A stretch of 64,000 bases of DNA, from contig MPMM01000003.1 in the NCBI GenBank assembly GCA_002238505.1, forward strand, positions 1-64,000, written 5' to 3'. The notes below the pieces were generated by a model, which saw only the letters and a list, made by a program, of their open reading frames with translations, was not told where the DNA came from and searched no databases. A program made the translations under genes and the position numbers. Positions 1-64,000 of this stretch are shown in pieces (position 1 is the stretch's first letter; every line of letters begins with the position of its first letter). Origin of the DNA: SAR202 cluster bacterium bin22. Its GTDB lineage: Bacteria; Chloroflexota; Dehalococcoidia; Lucifugimonadales; UBA3495.

Positions 1-309
<309 letters not shown>

Positions 310-322
<13 letters not shown>

Positions 323-576
323 GGAGCGTGGAACTGCGCTATACTGAACATGCTCTTAATATGATGGGTCAGCGCGAAATTCCGCCCGAATGGGTAGAAA
401 GAGTCCTGGAAAGTCCCTCTCTCCAACTGCCAAACCCCAAGGACACAGAAGTAGAACGCTTCTTTGGCCGGATTCCGGAGTTTGGAAACCGCGCACTACG
501 CGTTGCCGTAAACACCAGAACAACACCTTGGCGTGTAGTCACCGTATTCTTCGACCGCGCCGCCGGAGGACTGTAA
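310..576 (+). CDS. DUF4258 family protein
   Basis: A small protein of about 88 residues. It has the DUF4258 pattern: a strand with RYTEHALNMM, a helix with MGQREIPPEWVERVLESP, then a basic strand ending RVVTVFFDRA. The fold resembles that of RelE/BrnT-like toxins, and such genes often sit beside DUF2283 genes, as here. The stop overlaps the next start (TAATG at 574-578), so the two are translationally coupled. The GTG at 310 is inside the end of the hydrolase gene; GTG at 328 or ATG at 361 are alternatives. A role as the toxic or nuclease-like half of a two-gene module is inference only. Confidence 0.7.
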
Positions 577-776
577 TGAAACTTACGGTAGATAGTTCAG
601 CCGACGCCTTATACCTGCGTTTGGACAAGTCCCCAATTGTGGAGACGGAAGAAGTCGCCCCAGGTGTAATGCTGGACTTCAACGAAAACAACGAGGTTGT
701 AGGCGTAGAAATGCTCTACCTTTCCAAGCGTTCCCCGAACCTGGACTTGTCGGACTTGCAGTTTGAGAACACATAA
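576..776 (+). CDS. DUF2283 family protein
   Basis: A 66-residue acidic protein with the DUF2283 signature: MKLTVDSSADALYLRLDKSP at the start, then a V-x-G-V-x-x-D-F-N segment and a V-V-G-V-E-M-L strand. The start ATG overlaps the stop of the DUF4258 gene. DUF2283 proteins are short, made mostly of strands, and recurrently paired with DUF4258. An antidote-like role is plausible from size, charge and coupling, but nothing in the sequence proves it. Confidence 0.8.
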   Translation: MKLTVDSSADALYLRLDKSPIVETEEVAPGVMLDFNENNEVVGVEMLYLSKRSPNLDLSDLQFENT

Positions 777-789
777 ACTTCAGCTTGCC

Positions 790-893
790 CGGAAATAACC
801 AAGGATTGCGGCCACCGCTCCGAGGTAGAACAAACAGAGAAGTCCGTGTAAGTAGTGCTGGAGTGGTTTGGGTAGGTAGTTTAAAATTGCGAA
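790..893 (+). pseudogene. decayed duplicate of the hydrolase 3' end and DUF4258 start
   Basis: Bases 805-893 closely follow 253-340, which hold the hydrolase codons for CGHRPEVEQTEKF and onward, the stop, and the first codons of the DUF4258 gene. Several substitutions and small indels remove the open frame, for example a TAA soon after the lysine-serine codons. The DUF4258/DUF2283 pair therefore lies between two copies of one junction, as expected after tandem duplication followed by decay. Confidence 0.75.
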
Positions 894-1000
894 TTGCCAG
901 GTCGTTTTCCCTGATAGAAAGCTTGCCGCAATAAAGCCGATGTCGATTTCATCGGCACCCTTTCCCCATTTAGGGACCAGACGCCTTGCGCGTTCCCCCG

Positions 1001-1330
1001 TCAGTTGTGCCACCGCATGGGTGTAACTATTTCCTCGGGACGAGCTTTCAAGTATTCGACCATTACCTCTGTCCCAACCAGCACTCTTGAGTCCGACTCT
1101 GATCCAGGATATGCCTTGCGCACGATTTGGCCGTTGGCGAACACTACCGCAAATGGCAGCTCATCATTGGGAAGTGCGGCGAAGTGACTGGCTAATCCCC
1201 GTTCTTCAATGTCGGTTATAAAGTCGAAAGTCAAGCCTGGAAAAGAGGCGGGAATATCATTGCATTCGTCATACTCCTCAACTAGGCTAAAGGGTGAAGG
1301 GCCAACAACCCACACGTTGTAATATCCCAT
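1001..1330 (-). CDS. hypothetical protein, possibly thioredoxin-like fold
   Basis: A 109-residue soluble protein, not assigned to a family. A strand (YNVWVVG) is followed later by FDFITDIEERGLASHF, a P-x-A-V-V-F strand and NGQIV. This resembles the second half of a thioredoxin fold, with a strand-turn-strand after a proline, but there is no CxxC. A GAGG ribosome site lies about eight bases before the ATG. It is divergent from the HNH gene; only 86 bases separate the two starts. A second minus-strand frame starting with GTG at 1013 overlaps its end, but that frame runs into the decayed duplicate and is probably not a gene. Confidence 0.5.
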   Translation of the reverse strand: MGYYNVWVVGPSPFSLVEEYDECNDIPASFPGLTFDFITDIEERGLASHFAALPNDELPFAVVFANGQIVRKAYPGSESDSRVLVGTEVMVEYLKARPEEIVTPMRWHN

Positions 1331-1416
1331 CGGATTACCTCACTCTCACTCGGTCTTCCCAGTCAACTCGGGTGCAGCGCACTCAACTAAACCGTTGTTC
1401 GGGGAGCTTCAATGCA

Positions 1417-2187
1417 ATGACCACCAGAACCCCGTGGACACGACAACAGCTGCTGGCTGCATTTGAAATATACTGTTGCCGCCTAAATTTCGGTAGCTTT
1501 CACAGTAGGAATCCTGAAATAGTTCGTTTTGCCTCCTCAATTGGCAGATCGCCCTCTGCCCTCGCCATGAAACTCTCAAATATTGCCAGTCTTGATCCGC
1601 TGATAACCTCTACCGGGCGGGTAGGCCTCAAGAGCGCTTCTGCTGCTGACCGGGCCATGTGGGAGGAAATGACCCAGGATTGGGACAGTTTCTCGTTACT
1701 GCTCAAGGAGAATCTGGACTCTCTTGGTTTAGCTGAGAATTCCGACCCCGTTAATTCCACTGAAGAACCATTCGACAATCCTCAGTTAGGGGTTGATCGT
1801 CCGATCACATCCACAGCAAGAGTCGGGCAACGTTTCTTTAGGACGGCGGTTCTCAGTGCCTACGAACAAAGATGCTGCATTTCAGGACTTGCCATACCAG
1901 GGCTGTTGGTAGCGAGTCACATAGTTCCTTGGCGAATTGACCTCGCCAACAGGGTTAATCCTCACAACGGCCTGCTGCTCTCCGCTTTGCACGACCGAGC
2001 CTTCGACACCGGCTTGTTCACGATAGAGAAAAACATGACCGTCAAAGTTTCCAGAGAATGCCCCCAGGATGAGTTTTATTCTTCCGCCATCTTTGCCTTC
2101 CACGGCAAACGCATAAGCTCCCCTCTCAAATTCGCCCCCGATCCCGAATTCCTTAAATACCACCGGGATAACATCTATATCGGCTAA
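1417..2187 (+). CDS. HNH endonuclease domain protein
   Basis: 256 residues from the ATG at 1417, which has GGGAG upstream; an earlier in-frame ATG at 1294 overlaps the divergent gene. The C-terminal half holds the HNH module of putative restriction endonucleases: CISGLAIPGLLVASHIVPW, then NPHNGLLLSALHDRAFDTGL, with His in ASHI, Asn/His in NPHN and a final His-Asp. The N-terminal half (LLAAFEIYCCRLNFGSFHSR) is the region that usually precedes HNH in this class. It probably cuts DNA. No methyltransferase is nearby, so it may be a solitary defence or mobile-element enzyme. Confidence 0.85.
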   Translation: MTTRTPWTRQQLLAAFEIYCCRLNFGSFHSRNPEIVRFASSIGRSPSALAMKLSNIASLDPLITSTGRVGLKSASAADRAMWEEMTQDWDSFSLLLKENLDSLGLAENSDPVNSTEEPFDNPQLGVDRPITSTARVGQRFFRTAVLSAYEQRCCISGLAIPGLLVASHIVPWRIDLANRVNPHNGLLLSALHDRAFDTGLFTIEKNMTVKVSRECPQDEFYSSAIFAFHGKRISSPLKFAPDPEFLKYHRDNIYIG

Positions 2188-2206
2188 CACCCCCACTCCC
2201 CCCTTG

Positions 2207-2235
2207 CCACCCTGGATTACCCATCCCTACCATAA
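2207..2235 (+). repeat. dispersed direct repeat, copy 1 (CCACCCTGGATWACCC type)
   Basis: A roughly 29-base sequence beginning CCACCCTGGATTACCC and ending in CCTACCATAA recurs at 20663-20692 with a few changes. Copy 1 lies just upstream of the phage-type HTH gene; copy 2 lies in a gene-free region. Confidence 0.7.
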
Positions 2236-2318
2236 TTTCTACACCATCTCCGGGATAGTCACTAAATCCCTGCGATAAATCCAGCATCCAGCCTGCTCGT
2301 CAGTCTAAGCGAGGTATC

Positions 2319-2849
2319 ATGCCGGCCAAAAAACGGAAGCAACGTCCAACAAGTACTTCTCCACGCCCCAAGGCTCGCGCAGCATCCCCCAAATCCGGAC
2401 AGGTAGTAGATCCTTCCGGCAACCCGGTACCAGAGCCTGCTCCGGCAACTATAGGCCAGGAAAGTACCCTTCCCGGCTATTCCAGCCTCACCCCGCGCCA
2501 GCAGGCCGCCCTGCCCGTGGTGGCCTTGTCCCCTTCCCTTGCCCAGGCCGCCCGCTGGTCCGGCGTCAGCGAGTCAACCCTGCGCCGCTGGCAAGCAGAC
2601 CCTGCCTTTGAGGAGCTTGTTGTTCGCGTACGGCAAGATACATCGCGTCAGGCAAGCCAGGAAATCCAGTCGCTGCTCCCCCGCTGCGTCTCCATATTCT
2701 CCGAGGCCTTGGATTCTCCCGATCTCGCCATGCGTCTTCGCGCCGCCCGCTATGTCCTTTCTCTTGTTGCCCGCCTTGGCGAATCGCACCAACTGTCCAC
2801 CGATATCCTGAACTTGGAAACCGTATTTGAGGTCGCCCCAAAGCCATGA
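2319..2849 (+). CDS. phBC6A51-type helix-turn-helix protein
   Basis: 176 residues. A basic, Pro/Ser-rich tail (residues 1-40, starting MPAKKRKQRP) precedes LTPRQQAALPVVALSPSLAQ and a helix-turn-helix ARWSGVSESTLRRWQADPAF, followed by a long helical segment with Q-rich and R-rich faces. This is the arrangement of phBC6A51-like and small-terminase-like phage DNA-binding proteins. A GAGGTATC ribosome site precedes the ATG. The surrounding repeats, and an HNH gene upstream, suggest an element or phage remnant, but no capsid or large-terminase gene is present. It could equally be a domesticated regulator. Confidence 0.7.
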   Translation: MPAKKRKQRPTSTSPRPKARAASPKSGQVVDPSGNPVPEPAPATIGQESTLPGYSSLTPRQQAALPVVALSPSLAQAARWSGVSESTLRRWQADPAFEELVVRVRQDTSRQASQEIQSLLPRCVSIFSEALDSPDLAMRLRAARYVLSLVARLGESHQLSTDILNLETVFEVAPKP

Positions 2850-2901
2850 CGGTAACACCCTGTCAAAATGCCGTCTCCGCCATAATTCTTCAGGTACAAA
2901 A

Positions 2902-2931
2902 TGACAGGAAAAGACAGGAAATAACCGGAAA
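2902..2931 (+). repeat. three 10-bp iterons, copy 1
   Basis: TGACAGGAAA, AGACAGGAAA and TAACCGGAAA lie head to tail with an exact 10-base period. They are preceded by TACAAAA and followed by an A/T-rich stretch. The same arrangement recurs at 11265-11294 (minus) and 20911-20940 (plus). Confidence 0.85.
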
Positions 2932-3177
2932 AAATAAATTTCTCCCCTTCCCTATGAGGAAAGCCATCGACCGTGTGGTCCAACCCAACCCCGTCAGAGA
3001 ACATCCTTGCCGATTCCTGGGGAGTGCCGTCAAGAGTCGATTCTCGTCATTCTGGCGAAAGCCGGAATCCAGGAACGTCTTAATTATGGGTGACAACCTC
3101 CGCGATGTAACAAGGCTTTGTATTGCAGCGTATTTGCACCCGACTTGGAAAAACTCTTGTGCTTCTTCGTATTAATT

Positions 3178-3300
3178 AGAGACTATCTCAAAATCCCTTC
3201 CCCCTTGACGGGGGAAGGTTAGGATGGGGGTGAAAAGCAATCTCATTTGCCGTCGCATTTTACCCAATGCTCTATCTTGAATAATTTTGAGATAGCTTCT
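3178..3300 (+). mobile_element. 123-bp MITE-like element, copy 1
   Basis: Imperfect terminal inverted repeats: AGAGACTATCTCAAAAT at the left and the complement of AGAAGCTATCTCAAAAT at the right. The interior has a REP-like palindrome (CCTTCCCCCTTGACGGGGGAAGG) next to the left end and no open frame. A second copy of exactly the same length lies inverted at 11394-11516. It is non-autonomous and would need a transposase supplied elsewhere. I see no clear target duplication. Confidence 0.75.
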
Positions 3301-3333
3301 TCGTGGATAAACTGAAAACTTGGAGACAACGCC

Positions 3334-3828
3334 ATGTACACTCTTTCCCAGATTCGTCGCCGTGTGGATGCCTTGAAACGCAAATACGCCATCGAGTTGA
3401 CCATAGTCAGGCTGTTTCCCTTGGTTGAGGAATTCTCCCTCCACTGGGCCAGCGAAATCGCCGATCATCGGCCCGCCCCCGAGATTCATCCCTTCATCCG
3501 GCGCATTGCCGACCATGGCTTCCGCTTTCATACCTTCATGGCCCTTCACAGTTACCTTGAACGCTGTAACAGCGAGAATGAGGTTCCCCACCCCCTTGGG
3601 ATGATCTCCGGGTTGCTGCCGCAGGTACCCTACGAGCGCCTCCGCGATATGCTTGCGAACCTTCAGCAGGTGAAGCTTCCCCCCTCTGACTGCCCCCAGT
3701 CCCGGAACGGTTGCCGAAACATCATTTGCGCCGCCGCAACCTTCATAGCCAGGATCGTACAATCGCATTTCAGCACTGACGAAACCCCGTCGTTCCAGCG
3801 CAGCCTGGAACCTCGACCATCGTTATGA
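3334..3828 (+). CDS. hypothetical protein beside HTH gene
   Basis: 164 residues, not assigned to a known family. It starts MYTLSQIRRRVDALKRKYAI, a basic helical segment that could bind nucleic acid. A mixed helical region follows, containing HRPAPEIHPFIRRIADHGFR. The last 20 or so residues (from about SFQRSLEPRPSL) are encoded inside a 58-base direct repeat, so the original stop may have been lost or moved. Start chosen at the ATG with TTGGAGAC upstream. Same strand as the HTH gene, with the MITE-like element between them. Confidence 0.55.
   Translation: MYTLSQIRRRVDALKRKYAIELTIVRLFPLVEEFSLHWASEIADHRPAPEIHPFIRRIADHGFRFHTFMALHSYLERCNSENEVPHPLGMISGLLPQVPYERLRDMLANLQQVKLPPSDCPQSRNGCRNIICAAATFIARIVQSHFSTDETPSFQRSLEPRPSL
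3761..3818 (+). repeat. 58-bp direct repeat, copy 1
   Basis: Begins AATCGCATTTCAGCA and ends GGAACCTCGACC. It carries the palindromic core CGTTCCAGCG...CTGGAAC. Copy 2 is at 3922-3979. Copy 1 overlaps the 3' end of the preceding hypothetical gene. Confidence 0.8.
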
Positions 3829-3853
3829 CCATCGTTATGACCCCCATGCGTAG

Positions 3854-3873
3854 GGGCGCACGGCCGTGCGCCC
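3854..3873. repeat. perfect 20-bp palindrome between the two direct repeats
   Basis: GGGCGCACGGCCGTGCGCCC reads the same on both strands. It lies between the two 58-bp direct repeats. A second, broken GCGCCC segment follows it. It could act as a terminator stem or belong to a repeat family. Confidence 0.8.
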
Positions 3874-3921
3874 ATGACGGCCCTGCGCCCCCGACTGCCC
3901 TCGCCCGGCCCAACCCAGGTC

Positions 3922-3979
3922 AATCGCATATCAGCATCGGGCAAACCCCGTCGTTCCCGCGCCGGCTGGAACCTCGACC
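3922..3979 (+). repeat. 58-bp direct repeat, copy 2
   Basis: Begins AATCGCATATCAGCA and ends GGAACCTCGACC, matching 3761-3818 over its full length. The core reads CGTTCCCGCGCCGGCTGGAAC. The 300 bases from 3829 to 4129 contain no gene; this repeat, the 20-bp palindrome and a duplicated CCATCGTTATGA are all that I see. Confidence 0.8.
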
Positions 3980-4129
3980 CTGTGGAAACAACGGTTGATG
4001 TGGAATTCTCCATATACGGCGCCATTCATCGCCAGGCTTTGCAACCTTGCCACCCGCAACCCCACGGTGCTAAACTCCCACCAACCCCCTATACCTGCAA
4101 CGCAATCCACCATCCTTTGAGGTGTCAAT

Positions 4130-5392
4130 ATGCTAATCGGCCACTTTACCGAGCAGCCCTGGCAAGATGACAACTCTGGCCTGATGGGCACCCAGTCCAC
4201 CGACCTGAGCATCAGCAACGAGCACTACAACCCCAACGTTGGCGCCAGCCTCTACAACCGTTACTTGGACGAGAAGGTGTACGCCGAGGAAATGGGCTTC
4301 GATGCCCTCATGCTCAACGAGCACCACAGCACTCCCTTCTGTATGCAGGGCGTCACCAACGTCGGCGCTTCCATCCTGGCCCGCATCACCAACAAGGCCA
4401 AGATAATCATCCTGGGCAATGTCCTCCCCATCTGGGACGACCCCCTGTGGCTTGCCGAGCAGCTTGCCATGATCGACATGATCTCCCACGGACGCCTGGT
4501 GTCCGGCTTTGTCCGAGGTGGCGGACGCGAGAGTTATTCCCATAACTCGCCGCCCCACTTCAACCGCGAGCGGTTCGAGGAGGCCCACGACTTCCTTATC
4601 AAGGCCTGGACCACCCCCGGCCCCTGGCGCTGGGAGGGCAAGCACTACCACTATCGCTACGTCAATCCCTGGATGCGGCCCCTGCAGCAGCCCCATCCGC
4701 CCATCTGGATTCCCTCCACCGTCAGCGTTGAGACGGTGAAGTGGACCGCCGAGAAGGCCTATCCCCTGGTCCTCCTGGCCACCAAGCTGGAACCCACCAA
4801 GGAGGCCTTCGAGCTTTACCATGAGACCGCCGCCGAGTTCGGCCACAACTCCGGGACCCAGAACGTGGCCTACCTGTGGAAGGTTCACGTGGACGAGACC
4901 GAGGAGAAGGCCGAGGAAGTTGGACGCAAGTACTTGTCCGGCGTCAGCAACCCCTTCCTGGCCGGCAACGAGGGACAGGTCAACCCCGCTATCATGAGTC
5001 TGCCGGGACATACTTCCCGCCGATCCCGCCGCCTGTCCGCCACCGCCTTCGGCCCCGCCGGACGCTTCGGCACCAACCGCCGTCCTTACGAGGACCAGGC
5101 CGCCGACTACAGCATCATCTCCGGCACCCCCAAGACGGTCATACCCAAGATTCGCCACGTCCTCGAGTACCTGCGCCCCGGCAGCGTCTTCTTCTGGGAT
5201 GGCGACGGCGCCATGTCCCACGATGACCAGATGCGCAGCCTCCGCCTCATGGGCCAGGAGGTCATCCCCGCCGTCCGCGAAATGGCCAAGGAACTGGAAC
5301 TCTACAGCCCCTTCGAAAAGGACACCAAGACCGGCGAGTTCTTCAACGCCCCCGCCCACCAGATAGCAGACCCCGCCCCCGCCGACGACTAG
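4130..5392 (+). CDS. LLM-class flavin-dependent monooxygenase
   Basis: 420 residues of the bacterial luciferase-like (F420/FMN, TIM-barrel) family. Visible landmarks are an N-terminal strand MLIGHFTEQPW, LNEHHSTPFC, LAEQLAMIDMISHGRLVSGF, the family signature QQPHPPIWIPST near the middle, and the ending IPKIRHVLEYLRPGSVFFW. Such enzymes oxidise organic substrates with reduced flavin and O2. GAGGTG lies six bases before the ATG. Third codon positions are almost all C or G. The gene stands alone between repeat blocks. The substrate cannot be read from the sequence. Confidence 0.92.
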   Translation: MLIGHFTEQPWQDDNSGLMGTQSTDLSISNEHYNPNVGASLYNRYLDEKVYAEEMGFDALMLNEHHSTPFCMQGVTNVGASILARITNKAKIIILGNVLPIWDDPLWLAEQLAMIDMISHGRLVSGFVRGGGRESYSHNSPPHFNRERFEEAHDFLIKAWTTPGPWRWEGKHYHYRYVNPWMRPLQQPHPPIWIPSTVSVETVKWTAEKAYPLVLLATKLEPTKEAFELYHETAAEFGHNSGTQNVAYLWKVHVDETEEKAEEVGRKYLSGVSNPFLAGNEGQVNPAIMSLPGHTSRRSRRLSATAFGPAGRFGTNRRPYEDQAADYSIISGTPKTVIPKIRHVLEYLRPGSVFFWDGDGAMSHDDQMRSLRLMGQEVIPAVREMAKELELYSPFEKDTKTGEFFNAPAHQIADPAPADD

Positions 5393-5696
5393 CCCTACAG
5401 GCCAGCAAGAGCCAAACTGTCCCTTCCCCCTTGAAGGGGGAAGGCCAGGATGGGGTGCCCCCCCGCCAACCAGCAAACCAACCCAAGATCCCTTCCCCCT
5501 CGAAGGGGGAAGGCTAGGATGGGGGTGACTCCCCCCACCAAAAAACACACCCAAACCCCCCTCCCCCCGGAGGGGGGGAAGGAGGGGAGGGGGGGGCCCC
5601 CCCCCACCGACAAAGCAGAGAAAGTCCCTTCCCCCTCGAAGGGGGAAGGCTGGGATGGGGGTGACAATCCCCAATGCGAGTAGCAGAGGGTGAGTC
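5393..5696. repeat. array of REP-like palindromes
   Basis: Four units of the type CCTTCCCCCTYGAAGGGGG followed by AAGG-Y-Y-RGGATGGGG(G)TG: at 5421-5457, 5490-5528, a degenerate G/C-rich unit at about 5556-5596, and 5625-5664. Spacers of about 30-35 bases differ in sequence. The unit is also the palindrome inside both MITE-like copies and, degenerate, at 37989-38046. It sits between convergent genes, so it may also end transcription. No gene lies here. Confidence 0.85.
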
Positions 5697-6746
5697 CTAC
5701 AAAGTCGCCGTCAGCACCGACATCGGCCTGGCCCCAACCTCATAGGTAGCCAGCGCGGTCATTGCTCCCGACTGCCCGTTGATGCTGTAAGCCGCCAGCC
5801 GGTTGGTCGCCGACCCTGCCGCGAACACGTACTGCCCCGAAGGGTCCAGGCTGAAGGCGCTGGGGACCGCCTCAGTCTCCACGTGCGCCGCCGGCGTCAG
5901 CATCCCTGCACCGTCCACCGCGAAGGCGGCAATGCTGTTGTGACCACGGTTGGGCACGAACAGCAGGCTTGCATCCGGCGAGAACTGGATCTGCGAGCAG
6001 GTGTTGCGGACCGTCACCCCCTCGGGCAGGGTGGATACCGTCTGCAGGTGGCTCAGCGTCCCAGAACCCTGGTCAATCCCGTAGGACGAAACGCTGCACC
6101 CCTGCTCATTCGAGAAGTACACAATGTCCAGGCTGGGGTGCATGATCAGGTGACGCGGCCCCACCAGCGGGTCCATCTCCAGCGTCAGCGGGTCATTGCC
6201 CGACAGCGTCCCAGTGGCCTCGTCAAACCGCAACTGGTAGATGACATTGGGACCCGGGATGTTCTTCGGCGGCTCCAGCACGTTGTCCTGCTGGTACGCG
6301 ATGTGGGGGACATAGGCGTACCGGTTGGACCGGTCGGTCATGATCGAGTGGGCCCCGTCTGCGGTTGCCAGGGACGACGTTGCGTCCGCCCCCACGCTGC
6401 CGTCATCCCCCAGCGGAAACACTGCGGCCCGCGCGCCCTGGTAGAAGGAACATAGCAGGTGCCTACCTGTCCGGTCATGAACGATGTAGGTTGGCGAGTC
6501 CTGGGTCTCTACTATCCCCGTCTGGGAGAAGCTGCCCGTTGTCGGGTCAACGCGATGGCTGCTGATCTGGGCGGAAGTCCGGTGCCCGATATACAAAGTG
6601 GACTGGCCCTGGCTCAAAGCCAGCAGCGACGGTCCGCCCGGTATGGCTGCTTCCGACTGCAGGGAAAGCGCCCCGTTCCCTTCGTCCATGGTGAAGATGG
6701 ATATCCGGTCATCATCCTGGGCAGCAACGTAAACGAAAGTCGTCAT
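5697..6746 (-). CDS. lactonase-family beta-propeller protein (6-phosphogluconolactonase-like)
   Basis: 349 residues of the seven-bladed lactonase family (PF10282 type). The start MTTFVYVAAQDDDRISIFTM is typical, followed by repeated blades such as FSLDPSGQYVFAAG and RNTCSQIQFSPDASLLFVPN, and an arginine/histidine-rich centre (GPRHLIMHP). No signal peptide. AGGAGG lies seven bases before the ATG. Family members hydrolyse 6-phosphogluconolactone or other lactones, or act as muconate-cyclase-like enzymes. No pentose-phosphate gene is adjacent, so the exact substrate is open. Confidence 0.85.
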   Translation of the reverse strand: MTTFVYVAAQDDDRISIFTMDEGNGALSLQSEAAIPGGPSLLALSQGQSTLYIGHRTSAQISSHRVDPTTGSFSQTGIVETQDSPTYIVHDRTGRHLLCSFYQGARAAVFPLGDDGSVGADATSSLATADGAHSIMTDRSNRYAYVPHIAYQQDNVLEPPKNIPGPNVIYQLRFDEATGTLSGNDPLTLEMDPLVGPRHLIMHPSLDIVYFSNEQGCSVSSYGIDQGSGTLSHLQTVSTLPEGVTVRNTCSQIQFSPDASLLFVPNRGHNSIAAFAVDGAGMLTPAAHVETEAVPSAFSLDPSGQYVFAAGSATNRLAAYSINGQSGAMTALATYEVGARPMSVLTATL

Positions 6747-6871
6747 GGCCTACCTCCTAATGTTCTTCTTGGTAATATGGTCTGGAATTGTTTGAACCTG
6801 CCAGAAAGTTCGATTGGTGCGGTTGCCCCATTGTCGCCCAAGTACCTGAAGCAGGCAAGGGTTACTTCTGG

Positions 6872-6900
6872 TGGACACTGCGGGACACGCTGGGTATAAT
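6872..6900 (+). promoter_or_regulatory. promoter of tRNA-Ser
   Basis: TGGACA (6872-6877), a 17-base spacer and a perfect TATAAT (6895-6900) lie just ahead of the tRNA. The predicted start is about ten bases upstream of the mature 5' end. Confidence 0.8.
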
Positions 6901-6917
6901 GACCGAACCCACTTTGC

Positions 6918-7007
6918 GGAGAGGTGCCGGAGTGGACGAACGGGCACGACTGGAAATCGTGTAGGGGCTTACGCCTCTCGAGGGTTCGAATCCCTCTCTC
7001 TCCGCCA
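6918..7007 (+). tRNA. tRNA-Ser (anticodon GGA)
   Basis: The acceptor stem GGAGAGG pairs with TCTCTCC (6997-7003), discriminator G, and CCA is encoded (7005-7007). The anticodon stem CACGA/TCGTG encloses loop CTGGAAA, giving anticodon GGA at 6952-6954. A long variable arm (about 6962-6979) marks it as a type II serine tRNA. The T arm is GAGGG-TTCGAAT-CCCTC. It reads UCC and UCU codons. Confidence 0.95.
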
Positions 7008-7726
7008 CTCCATCTATTCCCCCTGATCTCAACAGTTCCCCTTTTATGCCTGCTTGGGCCGACTCCCTGCCAAAACGCCCGAATTCCTATGGAATTCAAG
7101 ATTGCACAAAGATACCGTGCAACCTTAGGCATGGATCTCATACCAGAAGGCCCCCATGCGATAGCAGTCAAGGCTCATCGCAGCACAAGCAAGGTCTCTC
7201 ACTGTGCCCGGCTAGCAATACGACGGAATTGGGTTGACACCCAGGTTTGAAACGTCCGAGTCCATGCACTGGACCCGGAGGCCATCCATCCACAGAAATT
7301 GCGGGACTTAGGCGTGAGCAGTTACCCCACAGTATCCCTGCATCCGACAGTGAAATGGTCATCGAAAACCAGGTGGCCATCAAACAGGGAAGGGATACCT
7401 TCGCTGAAGAGCATCGGCGACGTAGAAATGAAAGGACTGTCACGCCCACCGCGCCCAGACAGTTCCAAACAACCTAACTTTGTGAGAGAGAATCGAACAG
7501 GAAGTCAGAATAGCCAAGTAAAACGGGTGAACCATTTTAGAGAAGGAGCCCGCCTGCTGGAGAACACCTGGACCTCCCCGCAGAGACTGAACGAAATGGC
7601 GCTGGCATCATCAGACCCAGCAAATACGCCGATGTTCCGCCACCAGTGAATCTAAAAGTCCAACCAGGCTGAAACTGCCTGGTATGGGTCAGGTAACTGA
7701 ACCGAAAAGGATACGGCAACGCATTA
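7008..7726. other. 720-bp interval without a recognisable gene
   Basis: Open frames here are short, have no convincing ribosome sites and show no family motifs. No repeat of the kinds seen elsewhere in the window is present. It lies between the tRNA and the 3' end of the MpaB-like gene. Confidence 0.6.
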
Positions 7727-8881
7727 CTACCACCTCCGTGAGCGTTCCGCATGGGCGTGGTCGGGGAGGTGGTACGACAACCCAGCGTCGTCATACGCCG
7801 AGGCTTCCAAAAGGGTGGCAAAGTTCTTGTGGCCTTCCCGCTTGAGTATTGCCCTGATGCGCTGGAGGCGCTGGTCCAGCCGGTACATAGCCAGGGCAAA
7901 GGGCAACCGGCTTGAAGGGAACTTGAGGTCTTCCGCGAGGGCATTCCCGATGAGGGCGCGGGACACCGGATAGATGACGTTGTTTACCAGCTTGTCCCGC
8001 TGTTCCCGATCCTCAATTCCGGCAACCAGGGGCGCGGAGTTGATAAGGGCATTGGTCATTATTATTGATTCCTGCGAAGGTGGGGGTTCACACAGGGAAC
8101 CAATCTGGTAAATGCGAACGGCCTCGTCCTCGTCTGCGAACAGGATGGACTCGGGAATTCCCATAAGATACGCCGAATACCGCCAGACAGCGTGAAAGCC
8201 GGCGCGCTCCTCAGGGGTGTATTGCGCCCCCAGAGCTTCGGAATGTTCGACGGTCCGGGCAGCAAAACAAGAGGCAGCATATCCCAGGTGGGCCGCACTT
8301 ATGGGTACGCCCCATGCATCGTGGTCCCATTCCTCGGTCAATGCAAGGAGTCTCCTCACCTGGGCATGTACAAACCTGATGCGAATCGACAACCGCCAAC
8401 CGTCTCCGTAGGGCATAAGTCCACCGGGCCAGAATATCTCCAACTGATGCCGATTGTTCTGCTTGAGTCTCCGGACGCCATCCTCGAATATGCGGCCTGT
8501 CTGGACAAAGCTCTTGGCGATAAGGGTGGAGAAGCCGTCAATGAGGGTTCCGGTGACGAAGGCCGAGAGGACGGCCACGGAATTTCTCTGGAAAGCGTAG
8601 ACGCCCGGTAGGAATGCGGCATGGTCCAGCCAGACCGGGTCCGGTGCGGGAGATTCGAAGAAGGCTCGGAGGAGCCCAGGCGCCTGAGCCATGTCTTCGC
8701 CGTGCATTCCAGCTTGAATGAAGCCATGCACCTGGTCCTGGGGCAAGGGCGCAAGTTCCTCTACGATTGCGTCCATAACCGGGTCGCCGATGAGGGTATG
8801 GGCGACGTATCTGTCGGCTAGTTCGGAATCAACAAGACGGGCCCTTTCGTGACCCACAGTGTACTCTGTTGGAATGTTCAT
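7727..8881 (-). CDS. MpaB/latex-clearing-type oxygenase (DUF2236)
   Basis: 384 residues from the ATG at 8881, preceded by GGGAAAAG; an upstream ATG at 8923 would add 14 residues. The DUF2236 pattern is clear: an early FESPAPDPVWLDHA, the helix TGRIFEDGVRRL, the His-bearing helix RIRFVHAQVRRLLAL, and DHDAWGVPISAAHLGYA. Known relatives are haem-containing oxygenases (rubber oxygenase Lcp, fungal MpaB). The conserved His in the FVHAQVR helix is the expected haem ligand. Likely an oxidative enzyme on hydrophobic compounds; substrate unknown. Confidence 0.82.
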   Translation of the reverse strand: MNIPTEYTVGHERARLVDSELADRYVAHTLIGDPVMDAIVEELAPLPQDQVHGFIQAGMHGEDMAQAPGLLRAFFESPAPDPVWLDHAAFLPGVYAFQRNSVAVLSAFVTGTLIDGFSTLIAKSFVQTGRIFEDGVRRLKQNNRHQLEIFWPGGLMPYGDGWRLSIRIRFVHAQVRRLLALTEEWDHDAWGVPISAAHLGYAASCFAARTVEHSEALGAQYTPEERAGFHAVWRYSAYLMGIPESILFADEDEAVRIYQIGSLCEPPPSQESIIMTNALINSAPLVAGIEDREQRDKLVNNVIYPVSRALIGNALAEDLKFPSSRLPFALAMYRLDQRLQRIRAILKREGHKNFATLLEASAYDDAGLSYHLPDHAHAERSRRW

Positions 8882-9422
8882 GTGCTTTTCCCGCTGCGGA
8901 CATGATAATTGATGGCTGTTCAAGGTTCAATATTCTGGCTATCGGCAAACACAAAAAGGGAGACAAACGCGGATTGTGGCTGGGCCAGCACCGTCCATGC
9001 CCACCCCAGCGACAAGGATGTCGTTGCCGCAATCAGACTACGGCGAGTCCTGTAAATGTACAGAATCGGGCCTGTTGAAATAGTGTGATTGCTCGACTAT
9101 CTGGCGGTGATTCCTGGGTACAGGCAGGGCACAGCCTGTAGTTGACGAGGATGCCGATGCTGGAGCATCCGGACCATTGCAGCCGGGGTTCTACATTGTT
9201 CCAGTTCACTACAAGACAGCTGAGGGATTTCATCGACCCCAACCACCTGCTGATCCAGATCCACCCACCAAACTACTCAGCGCCAAGGCCCCTGCCTTGG
9301 CCGAAATCCAAATCGCCGCCGTTTAACCCTGACGACATATTCGCTGGACAACAACCGCTCTCTCCCCCGGGATACCACTCTTCAGCCAAAGTTCTTTGTC
9401 CCGCTCTCTTTCCACGCCTGTG
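8882..9422. other. 540-bp interval without a recognisable gene
   Basis: Short frames only, with no motifs or repeats that I can support. It separates the MpaB-like gene start from the 3' end of the GMC gene. Confidence 0.55.
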
Positions 9423-10973
9423 TCAATGATTCTTGAGGAACTCGACTGCCCGCTCCGCCATGGCGATTACGGTCAGGTTCAAGTTGGCCCGAACCGTATC
9501 CGGCATTATCGAGGCATCGACGATCCGGAGACCATCCAGCCCGTGTACCCGGCATTACTGGTCTACTACGGTTGGCGGGTCACTTGACGGTCCCATCTTG
9601 CAGGTGCTGGAAACGTGGTGGGCGGTGATCACGTTGCTCTTCATCCACGTATCCAGACTGGCGTCGTCCTGAAGGACTTCATCAGATGGAGCCAGCCGCT
9701 CTTCAACTATTCCGTTGAAGGCCTCATGCCGAAACAGTTCTGAGCATAGCCGGACGCTCTCACGCATGCGGACCAGGTCGAATGGGTTACCCAGCAGGTT
9801 GAAGTCGAGCAAAGGATGCTCGTCGGGATCAGGGGAGACGATACGCAGTTCCCCCTGGCTGTGAGCCAGATAGAGACACTGGCTGATCCCGATGCCCGTG
9901 GGTCTGACGTGGTCTTCCCCACGCATGGGGTTATCTGACGAGTAGTTGCCCATGTAGATTACGAGGTCGTTGTCGTGGGGTGAGTTCGTCGCCGTAAATC
10001 GAAGGGTGACAGTTCCGGTATTGACCTGGTCGGTATTCAAAAGAAAGCCCGGGAGGGTGCGCCAGAACATAGGCATATCGGGATGGTCCCTTAGATTCTT
10101 GCCGACGCCAGGCAGGTCCTGGACAACTGGTATATCAAGCAGTCGCAACTGGTCGGCTGGCCCAACGCCCGAGAGGCCGAGCAAGTGAGGCGACCCGACT
10201 GCACCACCGCACAGGACTATCTCATCCCCAAAGTAGTCGGTTTCACACCCACCGTTCATCGCCCGAACCCCCACGGCCCGCCTTCCTTCAAAGAGGATTT
10301 TGTACACCTGGCTTTGAGGCATGATATCCAGACCAGCCCTTCCCCGGACCCGATCCAAATGGGCTATGGAAGTGCTTACCCGTATCCGGCCGGCAATGTT
10401 GAAGGCCAGCGGACCTACACCCGTGGACCCTGGCATATTGTGATCCGGACAGTCAGGGAATCCGGCATCAAGGCAGGCCTGATAAAAGGCTTGTTGTTGG
10501 GGGTCCCATTCACCCAGCGGGTATCTGCGGCAGGTTATCGGGCCATCGGATCCGTGGACTTCATTCCGGAAATCCTGGTCTGACTCAAGCTTCAGGAGGT
10601 GGGGAAAGACTGACTCATACCGCCATTCCGAATTGCCCCACTCTGCCCAACGGTCGAAGTCTTCCGGCATTGCTCTCAGGAACTGGGCGTCGTTAACTGA
10701 ACTGGATCCCCCGGTAACTCGCCCACGGGGAACATCAATGTCGGTCAATTCGGTTGCCCTGGCGCGGTAGTTCCAAATGTGCCCTCCGTTCCAAAGGGTT
10801 TCCTGGGCGCCGTAAGCGTACTTAATCACGTCGGGCATGCCCTGCTGGGCCGGGTAATCGGGGCCGGCTTCCAGGAGCAGCACCGACCGATGTGGGTCCT
10901 CTGTGAGCCGGGCGGCCAACACCGAGCCTGCCGAACCGGCCCCAATGATTATGTGATCGTATTTCTTTTTCAT
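9423..10973 (-). pseudogene. GMC oxidoreductase with in-frame TAA near the C terminus
   Basis: FAD-dependent GMC (choline dehydrogenase/glucose oxidase type) enzyme. The N-terminal dinucleotide fold is HIIIGAGSAGSVLAARL, and the PRGRVTGGSSSVND and HHVSSTCKMG signatures follow. A TAA (9555-9557) interrupts the C terminus directly after VVDQ, where homologues continue VVDQY-RVHG. The same frame then reads CRVHGLDGLRIVDASIMPD and VRANLNLTVIAMAERAVEFL to a natural stop at 9423-9425. The first catalytic His is before the stop; the second active-site region (RANxN) is after it. One base change (TAC or TAT to TAA) would explain this. GAAGAGG precedes the ATG at 10973. Confidence 0.85.
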
Positions 10974-11264
10974 GGCCTCTTCAGGTTCCCTCTGTGTTCA
11001 TTTGGCTGCAGGCACACCCGATGGCGACTACCAAGGGGGATTGCAGAGATTTTCGCAATCAAGACAGCAGGCGCGGCCGGGCAGCCGAGGGCTCTTCGGG
11101 GAACTTTAGCAGATGCTGATTAGTTTGGGCCCAATCTGGCGGTTCCCCCCGAGTTCCCTTGGAGCGCGATCGGGGGGCGCTGCTCCTCTGTGGTCGGGTC
11201 CTCACTTGTGCGGGGCAATCCCTCTGAAATATGTCATAGTGGAGTCTCTGCCTGGAAAATTTGT

Positions 11265-11294
11265 TTTCCGGTTATTTCCAGTCATTTCAAGTCG
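11265..11294 (-). repeat. three 10-bp iterons, copy 2 (inverted)
   Basis: On the minus strand: CGACTTGAAA, TGACTGGAAA, TAACCGGAAA with exact 10-base spacing. TACAAAA precedes and an A/T stretch follows, as in copies 1 and 3. Confidence 0.85.
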
Positions 11295-11393
11295 TTTTGT
11301 ATCTGGATGTTTGCCGCCGGTACTCGGGAATGGCTGTCAGGTGAAGGGGTTACAAGTCCTGCTACATATTGTTTCTTGCGAGAAGATGCACGT

Positions 11394-11516
11394 AGAAACT
11401 ATCTCAAGATTATTCAAGGCAGAGCATTGGGCAACTTGCGACACCAAAAGAGATTGCTTTTCACCCCCATCCTAACCTTCCCCCATCAAGGGGGAAGGGA
11501 TTTTGAGATAGTCTCT
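11394..11516 (-). mobile_element. 123-bp MITE-like element, copy 2
   Basis: Reverse-complement copy of 3178-3300, the same length to the base. Ends are AGAAACTATCTCAAGAT and AGAGACTATCTCAAAAT. The interior palindrome is CCTTCCCCCTTGATGGGGG then AAGG. The flanks are CGT on the left and TAATG on the right; a TA duplication is possible with a one-base offset but is not certain. Confidence 0.75.
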
Positions 11517-11829
11517 TAATGCCTGTGCCTTAAAGGGATTCACTGGTTTCATTTAAGTCTATTTTATGGTAGCCAAGGGTGATGCAATCCGGGAAGGGTT
11601 GAATGTCAGCTTTCCGGAACTGAAGAGGACACTTGGGGGCCACAAGGTCTATAGGTGTTCGCTCTTCTGGCGGGCCCGTCAGCTTGACCCTGCAGCCTTG
11701 TTGGGTTAGATTCAAACTCGGAAACGCAGAGCGTGGGGCCTGGACTGCAAATGGTGGTCGGAGCAGCCTTCTGCCCATCCAGTCAGGCAAACCGGTAGCT
11801 TCATAATAAACAGAGGGAGGGAGATTGCC

Positions 11830-12591
11830 ATGCCGTTCTACGAGAGAGGCGATACCCGAATTTTCTACGAAGAGACTGGGTCTGGATTCCCATTGATGAT
11901 CATCCCCGGTGGCGGGCTGAACTCAACAATAGAGGGACTACGCACATCCCATCCTTTCAACCCCCTGGAGACTTACAAGGACGACTTCCGCTGCATCGCT
12001 GCTGACTTGCGCAACGCCAACGGTGGCCAGTCCAGCGGCCCTCTGGAGATTGACCGTCCCTGGGATTCCTATTCTGATGATCAGCTTGGCCTGATGGACC
12101 ACTTGGGAATCGACAAGTTCCTGGTGATAGGGTTCTGCATTGCCGGTCCAATGATCCACAACCTGCTCAGCCGGGCCTCGGACCGAATCGTGGCGGCGGC
12201 GATGATGCAGCCCAGTGGTTTCAGGCCGGAGATACCTGACCTGTTTTACCAGAACAACATTACCGGGTGGGGACCGCCACTGTGCGACAAACGGCCGGAA
12301 GTGACCATGGAATTGGTGCATGACTTCCTGACCAGCATGTACACGAACCGGGGGGATTTCGTATTCACGGTTACCCGAGACTTCGTCCGGTCCCTGCAGA
12401 CTCCTTTGTTGATTGCCCCGGACGATGTGCCTGCCCACCCCTACGAGGTGGCAATGGAAGTGGCTGGCCTGGCCCCCAACTCAGAAGTGACCATATATCC
12501 CTGGAAGGACACCCAGGAACATATTGACCAGACCGTCGCCCATGCCCGGCGATTCCTGAAGACCCACGAACCCGTGGCCGCCAAGGCGTAA
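11830..12591 (+). CDS. alpha/beta hydrolase with cysteine nucleophile
   Basis: 253 residues. The core is complete: oxyanion strand PLMIIPGGGLNS, nucleophile elbow VIGFCIAGP with Cys103 instead of Ser, acid near Asp198-Asp199 (IAPDD), and His231 (TQEHID). A Cys at the elbow is known in dienelactone hydrolases and some related esterases. A strong GGGAGGGAGA ribosome site precedes the ATG. It converges on the Gfo/Idh gene across a hairpin terminator. Substrate unknown. Confidence 0.85.
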   Translation: MPFYERGDTRIFYEETGSGFPLMIIPGGGLNSTIEGLRTSHPFNPLETYKDDFRCIAADLRNANGGQSSGPLEIDRPWDSYSDDQLGLMDHLGIDKFLVIGFCIAGPMIHNLLSRASDRIVAAAMMQPSGFRPEIPDLFYQNNITGWGPPLCDKRPEVTMELVHDFLTSMYTNRGDFVFTVTRDFVRSLQTPLLIAPDDVPAHPYEVAMEVAGLAPNSEVTIYPWKDTQEHIDQTVAHARRFLKTHEPVAAKA

Positions 12592-12670
12592 GCAGTTTGG
12601 TGGAATGGTCTGTTAGCCCCCCCATAATTTGCTGGCGGCATAAGGCTTTTCCGTGACTCGGTGACAAACT

Positions 12671-12696
12671 CAGGGGCGCATTGTTATGCGCCCCTG
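12671..12696. terminator. bidirectional hairpin between convergent genes
   Basis: CAGGGGCGCA, a six-base loop TTGTTA, then TGCGCCCCTG, followed by CAACATTTT on the plus strand. It lies between the stops of the hydrolase and the Gfo/Idh gene. Confidence 0.7.
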
Positions 12697-12733
12697 CAAC
12701 ATTTTCCCAGGTCCCGTGCCTGCGATAGGAAGG

Positions 12734-13831
12734 TCAGCCCACCGGCAGTTCCTTGCCAGTGTTTGAAGCCTCCTGAATGGTATCGATAAAGCGGTGCAGT
12801 TCTACCGCGTCATCAAAGGTGGGCAGACGGTTCTTTCCGGTTCGCACTGCATCGGCGAACAGGGCATACATCTGGCCCACGTTAAAGGGGTCTCCCTCAG
12901 GGAAATCCGACGGAACGAAGCGGAACCGGTCCGGAATCTCCAGATCCTGCAGTTCATGGCTCCTCTGTGCTCCTTGAACCCGCAGCATCTCTCCACGCTG
13001 GGATGACACGCTGCCCGTAGCTACAAGTGTTCCTTCCCTGCCGTAAATCTCCATTCGATAGCCGCTGCCAGCCCAGGGCGCCGCACCCACGTGTACCGAT
13101 GCTGCTGCACCGCTCTTCAATTGTCCACTGACCCGTATGTTGTCTGGAGAGGTGACTTCCACGAATTGTTCCGTATCGGTTTCATACCATTGAGGCGCCT
13201 GGGTGCTTACCATGCACGATACCCTGGCGAAGTCCCCCGCCACAAAGCGCAAGGCGTCAATGACATGACCGTTGGCGATGGTCAGCGTGTTGGCCCCGAG
13301 GCTGGCGTCGCGTTGCCAGGTACGGCTGGATGGGCGGGCTAATGTACCGTCTCGCATGGTGGTCAAACTGCAGGACAGGACCTCGCCTACATAGTCCTGC
13401 TCTATCAGTTCCTTGATGAACATCAGCGCCGGGCTGACCCGGGACTGCAGGCCTACCGCCGTATGTACGCCCTTTTCCCGTGCCAGGTTAGCCAACTCCA
13501 CGGCTTCGGCCGTATTTTTTCCCAGCGGCCACTCGGTATAGACGTGCTTGCCTGCCTCAATGGCGGCCCGGGTGGGCTCATAGTGGGCGGGAACCCGGAC
13601 GACCACTGCCACTGCGTCAATATCCGGCGAGGCGGCCATGTCCCTGAAGTCGTGGAATGCCAGTTTGGCATTAAAGGCCTGGCGGGCCTCCTCTGCGCTT
13701 TCCGGTCGAGTAGTGCAGACTGCTGTAAATTCGACATCCGGACTAGCCAGAAGGGCCGGAAAGTGGGATTGGGAAGCCCACGACGAATTTACGTTGGCCC
13801 CAACGAAGCCCAGGCGAATCTTGTCTGGCAT
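12734..13831 (-). CDS. Gfo/Idh/MocA-family oxidoreductase
   Basis: 365 residues. The N-terminal nucleotide fold is IRLGFVGANVNSSW, followed by SPDVEFTAVCTT and the cofactor/substrate motif VYTEWPLGKNTAEAVELA. The EWPL form is typical of the Gal80-like branch rather than the usual EKP. The C-terminal half is the alpha/beta substrate domain (GSGYRMEIYGREGTLVA). It is predicted to oxidise or reduce a sugar-like or polyol substrate with NAD(P). AAGGAG lies eight bases before the ATG. Confidence 0.88.
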   Translation of the reverse strand: MPDKIRLGFVGANVNSSWASQSHFPALLASPDVEFTAVCTTRPESAEEARQAFNAKLAFHDFRDMAASPDIDAVAVVVRVPAHYEPTRAAIEAGKHVYTEWPLGKNTAEAVELANLAREKGVHTAVGLQSRVSPALMFIKELIEQDYVGEVLSCSLTTMRDGTLARPSSRTWQRDASLGANTLTIANGHVIDALRFVAGDFARVSCMVSTQAPQWYETDTEQFVEVTSPDNIRVSGQLKSGAAASVHVGAAPWAGSGYRMEIYGREGTLVATGSVSSQRGEMLRVQGAQRSHELQDLEIPDRFRFVPSDFPEGDPFNVGQMYALFADAVRTGKNRLPTFDDAVELHRFIDTIQEASNTGKELPVG

Positions 13832-13909
13832 AGGTTGTTCTCCTTGAGTATGAAGTATTGCTATAGTTCCCTGAGTCTGATTTTATGTGCCTGGCTTGCC
13901 TGCCCTCAG

Positions 13910-15601
13910 TTATGCGGTCTCTATGCTCTCGGCGCTTTCCAGTTGCAACTCCTGGATTGAGATGTCCCGCATGACATATTTCTGGATCTTCCCGGTCACT
14001 GTCATGGGGAATTCACTGACAAATTTGACATAACGAGGCACCTTGTAGTGGGCGATTCGATCCCGGCAGAAGTCCCGAATCTCATCCTCGGAGGCTTCCT
14101 GTCCCGCTCGAAGCATTACCCAGGCCATGATTTCCTCCCCGAACCGCAGGTCGGGTACGCCGATGACCTGGACGTCTGCCACTTTGGGGTTCGTGTACAG
14201 GAACTCCTCGATCTCGCGGGGGTAAACGTTCTCGCCGCCGCGAATTATCATGTCCTTGGAACGGCCCGTTATTTTGTAGTAGCCGTCGGCGTCCACCGTG
14301 GCCAGGTCTCCGGTGTGGAGCCAGGCATCAGCATCGATAGCAGCTTCGGTGGCTTCGGGCATTTTGTAATAGCCCTTCATGTTCATAAAGCTCCGGGAAC
14401 AAAGCTCGCCCTGCACTCCGGTCGGCACCTCAATGCCGGTGTCAGGATCGACAATCTTGACTTCGACGTAGGGTATGGCGGTGCCCACGGTTGACACCCG
14501 GCGGTCTATGCCATCGTCGGAGCGGGTCAGGGTGATAATAGGGGCGGCTTCGGTTAGCCCGTAACCCACAGTCATTTCCCGGCATCCCATCCGGTCTATC
14601 ACCTGGCGCATCACTTCTATCGGGCAGGGCGACCCAGCCATAATTCCGGTTCGGAGGGACCCAAGATCGAACCGGTCAAATTCCTCGTGCTCAAGCTCAG
14701 CGATGAACATGGTGGGGACGCCGTGAATGGCGGTGCATCGCTCCTTTTCCACTGCTACCAGGGCCTTTTCAGGTTCGAAGTATTCCGATGGCACCACCAT
14801 TGCTGCCGCCGCAGTGGCGCAGCACAAGGTTCCAAGGACTGAGCCAAAACAGTGGTAAAAGGGAACCGGAATGCAGAGGCGGTCCTCCTCAGTAAAGCGA
14901 AGGCCCTCCCTGGTGTAGGCGGCGTTAGCGACCAGGTTGTGGTGAGTCAGCATCACCCCCTTTGGGTTGCCGGTAGTTCCCGACGTGTACATGATGCAGA
15001 TTACGTCGTCAGGGTGGCACTCGGCCTCCCGCTGATCCAGGGCCGCAGGGGTGATTTCCTCCCCCAGGTCCCGCAGGCTTGACCAGGCAATCATCCCTGC
15101 CGGCGCTTCTACTGACGAGCCATCGTGGGGCTGGATGAAGACGACATTTCGGAGGTTGGGCAACTTTTCGCAATGGAGTTGCCTCGGAGTTGAAGCGGCC
15201 AGCTCCGGAACGACTTCCTGAAGCATTCCAACGTAGTCTGACGTTCGGAAATTGCCGATGAGCATCAGGGCGGCAGCATCGGACTGCCGCAACAGGTACT
15301 CAAGCTCGTGGGTTCGGTAGGCCGGGTTGACGGTGACCAGGACTGCTCCGATCTGCGCGGTGGCGAACTGGGCCACCACCCACTCGGGGTAGTTGGTAGC
15401 CCAAAGGGCCACGTGGTCGCCCTTGCCGATACCCAGGGATATCAACCCGCGGGCGACACGGTCGCACTCTTCCTTGAACTGGCTCCAGTTGTACCTGATG
15501 TTCCAGTCCACGTGGACCAGGGCGTCCCGGTCACCAAACAATTTCGCCTGGCGGTCCAGTAGTTCTCCAATGGTCATTTTGAGGTCGGCGGGGCTGGTCA
15601 T
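13910..15601 (-). CDS. acyl-CoA synthetase (AMP-forming, FadD/ACS type)
   Basis: 563 residues from the ATG at 15601, with GGAGG six bases upstream; the upstream frame (to 15736) overlaps a terminator and is not used. All ANL-superfamily motifs are visible: phosphate loop [23 protein letters not shown], the hinge segment [38 protein letters not shown], and the catalytic-lysine end [13 protein letters not shown]. It activates a carboxylic acid to its CoA thioester. [19 protein letters not shown] at the start resembles medium/long-chain enzymes. Probably feeds beta-oxidation. Confidence 0.92.
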
Positions 15602-15688
15602 GGCTGGCCTCCATCGGTGGGAGTGAGTCCAATATAGACCTGCCGACTGAATTGGGTCAACGAAAATGAGAAGTCGCCCTCGGATAAG

Positions 15689-15723
15689 GAAGCCCCCTTC
15701 GGCGCTTCTGGCGAGGGGGCTTC
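15689..15723. terminator. hairpin terminator downstream of dienelactone hydrolase
   Basis: GAAGCCCCCT pairs with AGGGGGCTTC across a 15-base loop, 28 bases beyond the stop of the hydrolase on the minus strand. The following T-run is weak, so rho-independent action is likely but not certain. Confidence 0.6.
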
Positions 15724-15751
15724 TCAATATCGGCAAACGCAGGCGGGGCTT

Positions 15752-16507
15752 CTAGGACAAGTTCTTCTCCAGGAAAGGCCAGATTTTGCTCCAGCCGTCC
15801 ACGGCCTGTTCCTGGCGATACATGGGCCGATCGTAATAGAAGAATCCATGGCCCGCACCGTCATAACGGTGAAACTCGTAGGACTTGTTGTGTTTCTTTA
15901 ACTCAGCTTCATGCTGGTCCACCTGTTCTGGAGTGGGCGCCGCGTCCTCATTGCCGAACAACCCCAGCAGAGGGCAGGACAGGTCGGCAGTGTAGTCAAT
16001 GGGGGCTACCGGCTGATTGGCCGTCAAGTCGTCACCGGAAGCTACGACTCGCCCTCCCCAGCATTCGACGGCAGCGTCAAATCCATCGATCCGGCAACCG
16101 GAGAGGAAGGTCAGCCGCCCGCCCGAGCAAGTGCCAAATACGCCAACCTTTCCATTGAGATTTGGGAGGGTTCGAAGGAAGCGCAATGCTCCTTCAATGT
16201 CGCCCAGCGCCTGCTCATCGGGTATGCCGCCTGACTCGCGAACACTGGCGCCGATTTGGCTGGGGTCGCCGTGGCCGTTTCGGTGGTACAAATTGGGTGA
16301 GATGGTCAGGTAGCCGTGGTGGGCGAAGCGGCGAGCCGTCTCCCGGTACCATTCGTCCCAGCCCGGCGCGTGGTGAATGAGCACCATCCCGGGGAAGGGA
16401 CCAGCGCCCAGGGGTTTGGCAATGTAGGCCCCAATTGAATCACCATTGTGGCCCTGGACCGTGGTTGTTTCCGCTATCATCCCTTCGTACATGTCAGTGG
16501 TGTACAT
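15752..16507 (-). CDS. dienelactone hydrolase family protein
   Basis: 251 residues. The ATG at 16507 is preferred because AAGGAG lies seven bases upstream; the ATG at 16513 is only one base from it. The DLH fold is clear: FPGMVLIHHAPGW (oxyanion region), nucleophile elbow VGVFGTCSGG with Cys127, acid Asp188 (FGNED), and His220 (GAGHGFFYYD). The family includes carboxymethylenebutenolidase of chlorocatechol degradation. No aromatic-ring genes flank it, so the substrate may differ. It is followed by a hairpin and the acyl-CoA ligase on the same strand. Confidence 0.88.
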   Translation of the reverse strand: MYTTDMYEGMIAETTTVQGHNGDSIGAYIAKPLGAGPFPGMVLIHHAPGWDEWYRETARRFAHHGYLTISPNLYHRNGHGDPSQIGASVRESGGIPDEQALGDIEGALRFLRTLPNLNGKVGVFGTCSGGRLTFLSGCRIDGFDAAVECWGGRVVASGDDLTANQPVAPIDYTADLSCPLLGLFGNEDAAPTPEQVDQHEAELKKHNKSYEFHRYDGAGHGFFYYDRPMYRQEQAVDGWSKIWPFLEKNLS

Positions 16508-16861
16508 ACGCATACTCCTTTAGTGGGGATAGCCCTAGCTTGAAACTGATTCTTGCCCAAGTCAAGACCTGACTTGTGGTCCGCCACCATTGGGGACGTA
16601 TAGGTCTGCCGGCCTGCAGGATCGTCAGGACAGCCGCCATCACAGCGATATCGGCCCTGCCTTAGGCTGCAATTGTGGTTCGGAGCACCAATTGGCGTTA
16701 AACTGTGGGCATTGACAGCCGGAAAGGCAAAGAAGGGCTGTTTGAAGTCTGGCCCTGCAGTCATCGCAGCCCGTTGTCTTTTTCATAGCGGCAACCCTGT
16801 GCCCGACCGGTACCTCAGTGTAAGGAACTTTGCCAACGATCTAAAGAGGTGAGTAAACATC
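16508..16861. other. 354-bp divergent intergenic region
   Basis: Lies between the divergent starts of the dienelactone hydrolase and M20 genes and must contain promoters for both. I do not see a strong consensus promoter or a gene. Confidence 0.5.
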
Positions 16862-18097
16862 ATGACCAATCAACCTTCTGCCTCAAAGGGCGAACTGGCC
16901 GGCCGTTCCAATTCCACCATCGAAGGTTACAGGCAAGCGCTTTTTGAATTATCGCTGGATGTCCATGCCCACCCGGAGCTTAACTACCAGGAACATTATT
17001 CCGCAAAAGCGCTTGCCAACTTCCTGGAAAGTAATGGCCTGCCCGTGGAGCGAGGCATTGGCGGGGTGGAAACTGCCTTCCGGGCCACCATCCAGGGGGA
17101 AGGCGGCGATGGCCCAACAATTGCTGTCCTGGCCGAATATGACGCGCTGCCGGAGATTGGGCATGGCTGCGGCCACAACCTGATTGCCATGGCAGCAATG
17201 GGCGCTGCGCTAGGTCTAAAGGCCGGCGCCGAGGCGTTGCCAGGTCAGGTGATGATCATCGGTACTCCCGCTGAGGAAGGAGGGGGCGGCAAGATCAAGC
17301 TGCTTGAGGCGGGCGTTTTCGAAGGGGTGGATGCTACCCTGTCGTCCCATCCCTTCTCTAACCGGACGATAATTCCCGCAGCGGCCCCGAAGGGAGAAAG
17401 CTGGAGCCTGGCCATGGTGGGGTATCGGTATATGTACCACGGTCGCGCAGCCCACGCCGCGGCGGCCCCTGAAGCCGGCATCAACGCGCTGAACGCAGTA
17501 ATTCACCTCTTTACGGGCATTGACGCCCTGCGCCAGCACTTGCGTGACGATGTTCGCATGCATGGTGTTATCACGGATGGCGGAATGGCCCCCAATGTGG
17601 TGCCCGAATTTGCCGCCGCCAACTTCATGCTCAGATGCCGGGACCGGCGTTACCTGGCCGACGAAGTGGTCGGCAAGGTGCTGAAGGTGGCCGAGGGCGC
17701 GGCAGCCATGACCGGGGCCAGCCTGGAAGTGGAAGAGTTCTATCCATTTTACGAGAATGTCCAGCCTAATGTTGTCCTGGCCCAGGCGGTGGCTGCCAAT
17801 GCCCGCGCTCTTGGCTTCAGGCTGGATGAACCACTGCCGGGCCGTCCGGGCAGCGGAGCGTCGACCGATTTCGGCAACGTTAGCCACTCCATGCCTGCCT
17901 TTGAACTGAGATATGCCGTCAGTGAGCAACCGGTGGCCTCCCATACACGGGATATGTGCGTTACCGCCGCCACCGATCTGGCCTTGTCCAACGCTCTGAC
18001 CGTAGCCAAGACGCTGAGCCTGACGGCCAGTGACCTGCTGTGCGATCCAGGACTGGTGGACGCTGCCAGGGCCGAATTTGCCGAGCGGGCAAGCTGA
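16862..18097 (+). CDS. M20-family amidohydrolase/peptidase (PM20D2/AbgB-like)
   Basis: 411 residues. Metal-site landmarks are HAHPELNYQEHYSA near the start, AVLAEYDALPEIGHGCGHN with His101, Cys103 and His105, and TPAEEGGGG with the Glu138-Glu139 pair. The inserted dimerisation domain includes YHGRAAHAAAAPEAGINALN, and STDFGNVSHSMPAF carries the closing residues. Cys at the second position of HxCGHN is typical of the aminobenzoyl-glutamate hydrolase and PM20D2 branch, which cleaves amide bonds of acyl-amino acids or dipeptides. GAGGTGA precedes the ATG. Confidence 0.9.
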   Translation: MTNQPSASKGELAGRSNSTIEGYRQALFELSLDVHAHPELNYQEHYSAKALANFLESNGLPVERGIGGVETAFRATIQGEGGDGPTIAVLAEYDALPEIGHGCGHNLIAMAAMGAALGLKAGAEALPGQVMIIGTPAEEGGGGKIKLLEAGVFEGVDATLSSHPFSNRTIIPAAAPKGESWSLAMVGYRYMYHGRAAHAAAAPEAGINALNAVIHLFTGIDALRQHLRDDVRMHGVITDGGMAPNVVPEFAAANFMLRCRDRRYLADEVVGKVLKVAEGAAAMTGASLEVEEFYPFYENVQPNVVLAQAVAANARALGFRLDEPLPGRPGSGASTDFGNVSHSMPAFELRYAVSEQPVASHTRDMCVTAATDLALSNALTVAKTLSLTASDLLCDPGLVDAARAEFAERAS

Positions 18098-18278
18098 CGG
18101 AGCCTGCGTCGGGCCAACGATTGCGGTGGTCTGGACGTCAAAGGTGAGCCCGACCCTGTTACACCGAGGCTGATGAGGCTTATTGCCCCTACAACTGAGC
18201 CCCATTTACAATCGAAAGGACTAACGGCGATCCTGCGATCAAGAGCCGAAAATCTACAATAATCAGGGAGTGACAGCT

Positions 18279-19367
18279 ATGGAATTTGGACTATTTATGA
18301 TGCCGCTGCATCCGCCCCACCGGACCTATGCCGACTCCTACGACCGGGACCTGGCCCTGATTGTTGAGGCGGACCGGCTTGGCTACCACGAGGCCTGGAT
18401 CGGCGAACACATTACCGAGCGATGGGAGAACGCTCCGTGCCCTGACCTTTTGATTGCCAAGGCGCTGGCAATGACGGATCAGATTCGGCTGGCCACCGGC
18501 GTCACTCTCCTGGCGATTCACAACCCAGTGGAAGTGGCTCACCGCATTGCCATGCTGGACCACCTGTCCCGGGGACGCATTTACTGGGGAATCGGCCACC
18601 GGGCCATCCCCACCGATCTGAAGCTCTTCGGTGTGGGAGCAGACACAGGGGTCGATGTCAGGGAGCGTTCCGCCGAAGCTCTGGATGTAATCCTTAAGAT
18701 TTGGGAATCCGACGGCAAGTTTACCTACAACGGCAAGTATTTCCAGGTTGACGCCCCCGAATTGGACCCGGTCATGGAGCGGGGTCTGCACATGAAGCCT
18801 TACCAGCAGCCCCACCCACCCATAGGCGTGGCGGCAACTTCGCTGGCGTCTGGTTCCATCCGTGTGGCCGGCGAGCGGGGCTGGATTCCCATGAGCAGTT
18901 CCAACCTGGCTCCCCAGCACCTGCGAGACCACTGGACGGTGGTGGAAGAAGGCGCCGAAGAGGCTGGCAAGGACTGCACCCGTCGGGACTGGCGTATTGG
19001 CCGGGACGTATTTGTCGCCCGGACTCCCGAACTAGCAAGGGAACGTGCCAGGGCTGTCCTGGGCCGCAACTACATCCAGCATCAGCTACCCAACCGCCAG
19101 GGTTCAGGGTTGCTTAATTCTACGAAGATTGATCCGGAAATGCCCGATGAAGCGGTGGACGTGGACTACATGATGGAGAACATCTGGATTGTCGGTGATC
19201 CCCAGGAGTGCGCCGACCGCATCCGGGACCTCTACGAGCGGACGGGCGGCTTTGGGCATCTGCTGGCCATCACCCAGGACCCTGATGACCCGGACTGGGA
19301 GCACGAATGCCTGCAACTGCTTATGGAAGAAGTTGGGCCGCGGATCTCAGATCTGCAGGGAGAGTAG
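18279..19367 (+). CDS. LLM-class flavin-dependent monooxygenase
   Basis: 362 residues from ATG 18279, with AGGGAG eight bases upstream; GTG at 18270 overlaps that site. The luciferase-like TIM barrel is clear: MEFGLFMMPLHPPHRTY, WIGEHITERWENAPCPDLLI, HRIAMLDHLSRGRIYWGIGH, and the signature PYQQPHPPIGVAATS. This is the alkanal-monooxygenase-like branch. It is one of three such genes in the window and differs clearly in sequence from the other two. It stands alone between M20 and a repeat-rich region. Confidence 0.92.
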   Translation: MEFGLFMMPLHPPHRTYADSYDRDLALIVEADRLGYHEAWIGEHITERWENAPCPDLLIAKALAMTDQIRLATGVTLLAIHNPVEVAHRIAMLDHLSRGRIYWGIGHRAIPTDLKLFGVGADTGVDVRERSAEALDVILKIWESDGKFTYNGKYFQVDAPELDPVMERGLHMKPYQQPHPPIGVAATSLASGSIRVAGERGWIPMSSSNLAPQHLRDHWTVVEEGAEEAGKDCTRRDWRIGRDVFVARTPELARERARAVLGRNYIQHQLPNRQGSGLLNSTKIDPEMPDEAVDVDYMMENIWIVGDPQECADRIRDLYERTGGFGHLLAITQDPDDPDWEHECLQLLMEEVGPRISDLQGE

Positions 19368-20370
19368 ATAGCACTGGGATATGTTCACGCCGATGGAGCC
19401 CCCCGTCAGGGATGGTAAATCTCACCTTTTCAGACTTGGGCTGCAAACCGCATTAGTTGGGTAGCAAACAGGTGAGACGGTACACCTCTCCGGCTTTTGT
19501 CCCTTCATCCCACTATCTCGATTCAGGTGGCTTGGAGGCCCCTTGGCGGGAAGGGCCGCTGGGCCACAATGCGCTGGCCTCAACCACAAGCGGGTATGCC
19601 AGCCATTCCCAACTGGAGCGATTCCGGCACCAGCAATCTCCCCAGCTGGCAGTTTCGCGTTACCACTGGGCCCTATACAAAGAGGCCGCCCGCAGAGGGG
19701 CTATAACTTCGATCGCCAAGAGACAAGGTATGCTGCCGTTGGAGCCCCTGATGTTGAGATGTCCGAGGGCCTGTTGCGCTATGTGCTGGGCCATCTTTCA
19801 GCCAGGTTGCGGCAACATTCTTCGGCAAGCTCGGACCTCTTGAAGGTCCCTGACATTCCCGAACCACATACCTTGATTGTTACTGGGGCGGTACCAGTGG
19901 CCCTGTGGGATCGGGTTAAGAGCCCGGGTGGGTATGACTGCTCTCGGCAGTCACTGGAGCGGCCCTTGGGGGACGCTAGCGGGTTGCGTTCTTCTGCGAG
20001 TGCCTTCGCCACGCCCTTAGCGTGAGGCGCGGCAGGAAGCTGACTACAAGAAAGATCAACCTGGCAAGCAACACCAGCGAGACTACCACATCCGAGAGCA
20101 ATCCACCTCTTTGGGCCTGCTCCCGGCGGTAATCAGATTCGGCCTGCCAGTATCTTTGGTCAGGTGGAGTTGGTGGCATAGGAGGTATTTCCATGGTTAA
20201 GCCCCCTTGCTTTCAATGTGAGCCAACTATATCACAACCAATTTTATGGCAGGTCGAAGGGGGAGGACTGTCAGGTAATCGCGCGTAAGGGAGTCACACA
20301 CATCAAAAGAGCAGACCAGACTTCTGGAATTGACACTCTCCTCTGTTCAGACTGCATATCGCACCCCTAC
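19368..20370. other. gene-poor kilobase
   Basis: Apart from the possible small membrane protein at 19976-20194, frames are short and without motifs. I see no clear remnants of known genes. Confidence 0.5.
19976..20194 (-). CDS. possible small single-pass membrane protein
   Basis: 72 residues. A polar N terminus (MEIPPMPPTPPDQRYWQAES) precedes one hydrophobic helix of about 20 residues (VVVSLVLLARLIFLVVSFLP) and a short basic tail, giving a cytoplasmic C terminus by the positive-inside rule. AAGGGGG lies seven bases before the ATG. The organised topology argues for a real gene, but no family is recognised. Confidence 0.4.
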   Translation of the reverse strand: MEIPPMPPTPPDQRYWQAESDYRREQAQRGGLLSDVVVSLVLLARLIFLVVSFLPRLTLRAWRRHSQKNATR

Positions 20371-20514
20371 CATTGAATAAATTGGAGAACTCGAAAACAC
20401 TGGGTAGTATGGTCAAACCCATTTCTTGGTCAGGGCGTACCATAAAGCATTGGCGGCGATACCCTTTCAAATACAGTTATTGCCCACCACTGGGAAGGAC
20501 TCCCTACGTACCAC

Positions 20515-20578
20515 GGTCTTTCGATTGTATGGGTGCAGACTCTTCCTTCACTTGCCCTAAGCTTGTCGAAGAGCCCAC
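20515..20578 (+). repeat. composite dispersed repeat, copy 1
   Basis: Starts GGTCTTTCGATTGTATGGGT, then AGACTCTTCC, then TTGCCCTAAGCTTGTCGAAG. It matches 21079-21145 in the same order. The GCTTGTCGAAG block belongs to a widespread bacterial repeat type. Confidence 0.7.
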
Positions 20579-20662
20579 CACCAACGATTTACGGCAAAGG
20601 CCATCAATCCGCCTCCGTTCCCCTTCTTGGATAACCACCTTCCATTTGACACCACCCCCTTT

Positions 20663-20692
20663 CCACCCTGGATAACCCGCCCCTACCATTAA
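20663..20692 (+). repeat. dispersed direct repeat, copy 2 (CCACCCTGGATWACCC type)
   Basis: Begins CCACCCTGGATAACCC and ends CCTACCATTAA. It matches 2207-2235. No gene follows it here, whereas copy 1 precedes the phage-type HTH gene. Confidence 0.7.
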
Positions 20693-20910
20693 GAAACAAT
20701 ACCAGGAAAGGACCAGCCGCCCGGGCACAAACCCCGTCGCCAATAACCCCTATCATCTTGGGCAAAACCGGAGAATCCAGAATCAATGCCTGAAACCATG
20801 TCCCGTCAACCCCAGTCACAATTCCTTCCTCGCCCCTTGGGAAAGGGGCACAAGATGAGGGAAACACCCTTTCATCAACCTGTAATCTGCCCCCATCCCC
20901 AGCTACAAAA

Positions 20911-20940
20911 TAACGGGAAACGAAAGGAAATAACAGGAGA
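20911..20940 (+). repeat. three 10-bp iterons, copy 3
   Basis: TAACGGGAAA, CGAAAGGAAA, TAACAGGAGA with exact 10-base period, preceded by CTACAAAA as in the other copies. Confidence 0.85.
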
Positions 20941-21078
20941 AATCAAAATTCACCCCTTTTTCACGTAGGGGCGGGTTTGAAACTCGCCCTTGACCCTGGC
21001 AACAAAGAAACCCGAACGAACCGCAACCAACGCAAGAACCAGACTCACCCCTCGCCCTTTCGGACAAGGGACGGGTGC

Positions 21079-21145
21079 AGGGTCTTTCGATTATTTTGGT
21101 AGAGTCTCTTCCACCGTTCGCCCTGATCCCGTCGAAGGGTCGCCC
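21079..21145 (+). repeat. composite dispersed repeat, copy 2
   Basis: Starts GGGTCTTTCGATTATTTTGG, then AGAGTCTCTTCC, then TTCGCCCTGATCCCGTCGAA. An inverted piece of its head (ACAATCGAAAGACCCTGCCC) follows at about 21197-21216, so the whole forms a nested inverted repeat. Confidence 0.7.
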
Positions 21146-21414
21146 GGAATGGTTCTCCAAGCTCACCACGAATGGACTCGATGAGTTGCCACCGACAATC
21201 GAAAGACCCTGCCCTACGTACGAGTTGACAGGAAATGAAGAAGATTGACGGGGTAAAATCATTTTTCTAAAGGGTACTGGCAGGGCAATTTTGGCAGGGT
21301 TATTTTGAGACGAATGCGGAGGCTGACCGCGAAAGGGCCTTAAGGCGGTTCGCAAGCGCTGTGCTACCATTGAGATTGAGAAACGGAAACTGAACTGTAG
21401 AGGAGTTTAGCAAG

Positions 21415-22260
21415 ATGCCCCTCATTCCAAAGCTTGGGCGCGGCAGAGGCATTGCCGTAGTTGAGGTTTACGGTACCATCGGCGGCAGGGTGCGCGAATC
21501 GGTCTATGCCAGGTTGTTCTCCGATGTAGCAACCAGCAAACGATACCGTGCCCTCTTGCTGGATATTCAGTCGCCCGGAGGGTCCGCGGCGGGGTCTGAG
21601 TTGCTGTACTACAGTCTGAAAAAGGTGGCAGCGCAAAAACCGGTAGTGGCCCACATTCGCAACCTTGGCGCTTCCGGTGGATATTACCTTGCCTGTGCTG
21701 CCAATCGGGTTACCGCATTGCCGACGTCCCTGGTGGGTTCCATTGGCGTAATTTATGCGCGCCCCATACTGGAACAACTCCTGGCGAAGGCGGGAGTGGA
21801 ATTTTCGGTAGTCAAAGGCGGCCGGCTAAAGGACATGGGTGGCTTCTGGCGGGGCCCAACTGAAGAAGAGTCGGAGAAACTTCAGGAACTGATTGGAGAG
21901 GTTTACGAAAACTTCCTTTCCGTAGTGAAGGATGGACGTTCCCTTCCGGATGAACAGGCCCGCGAACTCGCCACGGGAGAACTTTTTACCGCCCGCCGGG
22001 GCAGGGAACTGGGCCTCGTGGACGACCTGATCGACTTCGAGCAGTCCTTGCAACTGGCGGCCCAACTGGCTGGTATTGAATCCGGAAAAGCGCGTCCCAG
22101 GTGGCTGCGGCCCCGTCGCGCCCTGTCGGAAAAGCTTACCGGACGCCCCGCAAACCGGGCCATCGGCGCCAACCTTCTGGGAGTCGATTTGCAGCGGCTG
22201 TTAAACGGCGGCCTGTACTATCTGGAACCCTCCGCCTTGCTGGGTTCCCTGGACGATTAG
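21415..22260 (+). CDS. sppA: SppA-type signal peptide peptidase (S49)
   Basis: 281 residues, S49 serine protease. The substrate strand is ALLLDIQSPGGSAAGSE and the nucleophile Ser87 is in NLGASGGYYLA. Lys139 in GGRLKDMG completes the Ser-Lys dyad; the 52-residue spacing is that of the short bacterial SppA. There is no N-terminal membrane anchor, which bacterial SppA proteins usually have, so this form may be cytoplasmic or peripherally bound. The basic C-terminal tail (WLRPRRALSEKLTGRP) could bind membrane or nucleic acid. GAGGAG precedes the ATG. Confidence 0.88.
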   Translation: MPLIPKLGRGRGIAVVEVYGTIGGRVRESVYARLFSDVATSKRYRALLLDIQSPGGSAAGSELLYYSLKKVAAQKPVVAHIRNLGASGGYYLACAANRVTALPTSLVGSIGVIYARPILEQLLAKAGVEFSVVKGGRLKDMGGFWRGPTEEESEKLQELIGEVYENFLSVVKDGRSLPDEQARELATGELFTARRGRELGLVDDLIDFEQSLQLAAQLAGIESGKARPRWLRPRRALSEKLTGRPANRAIGANLLGVDLQRLLNGGLYYLEPSALLGSLDD

Positions 22261-22295
22261 CAATCTTCTGAGTCGTAGTAGTCGCCTGGCTGTTG

Positions 22296-23471
22296 TTACC
22301 AGCCAGCGTCGTTGGGGCGCAGACCCATCATGGCCTGTCCACCGAACTCGTAGTTGGAAAGCAGGCCGGCGCCATGCTGAACCACTACATGCACATCCCT
22401 CCACCTCCGCTCCAGGCCGTTGCTTCGGTGGATGGCGTTCGTGCCTGCGGCGTGAAACAGAATGTCCACCGCCCGGGCTGCCTGGTGAATGGAGTGGGTT
22501 ATGGCTAGCCTCGCCTGCGCCAGTTCGGGGCTGGGCGTGGGCATATCTTCAGAGAACGAGTCCCAGGCGCTGGCCACTGCATCCAGCAGGTAAGACCGGG
22601 CGCCGCTGATTATTGCCTCTGCCTCGCCCACCTTGGCCTGCACCTGCGGTCGGTCCCTAAGCAGGGTCGTGGATATTGTGGTCCCGGAACCGGAAGCCAT
22701 TTCCTTAAAGGCATCCATTGCTCCCCGGGCCGTGCCCAGGGCCACCGCGGAAACCAGTACCCAGATAGCAATCAACATCGTCCGGGGGTGGTAGAGGAAC
22801 CCTGCCTCCAGGGGTGGGTCGTAAAGGCGGAAGGAGCGTTCTTCCGGGACAAAGACGTCATCCAGAACAAAGTCGTTGCTTCCGGTGCCGCAGAGGCCCA
22901 CAACATGCCAGGTGTCATGCACCGTCGCAGTCTCGATGGGGGTAAACAGCATGACCGTGGCCGGTCGGCCTGCCTCGGTCATGCGAGGGCCGTCGTCATC
23001 AATAATTCGGGAGTTTACGAACAGCCAGTTGGCATTGGAAATCCCGCTGGCGTAATCCCACTGCCCGCTGACGCGATAGCCGCCGGGAACCGGTCGGGAT
23101 TCGCCAATGGGCCGGAAGGAACCGGCGCAACGGAAGTCGGGCGGTACCCCGAACATTTTGCTGGCAGCTTCAGGAGTGAAGTTTCCCGTGAACAGGGCGC
23201 CCCCATTGGACAGCAGTCCGCACCACCCGACCGATGCCTCTGCCTTGGAGACTTCTTCAATAACCTCGTAGGCGGTTATGGGGTGGAGTTGAGGTCCGCC
23301 CATGCTGGCAGGCAGGAAAAGCCGGTAAACGCCAGCCTTATCCACCAGCTTTGCCAGGCTGTCTGGAATGTGACGCTCCCCGTCCATTTCCTTCCGAGCG
23401 GCCACAATGTGGGGGGCCAGACTTCGGGCGTCGGCCAGGAATTTCTCGGCTATGGAGTGTTTGACTTGCAT
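22296..23471 (-). CDS. acyl-CoA dehydrogenase-fold flavin monooxygenase (HsaA/HpaB-like)
   Basis: 391 residues from ATG 23471; the ribosome site is weak and the start is uncertain. The fold is that of group D flavin monooxygenases and acyl-CoA dehydrogenases: helix region SLAKLVDKAGVYRLFLPAS, beta domain CAGSFRPIGESRPVPGGYRV with SGQWDYASGISNANW, and C-terminal helices ending SNGLERRWRDVHVVVQHGAG. The dehydrogenase catalytic Glu is not evident. W-x-Y-A-S-G-x-x-x-A and RRWRD-H are usual in the oxygenase branch. Likely hydroxylates an aromatic or steroid-like substrate with a separate flavin reductase; no reductase is adjacent. Confidence 0.82.
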   Translation of the reverse strand: MQVKHSIAEKFLADARSLAPHIVAARKEMDGERHIPDSLAKLVDKAGVYRLFLPASMGGPQLHPITAYEVIEEVSKAEASVGWCGLLSNGGALFTGNFTPEAASKMFGVPPDFRCAGSFRPIGESRPVPGGYRVSGQWDYASGISNANWLFVNSRIIDDDGPRMTEAGRPATVMLFTPIETATVHDTWHVVGLCGTGSNDFVLDDVFVPEERSFRLYDPPLEAGFLYHPRTMLIAIWVLVSAVALGTARGAMDAFKEMASGSGTTISTTLLRDRPQVQAKVGEAEAIISGARSYLLDAVASAWDSFSEDMPTPSPELAQARLAITHSIHQAARAVDILFHAAGTNAIHRSNGLERRWRDVHVVVQHGAGLLSNYEFGGQAMMGLRPNDAGW

Positions 23472-23495
23472 ATTCAATTACTAGAAATCACCAAG

Positions 23496-23569
23496 GAATC
23501 GAGGGGGCTATCCTGCTGATGTTCAAGGCCATGAATCGAGGGGGCTATCCTGCTGATGTTCAAGGCCAT
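23496..23569. repeat. perfect 37-bp tandem duplication
   Basis: 23496-23532 and 23533-23569 are identical, starting GAATCGAGGGGGCTATCC. They lie directly upstream of the monooxygenase start, in its likely promoter region. Confidence 0.95.
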
Positions 23570-23677
23570 ATCTTGTTTCCGGTGAGGTAAGCAAATTGTT
23601 GGATTAATAGTCTTGACCCGCGCAGGAACTGCATTAAGGTAAGGGTTAAGGGCATTGACCGCATTAACGGGGGCGGG

Positions 23678-24490
23678 TCATCCCACGATGGTCTTGGCCT
23701 CTTGCCACAGGGCTTCTTTCTCGTCCAGGGGCAAATTCTCGAAATCCAGGTGTCGCTCCTCGGCAAGCGCCTCCATCTGCAGATAACGGTGCCGGAAACG
23801 ACCGTTGGCCTGCCGAAGGGCGTCTTCCGCTTGCACGTCCTGCCAGCGGCACAAATTCACCATCACCATCAGCATATCGCCCAGTTCGTGCGCCTTCTCG
23901 GAGTCTGTGGATGCCTGACGGAATTCGTCAACCTCTTCGACTATCTTGTCCAGCACTCCGGAAACATCCTCCCACTCGAAGCCCATCCGCGAAACACGGT
24001 CCTGCATCAACTGGGAATAGCTCAGGGCCGGCAGTGCGTTGGGAATGCCGTCCACCGGAGACTTGCGAGCTCCCTGTTGAGCCCGTTCCGCAGCCTTCAA
24101 CTGCTCCCAGTTGAGTTCTACTTCCCGCGCATCGGAGACGCTGGTATCCCCGAAAACATGAGGATGTCGGCGCACCAGCTTGCCGTTAATGGCGGTCAAA
24201 ACATCTGCCAGGGTAAAGTCTCCTGCTTCCCTGGCAATATCCGCGTGGAACGCCACCTGGACCAGGATGTCCCCAAGCTCTTCGGCCAGCAGGGGTGGCG
24301 ATTCCTGATCGATTGCTTCCAAAGCTTCGTAGCATTCCTCTAACAGGTGCCGCTTTAGGGATTCGTGGGTTTGCTCCCGATCCCAGGGGCAACCTCCCGG
24401 GGCGCGCAGTCGGGACACGATGCTCACTAAAGTCTGGAATTGCCCCAGGTCTTCTTCAGTGAATGGTTGGGAGGATTGGTTGCTGGTCAT
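23678..24490 (-). CDS. mazG: nucleoside triphosphate pyrophosphohydrolase MazG
   Basis: 270 residues, two MazG domains. The first has SRLRAPGGCPWDREQTHESL, EECYE at 51-55 and EELGD at 70-74, the Mg-binding acidic set. The second has VDEFRQ and HELGDMLMVMVNL. It hydrolyses NTPs to NMP and PPi, clearing abnormal nucleotides or lowering ppGpp. The ATG at 24490 is chosen over an upstream ATG at 24538 because a promoter -10 box lies only six bases before it; the message is then leaderless. Confidence 0.92.
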   Translation of the reverse strand: MTSNQSSQPFTEEDLGQFQTLVSIVSRLRAPGGCPWDREQTHESLKRHLLEECYEALEAIDQESPPLLAEELGDILVQVAFHADIAREAGDFTLADVLTAINGKLVRRHPHVFGDTSVSDAREVELNWEQLKAAERAQQGARKSPVDGIPNALPALSYSQLMQDRVSRMGFEWEDVSGVLDKIVEEVDEFRQASTDSEKAHELGDMLMVMVNLCRWQDVQAEDALRQANGRFRHRYLQMEALAEERHLDFENLPLDEKEALWQEAKTIVG

Positions 24491-24496
24491 GCGAGG

Positions 24497-24525
24497 ATTA
24501 TAGTGGCAGGCCATTGATTGCTCAA
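24497..24525 (-). promoter_or_regulatory. promoter of mazG (leaderless)
   Basis: On the minus strand TTGAGC (24520-24525), 17-base spacer, TATAAT (24497-24502). The ATG follows the -10 box after six bases, so transcription should start at or next to the start codon. No Shine-Dalgarno is visible. Confidence 0.65.
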
Positions 24526-24636
24526 CTGCGCAAAGCAATGCTAGTGTAGTTGTGGTTGGTGGCCTAAGACACTATCGAGTCTTGTCAGGCCCTACTGGTT
24601 ACAGATACCTTAGCAATTTCTTGCAGGATTGGCAGA

Positions 24637-25404
24637 ATGCAAACCAGGCGTCCGAAATTTCCGCCATATGTAGTTAAGGCAGTAGCTGTCCTGGTCGTCC
24701 TTTCTGTGCCGCTGTTCCTAATTTCGGCCAGCGTAGCCTGGGCTGTAAACGACCCCGGTCTTTACCGAAGAGGGTTCGAGAAGTACAACATTTCGGTTTA
24801 CTCGGGCATCACAAGTGACGATCTTAACAGGGTGGGATACGACTTAAGAAGGTATTTCAATTCGTCGGAAGAGCCCTTGAATGTTGTTGTATCGGTTTAT
24901 GGCCAGGAAAGAGAGCTATACAACGAACGTGAAGTCCACCATATGCGGGACGTGAAGGGACTGGTCAGGGGTGTCTATTGGGTAGCAGCCGTCACACTCC
25001 TGCTGATGGTAGTTGTAAAGGGAGCGGGCTATTACTTTTGTCGGTGGAACTTCACATGGCCTATGGCTCGATGGGGACTGTATGGCGGATTGCTGACGCT
25101 GGGAATCGTGGCAGTTGTGGGCCTGTTTGCCCTGGTGGGGTTTGACTCCCTTTTCTTACTTTTCCACCAGGTCAGCTTCACAAACGACCTGTGGCAACTG
25201 GACCCCCGGACCGATTACCTGTTAATAATGTTTCCCCAAGGCTTCTGGTTTGACGCCACAATACGGGTGGCGCTCACCACCATTCTGGGGGCGGTGGCGC
25301 TGTCCGCCATTAGCGGGGGATACATCTTCTACATGAACCTTCGAAATCGCCCACCCCAAGCCGCAGATTTGAAGGATGCAGGCAGTTGGGGAGACGATTC
25401 CTGA
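24637..25404 (+). CDS. DUF1461 (TIGR01906-type) integral membrane protein
   Basis: 255 residues with four membrane helices: about 13-36 (VAVLVVLSVPLFLISASVAW), 112-132, 145-170 and 218-238. The loop between helices 1 and 2 carries the family motif LYNEREVHHMRDVKGL, and that between 3 and 4 carries FHQVSFTNDLWQLDPRTDYL and MFPQGFWFD. These match DUF1461, a widespread membrane family of unknown function in Gram-positive bacteria and Chloroflexota. It is transcribed divergently from mazG. Confidence 0.85.
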   Translation: MQTRRPKFPPYVVKAVAVLVVLSVPLFLISASVAWAVNDPGLYRRGFEKYNISVYSGITSDDLNRVGYDLRRYFNSSEEPLNVVVSVYGQERELYNEREVHHMRDVKGLVRGVYWVAAVTLLLMVVVKGAGYYFCRWNFTWPMARWGLYGGLLTLGIVAVVGLFALVGFDSLFLLFHQVSFTNDLWQLDPRTDYLLIMFPQGFWFDATIRVALTTILGAVALSAISGGYIFYMNLRNRPPQAADLKDAGSWGDDS

Positions 25405-25601
25405 CCGGCAAATCACCTGGGAAAAGCGCTCGGTCTGCCTGGCAACACAGTCGGGGCCACCCTGGCCCGGAAAATGGCAAGGCCACGAGGTGCGCCCAGG
25501 TCGGACCCAACCGGCTTTCGGCCCTACCTTGACTATCAACCCTTTCGTCAGTTACATTTCCGGTGAATTACCAAAGAAATCAGCCAGGAGGAAGGCACAT
25601 T

Positions 25602-25832
25602 ATGCCAATTTACGAGTACCTTTGCCCCACCTGCAGCCACAAGTTCGAAAAACTGCAGTCCATGAGCGCCACGGGCGCTGATTGCCCCCAGTGCGAGCAG
25701 CCCGCCAAGCGAGCGCTGTCCGTTTTCGCATCCATCAGTTCCGGGGAGTCTTCAGGAGGCAGCGAGTTCAGCCAAATGCCAGTTCCTCCCATGAGGGGTG
25801 GCGGTTGTTGTGGCGGAGGCTGCTTCCACTAG
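25602..25832 (+). CDS. FmdB-family zinc ribbon protein
   Basis: 76 residues from the ATG with AGGAGGAAGG upstream; an earlier in-frame ATG at 25563 is not supported. MPIYEYLCPTCSHKFEKLQS with C8-x2-C11 and C28-x2-C31 (DCPQCEQPAKR) forms one zinc ribbon. A Gly/Ser/Cys-rich tail (GGGCCGGGCFH) follows. FmdB-type proteins are small putative regulators first seen with formamidase/amidase genes. Exact function unknown. Confidence 0.9.
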   Translation: MPIYEYLCPTCSHKFEKLQSMSATGADCPQCEQPAKRALSVFASISSGESSGGSEFSQMPVPPMRGGGCCGGGCFH

Positions 25833-25987
25833 TTTTTTGACCATAGACCTTGGGCGGCTACCGCTCCGGTCAACCTTGACACCCAATTTGGCAGGTGTCA
25901 GACTAGCCCATCGGCCGGTTTGAGCGGTTTCGTAATGCGGTCGGGTTTAGACGGCTAAAAAGCTAACATAAACGGGGAGGAAAATTC

Positions 25988-26194
25988 ATGGCAGACGTCA
26001 AGGTAGAAGTCCGAGCCAACGGGCCCAATCGGGTGACCGGCCCGATAGAGATCGTTGACCAGGCTGGCAACAACTACGAAATTCCCGAAGGACAATGGGT
26101 TTCTCTGTGCCGCTGCGGCGCTTCCAGCAACAAGCCCTTCTGCGACGGCGCCCACCGCGACGCAGGATTTGAGGCCCCCAGCGAAGCTCAATAG
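25988..26194 (+). CDS. CDGSH iron-sulfur domain protein
   Basis: 68 residues. WVSLCRCGASSNKPFCDGAH provides the 3Cys-1His 2Fe-2S ligands C41, C43, C52 and H56. The N-terminal half (VRANGPNRVTGPIEIVDQ) is usual for bacterial soluble CDGSH proteins. Likely an electron-transfer or Fe-S transfer factor. GGGGAGGAAAATTC precedes the ATG. A hairpin terminator follows. Confidence 0.93.
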   Translation: MADVKVEVRANGPNRVTGPIEIVDQAGNNYEIPEGQWVSLCRCGASSNKPFCDGAHRDAGFEAPSEAQ

Positions 26195-26265
26195 ATTATC
26201 AATTCGGGACACGGTCCCCAATTCAGGGACGGAATTGAGAACAGAGGGTCGGCGACAGCCCAGCA

Positions 26266-26282
26266 GGGCCGGTTTCCGGCCC
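26266..26282 (+). terminator. rho-independent terminator after CDGSH gene
   Basis: GGGCCGG-TTT-CCGGCCC followed by TCTTCTGTGTT. It lies about 70 bases beyond the CDGSH stop and ahead of the next gene on the same strand. Confidence 0.75.
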
Positions 26283-26370
26283 TCTTCTGTGTTCCCCTCC
26301 CTGCCGGAATTTCCCATCCAGTTCTATAATGAGTTGTCCGGCTGAAAACCGGGAACAGGGAGGATTCTCA

Positions 26371-27171
26371 GTGGTTTCCACCAACAAGATTAACGAAGCA
26401 GCCCACGAACTTTTCTCCCAATACCAGGCCCGCCTGCCTTTTACGGCCCTGCCGGGCCCCTGGGGCATTGACTCAATCGCCGAGGCTTATGCAGTACAAC
26501 GGGAATACCTGAAGCTTCTGGCGGAAGTACAAGGTGAAGTAGCAGGCTACAAGCTGGCCTACACTACAGCTTTAATGCAGCAGCAGGCAGGCTGGGACGA
26601 GCCCTGTGCCGGCGGCCTGATGGCGACAACTGTCTATCACTCACCAATCACATTAAGGGGAAGCAACTACCGTCGGCTGGGCTTTGAGTGCGAAATTGCT
26701 GTGAGGCTGGGCTCGGACCTTCCACCGTCGGGAGCTCCGTACAATCGAGAGGGGGTTTCGGGGGCTGTGGAATTGGTAATGACAGCCTTTGAAGTAATTG
26801 ATATGCGGCTGCCGGAAGGAGTGCACGGTCTGGTCCGGACGTTGACTTCGGTGGCAACCAACATTTCCAATGCCGGAGCAATACTGGGTCCGCCTGTAAC
26901 CAATTGGCAAGCTCTTGATCTGGCGGCGGCCAAAGGGGTTGCAACAGTTAACGGCGAGGAAGTCGGCTACGGTTACGGCTCCGACGTAATGGGGCATCCG
27001 TTTGAACCCCTGGCCTGGCTGGCCAACAAGCTGGCGGAGGGTGGAGAAGGGCTGCCCGCCGGCGCCATAGTTATCACTGGCAGCATCGTGCCGCCCAAGT
27101 TTCTGGAAAGCGGAGACCGGGCCGTGGTGTCGGTTGAGGGATTAGGGGAGGCTACCCTGACCGTTGATTAA
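26371..27171 (+). CDS. 2-keto-4-pentenoate hydratase-type enzyme (FAH superfamily)
   Basis: 266 residues from GTG 26371, with AGGGAGG eight bases upstream; the ATG at 26329 lies before that site. Motifs of the MhpD/catechol meta-cleavage hydratase branch are AGYKLAYTTALMQQQAG, RRLGFECEIAVRLGSDLP (metal-ligand Glu pair), TAFEVIDMR, and GAIVITGSIVPP near the end. It would add water to 2-hydroxypenta-2,4-dienoate or perform a related decarboxylation. No other meta-cleavage gene is adjacent. Converges on leucine dehydrogenase. Confidence 0.88.
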   Translation: MVSTNKINEAAHELFSQYQARLPFTALPGPWGIDSIAEAYAVQREYLKLLAEVQGEVAGYKLAYTTALMQQQAGWDEPCAGGLMATTVYHSPITLRGSNYRRLGFECEIAVRLGSDLPPSGAPYNREGVSGAVELVMTAFEVIDMRLPEGVHGLVRTLTSVATNISNAGAILGPPVTNWQALDLAAAKGVATVNGEEVGYGYGSDVMGHPFEPLAWLANKLAEGGEGLPAGAIVITGSIVPPKFLESGDRAVVSVEGLGEATLTVD

Positions 27172-27199
27172 CACATTGGTGCTCGCCGGTAATCTAAAC

Positions 27200-27230
27200 A
27201 AAAGGGACGGCCAGAGCGACCGTCCCTTTT
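27200..27230. terminator. bidirectional rho-independent terminator
   Basis: AAAAGGGACGG pairs with CCGTCCCTTTT across a nine-base loop, between two convergent genes. T-runs occur on both strands. Confidence 0.9.
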
Positions 27231-27268
27231 CCATTGAATGCCGCGTAGTGCGGACCGCCGGTTAGGAC

Positions 27269-28339
27269 CTAGTGGGTGCGACGCAGTTGACGTATCCCCC
27301 GAACCGAGGTCAAGCGTTCCTCGGCTACCCTGTCTGCGGCCAGGAATGTGGGAATTTCCTCCCGCTTTGAAGTATGAATTACCCGTTCCATTACCTCGTA
27401 TATTCGCTCGGTCTTCTCGCGAGCCAGGTCAGGATTATAGGCCAGTCCCACCTCGGCGGAAACGTTAATTATGCCTCCGGCATTTACCACGTAGTCAGGA
27501 GCATAGAGGATGCCCCTGCGGTGAAGATTCTCTCCATCGGAATCGGTCATTAGCTGGTTATTGGCGCCACCCGCCACCACCTGGCATGTGAGCCTTGGAA
27601 TGGTTTCGCTGTTAATCACTCCACCCAGGGCGCAGGGGGAGAAGATGTCACACGGCACGTCATATATTTCATCCGGCGCGACGACTTTCAAGCCCATATT
27701 GCTGGCCTTCTCCAGCGCTCCCGGATAAACGTCGGTAACTACTACCTCGGCATCTTCCTCAAGCAGGTGTTGAGCTGTGTGGAAGGCAACCTTGCCGAAA
27801 CCCTGCATGGCCACTCGCTTTCCCCGCAGGGAGTCAGTTCCCCAGGTTTCCCGGGCACAGGCCTTTATGCCCATGTACACTCCCAGGCCGGTCATTATGG
27901 AAGTGTCGCCGCTTCCTCCCAGAGACAGGGGCAAGCCCACCACATAGTCAGTTTCCTGGCTGACGAATTCCAGGTCCCGGCCGGTACTGCCCACGTCGGT
28001 GGTGGTCAGGTAGCGGCCGCCCAGAGTATCTACAAAGCGGCCATAGGCCCGGAGCAGGGCTTCCGTCTTTTGGGTATTGGGGTCGGCAATGATTACGCCT
28101 TTTCCGCCCCCGAGGTTCAGCCCTGCCGTGGCTGATTTGTAGGTCATGGCCCTCCCCAGCCGTAAGGCATCCCGCAGGGCTTCTTCTTCAGTAGCATAGG
28201 GCCAGATCCGGGTTCCGCCGCAAGCGGGGCCCAGGGTAGTGTCATGGATGGCAATAAGGGCCTTCAAACCCGAAGCCGGGTCCGCGCACATTACCAGTTG
28301 CTCGTAGCCAAAATCGCTCATGTATTCAAACAGTTGCAT
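27269..28339 (-). CDS. leucine/valine/phenylalanine dehydrogenase
   Basis: 356 residues from ATG 28339, with GGAGGTG six bases upstream. It belongs to the Glu/Leu/Phe/Val dehydrogenase family. The substrate-binding strand is LGPACGGTRIWPYAT, and the catalytic Lys80 in LNLGGGKGVI is at the same number as in Bacillus leucine dehydrogenase. TDVGSTGRDLEFV follows, and the NAD fold is VAMQGFGKVAFHTAQHL. The length fits leucine dehydrogenase. It deaminates branched-chain amino acids oxidatively. Confidence 0.92.
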   Translation of the reverse strand: MQLFEYMSDFGYEQLVMCADPASGLKALIAIHDTTLGPACGGTRIWPYATEEEALRDALRLGRAMTYKSATAGLNLGGGKGVIIADPNTQKTEALLRAYGRFVDTLGGRYLTTTDVGSTGRDLEFVSQETDYVVGLPLSLGGSGDTSIMTGLGVYMGIKACARETWGTDSLRGKRVAMQGFGKVAFHTAQHLLEEDAEVVVTDVYPGALEKASNMGLKVVAPDEIYDVPCDIFSPCALGGVINSETIPRLTCQVVAGGANNQLMTDSDGENLHRRGILYAPDYVVNAGGIINVSAEVGLAYNPDLAREKTERIYEVMERVIHTSKREEIPTFLAADRVAEERLTSVRGIRQLRRTH

Positions 28340-28406
28340 GTGAACCACCTCCAGCGGAGATTCGTGGTATAGGTTGCGGGGCCATGTGGATGCCCTCGCA
28401 TATATT

Positions 28407-28435
28407 ATTATACTAAATGATTAAAATTATGTCTT
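28407..28435 (-). promoter_or_regulatory. promoter of leucine dehydrogenase gene
   Basis: On the minus strand AAGACA (28430-28435), 17-base spacer, TATAAT (28407-28412), within an A/T-rich patch. The ATG is about 68 bases downstream. Confidence 0.6.
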
Positions 28436-28510
28436 GCGAGGTAAGGGCGAGATTCCGTAACAAATGTTTGCGGATATGGTTGTAGCAGTTCATGTCTTCG
28501 CCAATGATTG

Positions 28511-28539
28511 TTGACACGAACGCTATCAAGCCTTTAAGT
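28511..28539 (+). promoter_or_regulatory. possible promoter of the selenoperoxiredoxin gene
   Basis: A perfect -35 TTGACA (28511-28516), 17-base spacer and weak -10 TTAAGT (28534-28539). The ATG follows nine bases later, so the message would be leaderless or nearly so. The -10 match is only three of six, so this is tentative. Confidence 0.4.
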
Positions 28540-28548
28540 TGAGCTATT

Positions 28549-29001
28549 ATGCTGAAAGCTGGAATTGTAGCCCCTGATTTTAAGATGTCGCTCGGTTCCG
28601 GTGGGGAGTTTTCTTCATCGGACTTCCGGGGCACCAACCTGGTTCTCTATTTCTACCCGAGAGCCTTTACTCCTGGTTGAACGGCGGAGGCCAGGGAGTT
28701 TGTAAACTTCCAAGATGCCTTTCAGGCCAACAACGCCCAGGTAGTAGGAGTCAGCCCTGACAGTGTCGAACGCGTCAAGAGGTTCGCAGAGGACTGCGGA
28801 ATCACGTTTCCTATGGGCAGTGATTCTAAGGGCCTAGTGACCCGGCTTTACGATGTCAGGCGAAGATTCGGGCTGGGAACGTCTCGAGTCACTTACGTGA
28901 TCGATGCTCATGGCATTATTAGAGACGTATTTCACAACGAGATCTCTATGTCTAGCCATGCCCTGCGGGCTTTACAAATGGTGCAGTCTCTCAATCAGTA
29001 A
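28549..29001 (+). CDS. BCP-type peroxiredoxin, predicted selenoprotein (Sec44 at UGA)
   Basis: Read through one in-frame UGA (28678-28680), this is a 150-residue peroxiredoxin of the usual BCP/PrxQ length. It runs from MLKAGIVAPDFKMSLGSGG through LVLYFYPRAFTPG-[UGA]-TAEAREF to VVGVSPDSVERVKRFAE, FPMGSDSKG and VTYVIDAHGIIRDVFHNE. The UGA falls exactly where the peroxidatic Cys sits in the FTPGCTxEA motif. No other stop or frameshift occurs. A hairpin at 28694-28711 places its loop about 21 nt after the UGA. The other Cys (AEDCG) is a possible but not obvious resolving residue. Role: reduction of H2O2 and organic peroxides. Alternative: a pseudogene by TGC/TGT to TGA change. Confidence 0.82.
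28681..28711 (+). promoter_or_regulatory. SECIS-like hairpin after the peroxiredoxin UGA
   Basis: GGGAGTT (28694-28700) pairs with AACTTCC (28705-28711), with one G-U pair and an apical loop TGTA containing GU. The loop lies 21-24 nt after the UGA, within the range of bacterial SECIS elements read by SelB. It lies inside the coding sequence, as in bacterial selenoprotein genes. Confidence 0.6.
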
Positions 29002-29056
29002 AGGACATAATAAGAAACTCCATGGCTCAGCTAGAAATGCCGAGGCTTGCTCGTCC

Positions 29057-29085
29057 GGGACAGCCGATTGGACCTTGTGTATACT
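29057..29085 (+). promoter_or_regulatory. promoter of moaD-moaE
   Basis: GGGACA (29057-29062), 17-base spacer, TATACT (29080-29085), about 30 bases before the moaD ATG. Confidence 0.55.
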
Positions 29086-29115
29086 GAGTTGGACACATAG
29101 GACGGTAAACGGTAA

Positions 29116-29403
29116 ATGGAACTTTCCGTAAGATTTTTTGCTCTGTACCGGGAGCGGGCCGGTTGCAGTACTGCCCAGGTACCGGTCCCGGAAGGCTCCA
29201 CCGTAGCCGACCTGGTAGTTGCTGTAAGGGAGCTATATCCCCGTTTGGCCCCACCGGATGTCAGCATCGTGGTAGCGGTAAACGAGGAATACGGTGAACC
29301 GGAGACCCTTCTCCAGGCAGGAGATGAGATTTGCCTGATACCCCCGGTTAGCGGAGGCCAGGCGTCACAAGCCCTTAACAGTTGCTCAGGGTCTGAGCGA
29401 TGA
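29116..29403 (+). CDS. moaD: molybdopterin synthase small subunit MoaD, with C-terminal extension
   Basis: 95 residues, beta-grasp sulfur carrier. The start MELSVRFFALYRERAGCSTA is typical, VAVNEEYGEPETLLQAGDEI is the middle, and the family end is LIPPVSGG. In MoaD the second Gly is normally the last residue and becomes a thiocarboxylate. Here the frame continues 14 residues (QASQALNSCSGSER) before TGA. Activity would need removal of this tail. moaE starts 11 bases later on the same strand. Confidence 0.88.
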   Translation: MELSVRFFALYRERAGCSTAQVPVPEGSTVADLVVAVRELYPRLAPPDVSIVVAVNEEYGEPETLLQAGDEICLIPPVSGGQASQALNSCSGSER

Positions 29404-29413
29404 GGTAATTGAG

Positions 29414-29893
29414 ATGAGCGAGACGATTGTCATCACACACCATGAACTTAATCCTGAAGAGTTCACCGACCTTGTGCGAAGGGATACCAACGGCGCCGTT
29501 GTCACCTTCCTTGGTACAACCCGGGATACTTTCGAGGGCAGGAACGTTATTCGCCTGGAATACGAGGCCTACGAAGAGATGGCCTATCGTAAACTGGAGG
29601 AAATTCGCCAGGAGCTCAAGTCCGAGTTTGGCGTGGAAGACGTTGCAATTGGCCACCGAATCGGCGTAGTTGATATCGGGGAGATTAGCCTGGTTGTCGC
29701 GGTGGCTTCTCCTCATCGGAGTGAAGCTTTCTACGCATGCCATGAAGCAGTAAACCGCCTCAAGCACTCAGTCCCTATTTGGAAGAAGGAATTCTACGAG
29801 GGTGGCGAGCACTGGGTGGCCTGCGAAGACCATGAATTCACTGGAAGTGTGGAGACCCCCGAGACCTTGACTGTTTCCGCGGATAACGCCTGA
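29414..29893 (+). CDS. moaE: molybdopterin synthase catalytic subunit MoaE
   Basis: 159 residues. Family motifs are GAVVTFLGTTRDTFEGRNV near residue 28, LEYEAYEEMAYRKLEEI, IGHRIGVVDIGE, and the active-site lysines in VPIWKKEFYEGGEHWV. With MoaD it inserts two sulfurs into cyclic pyranopterin monophosphate to make molybdopterin. The C-terminal tail past WVACEDHEF is somewhat longer than usual. Cotranscribed with moaD. Confidence 0.93.
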   Translation: MSETIVITHHELNPEEFTDLVRRDTNGAVVTFLGTTRDTFEGRNVIRLEYEAYEEMAYRKLEEIRQELKSEFGVEDVAIGHRIGVVDIGEISLVVAVASPHRSEAFYACHEAVNRLKHSVPIWKKEFYEGGEHWVACEDHEFTGSVETPETLTVSADNA

Positions 29894-29896
29894 CCA

Positions 29897-31138
29897 TTGC
29901 GCTCACGGCTACCCCTTCTACTGACGTTGACAGGAGCGTTTTCGCTTCTGGTTTTCCTGTTGCTCTCCATTCCCCCACCTATTCGCTCCAGCGAGCCTGC
30001 CACGCACTTACGTTTGTGCCGCATGGATGTGATTCCATGCCAGTATGAGCTGAATTTACCTTCAGGTGGAGAAGTAACTCTGGGTCTCCACCTGGAAGTT
30101 CGTGAGTCGCTGCCTTCATTAGCAAGCCCTAGCCTCGTTTCGTGGTATGTAAAGGCTGAGGTAGAGGGACAGGACGCCGTGAAGCTTTTGCCCCCTGGAG
30201 CCAGGGGGATGCCCTTTCAGGAACGGGGGCACCCGGATCTTGTCTTGAATGAGTGGAACTCTGTGACTACAGGCCGAGTTACCGAAAACAAGGGGCAAGA
30301 ATTCTTTAGCTTTAGAAACACCTATGATTCAGAGCACGGCATACTCGAGTATGGTGTGGCGCTGTTGGATGCGGACGGCGATTCGAGAAGTGGCGATACC
30401 ATTTCCCCTTCTGCCAGCGGGGAGAATCTGCTGGGATTGCTATCTGTAGAAGGGAATTCGAGTGGGAATGCACAGTTCACCGCAGATGTTACCGGACTCG
30501 CTGGTTCCAGGATTGCCGTCCTGGATGAACATAGTGACGTTCGGATAATGGATCTGGCTACCCGGACGCCCCTGGCAGTAGTGAATGTTGGCCCCTACGC
30601 GGAGAAAGCCAGGTTTGAAGGACAGGTATGGTCGGACATTCCCAGCCCCAGCGGTGAATTAGTTCCGTTCTGGAAACCATTTCAGATTGAAATCTGGAGT
30701 CCGGGCGCGGCGCCAACCTGGAAAGGAGGCTTGGACCAACCGCTGGTCACATACTTCAGCCTCGAAGCGGACAAGAGCGGTAGTTTCAGCGTTAGTGACA
30801 TTTCTCCACTGTTAATTCAGCCCGGATCCTACGATCTGAGATTAAAGGGAGAGAGTACCTTGTCTGTGGCGGACTATGGCGTAGAAATAGACACTTCCGG
30901 CGGACTTCTATCGTCTCTGCCTGCCATAGTCAGGGCAGACTTTGGGCCCCTCCCCAGTGGGGATTTGAACGGCGATAACACTATCGGAGAGGAGGACCTG
31001 TCAGCCCTCAAGTCCGAATTTGGAATGCGTACAAAATCGGTTGAGGGAGGCACGGCGGCGGACCTGAATAGAGATGGAGTAATCGATGGGCAAGATTTCT
31101 CGTTGCTGGCCGTAAACCTTGGCAAGAGTGGCGGGTAA
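29897..31138 (+). CDS. secreted protein with C-terminal dockerin-like repeats
   Basis: 413 residues. The N-terminal signal peptide is a basic start followed by LLLTLTGAFSLLVFLLLSIP. The middle is beta-rich with no family recognised. The last 70 residues hold two calcium-binding dockerin type I repeats: DLNGDNTIGEEDLSALKSEF and DLNRDGVIDGQDFSLLAVNL, each with the D-x-N-x-D-x-x-I-x-x-x-D loop. The start is TTG at 29897, four bases after moaE, with no clear Shine-Dalgarno, so the start is uncertain. No cohesin partner is visible in the window. Confidence 0.8.
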   Translation: MRSRLPLLLTLTGAFSLLVFLLLSIPPPIRSSEPATHLRLCRMDVIPCQYELNLPSGGEVTLGLHLEVRESLPSLASPSLVSWYVKAEVEGQDAVKLLPPGARGMPFQERGHPDLVLNEWNSVTTGRVTENKGQEFFSFRNTYDSEHGILEYGVALLDADGDSRSGDTISPSASGENLLGLLSVEGNSSGNAQFTADVTGLAGSRIAVLDEHSDVRIMDLATRTPLAVVNVGPYAEKARFEGQVWSDIPSPSGELVPFWKPFQIEIWSPGAAPTWKGGLDQPLVTYFSLEADKSGSFSVSDISPLLIQPGSYDLRLKGESTLSVADYGVEIDTSGGLLSSLPAIVRADFGPLPSGDLNGDNTIGEEDLSALKSEFGMRTKSVEGGTAADLNRDGVIDGQDFSLLAVNLGKSGG

Positions 31139-31203
31139 TGGTGAGCGGGCTTGGCATTCAAGGGCTATGATTGGAGAACTTTTTCAAAGAGCCTTTGACG
31201 GCG

Positions 31204-31725
31204 TCACAGGGCGATAATGGCGTTCACTTCCGCCACCAGTTCGTTGTCCTGGCTCTCGACCCTGACCATGCACTGAACGGCATTCTTGGTCCCTTCCGTG
31301 TTCTTGCCTACCACGTGGCCGGACAGGCTGATAGTATCCTCAGGCATTACCTGGCTCAAGACCTTCAGGCTCAGACTGCTCCCATTGGCTGAGATGGATT
31401 GCAGGGGGAATCCCTTTTCCAGCAACTCGGTGGCGTACGAAAGCAGCGCCTGGCTTACCGCTGCCGTGTTGGCGAAACTTGCTGCACCGTCGCCGGGTTC
31501 CTCTCTTTTCGGCAAAATCAATTGCCGAAATCTGTCGATAGTATCTTCCGTTTCCCATTTGACGAGGATAGGCAATTCATCCCCTACATTGACCGAGTCG
31601 AAGGTTGTGTTCTTGGCCCACAGTCTCGCCAATTCGTTCACCGCCGATATAAGCTGTTGCGAAGCTGATACTGAGCACCCATTATCCACATTCAGATGAC
31701 TTCGGCCAACCCGCAGGCAACACAT
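31204..31725 (-). CDS. MaoC-like / hotdog-fold protein
   Basis: 173 residues. NVGDELPILVKWETEDTIDR is the opening of MaoC-type dehydratases. FANTAAVSQALLSYATELLE is the hot-dog helix, and LSLKVLSQVMPEDTISLSGH with GTKNAVQCMVRVESQ are the following strands. The catalytic Asp-His pair of active (R)-hydratases is not obvious in the helix, so it may bind or act on a different thioester. The start is uncertain; the first 20 residues lack family features. Confidence 0.65.
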   Translation of the reverse strand: MCCLRVGRSHLNVDNGCSVSASQQLISAVNELARLWAKNTTFDSVNVGDELPILVKWETEDTIDRFRQLILPKREEPGDGAASFANTAAVSQALLSYATELLEKGFPLQSISANGSSLSLKVLSQVMPEDTISLSGHVVGKNTEGTKNAVQCMVRVESQDNELVAEVNAIIAL

Positions 31726-31827
31726 TGAGTACGTTCGCAGCCCTGGAGAGTTATGCTAAACTTTGCTGTCTTGATTCCCAGCGAGGTTGAAGACCTCCCT
31801 GGTGAAAGTGTGTGGAGGCTCTAATCA

Positions 31828-32538
31828 ATGACCACAATCGAAGATTCCAACAAGCGGGGCATGGTTGTTGTGGCCCACGCGGATGACGCCGAATGGGGCT
31901 GTTCTGGCACCGTGGCGAAGTTGTGCGACGAAGGCTGGGAAATGGTGTACGTCCTGTGCACCGACGGCAGCAAGGGTATTGATGACCCGAAAATCAGCTC
32001 TGACGAGTTGATAAGGATACGAGAAACAGAGCAAACCAATGCGGGCAAAGTCCTGGGGCTTCACGAGGTTGTGTTTCTGGGATACGAAGATGCCATGCTG
32101 CAACCCACCCTGGATCTTCGCCGGGACATAGCAAAACAGATCAGGCGTTACTGCCCCGACCTGGTAATCTGCCAAAACCCTGCGCGCGATCTGGTGGGCC
32201 GCGGGTATATCGGCCATCCGGACCACTTCGCGGCCGGAGAGGCTACCTTGTCGGCCATCTACCCAACTGCGCGGGACAGGCTGACATTCCCCGAACTCCT
32301 GTCGGAAGGGCTGGAACCCCACAAGGTCAAGGAACTCTGGATAATGGACCGGCAAAACGCCGACCAGTATGTTGACGTTACTGACTACATAGAAGTCGCG
32401 GTAAGTGCGCTGCGGGCCCATGCCAGCCAGGTGGAGTACGACGATGCGGAGAAATACCTGAAGGGTTGGCGAAGCGAGATTGGATCAGAGGTAGGCTTTC
32501 AGTACGCCGAAGCATTCAAGAGGTTTGTCCTGGGTTAG
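31828..32538 (+). CDS. PIG-L family deacetylase (LmbE-like)
   Basis: 236 residues. Zinc site: VVVAHADDAEWGCSGTVAKL at the start (His-x-Asp-Asp) and GHPDHFAAGE in the middle (second zinc His). LGLHEVVFLGYEDAM matches the family substrate loop. These enzymes remove N-acetyl groups from GlcNAc-type substrates, as in mycothiol or bacillithiol synthesis, or in glycan breakdown. GGAGGCTC precedes the ATG. A strong terminator follows. Confidence 0.9.
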   Translation: MTTIEDSNKRGMVVVAHADDAEWGCSGTVAKLCDEGWEMVYVLCTDGSKGIDDPKISSDELIRIRETEQTNAGKVLGLHEVVFLGYEDAMLQPTLDLRRDIAKQIRRYCPDLVICQNPARDLVGRGYIGHPDHFAAGEATLSAIYPTARDRLTFPELLSEGLEPHKVKELWIMDRQNADQYVDVTDYIEVAVSALRAHASQVEYDDAEKYLKGWRSEIGSEVGFQYAEAFKRFVLG

Positions 32539-32560
32539 CGGATGCCGAAGAATCAGCAAC

Positions 32561-32592
32561 AAAAAAGGCTGGGAATTGGCCCAGCCTTTTTT
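32561..32592. terminator. bidirectional rho-independent terminator
   Basis: AAAAAAGGCTGGG, a six-base loop, CCCAGCCTTTTTT, between the convergent PIG-L and arsM genes. Confidence 0.95.
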
Positions 32593-32620
32593 CTTGCCTG
32601 TAGAGTGAGACCGATTGTCC

Positions 32621-33400
32621 TTATGCGGGCTTGTGGGCTACCACCTTTACGCTGGCAACATTGAGCGAGATCCCTTCATCGTCGAACCGGATGTCCTCGT
32701 CCGTGGTCTCGACACCAACGAACCCGGCACGGACCAAACGGTCCAAGTACACAGATTTGTCCTCCGCTCCGCCAACGCACGCCACCCATGCTTCGGCGTC
32801 GGTTACCGAGGGACCCTCCGGGCTCAGGGCAACCATGTCTGAAACGTGCATTCGGCCGCCCGGCGCAAGCACGCGGAAGGCTTCCCGAAAAACAGCGTCC
32901 TTGTCTGGAGAAAGACATATGACACAGTTGGAAATGACCACATCAACACAGCCGTCGGGCAGCGGGATATTCTCCATTTCACCTTCGACAAACTCAACGT
33001 TGGTCAAGCCGGTGGTGGCCAGGTTTTTGTGGGCCAATTCAAGCATGTCAGGGGTCATGTCCAGCCCGGTTATGTGGCCGGACTCACCGACTTGCTGGGC
33101 AGCCAGGAAACAGTCAATCCCACCGCCCGAGCCGAGGTCCAGTACCCTCTCTCCTTGCTTCAAGTCGGCAAGAGCCGTTGGGTTGCCACATCCTGCGGAA
33201 GCTGCCACTGCTTCTGCGGGAAGGCCGGCAACTTGCCCTTCGTTATACAGGCGGAGGGCACGCTCCGTATCGGATGGGCCGCAGCATCCTGCGTCGCCAT
33301 CAGCGTCGCCCTCGGCTGCTGAAAGTTCAATGACTCCTCGGGCACGGGCCCCGTAGCGTTCCTGAACGTAGTGTTTAATGTCATTCTGGTCTGTAGCCAT
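32621..33400 (-). CDS. arsM: arsenite S-adenosylmethionine methyltransferase
   Basis: 259 residues from ATG 33400, with GGAGG seven bases upstream. An early Cys pair (GDAGCCGPSD) is followed by SAM motif I VLDLGSGGGIDCFLAA, VEFVEGEMENIPLPDG, ISNCVICLSPDKDAVFREAF and AWVACVGGAEDKSVYLDRL. The Cys in ISNCVICLSP and VACVGGA are the conserved arsenic ligands of ArsM. It methylates As(III) to volatile or less retained forms. No arsR or arsenite pump gene is adjacent. Confidence 0.92.
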   Translation of the reverse strand: MATDQNDIKHYVQERYGARARGVIELSAAEGDADGDAGCCGPSDTERALRLYNEGQVAGLPAEAVAASAGCGNPTALADLKQGERVLDLGSGGGIDCFLAAQQVGESGHITGLDMTPDMLELAHKNLATTGLTNVEFVEGEMENIPLPDGCVDVVISNCVICLSPDKDAVFREAFRVLAPGGRMHVSDMVALSPEGPSVTDAEAWVACVGGAEDKSVYLDRLVRAGFVGVETTDEDIRFDDEGISLNVASVKVVAHKPA

Positions 33401-33630
33401 GACGTTCCTCCACGAGTTAGGCAAGACTTCCGAATCGATTGCTTCAGGTAAGTGTCTGAATAGTCCACTGAGTATATGGTTTCACAGGGTTCCAGGTCAA
33501 TTTGGCGCCAGTCAGAGGCAGCCTACAGGCCTTCTATTTCTAACGGGTTTCTATGGTAGAATGGGCCAAATTCCGTACTTAAGCTGAATAAGGTACGATT
33601 TGCGGTCAACTCTGCGCGGAGGGAACATAT

Positions 33631-34212
33631 ATGATCGACCAGGTTGAATTGATGAACATAGTAAACAAACACCGGGATAACGCGGTCGTTGTCCCCGCAA
33701 TGCGGGCAAACATAGGCTGGGCTGAAGTGTCGGACAACATCGCCCGCGACGTTCCCGCCAGCGGTGCCATGGGCAAAACCAATTCCTTTGCCCTCGGTGT
33801 GGCGTTAGCCAAGCCCGAGGAGAAAGTGATTGTTTTTGATGGTGACGGCAGCCTCTTGATGAATTTGGGGGCACTGGTGACCATTGCTAATAAGGCCCCG
33901 ACAAATCTCTACCATTTTGTATTAGATAACGGGGTTTATGCCACAACGGGTGGCCAGGAAGTCCCCGGCGCTCAAACCACCGACTACGAGGAAATGGGCC
34001 GGTCGGCTGGCTATGCCAACAGTTATTCCTTCGACAACCTGGAAGACTTCGCAGTTCAAGCTGAGCAAATCCTGAGCGAAGAAGGTCCTTCACTGATTCA
34101 CGTCAAGACAGTACCCAACATCCGCTACCCGGAAGAGAGGATGGGTGGCGGGAATAATCGACGCACTCCCCAGGCAATTCAAGAGTTGATGGAAGAATTC
34201 GGGCTGAAATAG
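33631..34212 (+). CDS. thiamine-pyrophosphate enzyme, C-terminal (PP-domain) subunit
   Basis: 193 residues, the size of the beta subunit of sulfopyruvate/phosphonopyruvate decarboxylases. The TPP/Mg motif is VIVFDGDGSLLMNLGALVTI, followed by YHFVLDNGVYATTGGQ. GAMGKTNSFALGVALAKPEE precedes it. The partner domain (PYR, alpha subunit) is not next to it. It may be encoded elsewhere, or this could be a homo-oligomer with another role. GGAGGGAAC precedes the ATG. The enolase-superfamily gene follows 77 bases later. Confidence 0.82.
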   Translation: MIDQVELMNIVNKHRDNAVVVPAMRANIGWAEVSDNIARDVPASGAMGKTNSFALGVALAKPEEKVIVFDGDGSLLMNLGALVTIANKAPTNLYHFVLDNGVYATTGGQEVPGAQTTDYEEMGRSAGYANSYSFDNLEDFAVQAEQILSEEGPSLIHVKTVPNIRYPEERMGGGNNRRTPQAIQELMEEFGLK

Positions 34213-34289
34213 GCCGGATTCCGGTTGGAGACCAATGGCGCTGGAACACCGGAAGCGACAAATGGGAATAGGCTGACAGAGGACAAGCG

Positions 34290-35384
34290 ATGAAGATAAC
34301 CGGCTTCAACACCAGGGTTGTGCGCGTACCGGCGGATAACCCCCTGGTGGACGGCATCCCAATTGGTCCCGGGACCAGGGACTTTGTGACCATAGAGCTC
34401 GATACCGACGAAGGAATAAAGGGCATCGGTTATTCCTTCATTCCAGGCATGGTAGGGAATCCGCTCTTCACGGCATTGAAGGTAACTGTCGATGCAATGT
34501 GCGAGATAATCATTGGCGACGACCCGATGGGTATCGAAGCCATTGTTGCTAAATTGAAGCGCCAAACGGGAACTATAGGGCCGGGCATGTTTAACTTTGC
34601 CCTGGCCGGGGTGGATGTCGCGTTATGGGACATCAAGGGCAAGGCTTTCGGGCTGCCAGTTGCCACCTTGCTGGGCGGCCACCGTGACCGGGTACCCACC
34701 TATGCCAGCGGCCAACTAACCCGCGACCGAAACCTTGAGTTTCTGGCTGACGTGGGTAGTCGCCTGGTGGAAAAGGGCTTCAAGCAAATGAAGACCCAGA
34801 TGGGGGCCGAACCCTCAGCTGATGATGAAGTGGCACGCATCCGAGTTATGCGGGAAGCCATTGGGCCAGATATAGACCTGATGTGCGACATAAACCAGCT
34901 TTGGGACGTTAACCGCGCCATTTCTATCGGCAAGCAGGTTGAGGAGTACAATCTGTTCTGGCTGGAGGACCCGACCACCTACGATGATTACCAGGGTCTT
35001 GCCCGCATCGCCGATGCCTTGACCACCCCCCTGGCCTGCGGTGAGTACGTTTTCGGGATCGCTCCGTTCCGCCAATTGATTGAGAACCGATCCATAGACA
35101 TTGTTATGATCGACCTGATGCGGGTGGGAGGCATTACCCAGTTTCAGAAGGTCGCTGGAATGGCGGAGGCATTCAACATGCCCGTGGTCAGCCACGTAGC
35201 CCCCGAAGTTCAGGTTCATAACGTGGCGGCTATTCCCAACGGCTTGACCGTGGAATATATGCCCTGGTCTTTGCAGTTGTTTGAGGAGACGCCCGCCATT
35301 GTGGACGGGGATATTGTGGTCCCCGACAAGCCGGGTCTGGGCCTGGCTTTCAGCGAGGAAGCAATGAGGCAATTCGCGGTGTAA
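34290..35384 (+). CDS. mandelate racemase / muconate lactonizing enzyme family protein
   Basis: 364 residues, enolase superfamily. Metal ligands are Asp200 (MCDIN), Glu226 (WLEDPT) and Glu252 (ACGE). The second-barrel His302 (VSHVAPE) pairs with Asp275. At the usual KxK motif it has GFKQMKTQMG, so the second Lys is Gln170. The general base on that side is therefore changed and His302 is the likely base, as in some acid-sugar dehydratases. Expanded enolase families are a published feature of SAR202 genomes. Likely a dehydratase or racemase of a hydroxy acid. Confidence 0.88.
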   Translation: MKITGFNTRVVRVPADNPLVDGIPIGPGTRDFVTIELDTDEGIKGIGYSFIPGMVGNPLFTALKVTVDAMCEIIIGDDPMGIEAIVAKLKRQTGTIGPGMFNFALAGVDVALWDIKGKAFGLPVATLLGGHRDRVPTYASGQLTRDRNLEFLADVGSRLVEKGFKQMKTQMGAEPSADDEVARIRVMREAIGPDIDLMCDINQLWDVNRAISIGKQVEEYNLFWLEDPTTYDDYQGLARIADALTTPLACGEYVFGIAPFRQLIENRSIDIVMIDLMRVGGITQFQKVAGMAEAFNMPVVSHVAPEVQVHNVAAIPNGLTVEYMPWSLQLFEETPAIVDGDIVVPDKPGLGLAFSEEAMRQFAV

Positions 35385-35494
35385 ACCTTTAGTGAGTCCA
35401 GATATTCGCTAGACCGGAAAAATTCCAAGCCAATGGCTGCCCATCGTAAAGTGGAGCGCCCAGCAGATCATCAGTTAGATTTGGAGCAGAAATC

Positions 35495-35791
35495 ATGACC
35501 GCTCAGCTACGCATTTACACCATAAATCGGGGAATGATGGATTCCTGGCTTAAAGTATTCAACGAGCATATCCGGCCACTCCATGATAGGCTGGGAATTC
35601 CGGTAGTAAGTTCCTTCGTCAACGCTGACCGGACCGAGTTTATCTGGGTGCGTCGCTTCAACAACGCCGAGGAAATTCCTGACAAGGAAGCTGCCTATTT
35701 CGCTTCCCCCGAGCGCACGGCCCTGGGTGATATTCCAACCAGCCATATCGCCAAGATGGAGGTAAGGGTGATCGAAGAGGTTGTGGTCTGA
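35495..35791 (+). CDS. NIPSNAP family protein
   Basis: 98 residues. LRIYTINRGMMDSWLKVFNE and FVNADRTEFIWVRRFNNAEE are the NIPSNAP ferredoxin-like (dimeric alpha-beta barrel) strands. Bacterial NIPSNAP proteins are small and often lie beside catabolic genes; their reaction is unknown. It follows the enolase-superfamily gene on the same strand after 110 bases. Confidence 0.88.
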   Translation: MTAQLRIYTINRGMMDSWLKVFNEHIRPLHDRLGIPVVSSFVNADRTEFIWVRRFNNAEEIPDKEAAYFASPERTALGDIPTSHIAKMEVRVIEEVVV

Positions 35792-36117
35792 CATACGCCC
35801 CCGTTAGATCCCTTTGACGAGGCTGGGCGTATCACTTATTGGGTAAGGCTTATTGAAAGTGAGGTTCTTCACGGTGAGAACACTCAGGAAGATATGGCAG
35901 GTTGTAAGGGGAGCAGGCATTGTTGTGAGCGCCCGCCCGGCAGGTAGCTACGGTCAGTTCCTCTCTGACACAGTTCAATACCACCATTGAGGCCCGAGGC
36001 CATGACCCTCAGTTGAGGGTAAGGAATTTGAAGACAGGACTCCAAACAGTAACGGGATGCCGCAACAGGCATCCCGTTTTCATGTGGCCAACTTCTGTGG
36101 ATCCAGGTCTGGGAAAG
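35792..36117. other. 326-bp interval, terminator only
   Basis: No gene is supported. It contains the hairpin at 36051-36078 between the convergent NIPSNAP and acetyltransferase genes. Confidence 0.55.
36051..36078. terminator. hairpin terminator
   Basis: AACGGGATGCC pairs with GGCATCCCGTT over a six-base loop, followed by TTCATG on the plus strand. It lies beyond the stop of the acetyltransferase and far beyond NIPSNAP. Confidence 0.8.
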
Positions 36118-36561
36118 TTACAATTCTTTCACCATCTCTACGTGGGGAATGTCCACTTCAAGAAATACGTCACCCTGTTCGCGGTAGCCATGTTTGGCGT
36201 AGAAATTCTTGACGTAATCTTGAGCGTGGAGGAGGCAATGGGTCATTCCCCCGGCGCGGGCGGCTTCCTCAAGGCATTCCAGGATCATTCCGCCCACACC
36301 GTGCCTTCGCCACTCCCTTTCCACTGACATACGGCCCACGCGGCAGGTGCCTGCCGGGTCTCCTTCCACCACCAGCATTCTGCCGGTACCGATTACCTGT
36401 CCTTTCGAGACAGCGACAGCATGGGTAGCCGTGGAGTCAGCCTCATCCAGTTCTTCTTCGGCTGGAATTTGTTGCTCCACCACAAATACCCTCATGCGGA
36501 CGTTTATGGCGGCTTCCAGTTCTTCCTCGGTTTCTACCAGTTTGACGGCAATATCAGCCAC
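36118..36561 (-). CDS. GNAT N-acetyltransferase
   Basis: 147 residues from GTG 36561. The N-terminal part (VRMRVFVVEQQIPAEEELDE) matches the ElaA-like GNAT branch. The acetyl-CoA site is RVGRMSVEREWRRHGVGGMI, and HAQDYVKNFYAKHGYREQGD is the C-terminal signature. Acceptor unknown. AAGGA precedes the start. Confidence 0.88.
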   Translation of the reverse strand: MADIAVKLVETEEELEAAINVRMRVFVVEQQIPAEEELDEADSTATHAVAVSKGQVIGTGRMLVVEGDPAGTCRVGRMSVEREWRRHGVGGMILECLEEAARAGGMTHCLLHAQDYVKNFYAKHGYREQGDVFLEVDIPHVEMVKEL

Positions 36562-36657
36562 TGAAATGATCCTTGTCCTTAAATTTGAAAGGATGCGGGG
36601 AATTTAGTCCCTGCATCCATCATAAAATACTGGCCGATTCAGAATTTCTCCAAGGTC

Positions 36658-37857
36658 CTAACGGGCCAGGCCGTAGGCGATGGCCTTGAGGGCCGAATTA
36701 TCCGACTCGTTGAGCCTGGCTGCCACTTCGGCAATCAGCTTGCCGCAGGCGGTGCTACCCCAGAACCAGCGGTGCAGTGACTCCTCGTCGGCGTCTCGCT
36801 GTTGTTCCATGCGGGCTTCGTAAAGGAATGCCTTCAGGTCGTCGGCGCAGTAGCGAATGAACTGGTGCCTCGTCACGCCGTCGGGGCGTTCCGACATGTC
36901 GGCCTGTTCATCCCCTTCGGCGCATGACTCCAGGAAACGGACGACGCCCCGGAACCGTCTCTGCGGAATTCCGCTCAATCCCACTGCGGTGCGTCCACCA
37001 TTGTTTTCAACCCAACGCTCGTAGAACGCCCGCATCGCTGTAACTTCGTCGGCGGCGCTGCGAGTTTCTGGCGCGCTGGCCGAATCCACTTGGGAGGCTT
37101 GGGGCATGGCGGTGGGAGCGGAGTCATCAGGAAAGTCCACCAGTACCGGCCCTTCGGGAGACTTCAACATGTCGAAGGCTTCAGTCAAAACCTGGCGCTG
37201 GTACTTGGCGTCGTTTGGTTTTCCCAGGGCAAAGCCGAAGAAGAAGGGTACAAAGAGGGCACGGGGAGGCTTAACCCTTTCGGCGTGCTCCCTGACCATG
37301 GCGATAGTCACGGTAGCAATACCGTTCTCTTCAAAGACCCGGGCCAGCACACTCACGGTGTGGGTGCAAAGGGGTCAAGTAGGGGTCAGGAGGACGGCGT
37401 CCACACCTTCTTCCTTTAGTCTGCCGGCGACTTCGGGTCCGGTCTCTTCAATTACCCCGCTGGCATCTCGCAGAGCGCCCATGAAGGAATAGAAGTTGGC
37501 GGACAGGCTGCCCAACTGACCATTGCCAACCATCTCCCGCAACCGATCCACCGGAAAGGTGACGTTGAGGTCGCGGTATATGCCTGTGTGGTCGAAGCCA
37601 ATAGAGAAGTGGCTTTGAACCACATCTACCGGGTCGCAGTCGCTGGGGATCACGCGGTAGGAGTATTCACCGCCGGGATCGTCACGGTTAAAGGGCTTGT
37701 CGTCCCGCAGGTGAAGGCCCGCAGATGTTACAAGGGCGACCTTGCTCTGAGAAAGCGGCTTGCCCAGTTTTACCCAGGGCGTGGAGTCATGCTCCAGGCA
37801 GGGGAAAAATTCAAGGGTCCTGCGCTGCACTTCGCTCAGGGTATCCAGTCTGGGCAT
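36658..37857 (-). CDS. GrdB/PrdB-like selenoprotein (glycine/sarcosine/betaine reductase B family), Sec161 at UGA
   Basis: Read through one in-frame UGA (37375-37377), this is a single 399-residue protein. It starts MPRLDTLSEVQRRTLEFFPC with AAGGAG six bases upstream. VALVTSAGLHLRDDKPFNRD, SHFSIGFDHTGIYRDLNVTF and DRLREMVGNGQLGSL follow. The site reads VDAVLLTPT-[UGA]-PLCTHTVSVLARVFEENG, the U-x-x-C arrangement of GrdB and PrdB at the known selenocysteine position. Both halves are in one frame with no other stop. A hairpin (37348-37362) has its loop 18-22 nt after the UGA. Classical GrdB/PrdB reduce glycine, betaine or proline; members in aerobes lack partner subunits and their reaction is unknown. 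No grdA/E or prdA is nearby. Confidence 0.9.
37348..37374 (-). promoter_or_regulatory. SECIS-like hairpin after the GrdB-like UGA
   Basis: On the minus strand CACAC-CGTGA-GTGTG directly follows the UGA region, with a possible outward CC/GG extension across a small bulge. The apical loop CGTGA carries a GU and lies 18-22 nt from the UGA. Confidence 0.6.
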
Positions 37858-37988
37858 AACCGACTCCTTGCAAGCATCTAGCTATGAATTAAAGGTACCG
37901 CAGGTTTGGTACGATAGTTTTTTGGAAGCCGTTTCGGCAGTCATCCAGTGGACTGGCAGTTGTCCTTCAGGCGACTCCCGAAAGCGAG

Positions 37989-38046
37989 TCACCACCATCC
38001 TGCCTTCCTCCCTCAAGTAGGAAGGGACTTTGATCGGGCTCTTAGT
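37989..38046 (-). repeat. degenerate REP/MITE-end copy
   Basis: CACCACCATCCTGCCTTCC, then a stem around CCTCAAGTAGG, then GGGCTCTTAG. The order matches the right half of the MITE-like copy at 11463-11518 with about one base in five changed. It runs into the stop codon of the alcohol dehydrogenase. Confidence 0.6.
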
Positions 38047-39136
38047 TGAACATTATGGCCCCGCGTCCTATTTCACCGTCGTCCATGTCGCCATAGGCTT
38101 CGTTGATCTGGTCCAGGGTGTAGTGCCGGACCACCAGGTCGTCCAGGTTCAATTTACCGGACAAATAAAGGTCAACCATCGTAGGCATATCTGTCCGTGA
38201 CCGGGCGGAACCATAATAGGTGCCACGAAGGGTCTTTTCGTTCCGAACCAGGTCCACAGCATTGATGGGAGCTTCCGCGCCCGCGGGGGCAATGCCCACC
38301 ACGGTTACGGTGCCGCTCTTGGCGCACATATCGTAGGAGGCTTTGACGGTTTCGGCCGAGCCGAAGACCTCGAAGGTATAGTCGGCCCCCCGCCCGCCGG
38401 TCAGTTCCTTGACCTGGGCAACGGGGTCCCGATCTGCGGCGTTAACCGAATGGGTGGCGCCAAATTTCATGGCAAATTCCAACTGACTTTCGCGAATATC
38501 AACGGCGATGATCTGAGAGGCATTCAACAGCCTGGCGCCCATGATCACATTTAGGCCCACGCCACCGCAGCCCACCACGGCGACCGTGCTGCCGGGCTGG
38601 ACTTTGGCGCTGAACATGGCTGCTCCCACGCCGGTTGGGACGCAGCAACCTATCATGGCCGCCTTGTCCATGGGAAGGCCGGCGCTGGTTGGAATGCAAC
38701 CGGTTTCGGGAACTACGGCATACTCCGCAAAACAGGCTACCTTGCCCATGTGGTGAATGTTCTGGTCACCCTTGCGCAGGCGCGTGGTCCCGTCCAGCAT
38801 GAAGGGTCCGGTGGCCATATGCAGGTCGCAGACGTTGGAGTTGCCTTCGAGGCATGACTTGCACCGGCCGCAGGCTGGAACAAAAGAAAGGATGACCTGG
38901 TCACCAGGCTTGGTAAGGGAAACGCCCGGCCCCACTTTTTCGACGGTGCCCGCACCCTCGTGGCCCAATACGGCGGGGAGAGCAATGGCAGCGTCCCCAT
39001 GCATAAAGTGCCGGTCGCTGCGGCAAACGCCGGCGGCTCCAATCTTGACCAGTACCTCACCGGCCTTGGGTTCGTCCAGATCCACGTCTTCAACCACCAG
39101 GGGTTGACCATACTCGTACAAAACGGCAGCCTTCAC
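38042..39136 (-). CDS. zinc-dependent alcohol dehydrogenase (MDR superfamily)
   Basis: 364 residues from GTG 39136, with AGGAGG upstream. The catalytic zinc site uses Cys38 (GVCRSD) and LGHEGAG with His59-Glu60. The structural zinc site is Cys89, Cys92, Cys95, Cys103 (ACGRCKSCLEGNSNVC). The NAD fold is VAVVGCGGVGLNVI. The overall form matches class III / S-(hydroxymethyl)mycothiol-type dehydrogenases, which handle thiol adducts of aldehydes; other primary alcohols are possible. Stands alone. Confidence 0.9.
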   Translation of the reverse strand: MKAAVLYEYGQPLVVEDVDLDEPKAGEVLVKIGAAGVCRSDRHFMHGDAAIALPAVLGHEGAGTVEKVGPGVSLTKPGDQVILSFVPACGRCKSCLEGNSNVCDLHMATGPFMLDGTTRLRKGDQNIHHMGKVACFAEYAVVPETGCIPTSAGLPMDKAAMIGCCVPTGVGAAMFSAKVQPGSTVAVVGCGGVGLNVIMGARLLNASQIIAVDIRESQLEFAMKFGATHSVNAADRDPVAQVKELTGGRGADYTFEVFGSAETVKASYDMCAKSGTVTVVGIAPAGAEAPINAVDLVRNEKTLRGTYYGSARSRTDMPTMVDLYLSGKLNLDDLVVRHYTLDQINEAYGDMDDGEIGRGAIMFN

Positions 39137-39379
39137 TTAGGAGCCTCCTGATTCTATTTGGTGCTTATCATCGGCATTAGATTACCGTATGTCAACCGGG
39201 AAATCAGGGCAACGGTCCGGCCGATTTGGGGGGATACCAGAAGTCTCCCTGCCCAGGCGGAGACTGCCGAAAAAACCTAGTGATGTGGCGTACCGGAAAA
39301 TAATGTAATATTCTTCCCGTCGAAAACCATTATCGTTTGAAGGTAAAGAGTCAAACCAACCCTGCCGGGGGAGTGCCGG

Positions 39380-40570
39380 ATGCTGGAATTAAGGCAAATA
39401 ACCGCCGATGAGTTCGAGGAATGGGTCAGAGTAGAGGCCCGAGCCTACGGCAATCGGCTAAATGCCGACCCGGAATCATTGCGGCCAAGCTTTGATCTGG
39501 ACCGTTCAATAGCCGTTTTTGATGGGGGGGACATTGTGGGGGGAGCCCATTCCCACTTGCAGGAGATTTCCATTCCGGGAGCGACTTCTGCCATTGCCGG
39601 GGTGGCGAACATCGAGGTTCAGCCCACCCACAGGCGCAGGGGCATCATGACCATGATGATGCATCACCAGCTAAAAGACGTTTACGAGAGGGGAGAGCCT
39701 CTCGCGGGCCTGTTTGCCTCGGAAAGCGTGATATACGGCCGATTCGGGTATGGCATTGGGTCCCTTAGAGAAGAATGGAGTATTGAACGCCACTACACCG
39801 GATATGCACATCGGCATGAGGCGGCGGGCAGATTTGCATTTATAAACCCTTCGGCTATTGGAACGGTCTTGCCAGACGTATTTCGCCGAAGCACTGTGGG
39901 CCGCCCCGGGGTGTTCCAAAAGGCAGCGCATCTCTGGGAGCGAGAGGCCAGCGCACCGGAGCACCGGCAAGGTGGGCGGGGCGGAATATTCTACGTGGGT
40001 TACTACCAGGACGACCGAATGGAAGGTTACGCCCGGTACCGCACTGGCGAGGGCACCGTCACAGTCCAGGAGTTAATGGCAACTACCCGTACCGCAGCTG
40101 CAGCCCTGTGGCGATTCTGCTTCGACACCGATCTGGTCACTAGGGCGGAAGCCGAGCGGCGCCCAGTGGACGATCCGCTCCCGTGGATGTTGGCAGACCC
40201 GCGCAGATTAAGCAGGGGGACCCGGGACGGTCTGTGGCTGCGCCTTGTCAACGTGGCTGCAGCCCTGACCATGCGAGAGTATGCTGCTGAAGGCAGGCTG
40301 GTGATTGAGGTGCGAGATGAGGTGTGCCCCTGGAACGCCACCCGTTTCGCGCTGGAAGCGTCTTGCGAAGGGGCGCATTGCAAGACCACGGAAGGCGCCC
40401 CGGATATTTCGATTGGTGTAGCCGCACTGGGTTCCACCTACCTGGGTACGGTCAGCTTCACTACGCTGGAGCAAGCTGGCCTGTTGGACGAAAAGAAGGC
40501 AGGGGCCCTGGAACGGGCAAATCGCATGTTTGCGGTTCAACAGCAGCCCTGGACCCCCTGCGGCTTCTAG
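39380..40570 (+). CDS. Eis-like GNAT N-acetyltransferase
   Basis: 396 residues. The N-terminal GNAT domain has VANIEVQPTHRRRGIMTMMM as the acetyl-CoA loop and LFASESVIYGRFGYGIGSLR, a hallmark of the Eis family. A second degenerate GNAT domain and a C-terminal SCP2-like domain (CKTTEGAPDISIGVAALGST) follow, ending in the buried C terminus CGF. Relatives acetylate amines, aminoglycosides or proteins at multiple positions. GGGGGAG precedes the ATG. Confidence 0.88.
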   Translation: MLELRQITADEFEEWVRVEARAYGNRLNADPESLRPSFDLDRSIAVFDGGDIVGGAHSHLQEISIPGATSAIAGVANIEVQPTHRRRGIMTMMMHHQLKDVYERGEPLAGLFASESVIYGRFGYGIGSLREEWSIERHYTGYAHRHEAAGRFAFINPSAIGTVLPDVFRRSTVGRPGVFQKAAHLWEREASAPEHRQGGRGGIFYVGYYQDDRMEGYARYRTGEGTVTVQELMATTRTAAAALWRFCFDTDLVTRAEAERRPVDDPLPWMLADPRRLSRGTRDGLWLRLVNVAAALTMREYAAEGRLVIEVRDEVCPWNATRFALEASCEGAHCKTTEGAPDISIGVAALGSTYLGTVSFTTLEQAGLLDEKKAGALERANRMFAVQQQPWTPCGF

Positions 40571-40721
40571 ACCCTGACCGTCAAGGTACTACCTCGCAGA
40601 GGGTAACAACTGACAACTGCGGCTGCGCCCTCTGAAGTCTCATCCATTTATTTCAGACTACCGGTTCCCAACCACGGATGATGACCACTGTGCTCGAGCT
40701 AGGCTACTGTCTTCCAGGAAA

Positions 40722-41063
40722 CTAGGCCTCAGCCAGCGGCACGGAGAAGGACACCCGGTAATTCTCGTCTGCGCTTCGGGCGATGTGACCGTGACCGGTC
40801 AGGTCTTCCGCAATCAGGATGTCCCCTGGAAACAGGCGCTTCACCGTACCGTCGGCTGTTTCGTACTCGGCTGCACCGGAGAGGGCAATTACGTACTGGC
40901 GACGGGGGGCGGTGTGATAGTCTTCAAAGTAGGGCGGATCCCGGCGAGTAAGGTTGATGGTTCCTGGCCCTACGCGGTTCATTATTTCGGCGAACTGGTC
41001 AAGGGTTAAGTCCTCGAAGTGGGATTCACCATCGTCTCCAGAAAATATGCGTACTATCTGCAT
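40722..41063 (-). CDS. cupin-domain protein
   Basis: 113 residues. A double-stranded beta helix is suggested by YVIALSGAAEYETADGTVKR, then LFPGDILIAEDLTGHGHIAR. The second cupin motif (PGD...GHGH) is clear; the first lacks the usual metal His, so metal binding is uncertain. GGAGGAG precedes the ATG. Function unknown; perhaps a small-molecule binding or isomerase protein. Confidence 0.75.
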   Translation of the reverse strand: MQIVRIFSGDDGESHFEDLTLDQFAEIMNRVGPGTINLTRRDPPYFEDYHTAPRRQYVIALSGAAEYETADGTVKRLFPGDILIAEDLTGHGHIARSADENYRVSFSVPLAEA

Positions 41064-41148
41064 GACAATCTCCTCCTGAATAGAGTTTCCCCGTTATACC
41101 ATAAATGAAGCCTGGGTACGGCGGGTTCCGACGCGCGAGCTGTCGGGT

Positions 41149-41985
41149 TCAGGAAGGCCCTTCCGGGGCATAAAGCCAGCCTTCCAGCAATACGACGGGG
41201 TCAAATCCGTCTTGACCCTTTGCCGGAGGTTTGGGAAAGCGTTCCGGCACCACAGCCCACAATGCGGCAGCGACCGCTGCAACCATAGAATCCAAGGCAT
41301 CGTGGCTGCCAATGGCCAGATCCCGAAGGTCTCCAAACTCAAACAAGATGGGGCTCGTTCGCCCGGGAAGCTCATCGATTATGGACAGCCGTCTCTCTCG
41401 AGCCCGCTGACCTCCCTTGTATCCTTTGAATGGCAAGCCCAATTTCCTGAGCACAGCGCCTGGCATGACTTCCAGCAATTCTGTAACTCCTTCAGTCCCC
41501 TGCCTGGAATACTCAGGCAATGGAGGAACAGACATCGCATTGGCCGAGTCGCCAGACCAGAGCAGTTGCAGCATTTGCATGCCGCGAAAGGTCATTGGAA
41601 CCATAATTGGGTTAACCATGTGCAGGCAGGAGTAACTCTCCGGGGGGTCGCAGGCGCGCTTCGGTTCCCCGTGTCTGTCTACAAACTCATCTCTTAATTC
41701 AAGAAAGCTGGCATAGTCCATTTGGACAGCCGCTGCCCAGAGGTCTGGCATGGTCTTGCTACCGGGAATCCAGTAGTCTGCAAATGCCCTGGGCGTTGCA
41801 AAAGGAAAGTCGATGGCCGCCACCACCGGGCCGGAACAGTCGGCCAGTGTCGTCGTCAAGTCGGCTCGGCTGATCCTGGAGCAGTCCTCCAATGTGAGGC
41901 ATACCCCAACCAGTTTGCCCCTGGCGATCCAGGTATTGTTGTCTGCCATGGCGCCGCTGAAATCAACGCCGAAGATGGTAGTCAT
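41149..41985 (-). CDS. DUF429 family protein
   Basis: 278 residues from ATG 41985, with GGAG upstream; an in-frame start at 42027 is less likely. DUF429 landmarks are IFGVDFSGAMADNNTW at the N terminus, VVAAIDFPFATPRAF (second acidic strand), RACDPPESYSCLHMVNPIMV, and SHDALDSMVAAVAAALWA at the C terminus. The D...D...D set fits an RNase H-like fold; DUF429 proteins are predicted nucleases. Biological role unknown. Confidence 0.82.
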   Translation of the reverse strand: MTTIFGVDFSGAMADNNTWIARGKLVGVCLTLEDCSRISRADLTTTLADCSGPVVAAIDFPFATPRAFADYWIPGSKTMPDLWAAAVQMDYASFLELRDEFVDRHGEPKRACDPPESYSCLHMVNPIMVPMTFRGMQMLQLLWSGDSANAMSVPPLPEYSRQGTEGVTELLEVMPGAVLRKLGLPFKGYKGGQRARERRLSIIDELPGRTSPILFEFGDLRDLAIGSHDALDSMVAAVAAALWAVVPERFPKPPAKGQDGFDPVVLLEGWLYAPEGPS

Positions 41986-42112
41986 TGAACCTGCTCCGCC
42001 GATCCTGGTGACCAGACCCGTTTCCATCTGTCCAGGGTATCAATCTTGTGGCTCATTGCTGTGGGTAGTATAGTCTTGCACGAAGATTAACCCAATTATC
42101 GCGAGGAGAATT

Positions 42113-42976
42113 ATGAACCTGACCGCACGACGTGAAAGGTATCGAGCAATACTTGCGGGCGACCGGTGTGTCCATCCCGCCTCTGTGTTTGACCCCATCT
42201 CGGCTCGCGCCGCAGAGGACATTGGTTTCGAAGTTGGAATGTTTGCGGGGTCCATTGCATCAGGCACCGTACTGGGAGCGCCCGATCTTATCGTATTGAC
42301 TCTGACCGAGTTTGCCCAGCAGATTCACCGGATATGCCGAGCCGGCGACTTGAGCCTGATGGTTGATGCCGACCATGGATACGGAAACGCCCTGAACGTT
42401 CGCCGCACCGTGGAGGAACTGGAGACCGCCGGTGTATCCTGCCTGACCATCGAGGACACCCAGCTACCCCTTGGCTTCGGCGCTGCCGGTGAGGGCGCGC
42501 TTATTTCCGTCGAAGAGGGCGTGGGCAAGATGAAAGCGGCCCTGTCCGGTCGCCAGGACCCCGCTCTTGTTGTCGCCGGCCGGTCCAGCGCTTTGCGGGT
42601 AACCGGACTCGAAGATGCCATCAAGCGGGCCAAGGCCTATGAGGCGGCCGGGGTAGATGCCATGTTTCTGGCTGGCGCCCAGACCCGCGCCGAAGTTGAG
42701 GCCGTGGCTGCCGAGGTCAATATTCCGCTGCTTCTCGGCGGCGCCGGCGGAGAACTGGCCGACCTGGACTTCCTGAGCAGCGCTGGCGTCCGCGTCGCTC
42801 TTCAGGGTCATCTGCCCTTCGCGGCGGCAATCAAGGCGGCCTACGACACCATGAAGGCCTTGAGGGACGGCGTAAAGCCCGCCGACCTTACGGACCAACT
42901 GGCTTCGCCGGAATTAATGAACCAGCTTACCCGCCGTGACAGCTACAACCAGTGGGTTAAGGATTTCTTGGGGTAA
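42113..42976 (+). CDS. isocitrate lyase / PEP mutase superfamily enzyme (oxaloacetate decarboxylase-like)
   Basis: 287 residues. The TIM-barrel active site is MVDADHGYGNALNVRRTVEE with Asp85, Asp87 and His88, followed by SCLTIEDTQLPLGFG. The family uses this Asp set to bind Mg and an alpha-oxo acid. IEDTQLP rather than IEDQ.PKRCGH separates it from true isocitrate lyases and points to the oxaloacetate decarboxylase-like branch. GAGGAG precedes the ATG. The VOC gene follows after 54 bases. Confidence 0.87.
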   Translation: MNLTARRERYRAILAGDRCVHPASVFDPISARAAEDIGFEVGMFAGSIASGTVLGAPDLIVLTLTEFAQQIHRICRAGDLSLMVDADHGYGNALNVRRTVEELETAGVSCLTIEDTQLPLGFGAAGEGALISVEEGVGKMKAALSGRQDPALVVAGRSSALRVTGLEDAIKRAKAYEAAGVDAMFLAGAQTRAEVEAVAAEVNIPLLLGGAGGELADLDFLSSAGVRVALQGHLPFAAAIKAAYDTMKALRDGVKPADLTDQLASPELMNQLTRRDSYNQWVKDFLG

Positions 42977-43030
42977 AAGTCGCGAAGGGACATTACTAAC
43001 CTGACCAGTTTTGACATAAGGAGGCAAACC

Positions 43031-43423
43031 ATGAACTTTACCCAGAACCACCTGCATTTCCGGAGCGAAGATCCGGACGCTGCCGCCAAGTTCTATTGTG
43101 ACAATTTTGGCGCCGTCATTACTGCTGAAAGACCTCTGTCCACTACCAAGTCCATAATTCTGGAATTGGACGGACGGCCGCTGATGACTATTTCCGGTCG
43201 GGCTGAGGGAGAAGACCCGGTGCCCGGTTCCACGGACCCCCGCTATGGCCTGGACCACATCGGGTTTGAAGTCGACGATATGGAAGCTGCGGCTGCCAAT
43301 TTCCGGACCCATGGCGTCCACTTTATCTGCGAACCCTGGACCATGCCGTCCGGCTCTACCGTGGCCTTCATCGAGGCTCCCGACCACGTCAGCCTGGAGA
43401 TAATCCAGCGGCCCAAGGGCTAG
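43031..43423 (+). CDS. VOC (glyoxalase/bleomycin-resistance) family protein
   Basis: 130 residues. Two beta-alpha-beta-beta-beta modules: NHLHFRSEDPDAAAKFYCDN with a metal His, and RYGLDHIGFEVDDMEAAAAN with the second His, ending DHVSLEIIQRP with a metal Glu. A metal site is therefore likely. Enzymes of this fold isomerise, cleave or bind small molecules. AAGGAGG precedes the ATG. Probably cotranscribed with the preceding lyase. Confidence 0.88.
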   Translation: MNFTQNHLHFRSEDPDAAAKFYCDNFGAVITAERPLSTTKSIILELDGRPLMTISGRAEGEDPVPGSTDPRYGLDHIGFEVDDMEAAAANFRTHGVHFICEPWTMPSGSTVAFIEAPDHVSLEIIQRPKG

Positions 43424-43453
43424 GTATCCAACAGGGCGGACTGGCAAAAAGCT

Positions 43454-43483
43454 ACGGGGCGGGTCACAATCCCGCCCCGTTTT
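43454..43483. terminator. rho-independent terminator
   Basis: ACGGGGCGGG pairs with CCCGCCCCGT over a seven-base loop, followed by TTTC, between the convergent VOC and GlcG/HbpS genes. Confidence 0.9.
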
Positions 43484-43518
43484 CAATCTGGATTAATGGT
43501 TCCCCATCTTTGTGGGCG

Positions 43519-43932
43519 CTAGAGATTCATGGCATCGAGGCCCACCCGTGAAAGATCCTCGTCGGCTTGGCCGCTGGGGTAGCCCCCCACACCTATTCCG
43601 CCCAGGATGACGCCGTCCTTCATAATCACGAGGCCACCCTGGCCGTGGGTGAGGTTGGGGTCGCCCAGTTCGCTGATGCTGCGGCCCTGGCCGTGGAGCC
43701 TCTCCGCGTGGGCCCCGGTGTTGAGACCCATGATGGCGGCGGTGTAGGCCTTCCGCAGTGCGTGGCGGCGGCTGAACATGCGCAGGTTGTCCATCTTTGC
43801 GTATGCTTCCAGGTTGCCGGTGGAGTCAACTATGGCCATGGCCACCGGCGCATCCGGAGTTTCCTGGGCCTTGGTCATCATGGCCTGCATTGCGGCCTGA
43901 ATCTGTTCCAGTTTCAATGTTGGTTCCGCCAT
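43519..43932 (-). CDS. GlcG/HbpS-family heme-degrading or heme-binding protein
   Basis: 137 residues. Family features are APVAMAIVDSTGNLEAYAKM, SRRHALRKAYTAAIMGLNTG and GLVIMKDGVILGGIGVGGYP followed by QADEDL. These are small alpha/beta proteins found in glycolate and haem-response loci. Some bind haem or cobalamin. AGGAGG precedes the ATG. Cotranscription with the downstream aldolase is not possible, since that gene lies upstream on the same strand after a 109-base gap. Confidence 0.87.
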   Translation of the reverse strand: MAEPTLKLEQIQAAMQAMMTKAQETPDAPVAMAIVDSTGNLEAYAKMDNLRMFSRRHALRKAYTAAIMGLNTGAHAERLHGQGRSISELGDPNLTHGQGGLVIMKDGVILGGIGVGGYPSGQADEDLSRVGLDAMNL

Positions 43933-44041
43933 TTCCTATCCTCCTGTTTTCTCTTGGACATCGAAGAGGTACGAAGGGCCACGAATGAGTTGCCTGGCAG
44001 TGGAGATTATTCGTGCCCAGGGTGCATCATTGGCAAGCGAC

Positions 44042-44818
44042 TTAAGAGGTTTGCAAGGCCTCGTCAACGCGCTTTCGAAAGTCTTCGGCAGCCAGGCGCA
44101 TGAGGCCCTGGGAAGACACGGTGACGAAATTGGCGCCAAGTTTGATGAATTCGGCCACGCCTGCGGCGTCCCCGGGGTTGTTGCCGCCTACACCGACGTT
44201 TTTGCCGCCGGCCCGCACCCTGGGAATAACTTCCCCCATAACGCGGCGAACTTCAGAAACTGGCGGAAAACCCATGCTCTGGCCCAGGTCGGACGCTGCA
44301 ACGTGCAAGACGTCCGCCCCTGGCACGGCCAGGATCTGGTCCAGGTTGCTTACGGCTTCTACTTCCTCCACCATCGGAATTACCAGAAGCTGGGAATTGA
44401 CCCAACTGGTGGATTCGTCCCTGGTCACGCCGACACCATAGTCATGGGCTCGACCGCCGCCCATGCCCCGATGTCCCTCGGGATAGTAGCGGGCAGCCCG
44501 GGCCACGCCAGCGGCCTGCTCTCCACTGTTTACGTGAGGTACGATAATGCCCTGCAGCCCCCGGTCCAGGAAACGCAGGATGGTGGACTCTTCCTTGTTT
44601 GGAATGCGGGCGATGGGTGTAATGCCGAATGTCTCGGCGGCCCGTACCATATGCTCCACCTGGTCCAGGTTCATGGGGCCGTGTTCGCAGTCGATCATTA
44701 CGAAGTCATAGCCCACGGCGCCAAAAATCTCCACCAGGTCGGGGGAGTAACGGGTGATGATTGCCCCGAAGACTACGTCGCCGGCGGCCAGCTTGGCCTT
44801 GGTTGTATTGGTTTGCAT
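44042..44818 (-). CDS. HpcH/HpaI-family class II aldolase
   Basis: 258 residues. The metal and catalytic site is FVMIDCEHGPMNLDQVEHMV with catalytic His46. GLQGIIVPHVNSGEQAAGVA, RYYPEGHRGMGGGRAHDYGV and ADVLHVAASDLGQSMGFP carry the remaining metal ligands and phosphate or carboxylate contacts. It retro-aldol cleaves 4-hydroxy-2-oxo acids to pyruvate plus an aldehyde. GGGAGG precedes the ATG. Confidence 0.9.
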   Translation of the reverse strand: MQTNTTKAKLAAGDVVFGAIITRYSPDLVEIFGAVGYDFVMIDCEHGPMNLDQVEHMVRAAETFGITPIARIPNKEESTILRFLDRGLQGIIVPHVNSGEQAAGVARAARYYPEGHRGMGGGRAHDYGVGVTRDESTSWVNSQLLVIPMVEEVEAVSNLDQILAVPGADVLHVAASDLGQSMGFPPVSEVRRVMGEVIPRVRAGGKNVGVGGNNPGDAAGVAEFIKLGANFVTVSSQGLMRLAAEDFRKRVDEALQTS

Positions 44819-44979
44819 CGATTGGCCTCCCTGTGGGTTGGGTAGCTTGGGCGATTATATGGCTGACTTGGAATGCTGGCAATGGCAGTTGAAGGGCAGG
44901 CACTACCACTGTAGGGACATTGTCGTGGCTCTCATTGGGGAATACCATTAGCAGACGCAATACGGAAGGGTGTGAGGAA

Positions 44980-45966
44980 ATGCGATACAGACCTTTGGGC
45001 AATACCGGGTTGAACGTCTCCGAAATCGGGTTCGGGTGCGGGAATGTGGGCGGGCTGATGATTCGCGGAGAGCATGGTGACCAGGTGAAAGCGGTGGCCC
45101 GGGCCATGGAACTTGGAATCAACTACTTCGATACCGCCTCGTCCTACGGAAACGGTCAATCGGAAACCAATCTGGGTCGGGTGCTCAAAGAACTGGGGGA
45201 GGACGTTTACGTCGGAACAAAGTTTCGGGTTACTACCCACGAAGCAGGGCATATAAAGGACGACGTGATTGCCTCAGTAGAGAACAGCTTGGACCGAATG
45301 CAGCGGGAGCAAGTTGATCTTATCCAGATGCATAACCACGTGGCGTCGGTGGCCGCAGGTGGGTCAGTATCCCCGGAAGAGGCTCTGGGGGAGGTGGTTG
45401 AAGCCCTGACGCAATTGAGGGAACAGGGAAAGGTCAGTTTCTGCGGTATGACTGCCGTGGGCGAGACCCCAGCCTTGCATCGGGTTATTGGATCGGGAGC
45501 GCTAAACACAATTCAGTCAGTTTACAATTTGGTAAACCCCAGTGCAGGGAATGCCGTTCCTTCCGGTTTCGACATGCCCGACTACAAGGACCAAATTGGA
45601 ATGGCGGCAGACCATGGTATGGGAGCGCTGGTTATAAGGGTGCTGGCGGCCGGCGCGCTGAGTGGGGAGGCAGCGCGACATCCGGTGGCTGTCCCGTCTG
45701 TAGCCCCCATTGGCTCGGGGCGAGATTACAACCAGGACCGGGAGCGTGCAGAGGGTTTCCGTTTCCTGGTCAACGAAGGCCATGCCGGCAGCCTTGTAGA
45801 GGCGTCGCTGCGGTTTGCCCTGAGTAACAGCGGAGTGAGTAGCGTCCTTGTGGGCTATTCCAGCCTGGAACACCTGCAACAGGCCGTGGACTATGCAGCC
45901 CTGGGGCCGCTGACGACCGAGGCTCTGGAGAGATTGCCGGAAGTCTGGGCCGGTTTTACCGGTTAA
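44980..45966 (+). CDS. aldo/keto reductase
   Basis: 328 residues from ATG 44980; GTGAGGAA lies just before it. The complete tetrad is Asp51 (YFDTASSYG), Tyr56, Lys81 (VGTKFR) and His118 (IQMHNH). RPLGNTGLNVSEIGFGCGNV is the family start, and VSSVLVGYSSLEHLQQAVDY binds NADPH. First gene of a plus-strand run with DUF1989, FIST, a binding protein and SDR; the next start is 46 bases after its stop. Confidence 0.9.
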   Translation: MRYRPLGNTGLNVSEIGFGCGNVGGLMIRGEHGDQVKAVARAMELGINYFDTASSYGNGQSETNLGRVLKELGEDVYVGTKFRVTTHEAGHIKDDVIASVENSLDRMQREQVDLIQMHNHVASVAAGGSVSPEEALGEVVEALTQLREQGKVSFCGMTAVGETPALHRVIGSGALNTIQSVYNLVNPSAGNAVPSGFDMPDYKDQIGMAADHGMGALVIRVLAAGALSGEAARHPVAVPSVAPIGSGRDYNQDRERAEGFRFLVNEGHAGSLVEASLRFALSNSGVSSVLVGYSSLEHLQQAVDYAALGPLTTEALERLPEVWAGFTG

Positions 45967-46012
45967 GGGCGAATTTCTACGGTCCAGAGACTTGCCGCGT
46001 GGAGGTGATGTT

Positions 46013-46615
46013 ATGACCGCAGTTTCTACCATAGCAATTCCCGCTCGAAAGGGCAAAGCGGCTTTCCTGCCAGCAGGCAAGTCGTTGAAAGTAATCAATA
46101 CCCATGGGCAGCAAGTGGTGGATACCTGGGCCTTCAGTCGGGCCGACCTGACGGAGTTCATGTCGATGGAACACTCGCGCACTTCTCTAGGCCGGACGAT
46201 GCCTTCGCTAGGGCAAGCGATGGTCTCCAACCGGAGGCGGCCTGTTCTTACGCTGGTTGAAGATACGTCAGGAGGAGTTCACGATACCCTGCTGGCAGCT
46301 TGCGATCGGTATCGTTATGAGCTTCTGGGCTGTTCCGAATACCACGACAATTGCACCGACAACCTGGCGACGGCGCTGGCCGCACTAGGCTTGGCAGCGC
46401 CCGAAACACCCAGCCCATGGAACCTGTTTATGAACATTCCGGTCTCCCCGGACGGCAGTATTGGCTTTGAACCGCCTGTCTCGAAACCGGGCGACTACGT
46501 GATATTGAGGGCCGAGATGGACTGTGTGATTGCGTTCTCTGCTTGCCCTCAAGATATTGTGCCGATAAACGGGGTGGACTGTGTTCCGACAGAGGCGCAT
46601 TTCCAGATATCGTGA
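46013..46615 (+). CDS. DUF1989 (urea carboxylase-associated family) protein
   Basis: 200 residues from ATG 46013, with GGAGGTGATG upstream. Family landmarks are STIAIPARKGKAAFLPAGKS, QVVDTWAFSRADLTEFMSME, ELLGCSEYHDNCTDNLATAL, NLFMNIPVSPDGSIGFEPP and DCVIAFSACPQDIVPING. The Cys and His in GCSEYHDNC suggest a metal site. Relatives accompany urea amidolyase or guanidine/allophanate genes, none of which is here. Exact activity not established from the sequence. Confidence 0.87.
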   Translation: MTAVSTIAIPARKGKAAFLPAGKSLKVINTHGQQVVDTWAFSRADLTEFMSMEHSRTSLGRTMPSLGQAMVSNRRRPVLTLVEDTSGGVHDTLLAACDRYRYELLGCSEYHDNCTDNLATALAALGLAAPETPSPWNLFMNIPVSPDGSIGFEPPVSKPGDYVILRAEMDCVIAFSACPQDIVPINGVDCVPTEAHFQIS

Positions 46616-46793
46616 CTCGAGATCGGCTAGTTGTAGTATTCTGGAGTTTTTTGCAACTCCTGATTCCCGGTATTTCGCTAATCAGATTTATCCGCAGCTG
46701 GCTTGTGGTCCAGTCGATTCATGTTAATGCCTGCCCCTTCCGGGCTACCCGGCCTGATATACTGGGTTAGCCAATAAGGGGTCGTTCAGATCC

Positions 46794-46809
46794 CATTTGT
46801 ACACAAATG
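46794..46809. promoter_or_regulatory. palindromic operator-like site before FIST gene
   Basis: CATTTGT-AC-ACAAATG, perfect seven-base arms, directly in front of the GAGGTG ribosome site of the FIST gene. TATACT at 46757-46762 could be its -10 box, which would place the palindrome in the leader. Confidence 0.45.
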
Positions 46810-46819
46810 AGGTGCAGGC

Positions 46820-48016
46820 ATGAAGTGGGCCTCCGCAATATCCGAGCATACTTCCCTGGAGACAGCAATCGACGAATGTGTCGCAAGCCTTCGGGAGCAA
46901 CTAGGTGACCTTCAGGTGGACCTAGCCGTGGTCTTCGCCTCTTCCCATCACCACCAGAACTATGAAGCGGTGCCCCAGCTTGTAGAGCAGGGCTTGCCCA
47001 ATGAAAATGGAGCCCCCCTGGTACTCGGGTGCTCAGGCGGGGGAATAATCGGAAACGGGCAGGAAGTGGAACAAAGCCCAGCTTTTTCCATAACGGCCGC
47101 TTCCCTTCCCGACGTAACGGTAAGGCCATTCCACCTGGCCAGCGATGCCCTGCCTGACCTGGACGCCGGCCCCACTTCCTGGGAAGACCTGCTTGGAGTG
47201 AGTCCTTCCGAAGCACCGCAATTTGTGCTCCTGGCTGACCCCTTTTCCTTCCCGGTGCAGAACCTGATCCTGGGTATGGACTTTGCTTTTAGTGGATCTG
47301 CCAAAATCGGCGGCCTAGCCAGCGGAGCGCAGCAGCAGGGAGGCAATGCCCTGTTCCTGGGAAACCGCGTTCATCGGTCTGGCGCCGTAGGGGTGGCGCT
47401 CCACGGCAACATAACCATTGACACGGTAGTTGCCCAGGGCTGCCGTCCCATTGGTCAGCCGATGCGTATCACCCAGAGCCGGCGCAATCTGCTGGAGTCC
47501 CTGGACGGCGAGACTCCTTTGAACGTCCTTCGGGGGCTGTATCCTACCCTCACTGAGAGAGACCAGGGATTAATGCAGCACTCCCTGTTCCTGGGCGTGG
47601 TAATGGACGAGTTTATTGACGAGCCCCAACAGGGAGACTTTCTCATCCGCAACGTAATGGGCATGGATGACCGCAGCGGTTCCCTGGCTATCGGTGAAAT
47701 GCTTAAGGAAGGCCAGCTGGTCCAATTCCACCTCAGGGACGCCGATACCTCTGCGCAGGATTTGGCCGCTGTCCTGGAGCGCTATGCCGGCGACAACCGG
47801 GAAAACGAGGTACACGGAGCACTGCTCTTTTCGTGCCTTGGGCGGGGACAATACCTTTACGGACGTCCCAACCACGATACGGAACTCTTCCGGGACAAGA
47901 TAGGCTCAGTGCCGCTGGGAGGGTTCTTCTGCAACGGGGAAATCGGGCCGGTCAGCGGCACCACTTTCCTGCACGGGTACACCAGCTCCTTTGGCATTTT
48001 CCGTCCCAGGATGTAG
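46820..48016 (+). CDS. FIST N/C domain sensory protein
   Basis: 398 residues. FIST_N runs from about 20 to 200 (VDLAVVFASSHHHQNYEAVP, LVLGCSGGGIIGNGQEVEQS, SAKIGGLASGAQ). FIST_C runs from about 215 to 385 (GDFLIRNVMGMDDRSGSLAI, GALLFSCLGRGQYLYGRPNH, VPLGGFFCNGEIGPVSGTTF, LHGYTSSFGIF). FIST is an input domain thought to sense small ligands such as amino acids. Here no output domain is fused. Terminates 41 bases before a binding-protein gene on the same strand. Confidence 0.92.
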   Translation: MKWASAISEHTSLETAIDECVASLREQLGDLQVDLAVVFASSHHHQNYEAVPQLVEQGLPNENGAPLVLGCSGGGIIGNGQEVEQSPAFSITAASLPDVTVRPFHLASDALPDLDAGPTSWEDLLGVSPSEAPQFVLLADPFSFPVQNLILGMDFAFSGSAKIGGLASGAQQQGGNALFLGNRVHRSGAVGVALHGNITIDTVVAQGCRPIGQPMRITQSRRNLLESLDGETPLNVLRGLYPTLTERDQGLMQHSLFLGVVMDEFIDEPQQGDFLIRNVMGMDDRSGSLAIGEMLKEGQLVQFHLRDADTSAQDLAAVLERYAGDNRENEVHGALLFSCLGRGQYLYGRPNHDTELFRDKIGSVPLGGFFCNGEIGPVSGTTFLHGYTSSFGIFRPRM

Positions 48017-48057
48017 CGAATTCAGCTTACTGTCGGGGTTTACGCTAAACCGGGGCT

Positions 48058-49227
48058 ATGACTGTTATAAAGGTGGGAATACCGGTCTCGCTGACCGGCC
48101 AGTTCCAAACCCAGGGCCGACAAGCTCTGGTCGGCCTTCAAGCCTGGGCAGACGGGGTAAACCGAACCAGTGGCCTAGAGATTGGCACTCGTCGTTACGA
48201 GATAGAGGTCATTCATTACGACGATTCCAGCCTGGCTGACGGCGCCGCAACGGCTGCAAATAGGCTAATCCACGAAGACCAGATAGATCTGCTTTTTGGC
48301 CCCTATTCCAGTGGCTTGGCCGGGGCAGTTTCCGAAGTTGCGGCCGGGGCAGGAATGGTCCTTTGGAACCAGGGTGGCGCCGCTGATATTATCTGCCAGC
48401 CAGGGCGGTGGGTGGTCGGCATTTTGACAGGGGCCCGGGAATACCTGGCTGGTCTGCCAGAACTGGTCAAAGTGGCTCATCCATCTGCCGCTTCCCTTTG
48501 TGTACTCAGGTGCGCCGACGGGGCGTTTCCCAGACTGGTCAGCGAGGGGCTTGAGCGTTCAGCCCAGGACCGGGGTTTCCGCAGAGTGCGCTACCTGGAG
48601 TTTCCTTCTACGCAGAATGATTTCAGCGAGCTGATATCCGAGGCGCTGGCTGCAAAGCCTGACTTGTTACTGGTTGTTGGGCGGATACGTCATGACATTG
48701 CTATTGCCCAAGTGCTGGCTTCCCAGCCAGATATCGAGCGCCGACCAAGCGTGACTGCAGTGGTTGCCACTCCCATAGAACGGTTTCGGAGGGAGATGGG
48801 AGAAAATGTCGAAGGCTTCGTGGGGCCCAGCCAGTGGGAGCCATCCAGGGATGACGCCGTTTTTCTTCCTCCGGCTGATTTCTATGGTCCAACACCAGCG
48901 CAAGTCCTGTCTGAGCTGAACCTGGCCCGGGGTGCCGCAGGAGTTCCAGTTGACTACCCTATGGCGCAGTCCTTCGCTGCGGGGCTGATAGCCCAGAGGT
49001 GCCTGAAAGAGGCCGGGAGTCTCGATCAAGGATTGCTCTGGAGGGCAGCAGGAAAGCTGGACTTTCACACCTTTTTCGGCAGGTTCAAAATCAATCCCGA
49101 GTCAGGGCAGCAGATTGGCCGCTCCGTGAATCTGGTCCAGTGGCAGCGGGGCAAGAAGGTGGTTATCTGGCCTCCGGAACAGGCACAGGGTAAGCTGGAG
49201 ATACATCAGCAGTCGCCAGGAGAATGA
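48058..49227 (+). CDS. periplasmic-type substrate-binding protein without signal peptide (AmiC/LivJ-like)
   Basis: 389 residues of the type I periplasmic-binding fold. KVGIPVSLTGQFQTQGRQAL, YDDSSLADGAATAANRLIHE, LLFGPYSSGLAGAVSEVAAG and VGPSQWEPSRD match Leu/Ile/Val or amide-binding proteins. The mature domain begins at residue 3; there is no signal peptide or lipobox and no nearby ABC transporter. AmiC-like cytoplasmic sensors have this form. The Shine-Dalgarno is weak (CGGGGCT). The stop is five bases from the SDR start, so the two are coupled. Confidence 0.85.
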   Translation: MTVIKVGIPVSLTGQFQTQGRQALVGLQAWADGVNRTSGLEIGTRRYEIEVIHYDDSSLADGAATAANRLIHEDQIDLLFGPYSSGLAGAVSEVAAGAGMVLWNQGGAADIICQPGRWVVGILTGAREYLAGLPELVKVAHPSAASLCVLRCADGAFPRLVSEGLERSAQDRGFRRVRYLEFPSTQNDFSELISEALAAKPDLLLVVGRIRHDIAIAQVLASQPDIERRPSVTAVVATPIERFRREMGENVEGFVGPSQWEPSRDDAVFLPPADFYGPTPAQVLSELNLARGAAGVPVDYPMAQSFAAGLIAQRCLKEAGSLDQGLLWRAAGKLDFHTFFGRFKINPESGQQIGRSVNLVQWQRGKKVVIWPPEQAQGKLEIHQQSPGE

Positions 49228-49231
49228 TGAT

Positions 49232-50062
49232 ATGCGGTTGAAGGACAGGGTTGCCCTGGTTACCGGCGCAGGTCGGGGGATAGGACAGGCCATAGCCCTG
49301 GCGTACGCCAATGAAGGGGCAAAGCTTGCGCTGGCGGCGCGGAGCCTGGACCAACTGGGCGATACGGCCGAGCAGGCTGCAGCGCTGGGAGTTGAAGCAC
49401 ATGTCATAAGTGTTGACGTGACCAGCCAGACTGGGGTGGAAGCGATGTCTGCCAAGACTCTGGAGAGGTTTGGCCGGATTGATATTCTGGTGAACAACGC
49501 AGGCATAGTGGGACCCATTGGTGCACTGGAGGAGAACGATGTGGAGTCCTGGGTTCGGACAATACAGGTCAATTTGGTGGGCACGTACCTGTGTTGCCGT
49601 TCGGTGATTCCCATAATGGCGGAGGGTGGAGGCGGACGAATTATTAACCTTTCCGGATCGGGGTCAACTTCTGCACCATATCACCTGTCAGCCTATGGTT
49701 CCTCCAAGGCAGCCATTATTCGGCTGACTGAAATCCTCTCCCTTGAACTGGCGGACAAGAACATACAGGTCAATGCCTTGGGTCCCGGCTCCATCCACAC
49801 ACGGATGTGGGAAGAGATTACGGACGGGGCGCAGGCCTCCGGGGACACTGACCTGTATGAATTTGGTCTTCAGGTTACCGGCGGAGGCGGGACATCCATA
49901 GAGCGGGCTGCCGAGTTGGCGGTGTGGCTGGCCAGCGACGACTCCGACGGGCTTAGTGGACGCCTCATTCACGCCGTGGCCGATGACTTTCCGAGCCTGG
50001 CGCCCCGAATTCCGGAGATAATGGCTTCCGATCTCTATACCCTTCGCAGGGACGAACCTTAA
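49232..50062 (+). CDS. SDR-family oxidoreductase
   Basis: 276 residues, classical short-chain dehydrogenase. The nucleotide motif is TGAGRGIGQA at 11-20, the NNAG strand is 88-91, and a Ser lies in NLSGSGSTS. Catalytic Tyr155 and Lys159 are in SAYGSSKAA. PGSIHTRMW follows. It oxidises or reduces an alcohol/ketone with NAD(P). CCAGGAGAA precedes the ATG. Last gene of the plus-strand run. Confidence 0.92.
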   Translation: MRLKDRVALVTGAGRGIGQAIALAYANEGAKLALAARSLDQLGDTAEQAAALGVEAHVISVDVTSQTGVEAMSAKTLERFGRIDILVNNAGIVGPIGALEENDVESWVRTIQVNLVGTYLCCRSVIPIMAEGGGGRIINLSGSGSTSAPYHLSAYGSSKAAIIRLTEILSLELADKNIQVNALGPGSIHTRMWEEITDGAQASGDTDLYEFGLQVTGGGGTSIERAAELAVWLASDDSDGLSGRLIHAVADDFPSLAPRIPEIMASDLYTLRRDEP

Positions 50063-50105
50063 ACGCAGCCAACAACCGGGTATAGTCTGAAGGGAACCGA
50101 AGGTC

Positions 50106-51257
50106 TTATTTCACTTCTGCCACTTCTACCGAATTGATCGGCGGCAGGTTCTCAATCATCAGCTCCCAGTGGTCGCCTTCGTCACGGCTGTAGTATATCT
50201 GGCCGTTAACAGTGCCTACGTATATCCCTACCGGATCCAGCGTGTCGGTAGCCATTGCCTCACGAAGGACGTGGAGGTAAGCGTGTTCCTGGGGCAGGCC
50301 GCTGGTCAGGGGCTCCCATACTTGTCCTCCCGTGCGGCTGCGGAAAACCCGGAATTTGCCTCCCGAAGCGTACCGGATACCGCCCCCCACGTCAGTTCCC
50401 AGTGCTTCATCCTCGGGCAGAACGAAAAGGGTGTGCGGGTCGCTATGGTGGAGTCCGAGGACGAACCCGAAGCGGGAAGGCAGCCCCTCGGTGATGTCGG
50501 CCCACTGGTCGCCGTAGTCGATGGTGCGGTACACACCGCAATGGTTCTGCTGGTATAACAGTCCGGCAGTGGTCGGATGGGTGAGCAATTTGTGAGGACA
50601 CTGTCCCCACTCCGGCAAAGGGTCTCCGGGGTTGAAGTCGGCGCGGACGCCCGTGTTGGCAGGCTGCCAGGTCTCGCCGCCGTCATTGGTGCGAAAAACT
50701 CCGGCTGCGGATATTCCCACCCACATGCGTTCAGCTTGTTGAGGGTCCAGGGCAATGCTGTGGAGGCAGAGTCCGCCGAAGCCTGGCATCCATTCTGAGC
50801 GGGTAGGATGCTTCCCCAGCCCGTGCACTTCGTGCCAGGTTTCCCCACCGTCAGCGGACTTAAACAGCGCTGCCGGCTGGACGCCAGCGAATCGAACGTC
50901 CGGTTCGGAGTCCCGGCCCGGTTCTAAGTGCCAGACATTGCTTACTGTGGGGCCGTCGTGCTCAGCATACTCGGGCTTGTCGCGAAAGCGGGGTTGTTCC
51001 GATGACTGCGCCCAGGTTTTTCCGAAGTCGTCAGTAAACTCAATCTGAGGGCCGAACCACATGCTGTTGCTTGCGGCGAATATCCTGCTGCTGCCGCGCG
51101 GGTCATAGGTCAGGTGATAAATGTCGGTGCCGGGACTGTAAGGGCCCGAAACCTGCCATCGCTGGCGCGAAGGGTCGCCGGTCAGAATGAACCCGCCCTT
51201 GCGGGTACCCACCAGCACCAACAAGCTACCCGAACGTGCGGGGGCTGCCCCTGTCAT
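50106..51257 (-). CDS. BNR/Asp-box repeat beta-propeller protein
   Basis: 383 residues. At least five Asp-box turns are visible: SADGGETWHE, TNDGGETWQP, TIDYGDQWAD, SRTGGQVWEP and SRDEGDHWEL. The start LLVLVGTRKGGFILTGDPSR is common in this uncharacterised family, often labelled exo-alpha-sialidase or glycosyl hydrolase. There is no signal peptide and no obvious sialidase Arg triad, so the enzymatic label should be treated with caution. GAGGAG precedes the ATG. Confidence 0.85.
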   Translation of the reverse strand: MTGAAPARSGSLLVLVGTRKGGFILTGDPSRQRWQVSGPYSPGTDIYHLTYDPRGSSRIFAASNSMWFGPQIEFTDDFGKTWAQSSEQPRFRDKPEYAEHDGPTVSNVWHLEPGRDSEPDVRFAGVQPAALFKSADGGETWHEVHGLGKHPTRSEWMPGFGGLCLHSIALDPQQAERMWVGISAAGVFRTNDGGETWQPANTGVRADFNPGDPLPEWGQCPHKLLTHPTTAGLLYQQNHCGVYRTIDYGDQWADITEGLPSRFGFVLGLHHSDPHTLFVLPEDEALGTDVGGGIRYASGGKFRVFRSRTGGQVWEPLTSGLPQEHAYLHVLREAMATDTLDPVGIYVGTVNGQIYYSRDEGDHWELMIENLPPINSVEVAEVK

Positions 51258-51307
51258 ACTTCTTTCTCCTCAGTTTCGGGTCGTCTGAAAGGCAGCTATC
51301 TTAACAT

Positions 51308-52273
51308 TCAGGGAGTGAGAATTACCTTGCCGTGAGTGCCCCGGCTTGACAGATGTTGATGGGCCTGGGCGGCATCTGCCATGGGCAGGACCCGGTCCAC
51401 AACCAGCCGAAGCCTGCCGTCAGCCAGCATGGGAAAGATTTCGGCCATGGCGGCGGTGTGGTCCAGCCTTCCTGCAGGAGAGCGTCCCATGCTGAAGCCG
51501 ATGACGGTACGATTGGCAGCGAAGATGTCACCGCCGGCCAGGCTGGCGGCAGTACCGGAAGCGTTGCCGTAGGAAATCAGCTTGCCGTAAGAGGCCACGC
51601 ATCGGACGCTTTTCTCTAATACCTGTCCGCCGACGCACTCCAGCACCAGTTCCACGCCATTGCCGCCGGTCATCTGGCGGACCTCTTCCTCAAAGTCCTG
51701 GGCCACGTAGTTGATAGTCTCATCAGCGCCCAGGGAGCGGGCAAGGTCCAGCTTTTCGGTGGATGAGGCGGTGGTGATTACACGGGCGCCGAAGGCCTTG
51801 GCCAACTGAATTGCGACAGTGCCCACACCGGAAGCTCCGGCCTGGATCAAGACCGTGTCGCCGGGCTGGACTTGACCCCGAGTCTTGAGCAGGTGGTATG
51901 CCGTAAGAAAAACGATGGGCATGCCGCCGGCGTGAACAGGGTCCACAGTTTCTGGGTAGGGGAAAACGTAACTGGCGTTTACGGACACATACTCGGCGTT
52001 TCCCTGGGGGCCCATGCCCATTACCCTTTGGCCAACAGTCAGGCCGGTTACTCCCTCTCCGATCTCGGTGATGGTGCCAGCGGCTTCCAGTCCCAGGGTG
52101 GACGGCAGGTCAGGCCCCGGGTAGTTGCCCTGTCTGCGCATGATGTCCGCATAGTTCACACCCGAAGAATCCACCTTGATTATCACCTGGCCAGGACGGA
52201 TGGACGGTTCAGGTACCTCCGCCCACTGGAGAACATCCAGGTCGCCAAACTCTTCGATTCGTACAGCTTTCAT
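51308..52273 (-). CDS. zinc-free quinone oxidoreductase (MDR superfamily)
   Basis: 321 residues from ATG 52273, with GGGAG upstream; the longer frame to 52333 lacks features. MKAVRIEEFGDLDVLQWAEV and SGVNYADIMRRQGNYPGPDL are the NADPH:quinone reductase start. The nucleotide site is VLIQAGASGVGTVAIQLAKA. Zinc ligands of alcohol dehydrogenases are absent. It reduces quinones or enones with NADPH. Confidence 0.9.
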   Translation of the reverse strand: MKAVRIEEFGDLDVLQWAEVPEPSIRPGQVIIKVDSSGVNYADIMRRQGNYPGPDLPSTLGLEAAGTITEIGEGVTGLTVGQRVMGMGPQGNAEYVSVNASYVFPYPETVDPVHAGGMPIVFLTAYHLLKTRGQVQPGDTVLIQAGASGVGTVAIQLAKAFGARVITTASSTEKLDLARSLGADETINYVAQDFEEEVRQMTGGNGVELVLECVGGQVLEKSVRCVASYGKLISYGNASGTAASLAGGDIFAANRTVIGFSMGRSPAGRLDHTAAMAEIFPMLADGRLRLVVDRVLPMADAAQAHQHLSSRGTHGKVILTP

Positions 52274-52392
52274 AGTTTCTCCCGTTGAATCATGGATGGC
52301 CAGGGTTGTCGAGATGGACTGACTGCCGGTCAAGGGGCTTATGGAGACTTAACCCGTTTCCTGTCTGTGCAGCTCATTCACTATGGGAGACA

Positions 52393-53379
52393 TCAGGGCT
52401 GTGGGCGCAGATTGGAAGCAGAGAGAACCTCCTGGTTGATAACCCGAACGGGTTCACCTGCTGCGTAGGCCCGAATGTCTTCGATGGCCCCGGCGTAGAA
52501 GGCACGGTAGCCCTCTTCGGTTACGTACCCGAGGTGGGGCGCGATGATGGTATTGCCCAGACGAAGAAAGGGATGGTCTGCTGGCAAGGGTTCCACATCA
52601 AATGTGTCCAGGGCCGCTCCCGCAATGGCCTTTCGTTCCAGAGCATCTACCAGCGCCGCTTCGTTTATGATGGGCCCTCTCGAAATGTTCACGAGATAGG
52701 ACGTGGGCTTCATCAGCGCAATTTCCCGTGCCCCGACCAGGTCTCGTGTCCGGTCACTGAGGCGGAGGTGAACGGAGGCAATGTCAGACTCGCGGAACAG
52801 GGTTTCCTTGTCCACCAGGGTTGCCTGGCATTCGGCGGCGCGCTGGGCCGTAAGGTTCTGGCTCCAGGCGATGACATTCATCTGAAAGGCGTTTCCTACG
52901 CGGGCCATTAGTCCGCCGATATGACCCAGGCCTATCAGGCCCAGGGTCTTGCCCTTTAGCCCTACGCCAATTGTTGTCTGCCACCGGCCTTCTCGAGTCA
53001 AGCGGTCCTCCTGGGGAATCTTGCGAAGGAGGCCGATTATCAGGCCCCAGGTCAGTTCGGTAGGTCCCTCGCCGACGCCTCCGGTTCCGCAAACCACTAT
53101 GCCCAATTCGGTTGCGGCATCCACATCAAAGGAAGCGTTGCGGGCGCCCGTTGTAATCAGAAGTTTCAGGTCGGGCAGTTGACTCAGAACTGAACGAGTG
53201 AAGGGCGTGCGTTCCCTCATCCCGATTACGGCGTCAAAGCCCTGCAGTCTTTCTACCAGACGGGACTCGTCGGCCAGGTGGTCATGAAATGCCTCTACTT
53301 CCGCGTCAGAGGGGAGGGCTGACCAGTCGGCCATTTCCAAGGCCACATTCTGGTAGTCATCCAGTACGGCTATTTTCAC
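52393..53379 (-). CDS. D-2-hydroxyacid dehydrogenase
   Basis: 328 residues from GTG 53379, preceded by AGGAG; residues upstream in the frame belong to the end of the preceding gene. The nucleotide fold is TLGLIGLGHIGGLMARVG. Catalytic Arg in YLVNISRGPIINEAALVDAL, Glu in DTFDVEPLPADHPF and His in IIAPHLGYVTEEGYRAFY complete the set. It is an NAD-dependent 2-hydroxyacid dehydrogenase of the SerA/GyaR type. It starts 20 bases after the flavin monooxygenase stop, so the two form an operon. Confidence 0.9.
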   Translation of the reverse strand: MKIAVLDDYQNVALEMADWSALPSDAEVEAFHDHLADESRLVERLQGFDAVIGMRERTPFTRSVLSQLPDLKLLITTGARNASFDVDAATELGIVVCGTGGVGEGPTELTWGLIIGLLRKIPQEDRLTREGRWQTTIGVGLKGKTLGLIGLGHIGGLMARVGNAFQMNVIAWSQNLTAQRAAECQATLVDKETLFRESDIASVHLRLSDRTRDLVGAREIALMKPTSYLVNISRGPIINEAALVDALERKAIAGAALDTFDVEPLPADHPFLRLGNTIIAPHLGYVTEEGYRAFYAGAIEDIRAYAAGEPVRVINQEVLSASNLRPQP

Positions 53380-53398
53380 CAGAGTTGCTCCTGAAGGA

Positions 53399-54448
53399 TT
53401 ATTTGAAGTGGGGGGCCACGTCCTTGGCCAGGATTTCCATGCTGTGTATAACCCGGTCCGGTGGAATAAGTCCACCAGGATTAAGTTCGGCGATGACACT
53501 GTTAAGACCCAGGTCCTCTTCCAGTCTGGAAAGTCGGTTAATCAGTCCTTCCGCCGAACCAAAGGCAACCTTGGTTTCCAGCATGTCTTCGAAGGTCATG
53601 GTGGCCAAACGTTCGCCGCGTCCCTGCCGCAACTCGGTGGCTTCAGTACCTGCCTGGCCAGCGGAATCGCGATAAAGGGAACTCATCCTGCTGAAATAGG
53701 CGTGGATGCTTTCCGAAGGCTCTTCAAGGGCGGCCTGTTCGGAGTCGCCGGCGTATATCGGGATTCTCAGGGATACGTCGCCATCGCCAGGATGGCCGGC
53801 CTCGTGCCAGGCATCCCTATACCTGGACAGGTTGGCGCGCAGATCATATACGTCCATTCCCCTGAGACCAACGAAAATAGGCATTCCCTGCTGACCCATG
53901 CGGGGGAAGGTCTCTTCAGTGGTGGCCGCTACCCGAAGGGGCGGGTGGGGAAGGGTAAAGGGAGTGGGCGAAATGTGGGCGCTCTCAATATGGAAGTACT
54001 CCCCATTGTAGGAAAAAGCCTCGCCCTTCCATGCCTCCAGGATTACTTCCAGAGCTTCCTCGAACCGGCCACGACTCTCTTCGTAGGGGATGCCGTAAAC
54101 GTCGTAAGCCCTGGGGAACGCGCTGCGGCCAATGCCAAAGTCAAACCGGCCTTCGGCTATCTGGTCGACGGTGGCCATTTCTTCGGCAATGCGAAGGGGA
54201 TTTCCCAGTGGCAGAACCGACACAGCAGTACCGACCCTGAGCCGGTCGGTGCGCGTGGCGATGGAACTGGCTATGACTGCCGGCGATGAGAGGACAGTGC
54301 GGGTAGGCGCGAAATGGACCTCGGAGAGCCAGGCCTCGTCGATTCCCCAGGCCTCGGCGGCATCCACCAGGGAAAAGCCCTCCCGGAAGGCTTCGGCCTG
54401 ACTGCCGCCATCACGGCGTTCAAACTGCATGAATATGCCAAAGTCCAT
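53399..54448 (-). CDS. LLM-class flavin-dependent monooxygenase
   Basis: 349 residues, luciferase-like. MDFGIFMQFERRDGGSQAEA, DEAWLSEVHFAPTRTVLSSP, LRIAEEMATVDQIAEGRFDF, and the signature TPFTLPHPPLRVAATTEETF. AGGAGG precedes the ATG. Cotranscribed with the downstream D-2-hydroxyacid dehydrogenase, suggesting a two-step oxidation in which the monooxygenase product becomes a hydroxy or oxo acid (inference). Confidence 0.92.
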   Translation of the reverse strand: MDFGIFMQFERRDGGSQAEAFREGFSLVDAAEAWGIDEAWLSEVHFAPTRTVLSSPAVIASSIATRTDRLRVGTAVSVLPLGNPLRIAEEMATVDQIAEGRFDFGIGRSAFPRAYDVYGIPYEESRGRFEEALEVILEAWKGEAFSYNGEYFHIESAHISPTPFTLPHPPLRVAATTEETFPRMGQQGMPIFVGLRGMDVYDLRANLSRYRDAWHEAGHPGDGDVSLRIPIYAGDSEQAALEEPSESIHAYFSRMSSLYRDSAGQAGTEATELRQGRGERLATMTFEDMLETKVAFGSAEGLINRLSRLEEDLGLNSVIAELNPGGLIPPDRVIHSMEILAKDVAPHFK

Positions 54449-54791
54449 TATTCCTCCTGCCAGCTCGAACTGAAATCATACAGCAGCGCCACTGGCTTCG
54501 TATCTCTGCTCAACCAAGGGGGTATGACTAGGGCAGAAGCCCGTGCTTGAATAGTGGGCTAAAGTTAAACACACGGCCCGGTAAGGGTCAAGGAACATGG
54601 AGAGGGCGGCAGGTCAATCGTACCTATTGGCTTCTGAGCCGGGATGAGAATGGGATTTCTAGCGTCATTAGGTCTCATCGATTGCCGGTTTGTTTGCGTG
54701 CAGGTTTGCGGGGGAGGGTCTCTGTTGCAAAAATCCAGCTTAAACCCGACTAGCTCCTGTTTCCGAGGCTTGGGTGAAAGGACAAAGAGAC
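54449..54791. other. intergenic, no gene
   Basis: About 340 bases upstream of the monooxygenase and before the terminator of the solute-binding gene. It should contain the monooxygenase promoter; no convincing boxes or genes are seen. Confidence 0.5.
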
Positions 54792-54820
54792 GGGCCATCC
54801 CACATGCCGTGGGATGGCCC
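54792..54820 (-). terminator. rho-independent terminator of solute-binding protein gene
   Basis: GGGCCATCCCAC pairs perfectly with GTGGGATGGCCC over a five-base loop. On the minus strand the stem is followed by GTCTCTTTGTCCTTTC, a T-rich run. It lies 27 bases after the stop. Confidence 0.85.
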
Positions 54821-54846
54821 AAGAACCTTAGCTGGGAGGGCGAATT

Positions 54847-56847
54847 TTATTCGCCGCCCGGGACACCCTGAGTCTGGCCAGAGAAGCCGGAATCGTTGTA
54901 GTGGTTCGGGTCAATCCACATGTGGGCCCACCGCAGGTGGCTGGAGGTGGGACCAGGGAAGTGGACATAGCCGCGGACCTCGGGCCAGAAGGCTACGCCT
55001 TCCTGTTCCCAGAAGGAGGGGAAGTTCCAGTACTGCTGCATGAGGTGTACCTGGATATCCTGCCCCAGCTTCTTGCGGTCCTCGAAGGCAGTCATTTGGC
55101 CCAGTTCCTCAAACATGGCCTCCGCCGCAGAGTCGCATGCGGTGCCGGGAGTCTGGAAGTTATACAGGCTATCGCACCGGTGGTAGTGGCCAAGGCCCAG
55201 GAAGGGGTCATCGACGCCGGCCACGCCGCCGGTGGAGGCCATGAAGTCGCCCCAGTCGCCGGCCTGCCTGGACTTCCGGTAGGCGATGGTCTCGATGACA
55301 TCAAAGTCGGTTTTGATGCCCAGCAGGCGCAACTGTTCCTGCATGTAGGTGGCGCGGTTAACCCGTTGGTTGTCGCTCTCCACCGTCAACACGTAGGTCT
55401 TGTCGAAGTCGAAACCTTCCTCGTTAAGGATCTGGATGGCCTCGGCTCGCTGGGCCTCCATGTCGGGGGGCGGGCACCAGCCGGGGATACTGCAGGCCTG
55501 CTCTTGCGTTAAAGCCCAGGGGCTGCCGGGGGGCATCAGGCCCAATCCAGTGGAACCGTAACCCTGGAGAGTCACCTTGATGCCGGTCAACTTGTCGAAT
55601 CCCATGGCAACGGCCTGGCGGATCCTGACGTTGTCGAAGGGGGCGTTTCGGCTGTTGATCCACAGGTTCTCGCTTGAACGGGTGGCACGGATTACTGTCT
55701 GGATCTTTTCGTGCTTGACGTACTGGTCATATTGTCCGAAGTTGCGAATCCAGTGCCAGTCGGTCTGATGTGCCAGCATGGCAGCCTGTTGCGCCGACTC
55801 GTCCAGGATTCCGAAGATTACCAGGTCGTAGATGTAGGGCAGACCGTCAACGTGATAATCGGGGTTTCGGGAGAAGTGTTGCTCATCTACACCTACCTGC
55901 TGGCCCTCGTCCCAAATGAATGGACCGGTTCCCACCGAGACATCCTGGAACATGGCTTCTTCGCCGCCTTGCTGGAACCAGGCCTTGTTAAATATCATGG
56001 CGGCCGGGTTACCGAAGCTCAGCAGGGGCACTGCGGAAGGGCTCGTAAACCGGAACTTCAGCGCGGACTCGTCCACGCATTGCATGGCGTTCAGGTCCAC
56101 GTCGGTAAGGCGGTTCTTCATGTAGGAACCGGTAATACCCTCTTCCGTGATCATGATTTCGTAACTATAGCGAGCGTCCTCACAGGTCATTGGCTCACCG
56201 TTGTGCCACATTACGTTGTCTTTGAGGAAGAAGGTTACCCCTTGCAGGTCATCGTCCACGGTCCAGCCGTAGGCCAGGCCGGGAATGTAAGGGCCGCCTG
56301 GATCATACGGATCGTCCTGGATCAGGTTGTCGTGGGTCGGTACACGGTACCGAATGGTGGTGCCGCTGCGGGCGCCCCAAACGTTGGCGTGCTCCAGGGG
56401 GTCTTCGTAGTTGATACGGAGAGTTCCCCCGTAAACGGGATCGCCATAGAAAGCCGTTGGGGGAGTCCAGTATGAGGCGAAGTCAGGGGCCTCTCGGGGT
56501 CCCATAGCCGACTCGGACACTGGGGCGAGAGCAGCCTGGGCCACACTGGTCGGCGTTGGGGCCGCTTGAGGGGCCGGCTCGGAGGAGGATGCGGCCGATG
56601 TCGTAGAAGACTCCGCTGAACCGGAACTCGCCTGCTGCTGCGCGGCCGGTTGCGATGGCGAAGAAGGCGCTGCCGGCTGGGCGGGTGCTGCCTGCTGCTG
56701 GCTTGCCGCCGGGGCAGCTTCAGGCTGTTGTGCGGGCTCTTGTTGCACCTCCGCCGCGGACCCGCAGGCCACAATAAACATCATGCTGACCAGGGCGCCT
56801 GAGAAGAAAAGACGCCATAGCTTCCATTTCCTGTAATTGCTCATCAT
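54847..56847 (-). CDS. ABC transporter extracellular solute-binding lipoprotein, family 5
   Basis: 666 residues from ATG 56847, directly after GGGAGGATTA; the ATG at 56844 is also possible. The signal ends at a lipobox SMMFIVAC with Cys28. A linker of about 70 residues, rich in Ala, Pro, Gln and Ser, follows. The family 5 fold has YGGTLRINYEDPLEHANVW, PGLAYGWTVDDDLQGVTFFL, FKDNVMWHNGEPMTCEDARY-like and VRQAVAMGFDKLTGIK-type segments. It binds oligopeptides, nickel or another solute. No permease or ATPase genes are adjacent. Confidence 0.9.
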   Translation of the reverse strand: MMSNYRKWKLWRLFFSGALVSMMFIVACGSAAEVQQEPAQQPEAAPAASQQQAAPAQPAAPSSPSQPAAQQQASSGSAESSTTSAASSSEPAPQAAPTPTSVAQAALAPVSESAMGPREAPDFASYWTPPTAFYGDPVYGGTLRINYEDPLEHANVWGARSGTTIRYRVPTHDNLIQDDPYDPGGPYIPGLAYGWTVDDDLQGVTFFLKDNVMWHNGEPMTCEDARYSYEIMITEEGITGSYMKNRLTDVDLNAMQCVDESALKFRFTSPSAVPLLSFGNPAAMIFNKAWFQQGGEEAMFQDVSVGTGPFIWDEGQQVGVDEQHFSRNPDYHVDGLPYIYDLVIFGILDESAQQAAMLAHQTDWHWIRNFGQYDQYVKHEKIQTVIRATRSSENLWINSRNAPFDNVRIRQAVAMGFDKLTGIKVTLQGYGSTGLGLMPPGSPWALTQEQACSIPGWCPPPDMEAQRAEAIQILNEEGFDFDKTYVLTVESDNQRVNRATYMQEQLRLLGIKTDFDVIETIAYRKSRQAGDWGDFMASTGGVAGVDDPFLGLGHYHRCDSLYNFQTPGTACDSAAEAMFEELGQMTAFEDRKKLGQDIQVHLMQQYWNFPSFWEQEGVAFWPEVRGYVHFPGPTSSHLRWAHMWIDPNHYNDSGFSGQTQGVPGGE

Positions 56848-57521
56848 TAATCCTCCCAAATGGTGGTTCCCTGTTTGTGGTGGGTACGTGTTCCATTGGT
56901 TAGAGGTCGTCTAGATGTGCCTGCTACGATGGGTCGGTATCATATCTCTACCAGATATAACGCCGTATCGTAATTACACAGGAACTCGGATTCACTTACC
57001 GGGTTTCGAAACAATTCATGCCCTTTGGTTATGGCTTTTTAATCACTGGATATTGGTTGGTTCACCTCCTTTCGTGGGATAGTGGATAGCGAAGGTAGAG
57101 TCCGATTCTGCATTAAACGCGCGTTGTACTGGATTCGGTCTGCAGGTGTCGGACTAATCAGGCTGAAGAAGACAAGAACTATTCTGTGGATGAAAGTTGT
57201 CGGCAAGTATATTTGTAAAACCAGAATAATGTCAAACATTAGTCTCTTTTCTTGACTGTAAAACGTAGCTAATTGCGGCGTGAACTCACACTTTTCTTCA
57301 TTTGTATCTGACACGCAGGCGAGAAACTGTCTCTGACTGTAATCAGGACTGTTCGGGTGAACCGTGCGGGACAGGATCAGGCGACCGCCACATCGACCGT
57401 TGAGGCTATGCATTACCGAAATCCGCAAAATTTACAGCGAATACTGTTAGTGTTAGTATTCTCTTCTGTCCGGAACCTCTTAACGCCGCTCGACGGTTAA
57501 CAGGAAAATCAGACATCCGAA
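56848..57521. other. 670-bp A/T-richer intergenic region
   Basis: No supported gene. A minus-strand frame (57039-57428) lacks a ribosome site and motifs. A near-perfect Shine-Dalgarno (AAAGGAGGTGAACC, minus, about 57059-57072) leads only to very short frames. The promoter of the ccm cluster lies at its right end. Confidence 0.5.
57431..57461 (+). promoter_or_regulatory. ccmF promoter with overlapping palindrome
   Basis: TTTACA (57431-57436), 17-base spacer, TAGTAT (57454-57459). An inverted repeat GAATACT-N9-AGTATTC (57439-57461) covers the spacer and -10 box, which suggests a repressor site. Confidence 0.5.
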
Positions 57522-59528
57522 ATGGCTGACTTAGGTGCAATATCTCTTTGGATTGGGCTGGCCCTCGCTTGTTATGCCTTTTTCGGATCTGTAGCGGGCA
57601 AAGCGCGGGGCGTGCCTGCCCTGGTGGTTAGTTCCCGACGTTCGGTGTACGTCATAGTTCTGGTTATGCTGGTAGCCACCATGAGTCTGGTGGGTTCCTT
57701 TATTAACCGGGATTATGAAGTGGCCTACGTGGCGGCGCACAGCAGCAACGCCATGGCGGATATATACACCTGGGTAGCATTCTACGCCGGAAACGAGGGC
57801 TCGCTGCTTTATATAGCTTTCGTCCTTTCCGTTATGGCTGCCGCGGCAATTCGCTGGGCCCCCGAACGTACCAGAGACTTTCTTCCCTACACCACCGCGA
57901 CCCTGATGGTCGTGCAGATATTCTTCATTGCCGTCATGGCCTTTATGGCCAATCCATTTGACAAGCTTCCTTTTATCCCGCCCGATGGCGAGGGGATTAA
58001 TCCCCTGCTGACGCATTTCGGGATGTTCTTTCACCCACCCGCATTGATGGCGGGGCTCATCGGAATCAGCATACCCTCTGCCTTTGCTTTGGGCGCGCTG
58101 TTGGCCGGCAAAAGCCGCGACGAATGGGCGGACTCGGGCCGGTTGTGGGGCATTGTTACGTGGGCTCTGCTGGCCAGCGGACTGCTGCTGGGTTCCTGGT
58201 GGGCATATACGATCCTGGGCTGGGGAGGGTTCTGGTTCTGGGACCCGGTTGAAAATGCTGCTTTTATGCCATGGCTGGCCCTGACGGCATTTGTCCATTC
58301 CATCATGGTCCAAAAGCGGCGTGGGATGTTCCGGATGTGGAACATCGTACTGATAAACGCAGCTTTCGGGCTGGCGTTGTATGGCATGTTTATGAACCGG
58401 GGAGGGCCGGTGCCATCGGTGCACTCCTTTGGGGCGTCCACTTTAGGGTGGGTTTTCCTGCTATTCCTTGCGGTGGGAGTTTTGGTTCCCTTTGCGGTGT
58501 TCTTCTGGCGGTACAACCTGCTCAAGAGCGCCCAGAACCTGGATTCGATGCTATCCCGCGAGGCAGCATTCCTGATCAACAATTTGCTGCTGCTGGGAAT
58601 AGCCTTCGTCACCTTGTGGGGAACCGTTTATCCGCTGTTCGCAAGACTGGGTGGCGGAGAGGAAATAACGATAGCCCGTCCCTTCTACGACCAGGTAAAC
58701 GGGCCGCTTATGCTGGCATTAGTGCTTTTGATGGGGGTAGGGCCACTGCTCCCCTGGCGTCGGGCAAACTGGGCAAGTCTCCGGCGTGCCTTGCTGGTTC
58801 CTGCCTCGGCGGCAGCGGTGACTGTGGTAATCCTGGCTGTATTCATAACCAGGCAGCCCTTCGCCCTTACAGGATTCGGTCTGTGTGCCCTGGTTTCAAC
58901 CGGCATAGCGATGGAATGGTGGCGTGGAATGCTGGCACGACATCGTAATTCACGAGAAAACTATGCCCTGGCCCTGTTCCGCTTGATTGCAGCCAACAGG
59001 CCCCGCTACGGCGGGTACATTGTTCACTTGTCAGTGGTAATGGTAGCCATGGGTGTGCTGGGCGGTTCGTTATTTGACGTCCAGCGGGATGTGGTACTGG
59101 CTCCAGGGGAGACTTACGAGATTGCCGGGTATGAACTGCGCTACCAGGACACTGTTCAGGTAAACCAGTCTGACCGCACCGAGTATTTTTCGACTCTGGA
59201 ATTGTCCCGGGATGGCCAATTTCTACAGGAGTTGGAGGCACGCCGCAGCTTCTATCCGTCCTTTAACATGGCATCGACGCTGGCCGCCATTCGCTCCACC
59301 CCCGTTGAGGATTTTTACGTAGTGCCCAGCGAAAACCTGCCCGACGGTTCAGTAGGCTTTCGCATACTGGTCAATCCCCTGATCTGGTGGATGTGGGTGG
59401 CGGGACCGGTTCTGATACTTGGGACGGTTGTATCGCTCTGGCCTGAAAGAAGTCGCGCTCCGATGCGGGTTACGACTCCGGTGGTGGCTGCTTCTGGCGC
59501 CGGAGGAACTCGGGCCACTACGGCATGA
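57522..59528 (+). CDS. ccmF: cytochrome c-type biogenesis protein CcmF (haem lyase)
   Basis: 668 residues with about 15 membrane helices. The WWD haem-handling segment reads GWGGFWFWDPVENAAFMPWL. AHSSNAMADIYTWVAFYAGN and GNEGSLLYI precede it, and MFFHPPALMAGLIG carries a conserved haem-ligand His. RPRYGGYIVHLSVVMVAMGV is near the C terminus, before the periplasmic domain (YELRYQDTV...). CcmF attaches haem from CcmE to apocytochrome c in system I maturation. First gene of a four-gene ccm run. Confidence 0.93.
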   Translation: MADLGAISLWIGLALACYAFFGSVAGKARGVPALVVSSRRSVYVIVLVMLVATMSLVGSFINRDYEVAYVAAHSSNAMADIYTWVAFYAGNEGSLLYIAFVLSVMAAAAIRWAPERTRDFLPYTTATLMVVQIFFIAVMAFMANPFDKLPFIPPDGEGINPLLTHFGMFFHPPALMAGLIGISIPSAFALGALLAGKSRDEWADSGRLWGIVTWALLASGLLLGSWWAYTILGWGGFWFWDPVENAAFMPWLALTAFVHSIMVQKRRGMFRMWNIVLINAAFGLALYGMFMNRGGPVPSVHSFGASTLGWVFLLFLAVGVLVPFAVFFWRYNLLKSAQNLDSMLSREAAFLINNLLLLGIAFVTLWGTVYPLFARLGGGEEITIARPFYDQVNGPLMLALVLLMGVGPLLPWRRANWASLRRALLVPASAAAVTVVILAVFITRQPFALTGFGLCALVSTGIAMEWWRGMLARHRNSRENYALALFRLIAANRPRYGGYIVHLSVVMVAMGVLGGSLFDVQRDVVLAPGETYEIAGYELRYQDTVQVNQSDRTEYFSTLELSRDGQFLQELEARRSFYPSFNMASTLAAIRSTPVEDFYVVPSENLPDGSVGFRILVNPLIWWMWVAGPVLILGTVVSLWPERSRAPMRVTTPVVAASGAGGTRATTA

Positions 59529-59583
59529 AATCGCCACCCCAGGAATTCGATCACGGAAGTTTCCATCGGTCAGGTAAGCCATA

Positions 59584-60072
59584 ATGGCGCTGATAATAGG
59601 ACTCGCCCTGGCTTTGTTGGGGATTGCCGTGGCAGTTTACCCCTTCGTCCGGCACAGGCTTTTGCAGCTACCTCACGAGGTAGCTGTGGGAGTGGTTGAA
59701 GGGACCGACAGTGAAACCCGGACTTCTCCTGCCGACGATTTGGAATCGGTGTACGAAGCGATTCGTACGCTGCAATTGGAAAGGGAACTGGGCAATGTTC
59801 CGGAGGGTCTATTCCGGGAACAATTGAACAGCTACCGTATTCAGGCTGCGACGCTGCTAAGGGCCCTGGAAAAAGGACAAGAATCGGGGGGCGACTGGGC
59901 GCTGGAGGAAGAAATCAAGATAGCCCGCACAGGGTTACGGCCAAATTCCTCCAGCGGAATGGTTTGCGCTAATTGTGGGAAACTGGTTCCAACGGGAGTT
60001 GACGCCTGTCCCGAATGTGGGGTAGCGGCATCAGGTCAGCCTGAAAATAGACGGTCGCCTACAGTTAACTGA
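59584..60072 (+). CDS. CcmI-like membrane-anchored protein with C-terminal zinc ribbon
   Basis: 162 residues. One N-terminal helix (LIIGLALALLGIAVAVYPFV), then a helical region LESVYEAIRTLQLERELGNV that resembles the membrane-proximal part of CcmI. The C terminus carries a zinc ribbon MVCANCGKLVPTGVDACPEC. No family name is certain. Its position between CcmF and CcmG suggests a role in apocytochrome handling, with the ribbon as a structural or redox-sensing unit (inference). Confidence 0.72.
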   Translation: MALIIGLALALLGIAVAVYPFVRHRLLQLPHEVAVGVVEGTDSETRTSPADDLESVYEAIRTLQLERELGNVPEGLFREQLNSYRIQAATLLRALEKGQESGGDWALEEEIKIARTGLRPNSSSGMVCANCGKLVPTGVDACPECGVAASGQPENRRSPTVN

Positions 60073-60087
60073 GCGACACATAGACTT

Positions 60088-61338
60088 ATGACCCTTCATA
60101 GCTTCCCTCATCCAGCCCTGGCCCTTCCACTGGCTTTGCCCTTGATTTTTTGCCTCCTGCTGATTGTTCTGGCGATGCATGGGCCCAGCACGCTACTGGC
60201 GCAGAGTCCTGACGAAGCTTCAGTCAGGGGCGGGTTGGTAAACGGGACTGAAGGCGGTGAGACACCTTCGGGCCTCCCAGTGACCCTCCACGCAATCGAT
60301 TCTCTAGAAGGCAGGGTGGCCAGCTATAACGCCACCTCAGACGAGGCTGGGAACTTCATCTTCGAAGGTGTTGCCAGGGTTGATGGAGGCAGTTATGTAT
60401 TGGTGGCGGACTACGATGGTATGCGCTACAGCGAACTGTTGGAGTCCCGGAATCTTGCCGATCCTGTGAGGCTGACTATATACGAGATCACCCGGGATAT
60501 TGGGGTAATAGAAGTCCGGCGGCAGGCCATGATTATCGCCGACATCGACGATACCAACCGGGAAATCAGCGCCCTGGAAGTACTGAGCGTCAGCAACACC
60601 AGCGACCGGACGCTGCTCCCCGAACTGGCCAACATAACAAACCCGGCCGACATCAACTTTCTCCGGTTCTCCCTTCCTGCCGATTCTATTGACCTCTCGG
60701 TCCAGTCCAGTTTGCCTGGCGGCGATATTGTCCCCATGGGTACCGGATTTGCTGTGACTTCTCCCGTCCTTCCCGGCGACCACGAGATTAACTACAGTTA
60801 CAAGTTTCCGTATGAATCCGACAGTGTTACATTCAACCAGCGGTTGATCCAGGGAGTGGAAACTTACCAGGTATTGGCGCCCTTGGCACTGTCGCAAATA
60901 CAGGTGACGCCTCTGGAGCCCAAGCCTCGGTTAGACGTTGGGGGCACTCCCTACCTGGTTTGGGAAACCAGTCGGGTCCCCCCCGGGAGAGGTGTTGCGC
61001 TGCGAATCTCACAGTTGCCCCAGCCCGGTCTGGCCACGACCCTGATTCAGAGCGTTTCCGGGCCGCAACTGTGGCTGACAATTGTTCCGCCAATGCTGGC
61101 CGTTGGCCTGGGGATCCTGCTCCTTTGGGCGTGGTTCCGGGCTCCGAGGACAGTGGGAAGCGTCGCTTACATTTCTGGAGACGATGCCGTTCGGCGGCAG
61201 TCGCTGATTCAGGCGATTGCGGTCCTGGATGATAGATATGAGGTGGGGCAGTTGGCCGAGGGGGAATACAAACCCCGCCGAGAAGAACTCTTGAACCGCT
61301 TAAGGCAACTTTCATCGACCCCTGAAGGGTCTGACTGA
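60088..61338 (+). CDS. secreted/membrane protein of ccm cluster with SHOCT-like C terminus
   Basis: 416 residues. An N-terminal signal (ALPLALPLIFCLLLIVLAMH) precedes an extracytoplasmic beta domain resembling carboxypeptidase-regulatory folds (GLPVTLHAIDSLEGRVASYN). A second part ends at a transmembrane helix (LWLTIVPPMLAVGLGILLLW). A cytoplasmic tail (DDRYEVGQLAEGEYKPRREE) resembles a short SHOCT segment. It may take part in cytochrome c maturation because of its place between the CcmI-like and CcmG genes. Function unproven. Confidence 0.7.
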   Translation: MTLHSFPHPALALPLALPLIFCLLLIVLAMHGPSTLLAQSPDEASVRGGLVNGTEGGETPSGLPVTLHAIDSLEGRVASYNATSDEAGNFIFEGVARVDGGSYVLVADYDGMRYSELLESRNLADPVRLTIYEITRDIGVIEVRRQAMIIADIDDTNREISALEVLSVSNTSDRTLLPELANITNPADINFLRFSLPADSIDLSVQSSLPGGDIVPMGTGFAVTSPVLPGDHEINYSYKFPYESDSVTFNQRLIQGVETYQVLAPLALSQIQVTPLEPKPRLDVGGTPYLVWETSRVPPGRGVALRISQLPQPGLATTLIQSVSGPQLWLTIVPPMLAVGLGILLLWAWFRAPRTVGSVAYISGDDAVRRQSLIQAIAVLDDRYEVGQLAEGEYKPRREELLNRLRQLSSTPEGSD

Positions 61339-61343
61339 ATACC

Positions 61344-61901
61344 GTGAGCAAACGGATCTGGATCATACTGTTAACCGGCTTGCCGCTCCTGGCCTTTCTT
61401 GGAATCCTGGTGTGGGCTTCGTTGCAAACCGGGGGCCGCGCCGGCGGCCTGGGAGTAAATACCGAGTTCGGTGTGGCTGAGGTTGAGAAGGAACCTGCCA
61501 AGGATTTCGCGCTGGACATTCAGGACAACGAGGCCCTCGCCCTTTCAGAGCTGAAAGGCAAGGTTGTGATGGTAGATTTCTGGGCGTCGTGGTGCGCCCC
61601 CTGCCGCCAGGAAGCAACCGTGTTGGAAGAAACCTACCAGCAATACGCAGGCATGGATGTTGAATTTGTCGGCGTCAACATCTGGGATCTGCCCGACAAC
61701 GCCGCCGCATACCTGGTGGATTTTGGAATCACTTATCCCAACGGGGTTGATGGCGAGGGGGTGATCGCAATTGATTACGGGGTCAAGGGGATTCCGGAAA
61801 AGTTCTTCATTGACCGCGACGGCAACGTGCGCCAGAAGTTTGTCGGGCCCATCAGACCAGAGAAGCTGAGGGAAACCCTGGACGAATTGCTGGCGGAGTA
61901 G
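61344..61901 (+). CDS. TlpA/CcmG-type thiol:disulfide oxidoreductase
   Basis: 185 residues from GTG 61344, six bases after the preceding stop. A membrane anchor (WIILLTGLPLLAFLGILVWA) precedes a thioredoxin fold with VVMVDFWASWCAPCRQEATV (Cys84, Cys87) and GIPEKFFIDRDGNVRQKFVG with the cis-Pro and family Glu. It reduces the CxxCH thiols of apocytochromes outside the membrane before haem attachment. Confidence 0.93.
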   Translation: MSKRIWIILLTGLPLLAFLGILVWASLQTGGRAGGLGVNTEFGVAEVEKEPAKDFALDIQDNEALALSELKGKVVMVDFWASWCAPCRQEATVLEETYQQYAGMDVEFVGVNIWDLPDNAAAYLVDFGITYPNGVDGEGVIAIDYGVKGIPEKFFIDRDGNVRQKFVGPIRPEKLRETLDELLAE

Positions 61902-62011
61902 ATGCCGCCTTGCTGTTTCAGTTTGGAACACTGGTGTATAAGATTGGCGTATCTTTGGCTACAAGACCCGGATTGTTGCCGGTTTAACGTCGCAGAGGAC
62001 GGAGGGGGCAG

Positions 62012-63016
62012 ATGACTCAGGAAACAAGCGTGGCGCTGGCAATGGACTGGGGTGGTACCTGGTGCCGCATTGCGGTGGTCGGTCGTGATGGCCGGATTTT
62101 GTGGCAGTCGCGGGTGCGCAACGCGGCCGGCGCGGATAAGGACAAGCTGCTGGCTGACGCGGAGGACCTGATTCAACAGGCCCGCACCTGGTGCGGCGCA
62201 GGCCGAAAAATTGCCGGCCTGGGAATCGCCGCTGCCGGTCCGGTGGACGCAGACACAGGGACATTACAGGAGCCCCCGAACCTGCCTGCGCTTAACGGAA
62301 TTTCGCTTAAGGCTGCCTGGGAATCCCGTCTTAATGTGCCGGTTAACGTGGGCAATGATGCCAATATGGCCGCGTTGGGAGAATACGCTTACGGTGCAGG
62401 CCTGGAGGCGCGACAATTCCGGGCAGATGCCAACAGTCTTGTGTACGTCACTGTCAGCACCGGCATTGGCGGAGGCGTAATTGACCGAGGGAGGCTGATG
62501 CTGGGGGCACGCGGACTGGCCGCAGAAGTGGGCCACATGGTTATTGACCGTAGCCCCGACGCTCCAACCTGCCAGTGCGGCAACAGCGGATGCCTGGAGG
62601 CGCTGGCGTCCGGCACCTCGATCGCGAAAATCGCCCGACGGAGACTTGCCGATCCCGGTACCAATGGGGGCGTCCTGTCCGAACTGGAGCCAGGTCTGGT
62701 CACCGCAGAAAGGGTCTTGGATGCGGCCGGCGAGGGAGACTCCCTGTCGTGGAGCATCCTCGAGGATGTCATTGACGCTCTTTCCACGGGACTGACCAAT
62801 CTTCTTCACCTGTATAACCCGGACCTGATTGTAATGGGAGGTGGCGTGACCTTTGGCATGGTACGCATGGGCTTGCTGCCCAGGCTGTACGTCCAGATGC
62901 AGCAGCGGGCAATGACTGAGGGCCACCGCAGCTTCCACTTGATTCCAAGCCGGTTGGGCGATGCCCCGGGAATGCTGGGCGCCGCCAGCCTGGTCTGGAA
63001 CTCTTCAAGCGGATAG
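62012..63016 (+). CDS. ROK family sugar kinase (glucokinase-like)
   Basis: 334 residues. The ATP motif is LAMDWGGTWCRIAVV. PVNVGNDANMAALGEYAYGA carries the catalytic Asp and the ROK signature. STGIGGGVIDRGRLMLGARG follows, and EVGHMVIDRSPDAPTCQCGN with SGCLEALASG holds the zinc His-Cys3 site. It phosphorylates glucose, N-acetylglucosamine or a related sugar. No HTH is fused, so it is an enzyme rather than a repressor. GGAGGGGGCAG precedes the ATG. Confidence 0.92.
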   Translation: MTQETSVALAMDWGGTWCRIAVVGRDGRILWQSRVRNAAGADKDKLLADAEDLIQQARTWCGAGRKIAGLGIAAAGPVDADTGTLQEPPNLPALNGISLKAAWESRLNVPVNVGNDANMAALGEYAYGAGLEARQFRADANSLVYVTVSTGIGGGVIDRGRLMLGARGLAAEVGHMVIDRSPDAPTCQCGNSGCLEALASGTSIAKIARRRLADPGTNGGVLSELEPGLVTAERVLDAAGEGDSLSWSILEDVIDALSTGLTNLLHLYNPDLIVMGGGVTFGMVRMGLLPRLYVQMQQRAMTEGHRSFHLIPSRLGDAPGMLGAASLVWNSSSG

Positions 63017-63206
63017 CGTTGCGCATGGGATAGAAAACCCGACTGATGCTTGCCTGCCGTTTGGTATTGGCAGGGAACTGCCTGGCAGATCTTCAGTAGC
63101 TATAGCCATCCAATTAATCGAACCCGCCTCGCCGGCAAATGCCAGTTTGACGGGTTCTCTCTTTGCTTGTCTGGGGAAAAGTGCAGTCTCTGCAGAGAGG
63201 ACACCT

Positions 63207-63974
63207 CTAGAATATATAGCGGCTACCCATAACGTTCAGGCGGTCTCCAGTAATGTAGCTGGATTCGTCCGAGGCAAAGAAGAGGCAGGCCTCTGCAATG
63301 TCGTGGACTGTACCCTGGCGGCGCATGGGAATGCTGGATACGTGCGCTTCGGACCCCCTGGCTACGTCCTCGAATTCTGGGTACCACTCGGGGTGCGCAC
63401 GGGTTGTGTCGGTAGAACCTGGATTGACCATGTTGGCACGGATGTTGTAGGGAGCCATTTCTGCTGCCACCGCTCGAATGAGGCCCAGCAGTCCGGTCTT
63501 GGCGGTGGTTACCAGGGCGGTTTCCGGGCGGCCGGTTACCGCCGACTGGCCACCCAGGGCAATGATACTGCCGCTGCGCCTTTCCATCATGCCCGGCAAT
63601 GCTGCCTTGATAAGGTAGAAGGCCGGGTAAAGGTTGATTTCCATTACCTGCTGCCATTCCTCATTGGAAATCTCGAGGATGGGTTTGTGTGGGCGAATCG
63701 CCACATTGCTGACCAGGATATCTACCTTGCCCAGCGCTTCGATTCCCTCTTCTACAATCCCGGCCGCCCGGTCCGGATCCGATACGTCTCCCATAGCCAG
63801 ATGGGTGTTAACTCCCAGCTCCCGGCACTCTGCGGCAACTTCATCCAGTTCCCGCTGGCTCTGGCGGGTATTTAACACCAGGTCGGCCCCCTCCCTGGCG
63901 AAAGTCAGTGCGATTTGCCGTCCGATATTTCTGCTGGCGCCGGTGATCAGGGCGGTTTTTCCCTGCAGCTTCAT
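63207..63974 (-). CDS. SDR-family protein lacking the usual catalytic Tyr
   Basis: 255 residues. TGASRNIGRQ binds the cofactor at 11-20. SNVAIRPHKPILEI replaces the canonical NNAG. At the active site it reads GGQSAVTGRPETALVTTAKT, where K-4 is Val, not Tyr, so the YxxxK motif is VxxxK. The Ser region is present (GGQS). The end RLNVMGSRYIF is usual. Some SDR branches lose the Tyr and either use another acid or are not active. GGAGG precedes the ATG. Confidence 0.87.
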   Translation of the reverse strand: MKLQGKTALITGASRNIGRQIALTFAREGADLVLNTRQSQRELDEVAAECRELGVNTHLAMGDVSDPDRAAGIVEEGIEALGKVDILVSNVAIRPHKPILEISNEEWQQVMEINLYPAFYLIKAALPGMMERRSGSIIALGGQSAVTGRPETALVTTAKTGLLGLIRAVAAEMAPYNIRANMVNPGSTDTTRAHPEWYPEFEDVARGSEAHVSSIPMRRQGTVHDIAEACLFFASDESSYITGDRLNVMGSRYIF

Positions 63975-64000
63975 AAGTCCTCCAGAGTGCCCGTCCCCAA

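Follow-up and report, generated by a model that had tools for sequence, protein, structure and literature searches.

A selenocysteine-containing PrdB-like protein with an added C-terminal domain in SAR202 bacteria: sequence features, genomic context and possible function

Introduction

In PrdB and GrdB systems a pyruvoyl partner first activates the amine of the substrate, which is then attacked by the selenolate (PMC10838667, PMC13188914). The B subunits of glycine, sarcosine and betaine reductase (GrdB, GrdF and GrdH, respectively) share with the protein considered here the selenocysteine (Sec)-containing, C-terminal portion of the family. Selenoproteins of the PrdB type rank among the most frequent Sec proteins of ocean metagenomes, where they are usually labelled proline reductase: in the Sargasso Sea survey, 42 PrdB-type UxxC selenoproteins make up the third most abundant family (PMC1088965), and the GOS survey gives 235 Sec and 110 Cys sequences of this type (PMC2398784). 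These proteins (Sec UxxC, pfam07355) probably belong to the same broad group as the protein considered here; in the accessible portions of the two surveys they carry one family label, with no separate Sec-only long form and no function beyond proline reductase (PMC1088965, PMC2398784). The abundance of PrdB-type Sec proteins in the ocean has been on record since 2005; the family itself is therefore not new, and the discovery is less new than an earlier, sequence-only reading of this DNA had implied.

The reductive defluorination of fluoroacetate has been assigned, from transcription and genome comparison, to an operon with a GrdB-like Sec protein (PMC10838667), which makes chemistry at an activated C-X bond plausible for the PrdB/GrdB superfamily. 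FarB from Cloacibacillus resembles the protein described below in being a Sec protein of the GRDB superfamily, one proposed to attack a C-F bond and with a transporter in its operon, and differs from it in being GrdB-like, in having as companions the GrdE-like FarE and a radical-SAM protein, and in its origin from a rumen anaerobe (PMC10838667).

The window, that is, the whole stretch of DNA analysed, comprises 64,000 nucleotides (contig MPMM01000003.1, positions 1 to 64,000) from SAR202 cluster bacterium bin22, whose genome assembly (GCA_002238505.1) measures 4.39 Mb and is 97% complete. SAR202 is one of the common uncultured groups of the ocean. Literature on SAR202 with selenocysteine, or on DehI or GcvH with selenoproteins, yielded nothing on the long-form system; as far as the literature examined shows, no published description exists of the Sec-only clade of long forms, of its C-terminal domain, of the lack of PrdA throughout the genome, of the version with UAG or of the operons of haloacid type.

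The Gene and Its Selenocysteine Codon

The long-form PrdB-like gene occupies positions 36658..37857 of the minus strand (399 codons plus TAG, by direct reading and from its orthologues), and a Shine-Dalgarno-like AAGGAG lies ahead of its ATG (37864..37869, minus strand, direct reading). Translation table 11 splits this stretch into two ORFs, 37375-37857 (160 residues) and 36658-37356 (232 residues); the full minus-strand translation holds a single in-frame TGA, codon 161 (37375..37377), in the context LLTPT-U-PLCTHTVSVL, where Sec161 is the first residue of a U-x-x-C motif completed by Cys164 (37366-37368, minus strand). The sequence-only reading had joined the two frames through this UGA into one protein of 399 residues, with coordinates and length that prove exact, and had placed the UGA at the Sec site of the PrdB/GrdB family (LLTPT-U-PLC), as the U-x-x-C motif confirms; the decay of the downstream half, which it had named as an outcome that would speak against it, is not seen, both halves and the stop being conserved among orthologues.

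The genes selB and selC had been singled out in that reading as a check, and the Sec machinery is indeed found in the window genome, with selA (542 bits), selB (348 bits), a tRNA-Sec with anticodon UCA, and selD (386 bits; C57:40142-41065). Within the order, 79 of the 147 genomes searched contain a match, and every near-full-length orthologue has exactly one in-frame TGA; among 84,980 species genomes scanned, 59 loci were recovered, all of which have a recoded stop at the Sec161 codon (TGA in 58 and TAG in one, from Modestobacter) and none of which, among these close homologues, has Cys there. The comparison of Cys with Sec members that the earlier reading had suggested can accordingly be drawn only with the shorter relatives, among which alone Cys was found, the long-form clade being without Cys members. 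As a separate observation, the selD gene of the window genome has an in-frame TGA of its own.

UAG takes the place of UGA at the Sec site in two Geodermatophilaceae, Modestobacter and a second genome; in Modestobacter, the one of the two that was checked, a gene of the tRNA-Sec family with anticodon CUA is present, labelled tRNA-Pyl by ARAGORN owing to its anticodon, so that the codon at this site follows the Sec tRNA. The switch from UGA to UAG at the same residue amounts to a natural test of the Sec assignment. Across 115 Geodermatophilaceae genomes, the internal stop of the long- and short-form matches is TAG in seven and TGA in two. UAG-encoded Sec is already known in this family for other proteins, namely formate dehydrogenase, UGSC and AhpC (Mukai 2016, cited in PMC5330540); the present case shares with these the UAG at the Sec site and the CUA tRNA, and PrdB-like members are not among the proteins named in the accessible part of that source (PMC5330540). 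Two Geodermatophilaceae matches, L212 and L213 (genomes G1006 and G1005), have TGA where their relatives have TAG and may mark the boundary of the UGA-to-UAG switch.

A hairpin like a bacterial SECIS, already noticed downstream of the UGA in the sequence-only reading, spans positions 37343..37367 of the minus strand (apical stem CACAC/GUGUG, loop CGUGA). Folded as a single sequence it is only modestly better than shuffles (z -1.64); in the alignment of 57 sequences, which are related, so that cell counts are not independent events, 94.1% of the cells are paired, and the covariation is 0.265, compared with 0.117 for shuffled alignments (0 of 500 reach the observed value) and at most 0.087 for slid controls. 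Compensatory changes occur in two column pairs, neither with a broken pair: 16-30 (CG/AU, 48:9) and 19-27 (GC/AU, 33:24), and in both the 3' partner falls on a third codon position at which the change is synonymous (AGU/AGC and GUG/GUU, respectively). Judged from these genomic data, Sec161 bears all the marks of Sec decoding and the window protein is a genuine Sec protein.

Protein Family and Domain Structure

The PrdB-like α/β core (residues 24-241; 37135..37788, minus strand) matches TIGR04483 (E 1e-45) and GRDB (E 4e-12), and the model of the protein has an overall pLDDT of 87.9. With Pfam GRDB (PF07355) the score is 46.5 bits, above the gathering cut-off of 22, which places the protein within the family; the alignment runs from residue 24 to 160 and covers model positions 212-347, i.e., the last 136 of 347. 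The best profile is PrdB, TIGR04483, whose equivalog cut-off of 300 bits is not reached (156 bits). The protein shares with PrdB the U-x-x-C motif and a core of some 210 residues (34-38% identical to that of true PrdB), and differs from it in having about 160 extra C-terminal residues, in falling below the equivalog cut-off, in its separate clade and in the lack of PrdA and PrdC beside its gene. Compared with GrdB, GrdF and GrdH, it is without the N-terminal half, has no PF09338 partner and scores 48-60 bits against cut-offs of 602-800 (TIGR01917, GrdB: 48 bits, cut-off 602).

The C-terminal extension (residues 250-399; 36661..37110, minus strand) is mainly helical, has a pLDDT of 91.9 when modelled alone, and is conserved in all long forms while not being found in PrdB (about 240 aa). 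Fold searches with the full model and with the C-terminal domain alone returned only common α/β or helical-bundle matches (Z under 8) and no convincing PDB match; among them there was neither a solved PrdB/GrdB structure nor a thioredoxin fold, and a PDB sequence search with the window protein had no match. The earlier description as a complete GRDB-family protein therefore has to be corrected, since the protein lacks the N-terminal half of GrdB and has an unrelated C-terminal portion: going by these profile matches, the protein is PrdB plus a new C-terminal domain, and not a full GrdB.

Distribution of the Long Form

The 59 loci of the species-wide scan belong to SAR202/Dehalococcoidia, Entotheonella, Rokubacteria/Methylomirabilota, Eremiobacterota, another member of the Chloroflexota and two actinobacteria; in the class of Pseudonocardia, two of 395 genomes gave matches, one of which is a long form, and a tblastn search of plasmids returned true PrdB operons and short forms only. 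In a core-domain tree, built by a quick method with SH-aLRT support values, all 40 long forms group together (95), true PrdB and GrdB-type proteins lie on another side (97), and the short forms lie between. The long forms, which use Sec alone and carry the additional helical domain at the C-terminus, make up a clade of their own.

The window genome also encodes a short-form PrdB-like paralogue (C53:154880-155515; 39% identity, one TGA), next to which lies a cation/proton antiporter-like gene. Three long-form PrdB-like genes, with one TGA each, stand in tandem in genome G528 (L162:8505-13248).

Absence of the Pyruvoyl Partner

The sequence-only reading had noted that no reductase partners are adjacent to the gene; this is upheld (GrdA, GrdC and GrdD were not seen beside it either) and extends to the whole genome, as PF09338, the family of PrdA and GrdE, has no match in the 97%-complete assembly. 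PF09338 is missing from 16 of 21 genomes tested, and all 16, the window genome and 15 others, hold the long form. Four SAR202-order genomes (G091, G110, G079 and G128), which encode GrdB-length Sec proteins and have six to eight PF09338 copies each, serve as an internal positive control for the search. In these same four genomes the GrdB-length Sec proteins are paired with PF09338 genes (e.g., at L190, L192 and L196), which represents an expansion of B proteins of the glycine/betaine-reductase type in SAR202. The true prdB of Enterococcus gilvus sits with prdA and prdC. Since PF09338 is missing from the genome, the label of proline reductase does not fit; with the activating partner gone, the whole Sec-only clade cannot work as a proline reductase in the usual way, and the earlier view that classical Stickland reduction is probably not at work here gains support from the finding of a genuine Sec protein in a genome without the pyruvoyl partner.

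Genomic Neighbourhoods

In the window, an NDMA-type zinc alcohol dehydrogenase gene (38042..39136, minus strand; TIGR03989, 385 bits, cut-off 440) lies 184 bp upstream of the long-form gene on the same strand, and is found upstream in nine of 11 compared loci, as a conserved neighbour only in the family of the window; downstream lies a GNAT acetyltransferase gene (36118..36561, minus strand), conserved as a neighbour in the closest relatives only. Elsewhere in SAR202 the neighbours are mostly unrelated, and no conserved operon was found in the group beyond the alcohol dehydrogenase of the window's family; MFS and luciferase-type genes are neighbours in one SAR202 family (f19), and VOC (glyoxalase-family) genes lie downstream in two groups, with no clear function emerging from these. 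A sulfopyruvate-decarboxylase-like gene near several loci was considered and dropped, its position being probably due to chance in genomes rich in such paralogues.

Outside SAR202 the context differs, as far as can be said from few lineages and from a pattern noticed after inspection. In the two Geodermatophilaceae, the gene order is a solute symporter, a HAD type II haloacid dehalogenase (185 and 181 bits; cut-off 125.4), DehI (37 and 34.7 bits, only just above the cut-off of 28.9), the long form with UAG, and GcvH (155 and 143 bits; cut-off 115.85); Pseudonocardia nigra has the order DehI, the long form with UGA, GcvH and a dihydrolipoamide dehydrogenase. The H-proteins beside the actinobacterial long forms keep the ES-x-K motif of the lipoylation type. 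In a member of the Chloroflexota (G243), one HAD type II gene lies directly upstream of the long form and another is convergent downstream; the product of the latter is 72% identical to the HAD type II protein of Modestobacter, the selenoproteins of the two being only 45% identical. The short-form paralogue of Modestobacter likewise has a HAD type II gene directly upstream. Above its cut-off, DehI was found in three of 73 genomes, each of which lies outside SAR202 and has the long form; the 66 SAR202-order genomes gave no such match, nor were homologues of HAD type II, DehI or GcvH detected beside SAR202 long-form genes, that of the window included.

Several minor features of these loci may be recorded. 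The dihydrolipoamide dehydrogenase of Pseudonocardia (L123:8705-10086) appears as two overlapping frames, from a frameshift or an assembly error. A second DehI gene of Modestobacter (L202; G539:C128:57094-57534) follows an MFS transporter gene, an arrangement also seen at the selenoprotein locus of Pseudonocardia. An OsmC-like gene with an in-frame UGA (L169:7300-7857) lies two genes upstream, in one same-strand run with a HAD type II gene and a long-form PrdB-like gene.

Proposed Function and Alternative Explanations

The reading that we tentatively favour, while holding it with less than even confidence, is that of a Sec enzyme of the PrdB superfamily which works without a pyruvoyl subunit and would catalyse the reductive cleavage of an activated C-X bond. 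The selenolate of Sec161 would attack a carbon, probably α to a carboxylate, that already bears a good leaving group, a property of the substrate that would make the Schiff-base activation by PrdA unnecessary; on departure of the leaving group a selenoether would form, Cys164, as a resolving-type residue, would attack the selenium, freeing the reduced carbon and leaving a Se-S bond, and this bond would be re-reduced by a cellular thiol system, in Actinobacteria probably the adjacent lipoyl H-protein, with the addition of dihydrolipoamide dehydrogenase in Pseudonocardia. A haloacid has its leaving group already, and could therefore be attacked directly by a PrdA-free enzyme; to judge from gene context, haloacids would be the best-supported class of substrates outside SAR202. 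The relatives in named actinobacterial strains give a concrete candidate function that can be assayed.

On the other hand, no homologue of HAD type II, DehI or GcvH was detected beside the gene in SAR202, the neighbours being mostly unrelated; members of HAD type II can act on other substrates, the DehI scores are marginal, and the precedent, FarB, has a GrdE-like partner that the window protein lacks. Because no dehalogenase is found near the SAR202 gene and none of the 66 SAR202-order genomes tested has DehI above its cut-off, the haloacid reading is not extended to the window by that route: the enzyme of the window itself may act on a haloacid or on another C-X compound, a haloacid being a doubtful choice taken singly. 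About as doubtful is the full proposal, a Sec-dependent reductive dehalogenase (or C-X reductase) of a single subunit that would act on small α-substituted acids without pyruvoyl subunit, corrinoid or iron-sulfur cofactors, would be fed by a lipoyl H-protein in Actinobacteria and would be widespread in SAR202; if true, it would provide a corrinoid-free route by which aerobes and a dominant lineage of the dark ocean could remove halogens or similar groups.

A possible but rather doubtful alternative is a general oxidoreductase for thiol-disulfide exchange or for the handling of peroxides, with no carbon substrate, in which U-x-x-C would be used as in Sec thioredoxins and peroxiredoxins. The motif is that of many redox selenoproteins (PMC2398784), the lipoyl H-protein/Lpd context in Actinobacteria would fit a thiol relay, OsmC-like and CMD-family neighbours occur in two lineages, and the SAR202 gene, like housekeeping redox genes, has no fixed operon; however, the core belongs to a superfamily of substrate-reducing enzymes, the fold searches gave no thioredoxin-fold match, and the clade has no Cys version, whereas general redoxins usually have many Cys homologues (PMC2398784).

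Unlikely, to our judgement, is the reductive cleavage, without PrdA, of a C-N or C-S bond in a substrate that is already activated, such as a quaternary amine or a sulfonium compound. The profile of the betaine reductase subunit B (GrdH) matches the protein with 58 bits, and betaine needs no Schiff base. Quaternary amine and sulfonium compounds are, moreover, abundant in the sea. In betaine reductase, according to PMC10838667, GrdI is no pyruvoyl proprotein, which also speaks for this reading; against it, GrdH too works with a partner of the GrdE family, a family that the window genome lacks, and beside the long-form gene no recurring gene could be recognised as related to betaine or sulfonium compounds.

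It is very improbable that the protein serves the Stickland-type reduction of amino acids as a subunit of D-proline or glycine reductase: the TIGR04483 match and the identity to true PrdB over the core point towards it, but the score is half of the equivalog cut-off, the genome is without the PF09338 family while true PrdB accompanies PrdA and PrdC, and both the clade and the C-terminal domain set the protein apart from PrdB. That the UGA is a true stop, as the standard code would have it, and the locus a pseudogene or a pair of separate genes, is next to impossible, since the position of the stop, the downstream half and the hairpin are kept across phyla, and UGA gives way to UAG in Geodermatophilaceae, of which Modestobacter has a tRNA-Sec-like gene that reads UAG.
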